From contig JAFTWZ010000037.1 of NCBI GenBank assembly GCA_017465055.1, positions 1-41,621 of the forward strand: 41,621 nt of DNA, given 5' to 3'. Numbering within the stretch: the stretch's first letter is position 1; the number at the start of each line of letters is the position of its first letter. A model generated the notes under the pieces. The model saw only the letters and a program-made list of their open reading frames with translations. It was not told the DNA's origin and made no database searches. The DNA comes from Alistipes sp. (GTDB taxonomy: Bacteria > Bacteroidota > Bacteroidia > Bacteroidales > Rikenellaceae). A program made the position numbers and the translations under genes. This document shows, in pieces, positions 1 through 41,621 of this stretch.

Positions 1-4
1 GATT

Positions 5-601
5 ATGGAGCTACAAGTTATACAGAATAAGATATATGAGATTCGCGGACAGAGGGTAATGCTCGACTTCGACCTTGCTGCGATATATCAGGTGGAGACC
101 AGAGCTTTGAAACAGGCTGTGCGGCGTAATATAGAGCGCTTTGAGGGTGAAGATTTTATGTTTGAGCTATCGGATATTGAGTATCAAGACCTCAAGGATC
201 GTTTAAGATCACAAATTGTGATGTTAGACATTGATGGTCGAGGTCGTTTCCCTAAATATCCTCCGTTTGCATTTACAGAGATAGGCGTTGCTATGCTTTC
301 GAGTATACTGCGTAGCGAAACTGCTATCAATGCGAATAGAGCCATAATGCGAGCCTTTGTGGCGATGCGTAACTATATCACCACTACGACGTCGGTGTCG
401 GCCGAGCTTGCCGAGATACGTGCCAAGTTGGCGCTGTTAGAGCGCAACGACGAGGATAATATGGAGGCGGTGAACGACCTCTCGGAGGATATGCGCCAGG
501 AGTTAGATAATATCTACCAGGCTATTGCCGCTCTCTCGGTCAAGCCCCAGCAGGTCACCCCTCCACATAAGCCAATAGGTTTCAAGACGGATAATAAGTA
601 G
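5..601 (+). CDS. ORF6N domain-containing protein
   Basis: This 198-residue protein carries an ORF6N domain over about residues 8-120. The diagnostic part is the N-terminal run RGQRVMLDFDLAAIYQVETR, followed by QAVRRNIERF and the aromatic/Pro stretch FPKYPPFAFTEIGVAMLSS. ORF6N (KilA-N-related) domains are DNA-binding modules found in phage and in bacterial accessory regions. The last 70 residues are helical and charged and probably form a coiled coil (AELAEIRAKLALLERNDEDN). The ATG lies five bases from the window edge, so its upstream signals cannot be judged, but the domain begins at the expected place and the gene looks complete. An inverted repeat lies 40 bp downstream. Domain assignment is firm; the cellular role and target DNA are unknown. 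Such genes are often chromosomal leftovers of prophages or mobile islands. Confidence 0.88.
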   Translation: MELQVIQNKIYEIRGQRVMLDFDLAAIYQVETRALKQAVRRNIERFEGEDFMFELSDIEYQDLKDRLRSQIVMLDIDGRGRFPKYPPFAFTEIGVAMLSSILRSETAINANRAIMRAFVAMRNYITTTTSVSAELAEIRAKLALLERNDEDNMEAVNDLSEDMRQELDNIYQAIAALSVKPQQVTPPHKPIGFKTDNK

Positions 602-641
602 CGCTCCGCGGTACAAACCCACGCGGCGGTAGTTGCCATAG

Positions 642-698
642 GGAATCTAAAGAATTTAGGGCGGTAAGGGCTCTTTATCCTTAGATTCCTTAGATTCC
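642..698. repeat. Inverted repeat built from tandem heptamers
   Basis: The left arm at 642-660 (GGAATCTAAAGAATTTAGG) is nearly complementary to the right arm at 679-698, which contains two copies of CTTAGATTC in tandem. The loop is 18 nt. It lies in the 294-bp gap between the ORF6N gene and the DUF1232 gene. It could act as a weak terminator for the ORF6N gene, although no clear T-tract follows. The rest of the gap holds a small imperfect hairpin at about 836-867 (GCTCT...AGAGC) and nothing else that I can identify. Confidence 0.5.
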
Positions 699-895
699 TT
701 AATCTCTCTATATACTCTTCCGAATAAATCTCTGCAAATCCTTTTTTTGTGGAGTGTAGTGCCACCAACCTTCGCAGTCGCCTCTGCCTCGCTGCGAGAA
801 TCGTCGCAATTTTTTACGATATTTTGCATAAATTTTGCTCTCGATGATAGATTTGGCTATCAAGAGCGCTCTATATATATGACGATAAGGGCGAG

Positions 896-1378
896 GTGGC
901 CCGAGTCACAACGATTGTAAACAATAAAAAACGTACAAGAGATATGTTGGTTGTATTATCTATCTTGATTTTGGCCTATATGATTATGGGCAAAGATGTT
1001 AACTCGCTTGTCGAGAAACTTAAGGATGTAGATTGGCACGGTAAGATAAACTCTCTTATCGACAAACTTCGCCCCTGGGCCTTGAAGGCTGGGCGCGTGG
1101 CGGCCAAGCCACTACTACAGTTCTACTACGTTATGGCCGACGAGAAGACCTCGACGCTCGACAAGGCGTTGATTTACGCGGCGATAATCTATACCATATC
1201 GCCTGCAGATCTCCTGCCGCGTAGCGTATATAGCTTCTTGGGCATCTTGGACGATGGTGTGGCTATGGTCTACGTCTATAAGAAGATTAAGGATAAGATT
1301 ACTCCCGAGATTGAGATTCAGGTTCAGGAGAAACTCAACGAGTGGTTTGGCGTGGAGTACTACGCCGTTGAGGAGTAA
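896..1378 (+). CDS. DUF1232 (YkvA-like) family membrane protein
   Basis: The protein of 160 residues contains a DUF1232 segment around residues 85-130: LDKALIYAAIIYTISPADLL followed by LGILDDGVAMVYVYKKI. The ISPADLLP and DD signature is characteristic of this family of small, membrane-associated proteins of unknown function. An N-terminal hydrophobic stretch (residues 17-31, MLVVLSILILAYMIM) may be a membrane anchor, and an amphipathic Lys-rich region lies between. The start given is a GTG at 896; an ATG at 944 (residue 17) would begin exactly at the hydrophobic segment and is a reasonable alternative. A strong hairpin at 1426-1469 closes the transcript. Family call is secure, start uncertain, function unknown. 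Confidence 0.85.
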   Translation: MARVTTIVNNKKRTRDMLVVLSILILAYMIMGKDVNSLVEKLKDVDWHGKINSLIDKLRPWALKAGRVAAKPLLQFYYVMADEKTSTLDKALIYAAIIYTISPADLLPRSVYSFLGILDDGVAMVYVYKKIKDKITPEIEIQVQEKLNEWFGVEYYAVEE

Positions 1379-1425
1379 CCGAGAGTACGACTCATAAGTA
1401 GTTTTAGTTAGTTTTAAGTAGTGAG

Positions 1426-1469
1426 AGAGTGCCTATAAGGTGACTGCGTGTCATCCTTATAGGCACTCT
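1426..1469. terminator. Bidirectional intrinsic terminator
   Basis: The arms AGAGTGCCTATAAGG (1426-1440) and CCTTATAGGCACTCT (1455-1469) are perfectly complementary and enclose a 14-nt loop that can itself pair (GTGAC/GTCAT in part). The site sits between the stop codons of the convergent DUF1232 gene (+) and symporter gene (-) and can serve both. Confidence 0.85.
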
Positions 1470-1490
1470 TGATATCTCTCCGTCTATCCT

Positions 1491-2954
1491 TTACTCTCGC
1501 TTCGAGCAGAGCCATAGGCCGAGCATCGTGAGTGCAGCGTTGAGGATGAGTATCTCGTAGCTGAAGGTGTAGCCCCATAGCCACGCCTCGGAGTTGCGCG
1601 TGACGACATAGCTCGCCAGTGGGGATATAAGTGCGATGATGGGCACGGCGCGTGGCGCTACGCGGCGGCGCGTCATAAGGCCAAAACTGAAGAGACCGAG
1701 TAGAGGACCATACGTGTAGCTGGCCATAGTGAAGATAAGCGTTATAGCTCCTGCCGTGCTCCACTGATGAAACAGGATGATTACCAGTGTCATAATCACA
1801 GCAACCAGCGTATGGCTTCTCCTACGTAGATGCTCCAGCTCGCGCGCCCCCGACTCTGTGGTGCTGTCGTAGCGTTTGCGCCCATCGAGGATGTCGAGGC
1901 TCAGCGATGTGGTGAGCGCCGTGAGCGCCGAGCCTGCCGACGAGTAGGTCGAGGCTACAAGGCCGAGGATGAAGAGCACTCCTACGGCTAACGGTAGGCC
2001 GCACTGCGTGGCGACGTAGCCGAAGAGGTCGTCGCTACGTTCGATGTCGACACCTCGGCCGTCGACGTAGATGTAGAGTAGTGCTCCTAAGGCTAAGAAG
2101 AGCGTTATGACAACAACCTGAATGACGATAGATTGCATCATACCGCGCTGGGCATCGCGCTGCGTGCGGCACGAGAGCATCGTCTGCATCATATCCTGAT
2201 CGAGGCCTGTCATCGCAATGACAAGGAAGATTCCCGCAATAAACTGCTTCCAGAAGTAGCGCCTGTCGAGCGCATCGTCGAAGAAGAGAATCCTCGAGTA
2301 GTCGCTCTCGGCAATAGCTGAAAGAGCCCCTCCAACGCTAAGGCCTAAGGCGTTGATAACAAATATGATGCAGGCAGCTACGCTGCCAACCATAAGTATC
2401 GTCTTGAGCATCTCTACCCACACCACCGAGCGCACGCCACCGCGCCGCGTGTAGAGCCATACCAGCGCCATCATAAGAGCCGCATTGGCCGCAAAGGGGA
2501 TGCCGTAGTGGTCGTAGAGTACTCCCTGCAGCACCACGCAGATGACATAGGCACGTAGCGATGCAGAGAGTATCTTGGAGATGAAGAACATCCACGCACC
2601 CGTCTTATGTGCCATCAGGCCAAACCTCTGGTCGAGGTATTCGTATAGCGATACCACGCCTAAGCGGTAGTATAGTGGTATAAGTAGGTAGGCGATGACT
2701 ACATAGCCTACGAAGAATCCCAATGTTGTTTGCAGGTATGAGAAGCTGTCGGCGGCGACGCTACCCGGCACCGAGATGTATGTGACGCCCGACATCGCAG
2801 CACCCACCATAGCTATGGCCGCAACAAGACGAGGTGTGCCCCTGCCGCCCGTGAAGAACGCCCCCTGTGTTACGCCTCGCGAGGCGAGCCACGCCACCGT
2901 GAAGAGTAGCAATAGGTAGACCCCAAGAGTGAGGATTATAGCCGTGGGTGACAC
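1491..2954 (-). CDS. Sodium:solute symporter (SSS family)
   Basis: This 487-residue, highly hydrophobic protein has about 13 predicted membrane helices and the layout of the solute:sodium symporter family (TC 2.A.21). Family features include the early FFTGGRGTPRLVAAIAMVGA segment, then MSGVTYISVPG at the first discontinuous helix, LLIPLYYRLGVVSLYEYLDQ after it, and TGLDQDMMQTMLSCRTQRDA in the middle. The family uses the sodium gradient to import sugars, amino acids, sialic acid or similar solutes; the substrate cannot be read from the sequence. The first codon is 21 bp from the end of the upstream FAD oxidoreductase gene on the same strand, so the two are probably co-transcribed. A shared terminator at 1426-1469 closes the unit. 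Family certain, substrate unknown. Confidence 0.92.
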   Translation of the reverse strand: MSPTAIILTLGVYLLLLFTVAWLASRGVTQGAFFTGGRGTPRLVAAIAMVGAAMSGVTYISVPGSVAADSFSYLQTTLGFFVGYVVIAYLLIPLYYRLGVVSLYEYLDQRFGLMAHKTGAWMFFISKILSASLRAYVICVVLQGVLYDHYGIPFAANAALMMALVWLYTRRGGVRSVVWVEMLKTILMVGSVAACIIFVINALGLSVGGALSAIAESDYSRILFFDDALDRRYFWKQFIAGIFLVIAMTGLDQDMMQTMLSCRTQRDAQRGMMQSIVIQVVVITLFLALGALLYIYVDGRGVDIERSDDLFGYVATQCGLPLAVGVLFILGLVASTYSSAGSALTALTTSLSLDILDGRKRYDSTTESGARELEHLRRRSHTLVAVIMTLVIILFHQWSTAGAITLIFTMASYTYGPLLGLFSFGLMTRRRVAPRAVPIIALISPLASYVVTRNSEAWLWGYTFSYEILILNAALTMLGLWLCSKRE

Positions 2955-2975
2955 TTGACTATCGGTGTGTTAGCG

Positions 2976-4541
2976 TTAGAAATTGTAGGCCTTGCAGTAT
3001 CGTGCTACGGCATCTGCTATACGCTCGCCATCGAGTGCTGCCGAGACTATGCCTCCGGCGTAGCCAGCACCCTCGCCAGCGGGGAATAGACCCTCGATCT
3101 GGGTGTGCATAAGCGTCTCGGGGTCGCGCGGTATGCGTACAGGCGTCGAGGTGCGCGACTCTACGCCCACAACGATAGCCTCGTCCGAGACAAAGCCCTT
3201 CATCTTACGTCCAAAGGTGGCGATGCCGCTACGTAGTCTCGCTCCGATATTCTCGGGCATCCACAGGTCAAGGCGCGAGGCTGTGAGGCCTGGGATATAT
3301 GAGGTGCGAGGCAGTGACTTCGATTCACGTCCATATACGAAGTCCGAGACACGCTGCGCAGGGGCTATCTGACGCTCGCCACTATGCTCGCGCGCCAGCT
3401 CCTCGAAGAGCTGCTGATATCTGAGTCCAGCGAGTTCGCCATATTCGGCCCTTAGATGTGCAAAGTCCTCGAGGCGCACCTCGGTGACAAGACCTGAGTT
3501 GGCAAATGCCGAGTTGCGACCACTGGGCGACATACCGTTGACTACTGCCTGCGTGGTGTCGGTCATTGCTGGCACGATGAAACCTCCAGGACACATACAG
3601 AATGAGTATACGCCGCGTCCAGCCTCCTGACTTACGAGCGAGTAGCTGGCCGCAGGGAGCCACTCGCCACGCTCCTCGCGGTGGTATTGTATGCTGTCGA
3701 TAAGCCTCTGAGGGTGCTCTATGCGCACGCCCATAGCGAAGGGCTTGGCCTCGATGGCTATGCCGAGGCTATGTAGTAGCTCGTATATGTCGCGTGCCGA
3801 ATGTCCCGTAGCCAATACTACTGCTGCACCCTCGACGATGTCGTCACCAACCCTCACACCTGTGATGCGCCCCTCTTTGATTACGAAGCCCGTTACGCGG
3901 CTGTCGAAGAGCACGCGACCACCCTGCGTGGTGATGGTGTTGCATATGTTCGATATTATTCGTGGCAGCTTGTCGGTGCCTATATGGGGGTGTGCCTCAT
4001 AGAGGATGGCGGGATTAGCGCCGTGCCATACCAATGTTTGCAGCGCCTTGTTGTAGTCGCCGCGCTTCTTGCTGCGCGTAAATAGCTTGCCGTCGGAGAA
4101 TGTTCCAGCGCCGCCCTCGCCAAAGGCGTAGTTCGAGTCGGGGTTTATGTCGCCACCGCGGTTTATCTGCGCTATGTCGCGCTTACGCGAGAGTACCGAC
4201 TTGCCGCGCTCGAGGAGTATCGGCTTGTATCCGAGCTCAATGAGTCGCAGCGAGGCGAAGAGTCCTGCAGGGCCTGAGCCTACGACAATAATCTCGGTGC
4301 CGTTGTCGACGTTGGGATAGTCGAAGTGTAGCGGCGCAGGCTGTGGCTCTTGGTCTACGTATATCTCTAATGATAGGTTTACCTTGGCCATACGCTGTCG
4401 CGCATCTATCGAGCGCTTAATTACTCGAGCCAGGGCTATGTCGCTCTGTCGTATGCCGAGCCTCTCGGCGGCGCGTGCTAAGTAGAATTTCTCGTCGGCA
4501 GCCTGCTTAGGCGATAGTTGCAGTGTTATGGTCTTTGGCAT
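2976..4541 (-). CDS. FAD-dependent oxidoreductase (COG2509-type)
   Basis: This 521-residue protein belongs to the uncharacterised NAD(P)/FAD-dependent dehydrogenases related to COG2509. An N-terminal region of about 75 residues (LSPKQAADEKFYLARAAERL) precedes the Rossmann fold, as usual for this family. The dinucleotide-binding loop VVGSGPAGLFAS lies at residues 86-97, followed by the acidic strand end LLERGK near 110. Other family motifs are GGDINPDSNYAFGEGGAGTF, VVLATGHSARDIYELLHSLG and the C-terminal GLFPAGEGAGYAGGIVSAA, which closes the FAD site. The protein is soluble; the electron donor and substrate are not known. It probably forms an operon with the symporter just downstream. A TAnnTTTG-like box (TACTTTTG, complement at 4626-4633) lies about 85 bp upstream of the start, divergent from the tRNA-Leu promoter. 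Confidence 0.9.
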   Translation of the reverse strand: MPKTITLQLSPKQAADEKFYLARAAERLGIRQSDIALARVIKRSIDARQRMAKVNLSLEIYVDQEPQPAPLHFDYPNVDNGTEIIVVGSGPAGLFASLRLIELGYKPILLERGKSVLSRKRDIAQINRGGDINPDSNYAFGEGGAGTFSDGKLFTRSKKRGDYNKALQTLVWHGANPAILYEAHPHIGTDKLPRIISNICNTITTQGGRVLFDSRVTGFVIKEGRITGVRVGDDIVEGAAVVLATGHSARDIYELLHSLGIAIEAKPFAMGVRIEHPQRLIDSIQYHREERGEWLPAASYSLVSQEAGRGVYSFCMCPGGFIVPAMTDTTQAVVNGMSPSGRNSAFANSGLVTEVRLEDFAHLRAEYGELAGLRYQQLFEELAREHSGERQIAPAQRVSDFVYGRESKSLPRTSYIPGLTASRLDLWMPENIGARLRSGIATFGRKMKGFVSDEAIVVGVESRTSTPVRIPRDPETLMHTQIEGLFPAGEGAGYAGGIVSAALDGERIADAVARYCKAYNF

Positions 4542-4664
4542 ATATCTCGTCTTTGTCTACGTGTATGGAGCGTATAGCGCCATTGTTGATGGCCTATTTC
4601 TCGCACACACATATAGTTCAAGATACAAAAGTAAGAAATTTTTGTAATAAAATGCTAAATAATG

Positions 4665-4695
4665 TTGTATATATTACAAAAAGTTTCTATCTTTG
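4665..4695 (+). promoter_or_regulatory. Promoter of tRNA-Leu, Bacteroidota type
   Basis: TTG at 4665-4667 is followed after exactly 20 nt by TATCTTTG at 4688-4695. This fits the -33/-7 consensus (TTTG, TAnnTTTG) used by the main sigma factor of Bacteroidota. The tRNA begins 38 nt downstream of the -7 box. Confidence 0.85.
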
Positions 4696-4732
4696 CAACG
4701 CTTATTACCTCGGACGAGGTGGGCAGGATCCT

Positions 4733-4814
4733 GCGGATATGGTGTAATTGGTAGCCACGTCAGACTTAGGATCTGATGCCGAGAGGCGTGGGGGTTCGAG
4801 TCCCTTTATCCGCA
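4733..4814 (+). tRNA. tRNA-Leu (anticodon UAG)
   Basis: The 82-nt sequence folds into a class II tRNA. The acceptor stem pairs GCGGATA (4733-4739) with TATCCGC (4807-4813), with A73 as the discriminator. The D arm is closed by GTG/CAC. The anticodon arm TCAGA-CTTAGGA-TCTGA places TAG at positions 34-36, reading CUA leucine codons. The variable arm TGCCGAGAGGCGT has the extra stem expected for tRNA-Leu. The T loop TTCGAGT is canonical; the T stem has three G-C and two G-T pairs. No CCA is encoded. A terminator follows one base after the discriminator. The 3' end is part of an unusual long fold-back, described under findings. Confidence 0.95.
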
Positions 4815-4815
4815 C

Positions 4816-4842
4816 AAAAGCGACCTGTTGAGGGTCGCTTTT
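4816..4842 (+). terminator. Intrinsic terminator of tRNA-Leu
   Basis: AAAAGCGACC (4816-4825) pairs perfectly with GGTCGCTTTT (4833-4842) across the 7-nt loop TGTTGAG. It starts one base after the tRNA. The right arm is also the beginning of the dispersed repeat found further downstream. Confidence 0.85.
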
Positions 4843-4864
4843 CTGCGTATAAAGGGACTCGCAC
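4831..4864 (+). repeat. Dispersed repeat, tRNA-proximal partial copy
   Basis: This copy contains the right half of the repeat core (AGGGTCGC, then TGCGTATAAAGGGACTCG). From 4828 to 4858 it is identical to 31 nt of the first full copy (TGTTGAGGGTCGC...AAAGGG). It overlaps the right arm of the tRNA-Leu terminator. Bases 4845-4862 match the reverse complement of the tRNA 3' end at 17 of 18 positions. It continues into a segment starting TGGCTGTGGCGGCTCGGCA, which recurs after the second full copy at 5321. Confidence 0.75.
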
Positions 4865-5008
4865 TGGCTGTGGCGGCTCGGCAATACTTTGCGGTGAGCA
4901 TATTGCTACGCAACCTCGAAAAGCAAATGGATAATACTTCGGTGAGTAAACTCCCCAGTATTATCCATCCACTTTTCCGACCTATGGTCGTATGCTCACC
5001 TTGCCATT

Positions 5009-5104
5009 GCTCTCGCTCTTCGGAACGCAGTTCGAGTCTGGTTGTGCTACCCGGTGTGTTATGTTGGTGTTGAGGGTCGCTTTTCTGCGTATAAAGGGGC
5101 TCGC
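5009..5104 (+). repeat. Dispersed repeat core, copy 1 (96 bp)
   Basis: First of three full copies of equal length. It begins GCTCTCGCTCTTCGGAACGC, contains GTTCGAGTCTGGTTGTGCT and ends TATAAAGGGGCTCGC. By eye it differs from copy 3 at about 5 positions and from copy 2 at about 9. A palindrome (CGAAGCAGAGCTTCG) and a C/T-rich module (CCTCCAAACCTCCCTTT) follow. Upstream, 4926-4969 is a separate hairpin, ATGGATAATACT pairing with AGTATTATCCAT. Confidence 0.8.
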
Positions 5105-5225
5105 GAAGCAGAGCTTCGCAACTCCTGTCATATTTACAATCCCTCCAAACCTCCCTTTGAGAAGGGAGGCTTGTGGCAAGTGTCCCACTTGCTCACCTTC
5201 GGTGAACACATACTATCAACACTCT

Positions 5226-5321
5226 GCTCTCGCTCTTCGGACTGCAGTTCGAGTTTGGTTGTGCTGCCCGGTGTGTTAGGTTGGTGTTTAAGGTCGCGTT
5301 TTTGCGTATAAAGGGGCTCGC
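5226..5321 (+). repeat. Dispersed repeat core, copy 2 (96 bp)
   Basis: Second full copy, starting GCTCTCGCTCTTCGGACTGC and ending TATAAAGGGGCTCGC. It is followed not by the GAAGCAGAGC palindrome but by the alternative module CACTGACTGTGGCGGCTCGG, as in the tRNA-proximal copy. A further hairpin follows at about 5394-5439, pairing GGGTGAGTATTAGT with ACTAACACTCACCC. Confidence 0.8.
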
Positions 5322-5486
5322 ACTGACTGTGGCGGCTCGGCAGACTTGTCTGCGGTGATTGATTGTGCGAGTTGCTACGCAACAACGAATATTGGGTGAG
5401 TATTAGTCGCTCAAGCAAGCTTGGCACTAACACTCACCCCATATTCTATACCTTCGGTATTCAGCCCAATCAACCCACCTTGGTCT

Positions 5487-5582
5487 GCTCTCGCTCTTCG
5501 GAACGCAGTTCGAGTCTGGTTGTGCTGCCCGGTGTGTTATATTGGTGTTTAGGGTCGCGTTTTTGCGTATAAAGGGGCTCGC
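5487..5582 (+). repeat. Dispersed repeat core, copy 3 (96 bp)
   Basis: Third full copy, starting GCTCTCGCTCTTCGGAACGC and ending TATAAAGGGGCTCGC. It is followed by the CGAAGCAGAGCTTCG palindrome and the C/T-rich module, then by an extended palindromic module shared with the distal copy at 7833. Confidence 0.8.
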
Positions 5583-5752
5583 GAAGCAGAGCTTCGCAAC
5601 TCTATTTATATTTACATCCCCTCCAAACCTCCCTTGAAGTACACTTCGTTTCTTTTCGTTGCTGCGGTTAGGCAAAACAAATGAGTTTGTTATGCTCCCA
5701 CCTTAATCGCAACGCTGAGAAGAGTGGCTCATGGCAAGTGTGCCACTTGCTT
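5583..5752 (+). repeat. Palindromic repeat module following core copy 3
   Basis: This contains, in order, the GAAGCAGAGCTTC palindrome, CATCCCCTCCAAACCTCCCTT, GAAGTACACTTC, a TTTCTTTTCGTTGCTGC segment, a CAAATGAGTTTG hairpin, CACCTTAATCGCAACGCTG, and a GCAAGTGTGCCACTTGC hairpin. The same order recurs at 7833-8002. Copy 1 of the array lacks the middle part and joins CCTCCCTTTGAGAAGGGAGG directly. The 5' end of the next ORF lies inside this module. Confidence 0.7.
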
Positions 5753-5926
5753 GATAATTCAAATCCAATAGCAGATAAGTTGTGTATTAAGTTTTCAGAC
5801 CTGGTGACTGATACAGATGCAGAACCTCAACTAGTTGTTAGCAGTAACATCGAGTTTGCAGGAGAAATTGTAAAGATTAGGTCTGTTAATGACTTAAAGG
5901 CAATATTACAACAAATTAAGAAATAG
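5681..5926 (+). CDS. Hypothetical protein, possibly a gene remnant
   Basis: The ORF encodes 81 residues. The first 25 or so are translated from repeat module sequence and are unlikely to be native. From about residue 33 onward (KLCIKFSDLVTDTDAEPQLV) it reads like a genuine protein end, finishing with an amphipathic helix (VNDLKAILQQIKK). Base composition is AT-rich, unlike the flanking chromosomal genes but like the adjacent LysM gene. A well-formed terminator overlaps its stop codon, as expected for a real transcript end. I do not recognise the family. It may be the surviving 3' end of a longer gene whose front was replaced by the repeat, or a small gene starting at an internal codon. Confidence 0.4.
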   Translation: MSLLCSHLNRNAEKSGSWQVCHLLDNSNPIADKLCIKFSDLVTDTDAEPQLVVSSNIEFAGEIVKIRSVNDLKAILQQIKK

Positions 5927-5960
5927 AAATGGCAGTCGCTTAATTATGACTGCCATTTCT
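5925..5960. terminator. Bidirectional intrinsic terminator
   Basis: AGAAATGGCAGTC (5925-5937) pairs perfectly with GACTGCCATTTCT (5948-5960) across a 10-nt loop. It lies between the stop codons of the small ORF (+) and the LysM/barrel gene (-), with A- and T-runs on the two sides. Confidence 0.9.
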
Positions 5961-5982
5961 TTGTCGGCTCTAATACTATAAA

Positions 5983-7281
5983 TTAAAAATTATAACCTAC
6001 ACTAAAATTAAACCCCCAAGTCATACCCGAAATAACGTGATAAAATACACCTGCACCAAAATAGAGTCTGTTGTATGTTAGGTTAAGACCAAATTTTAGA
6101 GCAAGATTATGTCTATCATAAATAGAAACATTAGCTGTTTCATAAGATTCATCACCATCGCTATCAGTTTCATACCATCCAAGCTCCTTATAAAAACAAT
6201 TCTCACTTATATTTTCGAGAAGTCCATATTTTTCATTAGATGCCTTTTTATTATATTTACCCACAAGTCCAATGGAATAAGCAACACCTATATTAGGGTA
6301 GAATATTAGATTATCATTTAGCTTGAACTTACAAGATATCATTGCGGGAATCTCAAGGTACAATGCATTTGTGGTTTTAACATGAGTTACATCGTCATAC
6401 CAATCTCCATCTATCTTGTCAGAATAAGTGAATCCCGTAGAACGAGCATTCATATATTGCAAATCCAAACCTGTTTGCAAAAACCATCTATTTGTTTTAG
6501 TAAAGGAGTATTCATATGATGCACCAATATGAAATCCTGGTGACAATTTATTTTTCCAATCTTCATAGTCCCAAAAATCACATAATAAACCTTGATTAAT
6601 TATAACACCTGTTCTCAGACCCAGCGTGGTTTTGTCAATATCTAAAATGCGACGGTTGCCTTCCAATGTATGAGTCATTGCCTCCTGCTCACAACGTTCA
6701 ATCTCTTCAGGTTTAAATACAAAAACACTTCCATCTCGGGTTTGAATCATTATATCAGACGTATTATTGCTTAGTAATACACCTTTAATAATAGCTCCAT
6801 TTTTAAGATAAACTACATCTTGCATAGGCAGATTGCTAACCTTCTGTTTAGCTTCTGTTTTCTCTCTTCCTTCTATAGACTCTACGGGCTCCGTTATAGG
6901 CTCTTCATCTATTGCATATTCTATCTTAGGCAAAATTATTGTGTTTCCAACAGATAGACCATAAGTCTTAATATAAGGATTGAGTTCAAATAGTTCACCC
7001 ACTGTTACTCCATAAGACTCTGCAACTGATTGTAGTGTTTCGCCTTCTGAGAAAATGTGCCATTCTGAACGAGGTATCTTAAGAGTATCTCCATCAACTG
7101 GCTTTTGTTTTGCATACTTTTGATTATACTTTAACAGAGTCTTCTTCTTGATGTTATAATCTTCTGCAATAGATGATAGTGTCTCCCCTTTTTGAACTAC
7201 ATGTTCCTTAAGTGTTTGAGCATTTGTTGGATTTATCAATCCAATTATTGAAACTATAATAATAAGCAATAGTCGTTTCAT
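5983..7281 (-). CDS. LysM domain outer-membrane beta-barrel protein
   Basis: The 432-residue product has a signal peptide (MKRLLLIIIVSIIGLINPTNA, cleavage near 21). Two LysM modules follow at about 27-70 (HVVQKGETLSSIAEDYNIKK) and 74-118 (HIFSEGETLQSVAESYGVTV). After an acidic linker comes a short beta segment at about 155-197 (DVVYLKNGAIIKGVLL, then IQTRDGSVFVFKPEEI) of a type common in Bacteroidota envelope proteins. From about 215 to the end alternating strands form an outer-membrane barrel ending in FNFSVGYNF, with a terminal Phe. LysM binds peptidoglycan, so the protein could link the outer membrane to the wall; that role is inferred. Composition is clearly more AT-rich than the neighbours, and the gene sits inside the tRNA-adjacent island, suggesting acquisition. 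No TAnnTTTG box is evident upstream. Confidence 0.82.
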   Translation of the reverse strand: MKRLLLIIIVSIIGLINPTNAQTLKEHVVQKGETLSSIAEDYNIKKKTLLKYNQKYAKQKPVDGDTLKIPRSEWHIFSEGETLQSVAESYGVTVGELFELNPYIKTYGLSVGNTIILPKIEYAIDEEPITEPVESIEGREKTEAKQKVSNLPMQDVVYLKNGAIIKGVLLSNNTSDIMIQTRDGSVFVFKPEEIERCEQEAMTHTLEGNRRILDIDKTTLGLRTGVIINQGLLCDFWDYEDWKNKLSPGFHIGASYEYSFTKTNRWFLQTGLDLQYMNARSTGFTYSDKIDGDWYDDVTHVKTTNALYLEIPAMISCKFKLNDNLIFYPNIGVAYSIGLVGKYNKKASNEKYGLLENISENCFYKELGWYETDSDGDESYETANVSIYDRHNLALKFGLNLTYNRLYFGAGVFYHVISGMTWGFNFSVGYNF

Positions 7282-7384
7282 ATAATTTATTTAGTTACTT
7301 ATTGGTCATTATTGATTGTTATAGTCCGCTATAAAGCATTATGGGTAATAAAAATAAAAAGTGCGGACATTATTGCCTTATATT

Positions 7385-7510
7385 GGAAATTGAGGTCTTC
7401 GACTACCTATGCACCCATATATACGGAATAAAGCCCACACCATAGAATGATGTGAGCGTCAAACTTTATTCCTTGGGTGCAATGTTGAAAGTGTCGAAGT
7501 TTCAATTTCC
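7385..7510. repeat. Long imperfect palindrome (126 bp)
   Basis: Five blocks pair in nested order: GGAAATTGA 7385-7393 with TCAATTTCC 7502-7510; CTTCGAC 7397-7403 with GTCGAAG 7493-7499; GCACCC 7411-7416 with GGGTGC 7475-7480; GGAATAAAG 7425-7433 with CTTTATTCC 7464-7472; and CACACCAT 7436-7443 with ATGATGTG 7447-7454 (one G-T). Weaker similarity between the two sides extends outward to roughly 7335 and 7585. It has no coding capacity. It may be a miniature inverted-repeat element or a structured RNA. Confidence 0.75.
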
Positions 7511-7673
7511 CGAAATATAAGCTAACGCTTTTTATGTTTATATGTCCCTATTGTCTGTTATTTTACCATAGGCATTATGTTTAATCAATGTTTGTTTGCT
7601 ACAAAATTAAAAAGAATTTCCGAAACGAACAACACTCTGCGGGGACATTGCAAGAAACATTAACACCATTTTT

Positions 7674-7800
7674 CTAATTTAGGGGGACTTTATCGGGATA
7701 ATTTTCTCTGACCCACTGGGAGAACTCCACGAGTTTCAGAAAGTCTGTCTTAAAAGTTAGATAATCTGTCAGGTTGTGGCACAAGTGCGACACATTTTCG
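7674..7800 (-). pseudogene. Possible 3' remnant of a coding gene
   Basis: On the minus strand this stretch reads as the end of a plausible protein (LTDYLTFKTDFLKLVEFSQW, then VRENYPDKVPLN and a stop). The part upstream in the same frame runs into the dispersed repeat core at 7801 and is not native. I do not recognise the family. The surrounding gap from 7282 to 8215 otherwise holds the palindrome, a repeat copy and a hairpin, but no complete gene. Confidence 0.25.
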
Positions 7801-7832
7801 AGGGTCGCGTTTTTGCGTATAAAGGGGCTCGC
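7801..7832 (+). repeat. Dispersed repeat core, distal partial copy
   Basis: AGGGTCGCGTTTTTGCGTAT followed by AAAGGGGCTCGC is identical to the corresponding 3' part of copy 3. The first 64 bp of the core are absent here; the sequence upstream is unrelated. Confidence 0.8.
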
Positions 7833-8002
7833 GAAGCAGAGCTGCACAACTCCTTTTATATTTACATTCCTCCAAACCTCCATTTAAGTGCACTACGTTT
7901 CTTTTCGTTGCTACAGCTCGGCATAACAAGTAAACTTGCTATGCCCTCACCTTAATCGCAACGCTGGCAAAGGGAGGCTTGTGGCAAGTATTCCACTTGC
8001 TC
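7833..8002 (+). repeat. Palindromic repeat module, distal copy
   Basis: Second copy of the extended module, in the same order as at 5583-5752 but diverged. Hairpins are kept although bases differ: CAAGTAAACTTG here against CAAATGAGTTTG in the other copy, and GCAAGTATTCCACTTGC against GCAAGTGTGCCACTTGC. AAAGGGAGGCTTGTGGC and a TGCTCACCTTGCGGTGAAC segment follow, as in copy 1. Confidence 0.7.
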
Positions 8003-8037
8003 ACCTTGCGGTGAACATAAACTTTCTTAGTATATAT

Positions 8038-8090
8038 GCCCCCCCTTAGCGTGGGTATTAATTTTAATACCCGTGCTATCGAGAGGGGGC
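8038..8090. repeat. Strong hairpin in an intergenic region
   Basis: An inner perfect stem pairs GGGTATTAA (8053-8061) with TTAATACCC (8064-8072) over a 2-nt loop. Outer pairing joins AGC with GCT and GCCCCC (8038-8043) with GGGGGC (8085-8090). There is no T-tract on either side, so a simple terminator is unlikely. Confidence 0.6.
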
Positions 8091-8179
8091 GGTATTAAGT
8101 ATAGTGAGCAGTTCCCAAAACTATAATTATCTTTTTACATTAATACTCCCTCGCTGCAAGAAGTTTAAATACTTTTACC

Positions 8180-8187
8180 TATCTTTG
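8180..8187 (+). promoter_or_regulatory. Probable -7 box of the SDR gene
   Basis: TATCTTTG matches the Bacteroidota TAnnTTTG element and lies 28 nt before the ATG at 8216. No clear TTG is seen at the usual -33 distance, so the assignment rests on the -7 box and position. Confidence 0.55.
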
Positions 8188-8215
8188 GAGAGAATAATGA
8201 CAAAAGTACGTTAAT

Positions 8216-8968
8216 ATGAAGAGTGCAATCATCATTGGTGCTACATCGGGCATAGGGCGTGCCGTGGCAGCACATCTTGTTGAGGATGGGTGGCGTGTAG
8301 CCATTGCAGGGCGTAGAGTAGAGGCCCTCGATGAATTTCGTATGCAGTATGGCGCCGACAGGGTGATCACAGCACAGATGGATGTGACGCGTGATGAGGC
8401 CGTAGCGGTGCTCGATGATATGATAGCGCGCTTAGGGGTCCCCGATATGCTGCTATACGCCTCGGGGGCAGGCTCCCAGAACGTAGACCTCGACCCAGTG
8501 GTGGAGCTGCGCACAGTGCGCACAAATAGCGAAGGTATGGTGCGCGTTGTATCACACTTCGTGCGATATGTGCGTGGCTGTAAGGAGTATAACCGTAAGC
8601 GCCCTGCACATATTGCGGTGATAACATCGGTAGCTGGAACTATGGGTATAGGCGTGGCACCAGCATACTCGGCATCGAAGAGTATGCAGAGCACCTATAT
8701 AACTGCCTTAGCACAGCTGGCACGTATGCAACGCACGCCTGTGATTTTTACAGATATACGCCCAGGATTTGTGCAGACGGCCATCCTCAATCCAGCGAAA
8801 CACTATCCTATGCTTATGGGTGTAGATGCCGCTGCGCAACATATAGTGCGAGGTCTGAAGCGTCGCCGCAGGGTGCTGATATTCGATTGGCGTTATAGGG
8901 TGTTGGTGGCCTTCTGGAGGCTTATTCCCCGTTGTATATGGGAGCGTCTGCGTATAGTGAAGAACTAA
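8216..8968 (+). CDS. SDR family NAD(P)-dependent oxidoreductase
   Basis: This 250-residue protein is a classical short-chain dehydrogenase. The cofactor-binding loop GATSGIG is at residues 8-14, the catalytic Ser is in ITSVAG (S138), and the YSASK motif supplies Y151 and K155. N104 (VRTNSEG) completes the usual tetrad, and YASGAG at 81-86 replaces the common NNAG strand. AGRR at 31-34, after the second strand, suggests preference for NADP(H), because an Arg pair can contact the 2'-phosphate. Length is typical. The substrate is unknown. It is monocistronic, with a -7 box just upstream and an inverted repeat directly after the stop. Composition returns here to that of the main chromosome. Confidence 0.9.
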   Translation: MKSAIIIGATSGIGRAVAAHLVEDGWRVAIAGRRVEALDEFRMQYGADRVITAQMDVTRDEAVAVLDDMIARLGVPDMLLYASGAGSQNVDLDPVVELRTVRTNSEGMVRVVSHFVRYVRGCKEYNRKRPAHIAVITSVAGTMGIGVAPAYSASKSMQSTYITALAQLARMQRTPVIFTDIRPGFVQTAILNPAKHYPMLMGVDAAAQHIVRGLKRRRRVLIFDWRYRVLVAFWRLIPRCIWERLRIVKN

Positions 8969-8969
8969 T

Positions 8970-9045
8970 AAGCTGTTTTGAATTTTATTGAAAGAGTTTG
9001 TTCGTTGCAGCAAAAGATAGTTTCGAAATAAAATTAAAACAGCTT
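8970..9045. repeat. Inverted repeat pair after the SDR gene
   Basis: AAGCTGTTTTGAATTTTATT (8970-8989) pairs with AATAAAATTAAAACAGCTT (9027-9045) with one unpaired base. A related direct copy, ACACTGTTTGAAATTTATTT, follows at about 9051-9070. The element may terminate the SDR transcript, but the long AT-rich arms and the nearby third copy also fit the ends of a very small mobile element. The gap 9046-9167 holds nothing else I recognise. Confidence 0.55.
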
Positions 9046-9167
9046 CTAAGACACTGTTTGAAATTTATTTATCTCACCCTTTGATTTAGTCTATCGCAAT
9101 AGAAGACCCCGTAGGATAGTGCTGGAGATAGATATAATGTCAGAATCCGTGAGGCGAGGTACATTAC

Positions 9168-9222
9168 AAAAGTAACTACCGCAGGCTGTACGCTTAGTAC
9201 TATCCTGCGGTAGTTAGCTTTT
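9168..9222 (-). terminator. Intrinsic terminator of tnaA
   Basis: AAAGTAACTACCGCAGG (9168-9184) pairs with CCTGCGGTAGTTAGCTTT (9204-9222, one bulge). Read on the minus strand it ends in a T-rich stretch, 37 bp past the tnaA stop codon. Confidence 0.8.
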
Positions 9223-9258
9223 AGTGATGTGCCGCAGATTGCGGCTTATCACGATAAA

Positions 9259-10632
9259 TTACAAGCGCTCGAGCTTAACGGTGAAGTGACGCATCAACTC
9301 TGTCTCCCATACGATCTTAACACCACGTGTGATCTCGTGACGACGGTCGTAAACGTTCTTCAACGCTGCTGCGATAACATCCATATGGTTGTTGGTGTAT
9401 GAGCGGCGAGCGATGCACAAACGAAGGAGGTCAAGGCCACCGAAGCGGTTCTCGCGAGTTACAGGGTCGCGGTCAGCAAGGATGTAACCGATCTCGCAGC
9501 CACGTACACCAGCCTCGAGGTAGAGCTCGATAGCGAGGGTCTGTGCAGGGAACTCCTCCTTGGGGATGTTTGAAAGAACCTTGTCGGCGTCAACGAAGAG
9601 TGCGTGACCACCTACAGGGCGCTGGTAAGGAATGCCGTACTCGTCGAGCTTAGCAGCGAGGTACTGAACCTGCTTGATACGAGTCTCGATAGTCTCGAGC
9701 TCGGTGTTCTCGTCGAGACCTACAGCCAAAGCTGCCATATCACGACCGTTCATACCACCGTAGGTCAAGAAGCCCTCGAATGGGATGCAGAAACGCTTAG
9801 CACCCTCGTACCAGTCCTCGTGACGTGTAGCGATGAAACCACCCATATTTACAAGACCATCCTTCTTTGATGACATTGTCATACCGTCGGCGTAAGAGAA
9901 CATCTCCTTGCAGATCTCCTTGATGCTCTTATCTGCGTAGCCCTCCTCGCGGGTCTTGATGAAGTATGCGTTCTCAACGAAGCGTGCTGAGTCAAATACC
10001 ACGCGCTTGCCATACTTGTCGGCGATAGCGCGAACGTCGCGAAGGTTCTTCATTGATACTGGCTGACCACCTGCGGTGTTGTTAGTAATAGTAACGATGA
10101 TGAAAGGAATCTTCTCAGCGTGCTCTGCCAAAGCCTTCTCGAGCTTAGCGCAGTCTACCTCGCCCTTGAAAGGAATCTCGAGCTGAGTATCCTTTGCTGC
10201 GTCGATAGTGCAGTCCAAAGCTGTAGCCTTACGGAACTCGATGTGACCCTTAGTGGTGTCGAAGTGTGAGTTGCCTGGAACGATGTCGCCAGCCTTTACG
10301 AGGTGCGAGAACAATACGTTCTCAGCAGCACGACCCTGGTGAGTAGGGATAACATACTCGAAGCCTGTGATATTGAAGATAGTCTCCTTGAGCTGGAAGA
10401 ATGACTTAGAGCCAGCGTAAGCCTCGTCACCGGTCATCATAGCTGCCCACTGACGGTCGCTCATAGCGCCAGTACCTGAGTCGGTCAAGCAGTCGATATA
10501 TACCTGCTCAGACTTCAAACCAAAGAGGTTGTAGTGTGCCTCCTTAAGCCACTGCTCACGCTCGGCGCGAGTGCTCTTCTTGAGTGGCTCAACCATCTTA
10601 ATTCGATACGCTTCTGCAAATGGGATTTCCAT
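9259..10632 (-). CDS. tnaA: Tryptophanase (L-tryptophan indole-lyase)
   Basis: This PLP enzyme of 457 residues cleaves L-tryptophan to indole, pyruvate and ammonia in the cytoplasm. Family motifs are YIDCLTDSGTGAMSDRQWAA, TGDEAYAGSKSFF, IPTHQGRAAEN and TNNTAGGQPVSM. The PLP lysine is in TMSSKKDGLVNMGG (K257). Tyrosine phenol-lyase is very similar, but two tryptophanase-specific residues are kept: the Asp in HFDTTKGH (D125, equivalent to Asp137 of the E. coli enzyme) and the His in MRHFTVKL (H449, equivalent to His463). EIGYILADRDPVT is also tryptophanase-like. The gene has its own promoter about 100 nt upstream and its own terminator, so it is monocistronic. I saw no Trp-containing leader peptide like tnaC in the 98-nt leader, and no tryptophan permease gene next to it. 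Confidence 0.96.
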   Translation of the reverse strand: MEIPFAEAYRIKMVEPLKKSTRAEREQWLKEAHYNLFGLKSEQVYIDCLTDSGTGAMSDRQWAAMMTGDEAYAGSKSFFQLKETIFNITGFEYVIPTHQGRAAENVLFSHLVKAGDIVPGNSHFDTTKGHIEFRKATALDCTIDAAKDTQLEIPFKGEVDCAKLEKALAEHAEKIPFIIVTITNNTAGGQPVSMKNLRDVRAIADKYGKRVVFDSARFVENAYFIKTREEGYADKSIKEICKEMFSYADGMTMSSKKDGLVNMGGFIATRHEDWYEGAKRFCIPFEGFLTYGGMNGRDMAALAVGLDENTELETIETRIKQVQYLAAKLDEYGIPYQRPVGGHALFVDADKVLSNIPKEEFPAQTLAIELYLEAGVRGCEIGYILADRDPVTRENRFGGLDLLRLCIARRSYTNNHMDVIAAALKNVYDRRHEITRGVKIVWETELMRHFTVKLERL

Positions 10633-10730
10633 AGTAATTGTAGTTTATAGGTTATTTATTAATTTAATAATATATTCTTTTTTATTGCGGCTAAATCAGT
10701 AAAATATCGCTTTTTACGCTATTTGCAGTA

Positions 10731-10762
10731 CAAAGGTACGCAAAAATATAGTCAATTCCAAA
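10731..10762 (-). promoter_or_regulatory. Promoter of tnaA
   Basis: On the minus strand TTTG (complement at 10759-10762) is followed after 20 nt by TACCTTTG (complement at 10731-10738), a full match to the Bacteroidota consensus. The leader to the ATG is about 90 nt and AT-rich. Confidence 0.85.
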
Positions 10763-10811
10763 CTAATCTCGTAAAATATTTCTGCGCTACGACAAACCTC
10801 TATAGCCGAGC

Positions 10812-11813
10812 CTATTTATTCTCAATGAGTAGCTCGAGAATCTGTATTGCGTTCAGTGCTGCGCCCTTGCGTATCTGGTCGGCTACACACCAGAATGTTA
10901 TGCCACGCTCCGAGGCTATATCCTTACGTATGCGGCCCACGTAGACTGGGTCGCTTCCCTGAGCGAAGAGGGGCATAGGGTAGTGCTTCTCCCGAGGCTC
11001 ATCGATGAGTACTATACCCTTAGCCTTTCTGAATGCCTCGCGCACCTCCTCGACCGATAACTCCCTCTCTGTCTCGACCCATACGGCCTCGGAGTGAGCA
11101 CGCATAACGGGCACACGCACACACGTCGCCGAGGTGCGGATATCCGAGTGCATAATCTTACGAGTCTCGTGGAACATCTTCATCTCCTCCTTGGTGTAGT
11201 CATTGTCCTGGAACACGTCGATGTGGGGTATGAGGTTGTAAGCGAGCTGATAGGCAAACTTCTCGACCTTAGGCTCACGGCCCTCGACGATCGAGCGGTG
11301 CTGCTCCTCGAACTCCTGCATCGCCGTAGCTCCTGCGCCACTGGCCGACTGGTAGGTGGCCACGTGCACGCGCTCGATGTGCGACAGCTGCTCGATAACG
11401 TTCAGTGCCACAACCATCTGTATGGTCGTGCAGTTAGGGTTTGCGATTATGCGACGAGGGGCATTGAAGGCATCTTCGCCATTTACTTCGGGGACTACCA
11501 GAGGCACATCCTCCTCCATACGGAAGGCGCTCGAGTTGTCGATCATAAAGGCTCCGTACTTCGTTATGGTCTCGGCATACTCGATAGATGTAGAGCCGCC
11601 TGCCGAGCAGAGGGCTACGTCTATATCCTTAAAGTCGTCGTTGTGCTGCAGCTCGCGCACTACGATATCCTCGCCGCGAAAGCGGTAGCTACGCCCAGCG
11701 CTACGCTTCGAACCGAAGAGGCGAAGCTCCTCGATGGGCATTGGGTGATTTTCGAGTATCGACAGGAACTCCTGGCCTACGGCGCCACTAACGCCTACTA
11801 TTGCTATCTTCAT
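10812..11813 (-). CDS. asd: Aspartate-semialdehyde dehydrogenase
   Basis: The enzyme of 333 residues reduces aspartyl phosphate to aspartate semialdehyde with NADPH, feeding lysine/diaminopimelate, threonine and methionine synthesis. The NADP-binding loop is [10 protein letters not shown] near residues 7-16. The catalytic Cys is in [13 protein letters not shown] (C128), and the acid/base His in [13 protein letters not shown] (H240). [13 protein letters not shown] is another family motif. Length and motif spacing fit the bacterial ASADH group. It lies 102 bp after the class A PBP gene on the same strand; no TAnnTTTG box is obvious in that gap, so it may be read from the PBP transcript. Both products serve peptidoglycan building, since diaminopimelate derives from this step. 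The methionine genes that also use the product are 24 kb away. Confidence 0.96.
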
Positions 11814-11915
11814 AATCTATCTATTTTAAGTGTTCGTGAATTTTGAAACTATATATATAAATGTATTCAATCTATTCTCTCCGTCGCTTATATTTAGCGG
11901 TCGGTATAAGCTTGG

Positions 11916-14363
11916 TTAAAAGAAGTCGTCCTCGCCACCGAAGAATATATCCTCCTCGGGCGCGGTTTGGCCCTCTGACTCCTCGATATCTACCTCGCAG
12001 CTGTAGTCGGGCACTTCGTCCGAGCGCTCGAAGCGGTCGGTGCGGACAACGCCGAGCGAGCCATCTTCGAATACCTTGGTGAGGAACTTGCCTGCTATAG
12101 GCAACGCTATGCGCGAGCCGTCGGCATTACGCGTGAAGTGTATGCCGTTCTCCTCGCCACCGACCCATACGCCCATAACCAGGTTGGGCACGGCGCACAT
12201 AAACCACGCGTCGACGTTATCGTTGGTAGTGCCCGTCTTGGCGGCAATCTCGACGTCGTTGAACTTAAACTCGTAGAGCATACGTCGCGCTGTACCCATA
12301 GTCACCACGCGCTGCATCATCGTAATCATCGTGTAGGCCACGCGCTTCGAGAGTACATCCTCGGTCTTAGGCGTGAACGTCGCCAAGACATTGCCCTGGC
12401 TATCCTCTATGCGTGTCACGAAGATGGGGTCTACGTGTATGCCCTTATTTGCAAAGGTCGAGTATGCCGAGGCCATCTCGAAGGGGTTGCTATCGTACGA
12501 GCCGATACATAGAGCTACCACAGGGTCGATGTAGCTCTTAATGCCTATGTCGTGGATAAACTCGGCTACGGCCTCGGGGCGCTTTGCCTGCTTCATAATC
12601 CAGGCCGAGTAGTTGTTGCGGCTGTTTGCCAAGCCCCAGTAGAGTGGGTGTACGCCAGTGTACTCCACCTCGCCAGCCTCCTTAGGCGACCATATGCCCG
12701 CAGGTGTCTCGATAGATACTGGCACGTTGGGTACTGGCGTGCAAGGCGTAAGGCCGAGGTGGTCGATGGCGAAGGTGTAGATGAATGGCTTTGCCGTAGA
12801 GCCAACCTGACGCTTACCCTGCTTTGCGGCGTCGTACTTGAAGAATCGGTAGTCTGGGCCACCAACATATGCGCGTACATATCCCGTAGCAGGGTCTACG
12901 GCAACCATAGCACCACGCATCGTCTTCTTGTAGTGTATCAGCGAGTCGCGCGGAGTAATCACCGTGTCGCGCATACCCGAGAAGGTGAATACCTGCATTG
13001 AGGCTGGGGTGTTGAACGCCGCCTTTATGTCACTCTCCGATGCGCCATCGGCTGCCATATTCTTCCATCGCTCGGTCTGGCGCATAGCTGCGGCTATCTT
13101 CTCGTCCGATTCGGCCTTCGTAAGGTCGGGGTACAGCGAGCCGCCACGACTCTTAATCTGGCTATTCATACGTGGCTGTACAACCTCGGCCATATGCTCG
13201 CGGAAGGCCTCCTCGGCATATTGCTGCATTCGGGCGTCGACGGTAGTATATATCTTCAGACCATCGCGGTAGATGTCGTAAGGCTCGCCATTAGCCTTGA
13301 GGTTCTTGTAGCACCAGCCGTATATTGGATTCTCCTCGTACTCCTTGAGTGCCTGGAGGTAGTCCCACTCGGTGTAGTAGTTGCGGCGCTCAGGCTCTTT
13401 GGCCATCATCGTGCGTCGTACCATCTCGCGGAAGTAGGTAGCCTTGCCTACGTTGTGGGCATCGCCTGCGCGGCGGTAGCGCGTGAGGTCTATGGAGAGC
13501 TGCTTGAGCGAGTCGGCCACCTTGTCGCTGATGGCTCCCGCTGCGGCCATACGGTCGAGTACCGTATTACGACGCTCGCGCGCCCTCTCGTTAGGCTCGC
13601 CACGCTTAAGCGGCGCATATGTGCCTGGCGCCTTCACCTGTCCAGCTATTACGGCAGCCTCCTCGATGCTAAGGTCGCAAGGCTCCTTACCGAAGAAGTT
13701 GTTGGCGGCTGATTTGATTCCGAAGTTCGAGTTCGAGAACTCTACGGTGTTGAGGTACATCGCTACAATCTCCTCTTTGGTGTAGTTGTACTCAAGTTGC
13801 GTAGCTATGACATACTCTTGCGCCTTGGCGGCCAACGTGCCGGCATTACCCTCCATACCCTCCTTGTTACGGCGAGTCTTGTAGAGGTTCTTGGCCAGCT
13901 GCTGTGTTATGGTACTACCGCCACCCTGTCCTGACTGTTGTAGTATGACGGTCCTGATGCCTGCGCGCGCCGTAGCCTGGAAGTCGATGCCCGAGTGGTC
14001 AAAGAAGCGGACATCCTCGGTGGCGAGCAGTGCCGCTACGATTGTCGGGAGTTTATGCCCATCTATCTCGAGCCACTGTGTGCGGTCGGCGGGGAACAGT
14101 TCCTCGTATGAGAGGTAGGTGCGGTTCTCGATGAAGTATGTACCCAGCACCTCGCCATCGCTTGAGTATATCTGTGTGGCAAGGTTGGTCTTGGGGTTCT
14201 CCAACTCGTCGAAGGTAGGCATAGGGCCTAACACCTCGGTCTTAGCCATAATGAAGAGGCTGGTAACGGCTACGACGCCTATGAATATCACCGTCCACAT
14301 TGCAATTATGAGCCATCGTTTCCAGCCCTTTACACGCTTTGTTTTCTCACTCTTTTGTGCCAT
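11916..14363 (-). CDS. Class A penicillin-binding protein (PBP1A type)
   Basis: This 815-residue bifunctional enzyme polymerises and cross-links peptidoglycan at the outer face of the inner membrane. A short cytoplasmic tail and one membrane helix (about residues 17-40) precede the glycosyltransferase domain. That domain carries ATEDVRFFDHSGID (catalytic Glu116) and GQGGGSTITQQLAKNLY, then KEEIVAMYLNTVEFS. The transpeptidase domain has the Ser nucleophile in GSTAKPF (S522, K525), the SRN triad at 581-583 and KTGTT at 709-713. The C terminus is rich in Asp/Glu and short. All catalytic residues are present. The start follows the propeller/barrel gene by 70 bp on the same strand, and asd follows; the three may form one transcript. 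Confidence 0.94.
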   Translation of the reverse strand: MAQKSEKTKRVKGWKRWLIIAMWTVIFIGVVAVTSLFIMAKTEVLGPMPTFDELENPKTNLATQIYSSDGEVLGTYFIENRTYLSYEELFPADRTQWLEIDGHKLPTIVAALLATEDVRFFDHSGIDFQATARAGIRTVILQQSGQGGGSTITQQLAKNLYKTRRNKEGMEGNAGTLAAKAQEYVIATQLEYNYTKEEIVAMYLNTVEFSNSNFGIKSAANNFFGKEPCDLSIEEAAVIAGQVKAPGTYAPLKRGEPNERARERRNTVLDRMAAAGAISDKVADSLKQLSIDLTRYRRAGDAHNVGKATYFREMVRRTMMAKEPERRNYYTEWDYLQALKEYEENPIYGWCYKNLKANGEPYDIYRDGLKIYTTVDARMQQYAEEAFREHMAEVVQPRMNSQIKSRGGSLYPDLTKAESDEKIAAAMRQTERWKNMAADGASESDIKAAFNTPASMQVFTFSGMRDTVITPRDSLIHYKKTMRGAMVAVDPATGYVRAYVGGPDYRFFKYDAAKQGKRQVGSTAKPFIYTFAIDHLGLTPCTPVPNVPVSIETPAGIWSPKEAGEVEYTGVHPLYWGLANSRNNYSAWIMKQAKRPEAVAEFIHDIGIKSYIDPVVALCIGSYDSNPFEMASAYSTFANKGIHVDPIFVTRIEDSQGNVLATFTPKTEDVLSKRVAYTMITMMQRVVTMGTARRMLYEFKFNDVEIAAKTGTTNDNVDAWFMCAVPNLVMGVWVGGEENGIHFTRNADGSRIALPIAGKFLTKVFEDGSLGVVRTDRFERSDEVPDYSCEVDIEESEGQTAPEEDIFFGGEDDFF

Positions 14364-14433
14364 ACGCTTAGGTTATGTTTTAATTTCTATCTCTTTCTGT
14401 TATATGATGGTTTATGCTGTCTGTATCTATCGG

Positions 14434-17418
14434 TTAAAATGGTAATCCGAGGCTAAACGAGAAGTATAGCTTGTCGCGTTTCGCTGGGCCGAGCCTAAAC
14501 TTCTGGTACAGCGAGAATGTCGCCGATATTGTCGCGGCTTGGGGCATAGAGAATAGGTTGAAGTCCACACCGAGGTCTATGCCTGCTGAGCCGATATGTC
14601 GTCGCGTACTTACTATCTCGCCCGTAGTCTGGTCGAATCTATGAGGGCTCTCGAACGATGCGTAGTCGGCACCGACGTTGAGCCTTAGACGCTTAAAGTA
14701 GATTACGCCTTGCCATCCGCCATCGGGATACCACACTGGTAGCTGGTAGTTTAATGACGAGGCCACGTAGTGGTCGTTGACGATGTCGTACGACGAGAAA
14801 CCACGAGGCAATAGACGCGTCGACTTAAACGTGAGCTGCGACAGCACAAGGTCCGACTGGAAGCCTCCGAGCGAGGTCTGGTACGAGGCCGCTACCGAGA
14901 GCGAGTGGTGCTTAGCAAAGCCTGGGGTGTATAGCTTGCCGTAGAGTACCATCAGGTGGCCGATGTTGTCGGTCGTGGGGTTAAGCGTGTAGCTCGCCGA
15001 GGCAGCTATGCCCCAGGGTGGCAGAAAGTCGCGGTGCGACTGACGCACGAAGTCCTGAAAGCTAATACCCACGGATAGCTGGTGGACACCCTCCGAATAG
15101 CCTATGGTGCGTATGTTGGTCACCTGGTAGTTGTCTATTTCGAGCTTGTCGACATTTGCGACCATACCGTTGGAGAAGTTCCACGATGTCGAGATGGCCA
15201 GTTGGCTGGTGTGGTAGCCTCGTTGTAGCAGTATTGGCAGTGTTGCGCCAGCGCCTATCGAGTAGTACTTGCCGAGCTTAACGTCGGGCGAGTAGACCAA
15301 CTCCCCCTTCTCGGCATCGTAGGCCGCAATCTTATATATCTTCTGCCTACCTCCATAGGTGCCGCGTACCCATAGGTTGACGCCTAAGCCGTAGTAGCGC
15401 AACATCCCCTTGAACACCGAGTCTTCGTTGGGATTCCACCCCCAGGTGAGGAAGCCTTCGAGCGTCGAGAGTATGTTCTGCGTCATTATCGTAGCTCCGA
15501 GGTTAAAGGCTATCGACGACTCCTCGACTATGGCATATGGGTCGTACGAGGCTGGGGCCCAACTGTGTATGTTTATGGCGTGTAGCGCGCGGCTAAACCT
15601 CTTCGGTGGGGTATCTTGTCGCACCTTGTCGGCCGTAGTGGCGGTATAGCGCACCGTGTCGAGGTTAACCACGCCCCAGGGCTTGCTCTCGGGGAGCATA
15701 ATCTTGGGTGGATGGGGCGCGTAGAGCACCTCGCGGTCGTAGCTTATGCGCTGCACAACGGGCATATATCCTCTGCGGTCGTAGCTTACGCCAGCCACCG
15801 TAGTGCTATCTATCGGTTGTGGCTGGAACGAGCCGTAGCGCGAGGTCGAGAGGCGGTACTCGCGGCCCGTGGCGAGATCGTAGGTGTGCATCTCGTCGCG
15901 TCCCGAGGCTATCGAGCCGTAGTATAGCTTGCCGCCGCCAGCCTTAAGGTCGCTGAGCGTGGTGTATGCTGGTCGCGTAACCCTCTCGAGCGAGTCGCGG
16001 CGCATACGCGCTATGTGCATACCATCATCGTCGGTGATAATCAGATAGAGTCCCTGCGTAACCTCGTCCCACGCCATACCGTGTATCTCGCTACCCTCGG
16101 GTATTGTGCTGCGGCGGTTAAGTTCCGACCTGCCGTTTACTACCACGCTATAGCGACCATCGGGCGTGTACTCCACCCACGCTATGCCGTGACCATCGGT
16201 AGGTGTGGGGTATAGAATGTTGCGGTGCTTGCGCATAGTACGAGGCTTCTGGCTGTCGATATCCATATAGCAGAGCTTCGAGTCTACCTTCTCGGCAAAG
16301 AGTGGGCTCTGGCGATACTCGGTCCACCATAAGCGTCCTGCGGAGCTTAGCTGTGGTCGCGTAGATATGCTTCCTGTGTACGCTATACGTCGCTCCTGGC
16401 CAGTGAGTGTATCTATCTCTACGAATGCTGTGGTGTTGTCGAGGTCCTCCTTGAGGTATATGAGCTTGCCGTTGCTGCTCGGTAGCGGATGTGCGTAAAT
16501 CGTGTGCGACTTAGGCTCGGCGACGGGGATTGCTCGGGTGCTCTGCGTAACCTCGGCCAGTGGCTGCCAGTGGTAATACAGCGTATGGAAGGTGTCGTAG
16601 AAGAGCTGCGACTCGGATCTTCCGTAGAGGCGCTTGAGTACCCACGATGTCGATACAAGCATATATGGACGACGCGAGGTAAGCTCCGCAACGTCGTCGC
16701 CCATAACCCTGCCAAAGCGGTTGTAGCCGTGGCGGCACATCAAGAAGCCGAGGTGGTAGTGGTTGGGGATGTAGTCCTTGTACGAGCCGCAGAACCACTT
16801 GTCCACGTTGTTAAACGTATTTGGCACGTTGCCATAGGCGCGGTAGACCATCGTAAATGAGGGTTGTAGTCCTCGTCCGAATGTCGACATCTCGGTCTCC
16901 GACATCACGGCATCGCCCTCCATCATCCACAGTGGCATAGTGAGTAGTCCTATGGTCGAGCTCTGCTGTCCGAGTACGTAGCTTAGCGCCTTGATGACGC
17001 CGCGATTGAGGTTGTTGTACTGCACGGCGTGGCGATACTCGTGGGCTATGAGCTGCTTAGTCCAGGGCATAGAGTAGCTCTCCACATCGGGTGTCGAGAG
17101 AAACTCCACGCGGCGAGGCATCCACATAACCAGGCCGTTGGAGTGGAAGTTTGAGGGGTGTACGACAAAGGGAATAGACATCTGTGGATGGCGGTAGCCG
17201 TAGTCGATATCGCTCTTTACTGCGCTGAGGTAGTGCATCATACGCGAGGCTATTACCTCTGCTGTATCGGGATATACCACGCGATAGTCATCGGCCTTCA
17301 TCTGTCGCCAGCGGTACGACGGAGGGTCGACACCCCAGCTGTAATACTGCGCAGCAAGACGCTCCGAGGATAGTAGTCCACAGAGTATAAGTGCCAATAT
17401 CATTACCACACGTCTCAT
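14434..17418 (-). CDS. Propeller/barrel envelope protein with HEYRH motif
   Basis: With the start chosen at 17418 the product has 994 residues and begins with a clean signal peptide (MRRVVMILALILCGLLSS, cleaved near LAAQ). An upstream ATG at 17457 is less likely because the promoter -7 box lies between the two. The first 200 residues contain AHEYRHAVQYNN (HExxH at about 126-130) and WMMEGDAVMSE about 40 residues later, the pattern of a gluzincin-type zinc metallopeptidase. The middle is built of short strands typical of a TolB-like beta-propeller. The last 300-350 residues look like an outer-membrane barrel and end in YFSFSLGLPF. I infer a surface-anchored or periplasmic metallopeptidase-like protein; activity is not proven. 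The PBP gene follows after 70 bp. Confidence 0.75.
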   Translation of the reverse strand: MRRVVMILALILCGLLSSERLAAQYYSWGVDPPSYRWRQMKADDYRVVYPDTAEVIASRMMHYLSAVKSDIDYGYRHPQMSIPFVVHPSNFHSNGLVMWMPRRVEFLSTPDVESYSMPWTKQLIAHEYRHAVQYNNLNRGVIKALSYVLGQQSSTIGLLTMPLWMMEGDAVMSETEMSTFGRGLQPSFTMVYRAYGNVPNTFNNVDKWFCGSYKDYIPNHYHLGFLMCRHGYNRFGRVMGDDVAELTSRRPYMLVSTSWVLKRLYGRSESQLFYDTFHTLYYHWQPLAEVTQSTRAIPVAEPKSHTIYAHPLPSSNGKLIYLKEDLDNTTAFVEIDTLTGQERRIAYTGSISTRPQLSSAGRLWWTEYRQSPLFAEKVDSKLCYMDIDSQKPRTMRKHRNILYPTPTDGHGIAWVEYTPDGRYSVVVNGRSELNRRSTIPEGSEIHGMAWDEVTQGLYLIITDDDGMHIARMRRDSLERVTRPAYTTLSDLKAGGGKLYYGSIASGRDEMHTYDLATGREYRLSTSRYGSFQPQPIDSTTVAGVSYDRRGYMPVVQRISYDREVLYAPHPPKIMLPESKPWGVVNLDTVRYTATTADKVRQDTPPKRFSRALHAINIHSWAPASYDPYAIVEESSIAFNLGATIMTQNILSTLEGFLTWGWNPNEDSVFKGMLRYYGLGVNLWVRGTYGGRQKIYKIAAYDAEKGELVYSPDVKLGKYYSIGAGATLPILLQRGYHTSQLAISTSWNFSNGMVANVDKLEIDNYQVTNIRTIGYSEGVHQLSVGISFQDFVRQSHRDFLPPWGIAASASYTLNPTTDNIGHLMVLYGKLYTPGFAKHHSLSVAASYQTSLGGFQSDLVLSQLTFKSTRLLPRGFSSYDIVNDHYVASSLNYQLPVWYPDGGWQGVIYFKRLRLNVGADYASFESPHRFDQTTGEIVSTRRHIGSAGIDLGVDFNLFSMPQAATISATFSLYQKFRLGPAKRDKLYFSFSLGLPF

Positions 17419-17444
17419 TTGCGCATATATGCAGATATAACGTG

Positions 17445-17452
17445 CAAAGATA
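17445..17452 (-). promoter_or_regulatory. -7 promoter box of the propeller/barrel gene
   Basis: The minus strand reads TATCTTTG here, 26 nt before the ATG at 17418. A TTGACA-like stretch occurs upstream but its spacing is shorter than usual. The box argues against the in-frame upstream ATG at 17457. Confidence 0.65.
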
Positions 17453-17525
17453 GGCAAAAATTGTCAATTCCGAAAGCTCGACGAGATAAATCGGCAAAAG
17501 TTACGCCATAGGCGTATGTGGAGTA

Positions 17526-19268
17526 TTACTGGCGAGGTGTGTCGAAGCGGTCGAGGAAGGCGATGAGCGAGATATCGCTATCCGTTAGGCCGAATTTCTG
17601 GCGCAGACGCGAGCGTGCCACGTTGATGCTTCCGGTGCTCTGGTGAGTGATGTTGGCAATCTCCTTGGTCGAGAGGTTGAGGTGTATGAGTGTGCACAGC
17701 TTACGTTCGTTCTTGGTGAGGTTGGGGTACTCCTTGAGTAGGTTGTCGAAGAACGTGTCGTTGGAGTTGACCAGAGTCATTTCGACTTCGGCCCAGTCGC
17801 CTCCCGAGCCAGCGCTCTGCTGCAGCTGACGTATAATGCGGCGTAGCTCGAGACGCAGCTCGCGACCATCCGATATATTGATGGCGGCGTTAAGCTCCTG
17901 GGTGAGCTTATCGATGTTGTTCTGCTCCTGGAACTGCTGCAGGCGCTGAATCTTGATGATCTCGTTCTTGTGACTTAGTTCTTGCTCGGCTTGTCTCTTG
18001 TGTAGTAGGCGGTTCTTGCGTTCGAGACGGTAGCGCGAGTAGATGAGAGCACCAATGAATATGAGCGTTACGACGCAGAATATGCAGAAGTATATGACCA
18101 TATGTCCGTGCTTCTGGCGTAGGGCGTGTGCCTCCTCGAGGCGTCGACGCTCTTCGGCAGCCTGCTCGAGCTCCATATCGTTGATTAGCCTCGATAACTC
18201 GACAATATTGCCGCTGTTGTGCTGGCGTGTGTAGGTCTCGGCAAAGGCCATAAGTGCATCGTAGGCCTCGCGGTGGCGGCCTTCGCGGTGGTAGATGTCC
18301 TGTAGTAGGAAGTAGGAGTGTACGTTCTTTGAATCAAAGTCGCCATCGCCAAGCAGCTCTATGGAGTGGCTAAGCGACTTGATAGCTTCGGTGCTATGGC
18401 CTATGCTTAACTCGTAGAATCCCTTTGCCGAGTAGTAGTATCCCTCCTCCTTGAAGTTGCCGATAAGGGGCTCGGCCTTAGCCAGATAGCGCGCTGAGGC
18501 CTCGGCATCCTCGAAGCTCAGCTCTTGGAACGTAGCGTTGAGGTATATGTTTATTAGCAGGTCATCGAAATCATATTTGTGGCATATCTCCTCGCTGCGA
18601 CTGATTATGTCGCGCACGTCGTCGGGCGATAGTGTGTAGTTGAAGCGGTTGTTCAGTGCTCGTACGGCTTGATGTGCCTGCTCGCGGCTATCCCAACTTG
18701 AGGCTACAAGTCGGTTATACTCCATCGCAAGGCTGTCGTCGTTGTGGTAGAAGTAGGTTATCTGTTCGAGGGCAAGGTATGCCTCGCGCACCGATGTTGA
18801 GTCGCCCAATGTGCGTGCCTCGCCGAGGGCTTTAATGCTGTGGCTAAAGGCGTTGTGATAGTCGCCGTTGCGCAAATATAGACGGCCAAGCAGGGCATTG
18901 GTTCGTGCTACGCAGGGACGGTTGTCGAGTCTCTCGAAGATGGCTGCCGAGCGTAGACGGTAGTTGAGCGCCTCGCTGTAGCGAAATAGCTTTGTCTCGC
19001 TGTGTTCGGCCATAAAGTCGTAGACGATTGCAGCGTCGAGGGTCATCGTCGTAGAGTCGAGATCGTCGATTATAAGCTGTGCGTATTCTAAGGCACGCTC
19101 GCGGTTTGTGGTGCGATACTCCTTGAACTTTTCGATATTGCGGTTGAGCGTAATTGAGCCTACTTGCTGAGCTTTGGCCTGCGGTATTAGTCCCTCAGTT
19201 AGCAGCAATATTATAGTGAAAATCGTGAGCCTTAGGAGACGATTTTTGTTATATTGGTTAATTCGCAT
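17526..19268 (-). CDS. TPR membrane protein with C-terminal LuxR-type HTH
   Basis: The 580-residue protein has a signal-anchor or signal peptide (LLRLTIFTIILLLTEGLIPQ, then AKAQ). Helical TPR-like repeats cover about residues 50-370. One membrane helix (389-411, MVIYFCIFCVVTLIFIGALI) leads into a cytoplasmic coiled coil rich in Gln, Arg and Glu (415-480). The C-terminal domain (515-575) is a LuxR/GerE-type helix-turn-helix: LTKNERKLCTLIHLNLSTKE, then IANITHQSTGSINVARSRLR. This TPR-TM-coiled-coil-HTH layout is known in Bacteroidota and implies a periplasmic sensor fused directly to a DNA-binding output, without a kinase. It is divergent from the three-lipoprotein operon starting at 19424, a candidate target. 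A TACATTTG box (complement at 19299-19306) lies about 31 bp before its start. Confidence 0.85.
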   Translation of the reverse strand: MRINQYNKNRLLRLTIFTIILLLTEGLIPQAKAQQVGSITLNRNIEKFKEYRTTNRERALEYAQLIIDDLDSTTMTLDAAIVYDFMAEHSETKLFRYSEALNYRLRSAAIFERLDNRPCVARTNALLGRLYLRNGDYHNAFSHSIKALGEARTLGDSTSVREAYLALEQITYFYHNDDSLAMEYNRLVASSWDSREQAHQAVRALNNRFNYTLSPDDVRDIISRSEEICHKYDFDDLLINIYLNATFQELSFEDAEASARYLAKAEPLIGNFKEEGYYYSAKGFYELSIGHSTEAIKSLSHSIELLGDGDFDSKNVHSYFLLQDIYHREGRHREAYDALMAFAETYTRQHNSGNIVELSRLINDMELEQAAEERRRLEEAHALRQKHGHMVIYFCIFCVVTLIFIGALIYSRYRLERKNRLLHKRQAEQELSHKNEIIKIQRLQQFQEQNNIDKLTQELNAAINISDGRELRLELRRIIRQLQQSAGSGGDWAEVEMTLVNSNDTFFDNLLKEYPNLTKNERKLCTLIHLNLSTKEIANITHQSTGSINVARSRLRQKFGLTDSDISLIAFLDRFDTPRQ

Positions 19269-19372
19269 ATTATCAGGAGTTTAATTTAAAATGTTATACA
19301 AATGTAATATATTTTTTTTGAAATGTTATAATAAAATAACAGAAATTTTTACCCAATTCTCCACTCCTTCGC

Positions 19373-19380
19373 TTAATTTT
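19373..19380 (+). promoter_or_regulatory. Probable -7 box of the lipoprotein operon
   Basis: TAATTTTG fits TAnnTTTG and lies 43 nt before the ATG at 19424. No convincing TTG is present 18-20 nt upstream, which may indicate dependence on an activator; the divergent TPR/LuxR regulator is the obvious candidate. Confidence 0.45.
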
Positions 19381-19423
19381 GTGTAACGAAAGCAGCAAAA
19401 CGAATTAAACCTAATAAACTACT

Positions 19424-20779
19424 ATGAAAAAAGCACTTCTCTTTTTGGTCTCTTTAGTCGCGTTGGCAGCTTGTGAGACTGAGCCTTCAAACAGTGGCAA
19501 CCAGCCCACACCCCCACCTCCAGCGCCCGAGACACAGGCGATAGAGATTAAGGTTGACGATAGTAAGTTGACAGCCTACCAAGTAGTATATAGCATATAT
19601 CCCGACGATAAGGAGGCATACTACTACTGCGATGTGATGTCTAAGGCGCGCTGGGAGTCGGCCGACCTTAAGACCATAAAGGCCGAGTTCGATGAGTCGT
19701 TGCGTAACTTTGCCAATATGACCGGTGCAACGTACGAGGAGGTCTTGGAGCAGATGCTCTTCAAGGGCGACACGGTAGACTTTCTGAGTAATGCGGGATA
19801 TCGTGCCGATACGGAGTTCGTAATATTCGCCTTCTACTGGGATGGCGCCGAGGATGAGTTCTCCTTCGCAGAGTTTACGACACCTGCGCACGTAGACTCT
19901 AAGGAGAGCGTAGCTATCTCGTTCGAGAGTTGCGACCCTTACGCTATGAGCGTAAAGTGCGCGCCTACCAGTGGCGTTGCGGAGTACTACTACCACTTCG
20001 CCGAGAGTGCGAAGGTCGATGCTATGCTCGAGCAGCTTGAGGATGAGAATGCCTTCCTCTCGTACCACGCGATGAACGTAGGCGTGAAGTACGCTGGTGA
20101 GCAGACCATCGAGCAGAAGGGTCTTAAGCCCGAGACCGAATATACGGCCATCGTAATGCTTATTGACGATAAGGGTAACCGCGCACAGATATCCGCTACG
20201 CAGGCTACACCGGCCGTAGAGCATAGCCAGCGCGTAGAGTCTGAATTGTTTGAGTCGCTTCTCGGCGAGTGGTCGGGCGTGCAGACTCTATTTGATGGTT
20301 ATAACGAGCCAGCCGAGTCGACCTTCTCGGTGACTATCGCTCAGAGCGTCGAGGATTACGACTACGACTACCGCTCGAACAATCAGCTTGTGGCTTTGGT
20401 CGATGGCTGGAATAACATTGCCTACTATGGCATTCAGGCCCTTATAGATGAGGGCGTTGAGAATCCCGAGGAGAAGTTTGGCCCTAAGTGGGTATTGGAT
20501 ATTGCCGATGGCGACGTGGTTACTATCGACGGCCAGGCTCGCCACTCGGTCATCGGGTGGATGTTCTACGGCAACTGCTTTATGGTGAGTACTAACGCCG
20601 ATACGAAGGTTGTCGACGTTACTACAACGCTAAACGTAGCGGTGTCCGGCGATGGCAACACCTTGACTATCTCCTCGCCCGTGGCAGGCTGCTTCCCTGC
20701 GCTTGCCTACGACTTTACGGGCTTTGGCTGGATGGCTAACTTCTACGGTATGTCGGATATCGTACTAACACGCAAATAA
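19424..20779 (+). CDS. Surface lipoprotein with Ig/FN3-like modules (1 of 3)
   Basis: This 451-residue protein has a lipoprotein signal peptide (MKKALLFLVSLVALAAC, lipid Cys 17). The following Glu residues fit the Bacteroidota export signal for surface lipoproteins. A Pro-rich linker (NQPTPPPPAPET) precedes two beta-sandwich modules. The first has the pattern YQVVYSIYPDDKEAYYYCDV, then a long helical insert, then TEFVIFAFYWDG; the second has YYYHFAESAKVDAMLEQL and GLKPETEYTAIVMLIDD. Related modules occur in the third gene of the operon. The C-terminal 175 residues form a separate beta-rich domain starting LLGEWSGVQTLFDGY, lipocalin-like in outline. No catalytic motif is seen and the ligand is unknown. 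It is followed after 24 bp by the next lipoprotein gene. Confidence 0.82.
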   Translation: MKKALLFLVSLVALAACETEPSNSGNQPTPPPPAPETQAIEIKVDDSKLTAYQVVYSIYPDDKEAYYYCDVMSKARWESADLKTIKAEFDESLRNFANMTGATYEEVLEQMLFKGDTVDFLSNAGYRADTEFVIFAFYWDGAEDEFSFAEFTTPAHVDSKESVAISFESCDPYAMSVKCAPTSGVAEYYYHFAESAKVDAMLEQLEDENAFLSYHAMNVGVKYAGEQTIEQKGLKPETEYTAIVMLIDDKGNRAQISATQATPAVEHSQRVESELFESLLGEWSGVQTLFDGYNEPAESTFSVTIAQSVEDYDYDYRSNNQLVALVDGWNNIAYYGIQALIDEGVENPEEKFGPKWVLDIADGDVVTIDGQARHSVIGWMFYGNCFMVSTNADTKVVDVTTTLNVAVSGDGNTLTISSPVAGCFPALAYDFTGFGWMANFYGMSDIVLTRK

Positions 20780-20803
20780 TCGATAATCTAAAACTATAAG
20801 ACT

Positions 20804-23032
20804 ATGAAAAAGTATGCATTTCTACTATTGTCGGCCCTCGCACTCGGTTTCGTGGGCTGTACAGAGGAGCCTAAAGAGGAGGTTAAGCCCGAGGCTACTC
20901 CAACGATTGCCCTTGAGAAGGGACTCGAAGATGTCGATACGGTGAGCTTCACTATTGCAACTACGAACGCTACCGAGGCGCGCTATATGGTGCTTGCCGA
21001 TGCCGATGAGGCTCCCGCGCTCGAGGCGATTATGGCCGAGGGCGTAGCCGTCGAGCTCGACACTGAGGGCAGGGCCGAGGTTACGGCCGAGGGTCTTGAG
21101 GCTGAGACAAGCTATAAGGTTGTTGCTGCGGCAAAGAACCGAACTAAGCTCGCTGGCTCTAACACTCTTTACGTCACCACTAAGGCTCAGGCAGAGGTGC
21201 AGCTCGAGGTTGAGATTGTGCAGGTTACACACGAGACGATGAACTTCCGTGTCAACTCGGCCAATGCCGAGAAGATAGCATACCTTGTGCTCTACGCTTC
21301 AAAGGAGACTCCCGAGGCTTCGTACGTGATGCTCAATGGCGAGCAGATAGAGCCAGGATCTAAGGAGTCTGTCGAGGTTACAGGCCTCGAGAACTCTAAG
21401 GAGTATCAGCTTGTGGTTGTTGCCGAGGGTGCTGGGCAGAGGGTTATGGCCGAGCCTGAGAAGTTTACAACTAAGGACGACCCTAAGAATCTTATCGAGC
21501 ACAACTACACACGTGCTCGTGGTACAAAGTATGGCTCAAGCTACTTTATGATGTTCTCGTACGAAGATGCCAACGAGCAGGATAACTTTGCCTATAACGA
21601 TAAGACCCTCTCGCTCGATATCTATGGCGATCCAGAGAAGGATTACCTCCCTGCTGGTACTTATGAGGTTAAGGAGACTACCGACCCTGGCTATGTAAGT
21701 TCATATCGCTACTCAACCTATGGCTACGACAATGGTGTGCAGCTCGCGAGTGGTCGCGTGATTGTCGCTATCGACGACCAGACTAAGGCCTACTCGTTCG
21801 ATATCGACCTTATGCTTAAGGATGGCCGTCATCTGGTGGCTACCTATAACGGCGATGTGGACAATATGCCAGTTATCGACATAGTAACGGTAAACACTAC
21901 CTTTACCGAGGCCTCTGCAACATCCGAGGATGGGGTAAACTGGACATTAAACCTTAAGGACGACGCAGGCAACGCCGCTAAGTTTGACATAGTAAACGCA
22001 TTTAAGGCAGACTATATCGTAAATAACTCATACACTATCAGCACCTCGGCCGAGGAGTTTTCGACACGCGCTACGGAGGCCGGTCAATTCGATGGCCAGA
22101 CATCGACCTTTACCGTTGCTGGTCACGAGGCTGTGCAGTTCCTCTCGGGTACGCTCCACGTAGATATCGACTGGGATAACCAGAAATATATGCTCTCGTT
22201 CTACGGTACGTTGCCCGACAACTACGTTGTTGAGGCCGAGTACGAGGGTGCTATCTCGGGCATCTCGCTTGCTCCAAAGGAGGAGATTATCGAGGCGGTG
22301 TTAGATACGGCTACCGCTCGTTCGTTTGAGAATAATACAAACTGGTATATTACGTTAACGCAGAGTGTGGATGGCACAGAGAAGTATCGTCTTGTGCTCG
22401 ATGCCTTCTGCCCAGCGTCGGAGTACCTGTTGGCAGGCCTCTACTCTACTAAGGGTGTTGAGGAGGGTCGTAGCCTCAATGTCGACGGCACATCGTTGCG
22501 CGTAGCTGGCGAGGGTCAGTACGCACCATCGGAGGCGCGTGCTAACGTAAATATCGATATGTCGGCCAAGACATACACGTTCGACATCTCTTTCAAGATT
22601 GACGATGGCCGCATATTTAAGTTCTCTTACACTGGCAAGGTCGACGGTATGGAGATTACCGAGACTGAGGATGTCGAGGGCGATATCAACTGGACAACGT
22701 TCAAGGCTCGAAATTGGTACTCGGATAACTGGGAGTTCACCATTGCTGATGCTGATGGCAAATACACGCTGGCATTTGATATGCGTACGGGCGATAGCTC
22801 GATAAACTACATCCCATCGGGCGCGTACACTCTCGGCACATCGGGTCAGTATATCGACGAATACTACAGTACGTTCAATGACTCGAAGAGTAGCTACAAG
22901 GCTGTGGCGCTTAATCTTACCTATCACGAGGATACTAAGACCTACGACGTGGAGTTCGACGCAACGCTTACCGATGGCCGTCAGTTCAAGGGCTCGTATT
23001 CGGGTGCTGTTGAGGGCACGCCAGCCGAGTAG
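20804..23032 (+). CDS. Surface lipoprotein with four repeated beta modules (2 of 3)
   Basis: The 742-residue product has a lipoprotein signal (MKKYAFLLLSALALGFVGC, Cys 19) followed by TEEPKEE. Two FN3/Ig-like domains cover about residues 30-130 and 130-230; each ends in a strand with the form LEAETSYKVVAAAK or LENSKEYQLVVVAE. Then come four diverged copies of a module of about 125 residues. Each has a strand like YLPAGTYEV or YIPSGAYTL in the middle. Three end with a DGR motif followed by an aromatic strand (DGRHLVATYNGDV, DGRIFKFSYTGKV, DGRQFKGSYSGAV); the second copy has lost DGR (VEAEYEGAI). Composition is Glu/Asp-rich. No enzymatic motif is visible. It is co-transcribed with its neighbours (24 and 44 bp gaps). 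Confidence 0.82.
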   Translation: MKKYAFLLLSALALGFVGCTEEPKEEVKPEATPTIALEKGLEDVDTVSFTIATTNATEARYMVLADADEAPALEAIMAEGVAVELDTEGRAEVTAEGLEAETSYKVVAAAKNRTKLAGSNTLYVTTKAQAEVQLEVEIVQVTHETMNFRVNSANAEKIAYLVLYASKETPEASYVMLNGEQIEPGSKESVEVTGLENSKEYQLVVVAEGAGQRVMAEPEKFTTKDDPKNLIEHNYTRARGTKYGSSYFMMFSYEDANEQDNFAYNDKTLSLDIYGDPEKDYLPAGTYEVKETTDPGYVSSYRYSTYGYDNGVQLASGRVIVAIDDQTKAYSFDIDLMLKDGRHLVATYNGDVDNMPVIDIVTVNTTFTEASATSEDGVNWTLNLKDDAGNAAKFDIVNAFKADYIVNNSYTISTSAEEFSTRATEAGQFDGQTSTFTVAGHEAVQFLSGTLHVDIDWDNQKYMLSFYGTLPDNYVVEAEYEGAISGISLAPKEEIIEAVLDTATARSFENNTNWYITLTQSVDGTEKYRLVLDAFCPASEYLLAGLYSTKGVEEGRSLNVDGTSLRVAGEGQYAPSEARANVNIDMSAKTYTFDISFKIDDGRIFKFSYTGKVDGMEITETEDVEGDINWTTFKARNWYSDNWEFTIADADGKYTLAFDMRTGDSSINYIPSGAYTLGTSGQYIDEYYSTFNDSKSSYKAVALNLTYHEDTKTYDVEFDATLTDGRQFKGSYSGAVEGTPAE

Positions 23033-23076
23033 TTATATGGCAGTATATCGTGTAACAACTTTAGAGACACAGTGTT

Positions 23077-24948
23077 ATGAAGAATATATGGTTAATGATG
23101 TGTGCGGCTCTTACTCTTACACTCTTTGTGGGGTGTAAGAGCGATGAGCCTATTGTTGAGCCACAGCCCGATGCTCCCGAGCTAACGCTCGCCAAGACGG
23201 AGGTGGAGGCCACGTCTGACGGTGGCCACTTTGAGGTCAGTTATGAGCTTCTCAACGCCGTAGCGGGTGCCGAGCTTAAGGTTATCGCCGAGCACGACTG
23301 GGTGACTAACGTCGACACCTCGGTCGAGGGTGTTATCTCGTTCGACGTAGCTGTGAGCTACGAGGATAAGGAGCGTAGCTGCCGCCTCGAGCTAATATAT
23401 CCTGGTCTATATCCCAATCCCACGATCAGGGTTAAGCAGACGGTGGGCAAGGAGCACTCTATAAAGCTCGAGCTTATCTCGGCTGCAGCGACGACTATCA
23501 CGATGAATGCCATCCCACAGGATAAGGAGATGCCCTATGTCTTTATCCTCGGCAATGGCGACTATATCAAGGATAACGGCCTTATGTACGACGATGAGGC
23601 GCTGTGGGCATCGGATATGGATGTTTTTCAGAGCTTTGCCGACGCCTTTGGTAGCGATGTCTCGATGGCTGTTGCGGCCTTTATGTACGAGGGTGACATT
23701 ATGCCACATCAGTTTACGGGCGTAACCCCAGGCACCTCGTATGTAGCCTATGCCTATGGCTTCGATCGCGAGACTATGACTCCGACGACCGAGATTTCGC
23801 GCCTCGAGATTTGTACAGCTACCGTAAACGACTATACGCTTCACTTCGACTTCGACGTCAAGGTCGATGGCCCTAACGTAGATATCAAGATTACGCCCGA
23901 GGGCTACGATGGCTATTACTACTATGGCGTGTTCTGGAAGAGGGATATCGAGGGTGCTACGGTCGAGGAGCTTCGTGGCTTCTGCGAGGCCGACTGGGAG
24001 CAGTATAAGGGTCTCTATACATCGTTCTTCGACACAACGGAGGAGGGTCTGCACTTTATCTTCAATGAGCTGGCCTTTACGGGGACAACCGAGCTATCCG
24101 TAGAGCTTGATGCCAACACCGAGTTTGTGCTGTGGGCTTTCGGTATGGACGATGAGGCGCTACTCAATACCACGCCCGAGTTCTACGAGTTTAAGACTGG
24201 CAGTGTGGCGGCATCGGAGAACAAGTTTACACTCTCGGTTGAGGAGCTACACCCTCGCAAGGCTACTGTTAAGGTCGAGACCACCAACGATGATACGTAC
24301 GTAGCTACGCTGGTAGCGGCCGACCGTTTCGAGGGTAATACCGACGAGGAGATTATGAGCTACATACTCAAAAACTTCACTGTTCAGTACGCTTCGGGCA
24401 CTATGTCGGATACGGCCACAGGACTTACGCCTAATACCGAGTATGAATTTATGGTATTTGGCGCTCAGGCAGGTGCTGCGACAACAGGCTTGCAGCGATT
24501 GAAGTTTACTACCGCGGAGACGCTGTATGCCGACCTTGACTTCTCTCTGACTATTGGCGACTACTATAGTGGTGCTGAGGTGGCTGCTATCGACCCAAAC
24601 TATGCTGGCTATGAAGATTATATCCTCGTGCGTATCACCGCCAATGTCGATAGCGAGGCTGTCAACGCATACTTCAATGCGGTAAATGCGTTAGACTTCC
24701 CATACTACGAGTATGAGCAGATAGTTGAAGGTCTCACGGCCGAGGGCCCACTTCAGGAGCTGTCGTCTATCTACGCCTTCGAGTTTAACGAGCCATACGT
24801 ATTCTTCGGCTTAGCAGAGGATAAGGATGGTAACTTTACCGAGGTGTGGGCATCGAAAGAGATTGCATTTACTAAGGAGGGCTGCTCGCCTGCCGAGGAG
24901 TTTTTCACTGGTAGTGCATCTCCAGCAAGAGTAATGTCACTAAGGTAG
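23077..24948 (+). CDS. BACON-domain surface lipoprotein (3 of 3)
   Basis: The 623-residue lipoprotein has its lipid Cys at 20 (LTLFVGC) followed by KSDE. A BACON-like domain spans about residues 35-125 (LTLAKTEVEATSDGGHFEVS, then VIAEHDWVTNV and RVKQTVG). BACON domains are beta-sandwich modules of Bacteroidota surface proteins that often bind glycans or mucin or act as spacers. About three further modules follow with the pattern found in the first gene of the operon: YYYYGVFWKRDIEG, a helical insert, then a strand such as TEFVLWAFGMDD or TEYEFMVFGAQAG. The protein ends ARVMSLR just after a Gly/Ser stretch. A terminator 22 bp downstream ends the operon. Surface location is inferred; ligand unknown. 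Confidence 0.82.
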   Translation: MKNIWLMMCAALTLTLFVGCKSDEPIVEPQPDAPELTLAKTEVEATSDGGHFEVSYELLNAVAGAELKVIAEHDWVTNVDTSVEGVISFDVAVSYEDKERSCRLELIYPGLYPNPTIRVKQTVGKEHSIKLELISAAATTITMNAIPQDKEMPYVFILGNGDYIKDNGLMYDDEALWASDMDVFQSFADAFGSDVSMAVAAFMYEGDIMPHQFTGVTPGTSYVAYAYGFDRETMTPTTEISRLEICTATVNDYTLHFDFDVKVDGPNVDIKITPEGYDGYYYYGVFWKRDIEGATVEELRGFCEADWEQYKGLYTSFFDTTEEGLHFIFNELAFTGTTELSVELDANTEFVLWAFGMDDEALLNTTPEFYEFKTGSVAASENKFTLSVEELHPRKATVKVETTNDDTYVATLVAADRFEGNTDEEIMSYILKNFTVQYASGTMSDTATGLTPNTEYEFMVFGAQAGAATTGLQRLKFTTAETLYADLDFSLTIGDYYSGAEVAAIDPNYAGYEDYILVRITANVDSEAVNAYFNAVNALDFPYYEYEQIVEGLTAEGPLQELSSIYAFEFNEPYVFFGLAEDKDGNFTEVWASKEIAFTKEGCSPAEEFFTGSASPARVMSLR

Positions 24949-24970
24949 ATAGCTCGCAAAACTCTAACAA

Positions 24971-25003
24971 TAAAGGCTGTCGGAGACAATCCGACAGCCT
25001 TTA
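24971..25003. terminator. Bidirectional intrinsic terminator
   Basis: TAAAGGCTGTCGG (24971-24983) and CCGACAGCCTTTA (24991-25003) are perfectly complementary around a 7-nt loop. The site ends both the three-lipoprotein operon (+) and the Gate-domain protein gene (-). Confidence 0.92.
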
Positions 25004-25021
25004 CTATGTAGAGAGGTATTG

Positions 25022-26638
25022 TTACTCAGTAGCAACCTCAGTGCTAACCTCCATATCAACAATCTCCTCCTCGGAGTTGCGGTCAAAGCGGAATGGAATC
25101 AGCTCATCAAGCTCCTTAACCTCCTCCTCGCTAAGCTCATCTACCGAGCGACCAAAGGTGCGCTGTGCGATGGTGTTGCGGTACATATCGAAGCCGGCCT
25201 GTACCTCGTTGAGAAGGCTCTCGCGTGTAGCCTCGGGGAGCTGCTCCGTAGCGATGAAGCCTGCAGCATCGACCTTGACGCCCTCGCTAACCGAGATAAT
25301 CTCGTGTTTCTTGAGAAGCATACCCTCGATAACGCGAGCCAGTGAGCCCTCCTCCTCGGGAGTATCGCCCTCCTCGTCGGTGAAGACGCGGTCGCCAACC
25401 TTAACCTGATTCTCGCTAACGAACTCGATAACCACAGGCGACGAGGCTGTAGTGTAGCGGTCAGCACCACCCTCGAATGTCGCAGGAGTACCGAACAGAA
25501 GTGCATACAATACGAATAGCCAGTGGGCCGCGATACCAGCTACAAGACCACCGATAGTGTGCGAAAGGATAGCCTTAGAGGTGAGCTTGCGGTAGCCAAG
25601 AGCGTCGAGCATAGCGGTGTGAGTGCTGAGATAACCGCTCCAGCACATACCGATAGCCGTAAATACGGCGATAGCATTACCGTCGATGATGCCCTGAGCC
25701 GAGAACTCTGGCACGAGAGAGAGGGCAGCACCTACGGCACCAAGCGATGTGATAGGGAAGGCCATCAACGCTGGGTGACCGAAACCGAAGAGCCACTCAA
25801 AGATGATGTTTATCTTGCCAAATAGCCAGGGTAGGAACTCCACACCCTCGTATGCTGCGCCGTCGTATGTGCCGTTGTCGCCAGCGCCGAAGGTGAGAAG
25901 CATCACGAGTGTCGAGATGATAAGCACGCCAGGGATAATCGAGAGACCCACGTCGACACCCGTCTTACCGCCATCGAGCAGCGAGTTGAGGATGCGCGTA
26001 AAGAGCGAGGTCTCCTTAACCTCGTCATCGGCCTTCATATCCTCCTCGTTGAGCGTAGCGGCGAACTCCTCCTTAAACTCAGGATACTGCTTAACCACGA
26101 AGTACTGCATTATGCGTGTCGAGACGATACAGCCGATAAAGGCACCTAATAGGCCGAGAAATGGCTCTACAAAGTAGCCCTGCGAGATCATAAAGACGAT
26201 AACCAAAAGACCCATACCGAATGCCGTACCGAAGTTCGTGAGCGAGATAAACTGGAACTTCTTGAAGTACGAGCTGAAGCGCTTATCCTTAGCCAATGAG
26301 ATTATGGCAGGGTTGTCCGAGAGGAATGTCATCACAGCGCCAAGCGATGCCACACCTGGAAGGTTAAAGAGTGGCTTCATCAGAGGGCGCAGTATACGCT
26401 CGAGCAGGCTTACGACGCCAAACTCCACGAATATACGACCCAGAGCACCTGTGATTACGCAGATGGCCATAAGGTAGAATACGGTGTTGAGAAGAAGGTC
26501 GTGTGCCGTCTTCATAATGGTGTTGAGCATATTTGGCAGACCCATTACCGAGCCTATACCACCAAAGATGCCGATGACGATGGCGAGGCAGAAGATACCT
26601 ACGAGATACTTCCTAATCCCCTTGTTTTGATTCTCCAT
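25022..26638 (-). CDS. Nucleoside-recognition (Gate) domain membrane protein
   Basis: This 538-residue integral membrane protein has about 10-11 helices in residues 1-400, then a charged tail of about 140 residues. Gate-type sequence is seen in VASLGAVMTFLSDNPAIISL, with the matching second half near GHPALMAFPITSLGAVGAAL and MCWSGYLSTHTAMLDALGY. It resembles the family NCBI names CD0519/CD1768 membrane proteins. Gate domains occur in nucleoside transporters, FeoB and sporulation membrane proteins; substrate and direction are unknown here. The acidic tail (TDEEGDTPEEEG, VDELSEEEVKELDEL) is unusual for a transporter and is probably cytoplasmic. The gene starts 29 bp after the porin gene and is likely in its operon, which suggests an outer- and inner-membrane pair handling one solute. 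Confidence 0.82.
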   Translation of the reverse strand: MENQNKGIRKYLVGIFCLAIVIGIFGGIGSVMGLPNMLNTIMKTAHDLLLNTVFYLMAICVITGALGRIFVEFGVVSLLERILRPLMKPLFNLPGVASLGAVMTFLSDNPAIISLAKDKRFSSYFKKFQFISLTNFGTAFGMGLLVIVFMISQGYFVEPFLGLLGAFIGCIVSTRIMQYFVVKQYPEFKEEFAATLNEEDMKADDEVKETSLFTRILNSLLDGGKTGVDVGLSIIPGVLIISTLVMLLTFGAGDNGTYDGAAYEGVEFLPWLFGKINIIFEWLFGFGHPALMAFPITSLGAVGAALSLVPEFSAQGIIDGNAIAVFTAIGMCWSGYLSTHTAMLDALGYRKLTSKAILSHTIGGLVAGIAAHWLFVLYALLFGTPATFEGGADRYTTASSPVVIEFVSENQVKVGDRVFTDEEGDTPEEEGSLARVIEGMLLKKHEIISVSEGVKVDAAGFIATEQLPEATRESLLNEVQAGFDMYRNTIAQRTFGRSVDELSEEEVKELDELIPFRFDRNSEEEIVDMEVSTEVATE

Positions 26639-26667
26639 ATTGATTTGTAGTTGTTAGTTAAGTTTCG

Positions 26668-27765
26668 TTATAACTCTGCGCTGCGCTTAGCAATGTGCTT
26701 GTCGATAAGGGTTGTTATGCCCTTGACTATGTCTATTCTCCACGTGAGACCCACGGTGAGGAACGAGCCCTTACCTACGGCAGTACCGTAGAGGTTGGTG
26801 TTATTGCCGAAGTTGTAGGCATATGCCGCGTGTAGGCGTATGTCGCGGTTACCACGGCCTCCGAGTGGGTAGTACTCGACACCGCCACCTACGCGCGTAA
26901 TCTCGGTGCCAGGAATAAGACCCGATGCAGCTACTGCGCTCGAGCCGATTTTGTCGTACGTAGCCTTTGCAAATACATTTACACGCTTGGCAATAAGGTA
27001 CGAGAACTCGCCCATAATTGAGAAGTTGTCGAAGAGTAGGTCTTCGGCCTTAGGCCCACGGCTCATAAGGTCGAGCTGCAGCGTTGCGTCGCCAAACTTA
27101 AACTGGTTGCCTAAGGCTACATACTTGTCGTACTTACCTGGTGCATACTGCATAAAGTTGAGCGAGTAGAGGGCTGTATAGCATCCGTGCGAACCACTCC
27201 AGTAGAGGTTGAAGGCGTAGTAATCCAACGAATCAGAGGTCGTATCATAGGGACTCTGGCACGCCTGGAAGAGGATAGTATCGTTGCCCTCGTTTGTGGT
27301 ATAGGCCACGCTTGCGCCAATCTGATAGCAGCTCACGTTGTTCCAGAACTCCGAGCAGAAGTATAGGTCGATAGGGGCGCGGTCGTACTCCCAGCCACCA
27401 ATCATAAGTACCTGCTTACCGGCTGCTATTGCCCAATTCTGCGTAGGCTTGTAGGTAAGTGTCAGCCAGTCGGTGTTCTGTGCGAACTCCGAGAATGAGT
27501 TTACGCGGTTGAAGCGCTGACGCCACGAGTAACTAAACTTCGACGATATCTGGCCATCCATTCGGAGATTAAAGTAGCGAGCCTTAAATCCCGAGCCAGC
27601 GACATCGTGATTGCCGTCTACGGCCTGGTTGAGGTAGTCGAAGCGAGCCTCGACGCCGAGCTTAAAGATCTCGTTGATATCCTGCTCCTGTTCCTGAGCG
27701 TAGAGCGAAGCTGTCGCCGTAAGTGCGACCATAAGAGATAGGATTTTGATAATGGTTCTCTTCAT
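26668..27765 (-). CDS. OprP/OprO-like outer-membrane porin
   Basis: The 365-residue protein has a signal peptide (MKRTIIKILSLMVALTATAS, cleaved after LYA). The rest is alternating beta strands of a porin resembling the phosphate-selective porin O/P family: ARYFNLRMDGQISSKFSYSW, TLTYKPTQNWAIAAGKQ, and VNVFAKATYDKIG. It lies in the outer membrane and should form a diffusion channel; specificity cannot be read from sequence. It is first in a two-gene unit with the Gate-domain membrane protein. The C terminus (TTLIDKHIAKRSAEL) extends past the last strand rather than ending in Phe, which is atypical for a barrel. Confidence 0.82.
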   Translation of the reverse strand: MKRTIIKILSLMVALTATASLYAQEQEQDINEIFKLGVEARFDYLNQAVDGNHDVAGSGFKARYFNLRMDGQISSKFSYSWRQRFNRVNSFSEFAQNTDWLTLTYKPTQNWAIAAGKQVLMIGGWEYDRAPIDLYFCSEFWNNVSCYQIGASVAYTTNEGNDTILFQACQSPYDTTSDSLDYYAFNLYWSGSHGCYTALYSLNFMQYAPGKYDKYVALGNQFKFGDATLQLDLMSRGPKAEDLLFDNFSIMGEFSYLIAKRVNVFAKATYDKIGSSAVAASGLIPGTEITRVGGGVEYYPLGGRGNRDIRLHAAYAYNFGNNTNLYGTAVGKGSFLTVGLTWRIDIVKGITTLIDKHIAKRSAEL

Positions 27766-27806
27766 ATTTTAAGTGTTTGATTAGTCGATATTATCCTAAT
27801 ATTATA

Positions 27807-27835
27807 CAAAGGTACGAAAAAGTTTGAATCTGCAA
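27807..27835 (-). promoter_or_regulatory. Promoter of the porin/Gate operon
   Basis: On the minus strand TTG (complement 27833-27835) is followed after 18 nt by TACCTTTG (complement 27807-27814). The start codon is about 40 nt downstream of the -7 box. Confidence 0.8.
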
Positions 27836-27896
27836 TGACTAAACTTAAATAATCGTATCGCAGCTTCGTTCTCGTGGTCGTTTGATCTGCTCACAG

Positions 27897-27927
27897 TTGC
27901 ATATTTATCATTTTATTTTTAACTTTG
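27897..27927 (+). promoter_or_regulatory. Promoter of the small-peptide/lipoprotein operon
   Basis: TTG at 27897-27899 and TAACTTTG at 27920-27927 are separated by exactly 20 nt. It is divergent from the porin promoter and lies 76 nt before the small ORF at 28004. Confidence 0.85.
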
Positions 27928-28003
27928 CGTATTGTATGCTATGATGATGTGTACTGTTAGCGTATACGACAATCAATTTTAACTTTTAACATATACTTGA
28001 GTA

Positions 28004-28144
28004 ATGAATAGGAGAGACTATTTAGAGCCTTGCGTAGATGTACACTACGTCGAGGTTGAGGAGGGCTTTACAGCCTCAGATGGTGACGATGTATGGGGAC
28101 TCCCTGGTGAGAACCCCGATGAGAACGATTTTGGCGAATTTTAA
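28004..28144 (+). CDS. Small acidic peptide of 46 residues
   Basis: The ORF starts MNRRDYLEPCVDVHYVEVEE and continues GFTASDGDDVWGLPGENPDE to end NDFGEF. It sits alone between a well-matched promoter and the lipoprotein gene at 28160, with a 15-nt gap. The pattern (Tyr/Pro near the front, a hydrophobic-acidic VxVxEVEEGF strand, then an acidic tail) is one I associate with short hypothetical proteins often found beside fimbrillin-like lipoproteins in Bacteroidota. That association comes from memory and was not searched. It has no signal peptide. An AGGGAGGAAG stretch after its stop precedes the next ATG by a few bases, an unusually good Shine-Dalgarno match for this phylum. Its role is unknown. 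Confidence 0.6.
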   Translation: MNRRDYLEPCVDVHYVEVEEGFTASDGDDVWGLPGENPDENDFGEF

Positions 28145-28159
28145 CAAAGGGAGGAAGTT

Positions 28160-30232
28160 ATGAAGAAGATTCTATTTATTGCCTCGCTTTTGGCCATCGT
28201 TGCCGGAGGCTGCACAAAGGATGAGACGCAGAGTGTCGTTGCCGAATCTAAAACCACCATCAAGGTAAACGCTGAGCTTGAGCCCCAGACACGTACCTAC
28301 TACGATGGCGACAATATCAAGTGGGCCGAGACTGGCGAGCAGCTCAACATAATCTACTATGCTGACGACAACTCATCATCGCGTCGCCAGAGTGCTACTC
28401 ACGCCGACTACACCATCGATGCCGAGGGTCGCATCACATTCTCTGCCGATTTTACTACTACCGATGGTGCTACGTCATATACTCTCGGTGCGTTCTATCC
28501 TTATGCTTACAAGGCGATAACATCATCTATTAGCCTCACTGTGCCTCAGGAGCAGACCCCTGCGGCTGATAGCTACGACCCTACGTGCGACATCCTTGTA
28601 AGTAAGGAGCCTGTAGTGGTTGAGGGTACTCCTGAGAGCGTTAAGTTTACCTTCGCACGTATGGTAGCCTTTGCCAAGATGACCCTTAAGGGCATCGGCG
28701 CTGGCGAGACCATCGAGAAGGTTACGTTCTCGTCATCGGCGAAGCCTGCAGGAGCTGTAGAGTTTAAGGTGCACGAGGCTGCGACGGTAGAGAGTGCTAA
28801 GTGGTACAATAATTATGAAGATATCACCATCACGCGCGAGAATTGGGTGGCTACTGGCGAAGATGTGGTATGGATGACCACCGTGCCTACCGACCTTAGT
28901 GGCACCGACTTTACCGTTACGGTTGTTACAGATAAGTACAACTACACCAAGAGCGTAGACCTTGCGGATAAGACTCTAAAGTTTGAGCGTGGCGACGTAG
29001 CTATATTTGCTGTTAACGACCTTCAGCGCCAGGAGAAGCCTAAGGCATACAAACTCCTTACCGATATCAATGAGCTTAACACTGGCGACCAGATTGTCAT
29101 CGCTACAAAGCCATCGGCATCATCTGCTGCTGCGATGCTCTCGACAACAGCTACTGGCGCAAGCCTCAAGCACACCTCGAGTATGACTATCTCGGATGGT
29201 CCTGTAATCTTGCCCGAGAACCTTCCATCGGATGCTGCAGTATTCGATGTTGAGAAGGGCGTGTCGGCTGGCACTTTTGCACTTAAGGAGGTGACTATGG
29301 GTTACTTGTATGGCGTCTACGATCCCGAAGCTTTGACAAATACTCTTAGTTTCAAGGCTAAGAAGGATGCTTCAGCATCGTGGGATATATCTCTTACAAG
29401 CACTTACACCGCCTGGATTGGTACTTACGAGTACGCTGGTGCGGAGAGTATGCGCTATGTGAATAACTACTCATATGGCTACAAGTTTAACTTCAGTGGT
29501 TCAGCAAGCTACGTATATATCTACTACCTCGATGGCGAGTCGAGCGACGAGGGTGGCGAGGAGACTACAACAACACCTCTTGCTACACCGGTAGTTACGG
29601 CTTCGGCTGAGGGTGACGTTGTTACCGTATTGTGGGATGAAGTTGCGGGCGCAAAGGACTACACCGTAACTTGTGGCGACGCAACAACTACCGTTACGTC
29701 TACAACCGCTACTTTCGAGGGTGTTGCTGCTGGCACTTACGAGGTTACGGTTGTTGCTAACCCTGCAGACTCGACCCTTAACACTGCATCGGAAGCTGGT
29801 ACAGCAACTGTCACAGTTGAGGCTGCTACGGCTGGCGAGACTAAGAGCGTAGAGATTGCGTTCCCAATCGATGGTGCAGCGAGCGGTAACTCGGTAGGTA
29901 CTATCTACGAGGGTGACTTGCTCATCTCGTCTACCGGCTCTTGGCGTACTGATAATGCTGATGGTCGTGACGCTATCTACATTGGCCGCACGACATCTAA
30001 TGAGCTTCGCATAGAGGCTCAGAATGGTGTGACCATCACTAAGGTGACGCTCACAGCTCCTGTGGGCTACCTCGTAGACCTCAAGGCTAAGGAGTATGAT
30101 GGATATGCAACCGAGACATTCGCCTCTACTACAGAGGCTGTTTGGACTGGCGAGTGCACGACGCGTATAGTATGGACTGCAGCAGGCAACTCGCACTCTA
30201 ACATCGCAAAAATCGTGGTAGAGTATAGGTAA
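28160..30232 (+). CDS. Fimbrillin-like surface lipoprotein with FN3 domain
   Basis: The 690-residue protein has a lipoprotein signal (MKKILFIASLLAIVAGGC, Cys 18) followed by TKDE, an acidic surface-export context. Residues 30-290 resemble the fimbrillin/Mfa-like family: VNAELEPQTRTYYDGDNIKW, then LGAFYPYAY, a conserved FARMVAFAKMTLKG strand, and FERGDVAIFAVND. About 295-460 is a further beta domain. An FN3 domain lies at about 470-555 (LATPVVTASAEGDVVTVLWD, then TYEVTVVANPA). The final 130 residues form a beta sandwich (VEIAFPIDGAASG to SNIAKIVVEYR). Mfa-like proteins build or anchor surface fimbriae; the large C-terminal extension suggests a tip or accessory adhesin, which is inference. It is preceded by the 46-residue peptide gene and closed by a hairpin. 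Confidence 0.82.
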   Translation: MKKILFIASLLAIVAGGCTKDETQSVVAESKTTIKVNAELEPQTRTYYDGDNIKWAETGEQLNIIYYADDNSSSRRQSATHADYTIDAEGRITFSADFTTTDGATSYTLGAFYPYAYKAITSSISLTVPQEQTPAADSYDPTCDILVSKEPVVVEGTPESVKFTFARMVAFAKMTLKGIGAGETIEKVTFSSSAKPAGAVEFKVHEAATVESAKWYNNYEDITITRENWVATGEDVVWMTTVPTDLSGTDFTVTVVTDKYNYTKSVDLADKTLKFERGDVAIFAVNDLQRQEKPKAYKLLTDINELNTGDQIVIATKPSASSAAAMLSTTATGASLKHTSSMTISDGPVILPENLPSDAAVFDVEKGVSAGTFALKEVTMGYLYGVYDPEALTNTLSFKAKKDASASWDISLTSTYTAWIGTYEYAGAESMRYVNNYSYGYKFNFSGSASYVYIYYLDGESSDEGGEETTTTPLATPVVTASAEGDVVTVLWDEVAGAKDYTVTCGDATTTVTSTTATFEGVAAGTYEVTVVANPADSTLNTASEAGTATVTVEAATAGETKSVEIAFPIDGAASGNSVGTIYEGDLLISSTGSWRTDNADGRDAIYIGRTTSNELRIEAQNGVTITKVTLTAPVGYLVDLKAKEYDGYATETFASTTEAVWTGECTTRIVWTAAGNSHSNIAKIVVEYR

Positions 30233-30266
30233 CATATCGGAGTGAACGTGTCCACCCGATAGCAAG

Positions 30267-30306
30267 CAACAAGGGCTGACCTGTTTTGAAGGCCAGCCCT
30301 TTGTTG
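30267..30306. terminator. Intrinsic terminator between convergent genes
   Basis: CAACAAGGGCTG (30267-30278) pairs with CAGCCCTTTGTTG (30294-30306) with one unpaired base. It lies between the fimbrillin-like gene (+) and the LRR lipoprotein gene (-) and can act in both directions. Confidence 0.8.
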
Positions 30307-30324
30307 TGATTATTGTGTTGCAGA

Positions 30325-31821
30325 CTACTTGCGCTCAATAACGTCGTGGTTGTCGAGCTTTAGGTCTACAATCGACTGACCCTCGGCAAGGTACAACACC
30401 TCGAGAGGGTTGCCCTGTAGGTATAGAGCGTCGAGCTTAAGGTTCGTGCTGCAGTCCATCTGTGTGAGCTGACAGTCGTTAGCCACCAATGACTCCAGAA
30501 GGGTAAGACCCGATACCTCGAGCTCGGTAATCTGAGTATTTGCACACTCCATATCGGTCATCTTGGTGCAGGTGTTAGCCTTCACAGAGGTGTAGTTGTT
30601 GCCACCGCAGTGCAAGAAGTATAGGTCATTGAGACCATTTACGTCGAGCTCGCCTGCGAGGTAGTTGCTGCTGCAATCAATCTTCTTAAGCTTCGCACAG
30701 CCCTCGATGTTAAGCTCCGTGAGGAGATTGCGCTGGCAGGTAAGAGTCAAAAGCTCAGGGTTCTTGCTGCAATCGAGCGTCGCGAGGTTATTAGCGTAGC
30801 ACTCGAGCATCTCGAGCTTAGGGAGTCCCGTTACGTCGAGCGTTGTGATGCTATTTTCGTAGCAACCGAGGGTGTACAACTCGGGAAGACCCGCGAGGTC
30901 GAGTGACATAATCTGGTTAGAGCCTATTGCAACAATCTGCAACTTTGGACAGTTTGAGAACTTTGCCTCCGTGAGCTTGTTGAGGCGAAGGTCGAGGTAG
31001 ATCATCTCGCTAAAGCCCGTGACGTCAATCTCCTTGAGAGAGTTGTTGTAAGCCTGCAAGAACATAAGGTTATCGCACCCCGTAATGTAGAGCTTCTCGA
31101 GCTTATTTGAGTAGGCGTATAACCACTTCAACGACTTACAATCCGACACATCGATAGTGGTGATAAGGTTGTACGAGCAGTCTACATACTCGAGCTTCTC
31201 GAGACCGCTAAGGTCGAGCTCGGTGATGTTGTTGCAGTCGCAGTCGAGGTTTACGAGGTTTACGAACGACTTGATACCCTTAAGTGAGGTGATAGGCTCG
31301 CGCTCCTCCTCGTCGTTCATCGTGAGTGTTAGGTCGGTGATGCGTGCAGCCTCCTCCGCAGAGAGCTTGCCGTCGCCATCGAAGTCAAAGTTCGAGAGGA
31401 TAATCTCCTCGAACACAGGGCACTCGAACATCGCAGTGCCACCCGAGCCTGTAGTTGCGGCGGCCTGCTCTACGGTGACGCTCTTCTCAACACTTGTAGA
31501 GCCTGTTTTAGCAACTATAAGGATAGTGCCTCGACGTATCTCCTCCGAGGTATTCTCCGAAGCGAGCATAGAGAGGGTGTCCTCGTGGCGACGGATGTTG
31601 AGCCACGAGGTGGCGTTTACGAAGTCCCACTCCTCGGCATCGGTGGTAACCACCAACTCTGCCGCCTCGCCAGTAGCCGAGATATGTATGGTCTCTGGCT
31701 CTACGCTGAGCGTAATATTCGCAGGGGTATCTATCGAGCCCTGGCCCTCGTCAGTCTTCTCACACGCCGCGGCTATTAGGGTTAGCGCAACGGCGAAAAT
31801 TGATAACAACTTCTTAATCAT
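30325..31821 (-). CDS. BACON/EF-hand/leucine-rich repeat lipoprotein
   Basis: The 498-residue lipoprotein (lipid Cys 20 in LTLIAAAC, then EKTDE) has three parts. A BACON domain covers about residues 36-120 (ITLSVEPETIHISATGEAAE to VEKSVTVEQAA). A single canonical EF-hand loop, DFDGDGKLSAEE at 146-157, has Asp at 1, 3 and 5, Gly at 6 and Glu at 12, so calcium binding is plausible. From about 165 to the end run roughly 14 leucine-rich repeats of 20-23 residues, with a Cys-containing form (VNLDCDCNNITELDLSGLEK, LEYVDCSYNLITTIDVSDCK). This repeat type occurs in Bacteroidota surface proteins and related LRR adhesins. It follows the FISUMP lipoprotein gene by 13 bp in the same operon. A surface binding role is inferred. 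Confidence 0.86.
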   Translation of the reverse strand: MIKKLLSIFAVALTLIAAACEKTDEGQGSIDTPANITLSVEPETIHISATGEAAELVVTTDAEEWDFVNATSWLNIRRHEDTLSMLASENTSEEIRRGTILIVAKTGSTSVEKSVTVEQAAATTGSGGTAMFECPVFEEIILSNFDFDGDGKLSAEEAARITDLTLTMNDEEEREPITSLKGIKSFVNLVNLDCDCNNITELDLSGLEKLEYVDCSYNLITTIDVSDCKSLKWLYAYSNKLEKLYITGCDNLMFLQAYNNSLKEIDVTGFSEMIYLDLRLNKLTEAKFSNCPKLQIVAIGSNQIMSLDLAGLPELYTLGCYENSITTLDVTGLPKLEMLECYANNLATLDCSKNPELLTLTCQRNLLTELNIEGCAKLKKIDCSSNYLAGELDVNGLNDLYFLHCGGNNYTSVKANTCTKMTDMECANTQITELEVSGLTLLESLVANDCQLTQMDCSTNLKLDALYLQGNPLEVLYLAEGQSIVDLKLDNHDVIERK

Positions 31822-31834
31822 AGTCTATTATAAA

Positions 31835-34366
31835 TTAGTAAGCTCTAACACAACGTACATTGTAGCCATTAGCCCACGCCGAGCCAGCGCCAGCGTTATA
31901 GTATGGATCATTAAATGTGAAGCAGTAGGCAGTCTCGGCCACCTCAAGCTCCGAGCTCCAAATCTTGATATAGCCAGTGTCGTTCTGCACGCTCATCAAG
32001 GCTCCTGCATCTGATGGGTGAGCACTACGGTAGCCCGCCAATGGGAACCATACGCTCTGACCATCGGCAGCCGTGTACTCAAAACCCTCGTACTGGGTAA
32101 ATACGCAGCTTGTCGATACGAGCGATACCCACATAGCCTTGCGAGGTACCTGGTAGCCAACAGGACAAGGATCGTAGTTGCTCTTCTGGAATGGACGCCA
32201 TAGGCTCTTGTCGGCATCATATATAATGTTGCTCCACTCGCTGCTCTCGAAGTTATCCTTCTTCACCCAGTCGGCCTTGCTGGCGTTAGGATCGCCATTT
32301 AAGAATGTCATAGGGTGGGCCGTAGCGTAGGCGATAGAGCCATTCTCAGTGGTAGTGTTATCCATAGCCCACTTAGCCTCGGCGTATGCAGGGTTGCAGA
32401 CGGTGAGCGTAGAGCTATTTCCAAATGGCTTGGTAATATTCATCCAGCCGCCATTCTGCGTATCGCGTGCGCGCTCCTCAGCCTTGTCGCCGATGAATGG
32501 GTCCTTACGTCCCCACTGGTAGTAGAGGCCGAAGGTCTCGTAGCCATCAGCGCGGTCGGCCGATGTAGCACCGAGGTTACGGTCCATACAGTAGTAGCCG
32601 TCGGTCTGGCCACCACTCTGAGGTATGGCGTTATTCTGGAAGTCGATTACGGCAGGCATATCGGTAATCCATATGTGCCACGACCAGAGGATAGCACCCG
32701 AGGCGTCGAAGGCTGCCAAGAGAGCATTGCCCTCCTTGCCTGTAGCTGTGAAGGTAACAAGACCATCGGCATAGTTGATATCCGAGATAAGAGCATTGCC
32801 TGACTCGCCCTCTATGGCCGATACCCATAACCAGTCAACATTAGCGATGCCATTTACTGGGGTGTTGTCCACCAAGCGAGTCTTGAACGAGTACTCGCCA
32901 GCATCGTGAATCATATAGCAGTTAGCATAGCCGAGCTTCGAGAGGTCGTTGCCATCGTTCTGGTGGCTCTCCCACTCGATAGCCTTATACTCGCATACGG
33001 CGTTACGCTCTACGGTGCAACCCTCAAGCTCGATAGAGTAGGTCTGGCCTGTGGTAGCCTCAAGCGTGAGGGTAAGACCCTCGGTATACTCCGCAGCAGG
33101 GACAACAAAGCGCAGAGTTAGGCCGCCAACGAGGCTTGCTCCCGAAGTGCCGCAATCGAAGATAACATCCTTCGATGCGTCGTTACCGAGCGAGAAGCGG
33201 GGTGTGTCGGTAGACATATCTACAACGCCCGAGCCCGAAAGGCGGCGATTCTCCTTGCCCGAAAGGGTAGCCTTGCGAAGGTTGTGCTCGCCCTGGACCT
33301 CTATGGTGATAACGCCTGCCAAGTAGCTAAACTCGAGGTTGTTAGTTGTAGACTTAGTCACGGCTGGGTTGATAGATACATACTGGGTATTCATTGCCTG
33401 GGTTGTAGGCAGAGATACACGCATAGTAGTGCCGCTAACACCATTTACCGATGTCGATGATGTCGAAGCGATATATAGCTCTGCGGTAGCTACAGGGCCA
33501 AACTCACCCTTCTCTGCGTCGGCAACTTGCGCAGGAGTACCATTAATATATAGTACCGACGATGCGCTCCAAGCGTGTGCCGTGCCAAAGGCGTCAGCCT
33601 CCATAGTTGCGGTCACGTAGGTAGGAGGTACAGCATCTGGCTCGTAAGCGATGTTGACCTCAGATGTCTCGCCACGGCGAACCTCAGTGGCCGACACATC
33701 GATGCCGCTCATAATCTCGTCGTCAGCGCCATAGAGCGTTACGACAAAGCCTGAATACGTTGCAGCAGGGAGTGCTACGGCAATCTCAGCAGGGAGAGCT
33801 ACACCCTCGCCAGCATCGTAGGTCACGGAGCGTGAGCCGCTATCCGAGAGCTTTAGCTTAGGGCTGCCAGCAAAGTTAAGGTCGATACTACCCTCGCCAG
33901 CAAGTGCTGTGTCGAGCGAGCTAACAACAGCCTTCTTAATGGTACCGTTACCCTTGATGTTGAGCACTAACTGGCCCATCACGTTCTTGAAAACGAGATT
34001 TGTGGTATTGGCCGAAGCAACCATAGGCTGCATCGTAGAGAGATTAGCTCCCTGCATAGCTGGGAGCTCCAACCCAAGCGTAGTGCCCTCGATAGAGCCA
34101 CTGCCGAAGTCATAGGCGGCGTAGTAGTTCTCGGCCTCGGCCACGTTGTCAATCTTAATGGTTGAAGAGCCACCCTCGGATGCGGTGAATGTAGTGCCGT
34201 TGATTACAAACTCATCGCCAGTGTTCCACACGCGACCATTCTCCAACGTTGCGTAGATGGTGACGCTCTTACCTGTAGGTTCCTGTACAGGCTCCTTCTC
34301 ACACGATGATAGTGCGCACACAAGTGCCGCCATCACCGTAAACAAAAAGAACATTTGCTTTTTCAT
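31835..34366 (-). CDS. Fimbrillin-like/FISUMP-domain lipoprotein
   Basis: This 843-residue lipoprotein (Cys 22 in VCALSSC, then EKEP) has an internal duplication. Residues 30-245 and 255-465 are two diverged copies of a fimbrillin-like domain, each with an early INGT strand (FVINGTTF, LYINGTPA), a TTNLVF or TTNNLEF strand and a VALPAATYSG or FVVPAAEYTE strand. A beta domain follows at about 480-590 (LGYANCYMIHDAGEYSFKTR). The C-terminal part carries the FISUMP signature: CMDRNLGATSADRADG, YYQWGRKDPF, DPCPVGYQVP, WFPLAGYRSAH and the terminal NGYNVRCVRAY. FISUMP domains are Cys-containing modules of surface proteins in Fibrobacteres and Bacteroidota. It is first in an operon with the LRR lipoprotein and has its own promoter. 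Confidence 0.86.
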   Translation of the reverse strand: MKKQMFFLFTVMAALVCALSSCEKEPVQEPTGKSVTIYATLENGRVWNTGDEFVINGTTFTASEGGSSTIKIDNVAEAENYYAAYDFGSGSIEGTTLGLELPAMQGANLSTMQPMVASANTTNLVFKNVMGQLVLNIKGNGTIKKAVVSSLDTALAGEGSIDLNFAGSPKLKLSDSGSRSVTYDAGEGVALPAEIAVALPAATYSGFVVTLYGADDEIMSGIDVSATEVRRGETSEVNIAYEPDAVPPTYVTATMEADAFGTAHAWSASSVLYINGTPAQVADAEKGEFGPVATAELYIASTSSTSVNGVSGTTMRVSLPTTQAMNTQYVSINPAVTKSTTNNLEFSYLAGVITIEVQGEHNLRKATLSGKENRRLSGSGVVDMSTDTPRFSLGNDASKDVIFDCGTSGASLVGGLTLRFVVPAAEYTEGLTLTLEATTGQTYSIELEGCTVERNAVCEYKAIEWESHQNDGNDLSKLGYANCYMIHDAGEYSFKTRLVDNTPVNGIANVDWLWVSAIEGESGNALISDINYADGLVTFTATGKEGNALLAAFDASGAILWSWHIWITDMPAVIDFQNNAIPQSGGQTDGYYCMDRNLGATSADRADGYETFGLYYQWGRKDPFIGDKAEERARDTQNGGWMNITKPFGNSSTLTVCNPAYAEAKWAMDNTTTENGSIAYATAHPMTFLNGDPNASKADWVKKDNFESSEWSNIIYDADKSLWRPFQKSNYDPCPVGYQVPRKAMWVSLVSTSCVFTQYEGFEYTAADGQSVWFPLAGYRSAHPSDAGALMSVQNDTGYIKIWSSELEVAETAYCFTFNDPYYNAGAGSAWANGYNVRCVRAY

Positions 34367-34468
34367 TTTTTTATTAAATGTAGTTTAATAATGCCCCGAG
34401 CTAATCGCCATCATTGGCTGTTGACGATTAATTTGGGTGAATTAATAAATTATTGTGAATCCGGGATG

Positions 34469-34498
34469 CAAAGATAACTAAATTTACCTATCTTGCAA
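34469..34498 (-). promoter_or_regulatory. Promoter of the FISUMP/LRR lipoprotein operon
   Basis: Minus-strand TTG (complement 34496-34498) is followed after 19 nt by TATCTTTG (complement 34469-34476). The leader of about 95 nt contains a modest hairpin (TAATCG with CGATTA, about 34402-34430). The rest of the 34367-34755 gap, up to the next gene on the plus strand, shows nothing I recognise. Confidence 0.85.
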
Positions 34499-34755
34499 TA
34501 TTCCTTTTTAAAAATCGAAGATATGTTTAAAGTCTTGCCAAAGTGACCAAAATATCGCTATAAGGCGAATGCCTCAGTATGTATGTGCGAAATGAATTGT
34601 GGCTCGGAGGTTGCTATTTGAATAAATTGTGCTACCTTTATAGTCGCTATCTGCACCGAGGCAGCCAATGTGTTTGGTTGTGTTGAGTCATCGTTGAAAA
34701 TGCAGTGGCGATGAGTAGTTGGCAAATTAGCAGAGAATAAATAACATATATCCAA

Positions 34756-35508
34756 ATGATTATGAAGAGACTATTAACCCTTATTGCACTATCTATTGCC
34801 GCCATCGGCTCACTTATGGCCCAGGAGGCACCTTTTACAGCCGACCGTCCAGGTGCATCTACCGGTCCAGCGACTGTGGTGCGTGGCGTAGTGCAGCTCG
34901 AGCAGGGCATACAGTACGATGGAGATGGTGGCTATGGCTCATTTACCTTCAGCAACACGTTGTTGCGCTATGGCCTCTTCGAGCGTATGGAGCTGCGTAT
35001 CGGTGGCGACGCTCTTATCCACCACGAGTCTCAGAGGTGGCAGGCGGCATTTGCAGGACTTAGTGTGGGTACGAAGATTGGTTGCTTCGAGGGTCGCGGA
35101 GCTATACCTGCTGTCTCGGTGCTCGCCGACTTTGCCATACCTGGTACGGCAAGTCGCGGCTTCGAAACTGAGCACTTTGCCCCTTCGCTCTATCTGCTCT
35201 TCGAGAACGAGGTGTGTGACTGGATGAGTGTGGGCTATAACGTTGGTGCTGAGTGGGATGGCTCGCAACCAGCACCACAGACCTTTGTGGCTCTATGTCT
35301 CGGTTTTGCGCCTACCGAGAGGCTTGGTTGCTTTGCCGAGAGTTACAACTACTTCTCGCGCTGGGGTAATAGCTACTGCATAGACTTCGGCTTGAACTAT
35401 ATGGTGGGGCGTAAGCTACAACTTGACATCGCCGCAAACCTCGATCTGCTATCTCCCGGTAAGTGTTGGGCAGTAAGCTTTGGTGTGGCGTGGCAGATAA
35501 ATAAGTAG
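34756..35508 (+). CDS. Outer-membrane transporter-like protein (MetA-deg type)
   Basis: The 250-residue protein has a signal peptide (MKRLLTLIALSIAAIGSLMA, cleaved before QEAPF). The mature part starts FTADRPGASTGPATVVRGVV with QLEQGIQYDGDG, the typical opening of the Phenol_MetA_deg family of outer-membrane barrels. Alternating strands continue to the end (MVGRKLQLDIAANLDLLSPG, AVSFGVAWQINK). Despite the family name, members are mostly uncharacterised channels or structural barrels. The start at 34756 gives MIMKRL; the ATG two codons later (34762) is equally good. No promoter box was found, and the gene stands alone between the FISUMP promoter and the tRNA. Confidence 0.8.
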   Translation: MIMKRLLTLIALSIAAIGSLMAQEAPFTADRPGASTGPATVVRGVVQLEQGIQYDGDGGYGSFTFSNTLLRYGLFERMELRIGGDALIHHESQRWQAAFAGLSVGTKIGCFEGRGAIPAVSVLADFAIPGTASRGFETEHFAPSLYLLFENEVCDWMSVGYNVGAEWDGSQPAPQTFVALCLGFAPTERLGCFAESYNYFSRWGNSYCIDFGLNYMVGRKLQLDIAANLDLLSPGKCWAVSFGVAWQINK

Positions 35509-35613
35509 GTCAAGGTGGCTAATAACGTGGCGATGCAATAGCCCAAAGAGGCCAATAAAATGGTTTACCGACCATATTTCGAGCTATTAAAATAAAAATA
35601 TCTCGTTTGTTGG

Positions 35614-35643
35614 TTTGTATTTCCAATTTTTTCACTATCTTTG
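35614..35643 (+). promoter_or_regulatory. Promoter of tRNA(CAU)
   Basis: TTTG at 35614-35617 is followed after 18 nt by TATCTTTG at 35636-35643, 24 nt before the tRNA. Confidence 0.8.
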
Positions 35644-35666
35644 CACCCACGTAACGTGAAAACGTT

Positions 35667-35740
<74 letters not shown>

Positions 35741-35741
35741 C

Positions 35742-35777
35742 AAAAGAGGTCAGCTAAGTAATTGGCTGACCTCTTTT
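35742..35777 (+). terminator. Intrinsic terminator after tRNA(CAU)
   Basis: AAAAGAGGTCAGC (35742-35754) pairs perfectly with GCTGACCTCTTTT (35765-35777), followed by one more T. It also faces the end of hom on the other strand and can serve both. Confidence 0.92.
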
Positions 35778-35799
35778 TGTTTGTTGTAGCTTCGACCAG

Positions 35800-36981
35800 T
35801 TAGTCAAGCGGATAGGCTGCGACGAAACAGTCGCCCGTGCGGAGCTGCTCCTGGTGCGCCTTAAGGTTGGCAATCGACACATCGCCAATGATATAGCTAT
35901 ACTCCTCGGAGGTGTACTGCTCGCGTATCTTACTAAAGTTAAGCAGGTGTCGCTGCTCCTCGGTTCTGTAGCGGAAGTAGATGCGGAAACTGTGCTCGGT
36001 GGTGTAGTGTGGTAGTACCGAGTCGTTACGCTTCTTATACTCGTAGCGGTAGTTATAGGCACAGGCCGTAATATCGCTAAGCACGGCCGAGCCAGTAGGG
36101 TGGCCACCAGCGCCGCGACCGAACATAAACTGCTTGTCGTAAAAGAGTCCCTTGATAACTACGCCGTTGAACTCATCCTCGACGCTATAGATGTACTTGT
36201 TGCGCGAGATAAGCTGTGGCAACACACACATAATAAGACTATCGCCGACCTTCTCGACGTGTGCAACGAGCTTTATACGGCGATCCTTCTCGCGAGCAAA
36301 GCGTATGTCCGAGTCGTTCATAGTCGAGATGCCGTAGGTCAGAATCTCGTCGGGTGCTACGTATACGCCGAAGGCGTGCACGGTGATGATTATCAGTTTG
36401 TAGAGCGAGTCCCAGCCGTCGATGTCGAGCGTGGGGTTGCTCTCGGCAAAGCCTAAATCCTGAGCTAAGCGCAGGGCGTCGTCGTAGGACATATTCTCAT
36501 TAAATATCTTTGAGAGGATGAAGTTTGACGAGCCGTTGAGGATGCCCTTAACCGAGCAGAGCAGGTCGTTATCGTAGTACTCCTCGAGGTTACGGATTAC
36601 GGGTATCGAGCCGCAGGCCGAGGCGTCGTAGAGGAGCGGAGTGTTGTACTGCTCCTGCAGGTCTATAAGCTCGAGGATATGGTGGCCGAGCATCTTCTTA
36701 TTTCCCGAGACTACGGGGATGCGGCTCTTAAGTGCGCGCTTGACAATGGTGTATGCCGCCTCGGCATCGTCGATAACCTCGACGATAAGGTTTATCTCGG
36801 GGTCGTTGAATATCTGGTCGGCATCGTCGGTAAACTCAGCGTCGACACCGCGATCCTTCGTTATGTCGCGCACGCAGATGCGGCGGATATGTACGCTCTC
36901 CGACTCTATGCGGTCGAGTACGTCGTAGAGGCCTCGGCCCACGTTGCCAAAGCCAAAGAGTCCTATGTTCAATCGTTTCAT
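35800..36981 (-). CDS. hom: Homoserine dehydrogenase (monofunctional)
   Basis: This 393-residue enzyme reduces aspartate semialdehyde to homoserine with NAD(P)H. The cofactor loop is LFGFGNVGRGL (residues 8-18). SGNKKMLGHH at 92-101, ASACGSIPVIRNL at 120-132 and VKGILNGSSNFILSKI at 144-159 are family motifs. The catalytic Asp and Lys fit D191 and K195 in DGWDSLYKL, with E180 in LGFAESNPT. There is no fused aspartokinase, unlike the bifunctional ThrA commonly found in Bacteroidota, and I see no classical C-terminal ACT regulatory domain, though the last 60 residues are unassigned. It is the last gene of metY-metX-hom, 78 bp after metX, which suggests it is dedicated to methionine synthesis. 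The gap has a GAGAGG/CCTCTC inverted repeat. Confidence 0.92.
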   Translation of the reverse strand: MKRLNIGLFGFGNVGRGLYDVLDRIESESVHIRRICVRDITKDRGVDAEFTDDADQIFNDPEINLIVEVIDDAEAAYTIVKRALKSRIPVVSGNKKMLGHHILELIDLQEQYNTPLLYDASACGSIPVIRNLEEYYDNDLLCSVKGILNGSSNFILSKIFNENMSYDDALRLAQDLGFAESNPTLDIDGWDSLYKLIIITVHAFGVYVAPDEILTYGISTMNDSDIRFAREKDRRIKLVAHVEKVGDSLIMCVLPQLISRNKYIYSVEDEFNGVVIKGLFYDKQFMFGRGAGGHPTGSAVLSDITACAYNYRYEYKKRNDSVLPHYTTEHSFRIYFRYRTEEQRHLLNFSKIREQYTSEEYSYIIGDVSIANLKAHQEQLRTGDCFVAAYPLD

Positions 36982-37059
36982 ATGCTATCTATTTATGGCG
37001 TATTCAATATAATTAGTAAATAGGTCTATCGTAGTCGAGAGGTTTGTACACTGTTACTT

Positions 37060-38082
37060 TTAGCCTCTCCCTAAAAAATTCTCAATGATTGTGTTTAGCT
37101 TCTCGTGCTCTACGAGGAAGCCGTCGTGACCAAACTCCGACTCTATGAGGTGATACTCCGCCGTGGCGATGTGCTCCCTTAGTGGCCTATGTGCCTCTGG
37201 TGGGAATAGTATGTCGGACGAGATGGCCACGATGAGCGTGCGCGCCTCGATGCGTCGCAATGCCTCGGCGATAGAGCCTCTGCCACGCGCAATGTTGTGT
37301 GAGTCGACAGCCTCCGAGAGTCGGTAGTACGACAGCGCGTTAAACCTGCGGCGTAGCTTCTCGCCCTGGTACTGCTGGTAGCTGTGTGCTCGGCGCTCGA
37401 ACGATACCTCTGTGGCGTCGCCTATCTCCTGTTGCGTAGCGTTGTAGGCCGCACCTCCGCGATAGCTTATGAGGGCTATCGAGCGTGCCACGGCCATACC
37501 ATCTATGCCGGCATCGTCGCGCCTCTCTCCCCACGTCGGGTCGAGACGTATGGCCATACGCTGCGACTCGTTGAAGGCTGCAGCCCAGGGCTCGGAGCAG
37601 GTGGTGGTGGCTATAAGCGCAAGGTGCTCGGCAAACTGAGGCTCGGAGATAGCCCACTCCATAGCCTGAAAGCCGCCTATCGAGCTGCCTATGAGCATCT
37701 TAACGCGCTCGATGCCAAGATGCTTGGCCAGCAATCTGTGGCACGTGACCATATCGCGCACCGTGATGCGCGGAAAGTCGTAGTAGTACTTCTCGCCAGT
37801 CTCGGGGTTGATCGACAAGGGCGAAGTGGTGCCATAGTGCGAGCCGAGGAAGTTGGCGCATATAACAAAGTAGCGCTCGGGGTCGAGAAAGCGCCCCTGC
37901 TCTACGGTGTGTGGCCACCAGTCGGCAACATCGGAGTTGGCCGTCAGCGCGTGACACACCCATATGATGTTGTCGCGCTGGGCGTTTATCTTGCCGTAGG
38001 TGTCGTAGACGATATCTACCCCCTTGAGCACCGCCCCCGACTCGAGCGTTATAGCCTCGTTATGATGGTATATATGGCTCAT
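37060..38082 (-). CDS. metX: Homoserine O-acetyltransferase (MetX family)
   Basis: With the start at 38082 the protein has 340 residues and begins MSHIYHHNEAITLESGAVLK. It is an alpha/beta hydrolase-fold acyltransferase that activates homoserine, normally with acetyl-CoA. The nucleophile is in LIGSSIGGFQAMEW (Ser134), the Asp in VAISSDILFPPEAH and the His in EFGHDGFLVEHEKL. CHALTANSDVADWWP near the front and NFLGSHYGTTSP (oxyanion and substrate region) are family motifs. Acetyl rather than succinyl specificity follows from pairing with metY but was not proven residue by residue. An in-frame ATG at 38142 would overlap the end of metY by 50 bp and add 20 residues unlike the family; the start at 38082 leaves a 10-bp gap. 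Confidence 0.92.
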   Translation of the reverse strand: MSHIYHHNEAITLESGAVLKGVDIVYDTYGKINAQRDNIIWVCHALTANSDVADWWPHTVEQGRFLDPERYFVICANFLGSHYGTTSPLSINPETGEKYYYDFPRITVRDMVTCHRLLAKHLGIERVKMLIGSSIGGFQAMEWAISEPQFAEHLALIATTTCSEPWAAAFNESQRMAIRLDPTWGERRDDAGIDGMAVARSIALISYRGGAAYNATQQEIGDATEVSFERRAHSYQQYQGEKLRRRFNALSYYRLSEAVDSHNIARGRGSIAEALRRIEARTLIVAISSDILFPPEAHRPLREHIATAEYHLIESEFGHDGFLVEHEKLNTIIENFLGRG

Positions 38083-38092
38083 AGTCGAGAGT

Positions 38093-39376
38093 CTAAATAT
38101 TTGCCAGTGCCTGTTCGTAGTCGGCGATGATGTCCTCGACATCCTCCAGGCCGAGCGATATGCGTAGCAACGTAGGTGTGATACCTGCGGCGCGCTTCGC
38201 CTCGTCCGAGAGCTGCTTATGTGTCGTCGAGGCTGGGTGCGTAACTACGCTTATAGAGTCACCTATCATAGTCATATTGCCCGAGAGTTTAAGTCCCTCG
38301 ACAAAGCGTACGGTAGAGTCTAAGTCGCCCTTAAGCTCGATGGTCATAACAGGAGCTGCGCCAAAACGGAAATACTTTTGTGCCAACTTATAGGTTGGGT
38401 GTGAGTCGAAACCTACGAAGCTCACGCGCTCCACCTTAGGGTGGTTCTTGCAATACTCCGCAAGGCGATATGTCGACTCTACCTCGTGCTTAACGCGTAG
38501 CGAGAGGGTCTCTAAACCGATGAGCATAAGGTAGGCATCGAAGGGCGAGGGACAGCAGCCGAAGTCGCGCATACCATCGACGCGGCACTTGACGATAAAG
38601 GCTTGATTGCCAAAGGCGTCGTATAAGTTAAGGCCGTGATATCCCTCCGAAGGGCCATCTATCGTCGGGAATTTACCCGAGGCGCGCCAGTCGAACTTAC
38701 CGCTGTCGACGATGACGCCACCCATAGCCGTGCCGTGGCCATTTATCCACTTTGTCGCCGAGTCGGTGATTATATCTGCGCCCCAATCGAATGGGTTGCA
38801 GAGGTATCCTCCTGCGCCGAAGGTGTTGTCGACGATAAGGGGTATGTTGTTGCTATGTGCCACCTCGGCCAGTGCCTCGATGTCGGCCACGCGGCAGGTG
38901 GGGTTACCCATCGACTCGACAAAGAGTGCGCGTGTGTTGCCATCAACTAAGGCGGCCATATCCTCGGGGCTGTCGCTCTTGGCCAAGCGACACTCTATGC
39001 CCACGTTGCGCAGCGAAATGACAAACTGGTTGTGCGTACCTCCGTAGAGATATGGCGAGGCCACGATATTCTCTCCTGCGGCTGCAAGTGCCGTTACCGT
39101 AAGCAGTATGGCCGACATTCCCGCTGCTGTAGCCAGTGCGCCAACACCATCGTATAGGGCGGCAATGCGCTCCTCGTAGGCTGCGGTGGTGGGGTTATGC
39201 AGACGGGTGTATATGTAGCCCGGCTCGCTGAGCGTAAAAAGGTTGGCGGCATAGTCGCACGTAGGAAAGTGGTATGCTGCCGTAGGGTGTATGGCTATAC
39301 CACGTGCGTTGGTCTGGTCTACGTGGTAGCCTCCGTGTATCTGTCGCGTCTCGAAACGCAGTTTGTTATCTGACAT
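38093..39376 (-). CDS. metY: O-acetylhomoserine sulfhydrylase
   Basis: The PLP enzyme of 427 residues joins O-acetylhomoserine with sulfide to give homocysteine. Features are FETRQIHGGYHVDQTNARGI at the front, YIYTRLHNPTTAAYEERIAA, ASPYLYGGTHNQF, FVESMGNPT, IPLIVDNTFGAGGYLCNP and the PLP lysine in DSATKWINGHGTAMGG (K209). Length and the PIHPTAAY-like start fit the Cys/Met metabolism PLP family of the MetY type rather than MetB or MetC. It is the first structural gene of the met operon. Upstream lie about 130 nt of structured leader and a short Met-rich ORF. A possible secondary -7 box (TATATTTG, complement 39399-39406) is 23 nt before the start but has no good -33 partner. Confidence 0.95.
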   Translation of the reverse strand: MSDNKLRFETRQIHGGYHVDQTNARGIAIHPTAAYHFPTCDYAANLFTLSEPGYIYTRLHNPTTAAYEERIAALYDGVGALATAAGMSAILLTVTALAAAGENIVASPYLYGGTHNQFVISLRNVGIECRLAKSDSPEDMAALVDGNTRALFVESMGNPTCRVADIEALAEVAHSNNIPLIVDNTFGAGGYLCNPFDWGADIITDSATKWINGHGTAMGGVIVDSGKFDWRASGKFPTIDGPSEGYHGLNLYDAFGNQAFIVKCRVDGMRDFGCCPSPFDAYLMLIGLETLSLRVKHEVESTYRLAEYCKNHPKVERVSFVGFDSHPTYKLAQKYFRFGAAPVMTIELKGDLDSTVRFVEGLKLSGNMTMIGDSISVVTHPASTTHKQLSDEAKRAAGITPTLLRISLGLEDVEDIIADYEQALANI

Positions 39377-39424
39377 AGTATCTATGGTTTGGTTTATACA
39401 AATATACGCAAAATAGTCGCTCCG

Positions 39425-39516
39425 CCATCATCGTTATGACGGTCTGTAAAATATGTGTTCGGTTGGGGGTGGTAGCACGTAGCTACACAATAGGAAGTAG
39501 TGTGCCTAACGGCACA
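39425..39516 (-). promoter_or_regulatory. Structured leader of the met operon (three hairpins)
   Basis: Read as RNA on the minus strand, three hairpins follow the leader ORF. H1 (39501-39516) pairs TGTGCC with GGCACA around GTTA and contains the stop codon of the leader ORF. H2 (39472-39486) pairs GTAGC with GCTAC. H3 (39425-39442) pairs CCGTCAT with ATGATGG (one G-T) around AACG, with TATTTT about 10 nt later. GGCAC of H1 could instead pair with a downstream GTGC at H2, so alternative folds are possible. No strong hairpin directly followed by a T-run was found, so transcription attenuation is not proven; translational control is equally possible. No SAM riboswitch motif was recognised. Confidence 0.5.
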
Positions 39517-39637
39517 TTCGCATAGACATCATATACATAGAGATAGCAACTGCTGTCGACATCTGAGCAGTCACATCCTCATAAATAGTCTTACTGCCTT
39601 TTGCAGTTTGAAGTATGTTGTCTATTGCGAAGTTCAT
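39506..39637 (-). CDS. Met-rich leader peptide of the met operon (43 aa)
   Basis: The ORF starts MNFAIDNILQTAKGSKTIYE and ends ISMYMMSMRMCR. Six of its seven Met residues lie in the last 18 codons, five of them within eight residues (positions 34-41). The start codon is only about 20 nt after a perfect promoter, so it is the first thing translated on the metY-metX-hom transcript. Its stop codon is inside a 6-bp hairpin, and two more hairpins precede metY. It has no signal peptide or recognisable domain. This is the classical layout of an amino-acid leader peptide whose translation senses charged tRNA-Met. The function is inferred from context and composition; it could instead be an unrelated small protein. 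Confidence 0.6.
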   Translation of the reverse strand: MNFAIDNILQTAKGSKTIYEDVTAQMSTAVAISMYMMSMRMCR

Positions 39638-39656
39638 TTGTAGTTCGTAGGTTTTG

Positions 39657-39688
39657 CAAAGATAGGTAAAAAAATCGGTATATACAAA
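39657..39688 (-). promoter_or_regulatory. Promoter of the leader peptide and met operon
   Basis: Minus-strand TTTG (complement 39685-39688), 20 nt, then TATCTTTG (complement 39657-39664): a full consensus match. The expected transcription start is near 39650, giving a leader of about 275 nt before metY. Confidence 0.88.
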
Positions 39689-39717
39689 TGGTTTGCACGG
39701 TCAGTCTGCTCGACACT

Positions 39718-39921
39718 CTACTTTTGCACCACGACATTGCGAGCCTCGATGCGTCCGTCGTCTGCCGTCGCAACGTCAAACTCTACGCGCCAGTTATGCT
39801 TCAAGGTGCGATACCCCTCCTTCACCACGGCTGTGTAGTGAACGTAGACATCCTCCCCTGCCTCCGAGGTTATGAAGCCGTAGCCACGCTTATCGTCGAA
39901 CCATTTAACGCGCCCTTTCAT
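39718..39921 (-). CDS. Cold-shock domain protein (CspA family)
   Basis: This 67-residue protein is a single cold-shock domain. It starts MKGRVKWFDDKRGYGFITSE, with RNP1 (RGYGFI, residues 12-17) and RNP2 (VYVHYT, residues 25-30). The family binds single-stranded RNA or DNA and melts RNA structure. Both RNP motifs keep their aromatic residues except that RNP2 has Tyr-Val-His-Tyr where many CspA proteins have Phe-Val-His-Phe, a common variant. It has its own promoter and a very short leader, without the long cold-sensing 5' UTR of E. coli cspA. The met leader promoter begins 30 bp after its stop on the same strand. Confidence 0.93.
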   Translation of the reverse strand: MKGRVKWFDDKRGYGFITSEAGEDVYVHYTAVVKEGYRTLKHNWRVEFDVATADDGRIEARNVVVQK

Positions 39922-39944
39922 CCTATAGTTGCATTTTAGTAGTC

Positions 39945-39974
39945 CAAAGTTACGAAATTTATTATTTACGACAA
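39945..39974 (-). promoter_or_regulatory. Promoter of the cold-shock gene
   Basis: Minus-strand TTG (complement 39972-39974), 19 nt, then TAACTTTG (complement 39945-39952). The -7 box lies 23 nt before the ATG. Confidence 0.82.
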
Positions 39975-40002
39975 TACCATGATGCTAAAAAATTGCGTTA
40001 TA

Positions 40003-40034
40003 TTTGTAGAATCGGAGAAAATAGCATATATTTG
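40003..40034 (+). promoter_or_regulatory. Promoter of the lipoprotein/radical SAM operon
   Basis: TTTG at 40003-40006 is followed after 20 nt by TATATTTG at 40027-40034. It is divergent from the cold-shock promoter, and the ATG is 37 nt downstream. Confidence 0.82.
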
Positions 40035-40071
40035 TGAGGGTAAATGTTTCATATAATATAAACTGAAAACT

Positions 40072-40389
40072 ATGAATACTAAGTGGAAGTTAGCTCTCTT
40101 GGCACTCTTGGGTTTCTCGGCAACGGCTTGTTGCGGAACAAAGAAGGCCACGAAGAGTGAGGATAAGAAGATTCAAGATATAGTATCTGAAGAGGAGGAT
40201 CCTCGCATTATGCTTATGTACGGTGTGCCTACTCCCGAGGGTGAGATTGCTCGTCCTATAGAGGAGGGTGCGCCATACCCCGATGGTAGCGTCGTTAAGC
40301 CTATCTCCGAGGAGGAGGCTAAGGAGCGTGTCGAGAAGATAAGAGCCGAGAAGGAGGCTCGCGAGAAGGAGGCTGCTGCCGAGGAGTAA
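40072..40389 (+). CDS. Radical SAM-associated small lipoprotein
   Basis: The 105-residue protein has a lipoprotein signal (MNTKWKLALLALLGFSATAC, Cys 20) with a second Cys directly after it (CCGTKK). A Lys/Glu-rich linker leads to a conserved-looking core, RIMLMYGVPTPEGEIARPI, and a related second half (GAPYPDGSVVKPISEEE); the end is a charged helix. It matches my recollection of the family TIGR04134 (putative lipoprotein with radical SAM), always encoded next to a TIGR04133 radical SAM/SPASM protein, which is what follows here after 13 bp. Residues after the Cys pair are basic, not acidic, so it is probably periplasmic rather than surface-exposed. It may be the substrate of the enzyme; that is inference. 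Confidence 0.82.
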   Translation: MNTKWKLALLALLGFSATACCGTKKATKSEDKKIQDIVSEEEDPRIMLMYGVPTPEGEIARPIEEGAPYPDGSVVKPISEEEAKERVEKIRAEKEAREKEAAAEE

Positions 40390-40402
40390 ACTATCATCCG
40401 AG

Positions 40403-41479
40403 GTGAAAGGTAAGAGATTAGGACTACGTAAATACGTCGGATTGAAGCTCTTCAAGGGCATCTACGATGGTGTGGTCGAGCGTCATAAGTTGCGTACACT
40501 CTTCTGGGAGTGTACGCTTCGTTGTAATCTTAGGTGTCGTCACTGTGGTAGCGACTGTCGCACCGACGTTGCTGAGCGCGATATGCCTCTCGAGGACTTC
40601 CTCAAGGTTCTCGATAGGGAGGTTACGCCCAACGTGCGCCCCGAGGAGGTGCTCATAATCTTCTCTGGTGGCGAGGTATTGGTGCGTCGCGACCTCGAGG
40701 AGGCAGGCAGAGAGGTTACGCGCCGAGGGTATAAGTGGGGTATGGTGACCAATGGCCTCGGCCTTACGCGGGAGAGGCTGCAATCGTTAGTTGCAGCTGG
40801 ACTTAGGAGCGTATCCGTAAGTTTCGATGGCTTCGAAGATATACATAACTACATACGCCAGAGTGGCGAGAGTTTCGAGCGTGCACGCCGAGCCATAGGC
40901 TACATCCGTGAGGTTGAGGGCCTTACGTACGACGTCATCACCTGCGTCACGCCGGCCCTTATGCCGCGTCTCGAGGAGTGGAAGGAGTTCCTTATCTCGG
41001 AGGGCATCAGCCGCTGGCGCATATTCTCGATATTTCCTGCAGGTAGGGCTAAGCGCGATGCGACGCTACACCTCGAGCAGGAGGACTTTCGCGCGCTTAT
41101 GGAGTTTATCCGTCGTACGCGCCGCGAGGGGCGCATAGCTCTCAACTACGCCTGCGAGGGTTTCTTAGGAGGCTACGAGACAGAGGTGCGCGACCACTTC
41201 TATATGTGTAGTGCTGGCGTTAACGTCGCCTCGATACGTGTCAATGGCGATATCTCGGGTTGCACGAGCGTGCGCGGTAACTACACCCAGGGTAACATCT
41301 ACCGCGATAGCTTCTGGGAGGTGTGGCAGAACCGCTTCGAGAAGTTCCGTAATCGCCAGTGGGCTCATAAAGACGAGTGCGCCGACTGCAAGGTGTGGGA
41401 GTTCTGCCAGGGTGGCGGTATGCATCTGCGCGATGAAGAGGGGCGGTTAATGTATTGTCACTATAAAATGCTAAAATAG
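40403..41479 (+). CDS. Radical SAM/SPASM protein paired with lipoprotein
   Basis: This 358-residue enzyme carries the radical SAM cluster motif in CNLRCRHC (C41, C45, C48), followed by IIFSGGEVLVRRDLEEAG (SAM-binding GGE) and VSVSFDGFEDIHNYIR. The C-terminal SPASM region has Cys at about 251, 269, 287, 326, 329, 335 and 352 (MCSAGVNVASIRVNGDISGC, DECADCKVWEFCQGGG), enough to bind one or two extra 4Fe-4S clusters. SPASM enzymes usually modify peptides. It corresponds to the TIGR04133 family, found with the small lipoprotein just upstream. The start is GTG at 40403, 13 bp after the lipoprotein stop. A terminator follows directly. The reaction is unknown. Confidence 0.9.
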   Translation: MKGKRLGLRKYVGLKLFKGIYDGVVERHKLRTLFWECTLRCNLRCRHCGSDCRTDVAERDMPLEDFLKVLDREVTPNVRPEEVLIIFSGGEVLVRRDLEEAGREVTRRGYKWGMVTNGLGLTRERLQSLVAAGLRSVSVSFDGFEDIHNYIRQSGESFERARRAIGYIREVEGLTYDVITCVTPALMPRLEEWKEFLISEGISRWRIFSIFPAGRAKRDATLHLEQEDFRALMEFIRRTRREGRIALNYACEGFLGGYETEVRDHFYMCSAGVNVASIRVNGDISGCTSVRGNYTQGNIYRDSFWEVWQNRFEKFRNRQWAHKDECADCKVWEFCQGGGMHLRDEEGRLMYCHYKMLK

Positions 41480-41480
41480 A

Positions 41481-41516
41481 GGGATGACTAAAAAGTAAAT
41501 TTGTCATCCCCGTTTT
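41481..41516 (+). terminator. Intrinsic terminator of the radical SAM operon
   Basis: GGGATGAC (41481-41488) pairs perfectly with GTCATCCC (41503-41510) around a 14-nt AT-rich loop and is followed by CGTTTT. The remaining 105 bp to the window end contain no gene or motif I can identify; a minus-strand frame ending VMLALKMLIYAQ could be the end of a gene beyond the edge but is too short to judge. Confidence 0.85.
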
Positions 41517-41621
41517 GCCAAGAGGTTGAATAAAAAGATGTAGTTTTAGGCCTGCGATGCCCGAAAAAGCGGAGTTTACTGAGCGTAAATGAGCATTTTG
41601 AGGGCGAGCATAACGACAAAA

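Follow-up and report, generated by a model that had tools for sequence, protein, structure and literature searches.

What controls the metY-metX-hom operon of an Alistipes-type genome, in which the 341-nt interval between metY and the neighbouring cold-shock gene holds what appears to be a methionine-rich leader? Methionine control in bacteria is usually ascribed to SAM riboswitches, T-boxes or repressors, and a methionine codon-counting sensor would be unexpected because Met is also needed to start the leader. The leader elements and the three genes all lie on the minus strand of the stretch of 41,621 nt that was analysed (hereafter, the window; Table 1). The cold-shock protein gene (39718–39921) sits directly upstream of the leader; it was rejected as a partner of the latter, since a match was found within the fetched flanks in 8 of 27 loci carrying the same form of leader (form 1, see below).

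The layout that had been proposed in a sequence-only reading of this DNA was readily retraced. The claimed promoter, consisting of TTTG, a spacer of exactly 20 nt and TATCTTTG (and which we take to be of the Bacteroidetes –33/–7 type), is present, and is followed 20 nt past TATCTTTG by the ATG (at 39637) of the claimed 43-codon ORF. The leader peptide ends in ...MYMMSMRMCR, and its stop codon (TAG) does sit within the hairpin TGTGCC-GTTA-GGCACA (hairpin 1). Both further hairpins said to precede metY (hairpins 2 and 3) were found as well, together with an additional small hairpin of 4 bp, and the 284-nt leader folds better than 200 out of 200 dinucleotide shuffles (z of –3.2). The observed features (i.e., promoter, ORF, hairpins and Met codons) are thereby confirmed as real and far beyond chance.

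Table 1. Operon and leader features of the window.
Feature	Coordinates	Strand	Basis
metY, O-acetylhomoserine sulfhydrylase	38093..39376	-	TIGR01326 above cut-off, PF01053
metX, homoserine O-acetyltransferase	37060..38142	-	PF00561; best NCBIfam TIGR01392 343.5 bits, cut-off of 500 not reached
hom, homoserine dehydrogenase	35800..36981	-	PF00742; NF004976 above cut-off
Leader promoter: TTTG (39688-39685), 20 nt, TATCTTTG (39664-39657)	39657..39688	-	sequence
Leader ORF, 43 codons, MNFAIDNILQTAKGSKTIYEDVTAQMSTAVAISMYMMSMRMCR-stop, end ...ISMYMMSMRMCR-stop	39506..39637	-	sequence, same-genus conservation, frame statistics
Core ATGCGAATGTGCCGNTAGGCAC: last codons M-R-M-C-R-stop fused with hairpin 1	39502..39523	-	alignment A1
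Hairpin 1, TGTGCC-GTTA-GGCACA, stop codon in loop	39501..39516	-	sequence
Hairpin 2, GTAGC-TACGT-GCTAC	39472..39486	-	covariation
C-rich, G-poor stretch 3′ of hairpin 2, possible Rho-loading region (inference)	39443..39471	-	composition
Hairpin 3, CCGTCAT...ATGGCGG	39422..39442	-	fold, read by eye
Second promoter-like element TATATTTG, 30 nt before metY	39399..39406	-	sequence

The conservation of this leader was examined at the metY loci of the same genus. The metY gene was found in 129 of 151 genomes, at 138 places; 10 of these places were left out as diverged paralogs or fragments, and 128 were taken with their upstream DNA. A short ORF ending in M-C-R-stop precedes metY at 58 of these 128 loci (form 1; e.g., peptides ending in ...AMMATTAMSMRMCR, ...LMPMRYMRMCR or ...NIMVSMMMRMCR), and one more locus (L034), which ends in MCL-stop with the same stem, brings the total to 59. 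The N-terminal halves of the form-1 peptides are dissimilar except among close relatives, and the C-terminal end is Met-rich. Over the 45 nt before the last 18 nt, in 42 dereplicated loci out of the 58 (window included), 118 ATG triplets fall in frame vs. 2 and 0 in the two others (mean of 11.1 and maximum of 25 in shuffles), and stops number 0 in frame vs. 43 and 17 out of frame. At the sequence level, this pattern is the signature of a leader peptide with an important end and an unimportant body. The expectation that a Met-rich ORF would be conserved before metY in relatives was thus borne out, with Met in frame only. A search with the whole peptide in 61 genomes was set aside (7 matches at E up to 10, of which only the window itself was confident and the next had an E of 0.084), full-length homology being the wrong test because the N-terminus is unconserved; the R1 search of 295 genomes of the order returned the window's own match and two weak ones (E of 0.016 and 0.028). 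Moreover, TAnnTTTG was located upstream of the leader at all 46 dereplicated form-1 loci, the gap between its last G and the leader ATG having a median of 21 nt (range 8–55) when, at loci with several candidates, the one nearest 21 nt was chosen.

In an alignment of 47 dereplicated loci (A1), the core is nearly invariant; 18 columns do not vary at all, and another 5 reach at least 90% across the full alignment. The hairpin 1 pairs GTGCC/GGCAC are intact in 47 of 47 loci, four of the five never varying and the other varying on one side only, so that hairpin 1 is conserved without covariation. Hairpin 2, in contrast, has two-sided changes in all six aligned pairs, with 84% of cells paired and 62 cells changed on both sides vs. 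21.2 in shuffles (0 of 500 as high). When both hairpins were tested jointly, the both-side-changed cells and the covariation score beat 500 of 500 shuffles, and two of the five measures, i.e., the number of changed pairs and the number of pair types, were not beyond them (46 and 54 of 500 as high). The covarying hairpins that the sequence-only reading had anticipated were thus found for hairpin 2 and not for hairpin 1. At two loci (L106 and L157), a TAA stop with one added base preserves both stop and stem. The Arg codon of the core, CGA, is invariant in the alignment despite its low usage (8.9% of the Arg codons in 19 uncurated ORFs of the window with at least 300 codons), so the core obeys some constraint on RNA or codon beyond what Met sensing accounts for. 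Judged by eye, the hairpin 2 loop (39481–39477) is also conserved among form-1 loci, mostly as Y-A-N-G, and hairpin 3 has counterparts in many but not all of them, no such hairpin being seen in, e.g., L084 and L085. There was no sign that the hairpin core is reused at other places, since its 31 other sites in the 151 genomes stay below the roughly 60 of the reversed pattern; the window's genome has one site.

A second arrangement (form 2) occurs at metY in 23 of the 69 same-genus loci without form 1, and combines a Met-run leader (e.g., MNTARRYDRVSEMLHQNMMMVMCMCNRFRRV-stop, then ATCCGGCTTCCCTGAGGTCGGATTTTTTT before metY), an antiterminator complement and a U-tract terminator. Judged from these elements, form 2 is a textbook attenuator at the equivalent place. 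Its C-terminus differs from that of form 1 (mostly R-V) and is equally Met-rich, but the rule by which it was first selected (Met plus a C-terminal R-V, R-G or R-M) asked for both and biases the Met count, so that its terminator and pairing form the independent evidence; one locus (L159) was dropped as spurious. A terminator-like hairpin precedes metY at 23 of 23 form-2 loci (shuffle mean 0.9), and in 14 dereplicated rows the pause hairpin, the terminator and the antiterminator GCCGGGU/AUCCGGC have 94%, 98% and 98% of their cells paired, respectively. The antiterminator arms hardly vary and show no covariation (all 500 shuffles score as high), and the pause hairpin and terminator show little (105 of 500 shuffles with as many two-sided changes). 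With the ribosome placed at the last Met, before the 3′ arm of the terminator exists, the modelled antiterminator probability is 0.81–1.0 in 14 of 14 rows, and with the ribosome at the stop it is 0, since the segment is then covered by definition. At equilibrium, most of the stalled states fold in favour of the terminator; this kind of folding was dropped as proof of the switch, which, if working, would therefore be kinetic.

Covariance model R2, built from 14 of its 23 strong form-2 matches, strongly matches exactly the 23 form-2 loci in the 151 genomes (E up to 1.7e-15, the next being 4e-6). Lower R2-type matches were inspected in part (21 loci), and the weak matches L198 and L199 look like ordinary terminators. 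Another weak match (L210, genome G374) was excluded as a Met leader because its leader is Thr-rich: at about 1477–1625 of the reversed locus, MTIQHTTSIIMGSTSMSTITTTALYD-stop and a strong terminator lie before an aspartokinase-like gene at 1651, which is likely a threonine-type attenuator in Bacteroidales. Locus L190 (genome G083) has at about 1447–1602 a Met-rich leader end (...MISMMMEMHGLKGRV-stop) with a terminator, no convincing gene behind it, and a 99% complete genome around it without a metY match at the threshold used; this leader is perhaps an orphan that remained after metY loss.

On a quick metY tree, form 1 needs 7 changes and form 2 needs 5, vs. shuffled means of 45.1 and 26.7, and each form is therefore clustered. 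Neither form was found at 46 of the 128 loci, among them the close sisters L020, L029, L036 and L160, and at some of these 46 a different gene appears to lie directly upstream of metY. One genome bin (G105), which may be mixed, contains two metY genes (C48 and C65; L010 and L160), one with and one without a form-1 leader.

Form 1 poses the question of how stalling could be reported in Bacteroidales when the leader shows neither a regular terminator nor a detectable fold switch. No intrinsic U-tract terminator was found in 39000–40100 of the window. Among the 59 form-1 loci, 11 have a terminator-like hairpin (shuffle mean 1.3), whose position differs from locus to locus and whose T run is often poor, so the group is not strictly terminator-free, but a terminator is not a constant part of it. 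The suggestion that GGCAC can pair upstream or downstream could not be upheld as meaningful, since its downstream partners hardly beat shuffled sequence (mean z of –0.33, with the shuffle mean beaten at 30 of 46 form-1 loci). No conserved downstream partner was found for either hairpin 1 arm in the form-1 loci, leaving both a mutually exclusive antiterminator pairing and a long-range pairing of these arms with the region before metY unsupported. Modelled stalling at the 46 loci brought no consistent change in hairpin 2, and raised access to the metY start, considered as another possible outcome, was rejected (up in 23 of 46). The window thus resembles a classical attenuator in having a short and presumably translated ORF between promoter and gene, with Met codons clustered at its end before a Met operon. 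It is attenuator-like, yet was not classed as classical, because neither a U-tract terminator nor a mutually exclusive antiterminator was found in it.

For the OFF step of form 1, our guess is that Rho ends transcription within the C-rich, G-poor stretch that follows hairpin 2, because of this stretch and of the small number of terminator-like sites in the window. C exceeds G over the 40 nt after hairpin 2 in 41 of 46 form-1 loci vs. 27 of 70 other metY loci, a comparison set that was measured at a different distance (–80 to –40) and contains the form-1 variant L034. Terminator-like sites in positions 1–40000 of the window are fewer than in shuffles (12 vs. 15.2, and 7 vs. 13.7), as could be the case in a lineage where factor-dependent termination is common.

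Taken from sequence comparison, a Met-sensing leader peptide before metY-metX-hom is well supported. RNA polymerase would start just past 39664–39657, and a ribosome would presumably translate the 43-codon leader. With ample elongator Met-tRNA, it would reach the stop codon, hairpin 1 could form, and the operon would be turned down before metY, in the window's form by the guessed Rho termination; with scarce Met-tRNA, it would stall at the Met codons that lie immediately before hairpin 1, and the operon would be expressed. Leader translation, stalling at the Met codons and the direction of control are what we infer here. The sequence-only reading had let Met scarcity stall the ribosome, refold the leader and turn the operon on. 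That Met scarcity turns the operon on is still the best reading, since Met attenuators with terminator and antiterminator stand at sister loci, but the refolding through GGCAC did not hold (no terminator in the window and no conserved partner). We consider it very probable that the leader is a methionine sensor in which scarcity of Met-tRNA stalls the ribosome and turns the operon on.

Other explanations were weighed against the same evidence. The nearly invariant C-terminal residues behind a free N-terminus, in a window without a terminator, would also suit an arrest peptide, whose nascent ...MRMCR would, at high Met or SAM, arrest the ribosome at the stop, much as TnaC arrests at its stop codon in response to tryptophan, and whose Met codons are not the sensor. 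However, the upstream Met codons vary in number and place, as codon counting predicts, and the residues at the end are not beyond exchange (Leu replaces the last Arg in L034, and Gln replaces a core Met in L026). The invariance also extends to the nucleotide level (CGA), and form 2 has another C-terminus with equal Met richness (both having been selected for). An arrest peptide, which is partly compatible with Met-codon sensing, therefore seems unlikely to us. We likewise give little weight to the idea that hairpins 1 and 2 make up a structured RNA, i.e., a new riboswitch-like element or a protein site, to which the ORF is secondary, although this too is partly compatible with Met-codon sensing. 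Its strengths are the near-invariant GCGAAUGUGCCGNUAGGCAC, the covarying hairpin 2 with its conserved loop, and the lack of a conserved switching partner in our searches; it is at odds with the strict frame, the absence of in-frame stops and the in-frame Met codons over 45 nt, with the promoter-to-ATG distance, with the Rfam scans of the leader, in which nothing reached or came close to a gathering score, and with the form-2 attenuators at the equivalent locus.

A leader that merely serves translation or mRNA stability, with Met control residing elsewhere and expression coming mainly from 39406–39399, would agree with the window's promoter-like TATATTTG, which lies 30 nt ahead of metY, and with the same-genus loci (46 of 128) that have neither form. 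It would leave the Met enrichment unexplained, however, and TAnnTTTG occurs between leader stop and metY at 8 of 46 form-1 loci (window included) vs. upstream of the leader at 46 of 46. The site at 39406–39399 is not general in form 1, yet may be a start in this species; the stability-only explanation as a whole strikes us as very improbable.

The usual methionine devices were searched for as well. The SAM riboswitch RF00162 was not found in the window, where an Rfam scan gave two tRNAs only, and a permissive scan of the leader returned no SAM family and nothing at or near gathering score, so that the riboswitch hit named beforehand as speaking against a Met leader did not appear. The T-box RF00230 had no match in either scan. 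Rfam gave no match on 20 of the 128 same-genus loci, and a SAM riboswitch was seen in 1 of the 151 genus genomes, with strict filters that may lose weak ones. Rfam was also run on all 80 named metY loci, 38 of which have a SAM riboswitch upstream of metY. At 15 of the 80, an ORF upstream of metY has 4 or more Met among its final 20 residues, vs. 2 on the reverse strand and a mean of 0.4 over 30 shuffles; 8 of the 15 fall in the 68 named loci outside the Alistipes-type rows, and 3 of the 38 riboswitch loci also carry such an ORF. Two of these eight, the Met-rich ORFs of L263 and L280, lie beside SAM riboswitches with no terminator seen and were not counted as Met leaders. In an Ignavibacteria MAG (L253), a Met-rich ORF with a terminator is followed by a SAM riboswitch with a second terminator, from about 400 to 60 nt before metY.

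Leader ORFs rich in Met precede metY outside the genus too, namely in a different family of the order (L197), in Bacteroidales MAGs (L238, L240, L242 and L244) and in Melioribacter of the Ignavibacteriota (L246). Folds of all six show a hairpin before metY, with a T run after all but L242, where the U tract behind is poor; a strict scan allowing no bulge calls a terminator in two of the six, L242 and L246. Stretches at the ORF end complementary to the 5′ arm of the hairpin (GAAGCCGG/CCGGCUUC in L242, GUGAAGGG/CCCUUCAC in L246 and UGUCGGAUCGGA/UCCGGUCCGACA in L244) were first read by eye and then tested for length against shuffles. Only L244 beat these (1 of 200 as long), the numbers for L197, L238, L240, L242 and L246 being 101, 40, 142, 54 and 85 of 200, respectively, and in L240 the longest complement lies elsewhere. 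As far as sequence goes, the Met leaders at these loci are firm and the antiterminators mostly are not. We tentatively propose, with doubts that outweigh our confidence, that Met-specific leader attenuators recur, where the SAM riboswitch is missing, at metY loci across the Bacteroidales and in one or more Ignavibacteriota genomes, and that one Alistipes lineage has swapped the regular terminator for a fused 22-nt core of last codons, stop codon and fixed hairpin with an undescribed readout. A Met leader, if true, would explain how methionine synthesis is controlled in Alistipes with almost no SAM riboswitches, and suggests that one gene (metY) has been switched between sensing devices.

Our search of the open-licence literature found no report of a Met-specific leader peptide or attenuator, an absence that is no proof. 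The specificities named in the available text of PMC3766115 are His, Leu, Thr, Trp, Ile/Val and Phe, with methionine not among them, and PMC2965389, in the part available, states that, ermC aside, leader-peptide systems had been shown in Proteobacteria and Actinobacteria only, and then adds Bacilli. Within Bacteroidota, clues of leader-peptide attenuation before amino-acid biosynthesis operons come from Flavobacterium psychrophilum (PMC9723704) and leader-like sORFs in 5′UTRs from Bacteroides thetaiotaomicron (PMC7366714); these share the 5′UTR location with the present leader, and the portions available of both papers mention no methionine leader.

The SAM riboswitch RF00162 (S-box) likewise occurs upstream of metY, as at the named loci above, but senses SAM by an aptamer. 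The classical leader attenuators (trp, his, leu, thr, ilv and phe; Rfam Trp, His, Leu and Thr leaders) likewise have a short leader ORF with codons for the pathway product near its end. Form 2 shares with them the pause hairpin, the antiterminator segment and the terminator, whereas the window's form differs in that no terminator or alternative pairing was found. Another likeness is offered by the cysteine leader peptides of Mycobacterium and other Actinobacteria, which, in the available text of PMC1262725, have the regulated codons near the stop without a terminator hairpin, and for which Rho is weakly suggested by the authors. As described there, these leaders concern cysteine, belong to another phylum and have no conserved terminator-candidate hairpins; form 1, by contrast, combines a conserved hairpin around its stop codon with a second, covarying one behind it.
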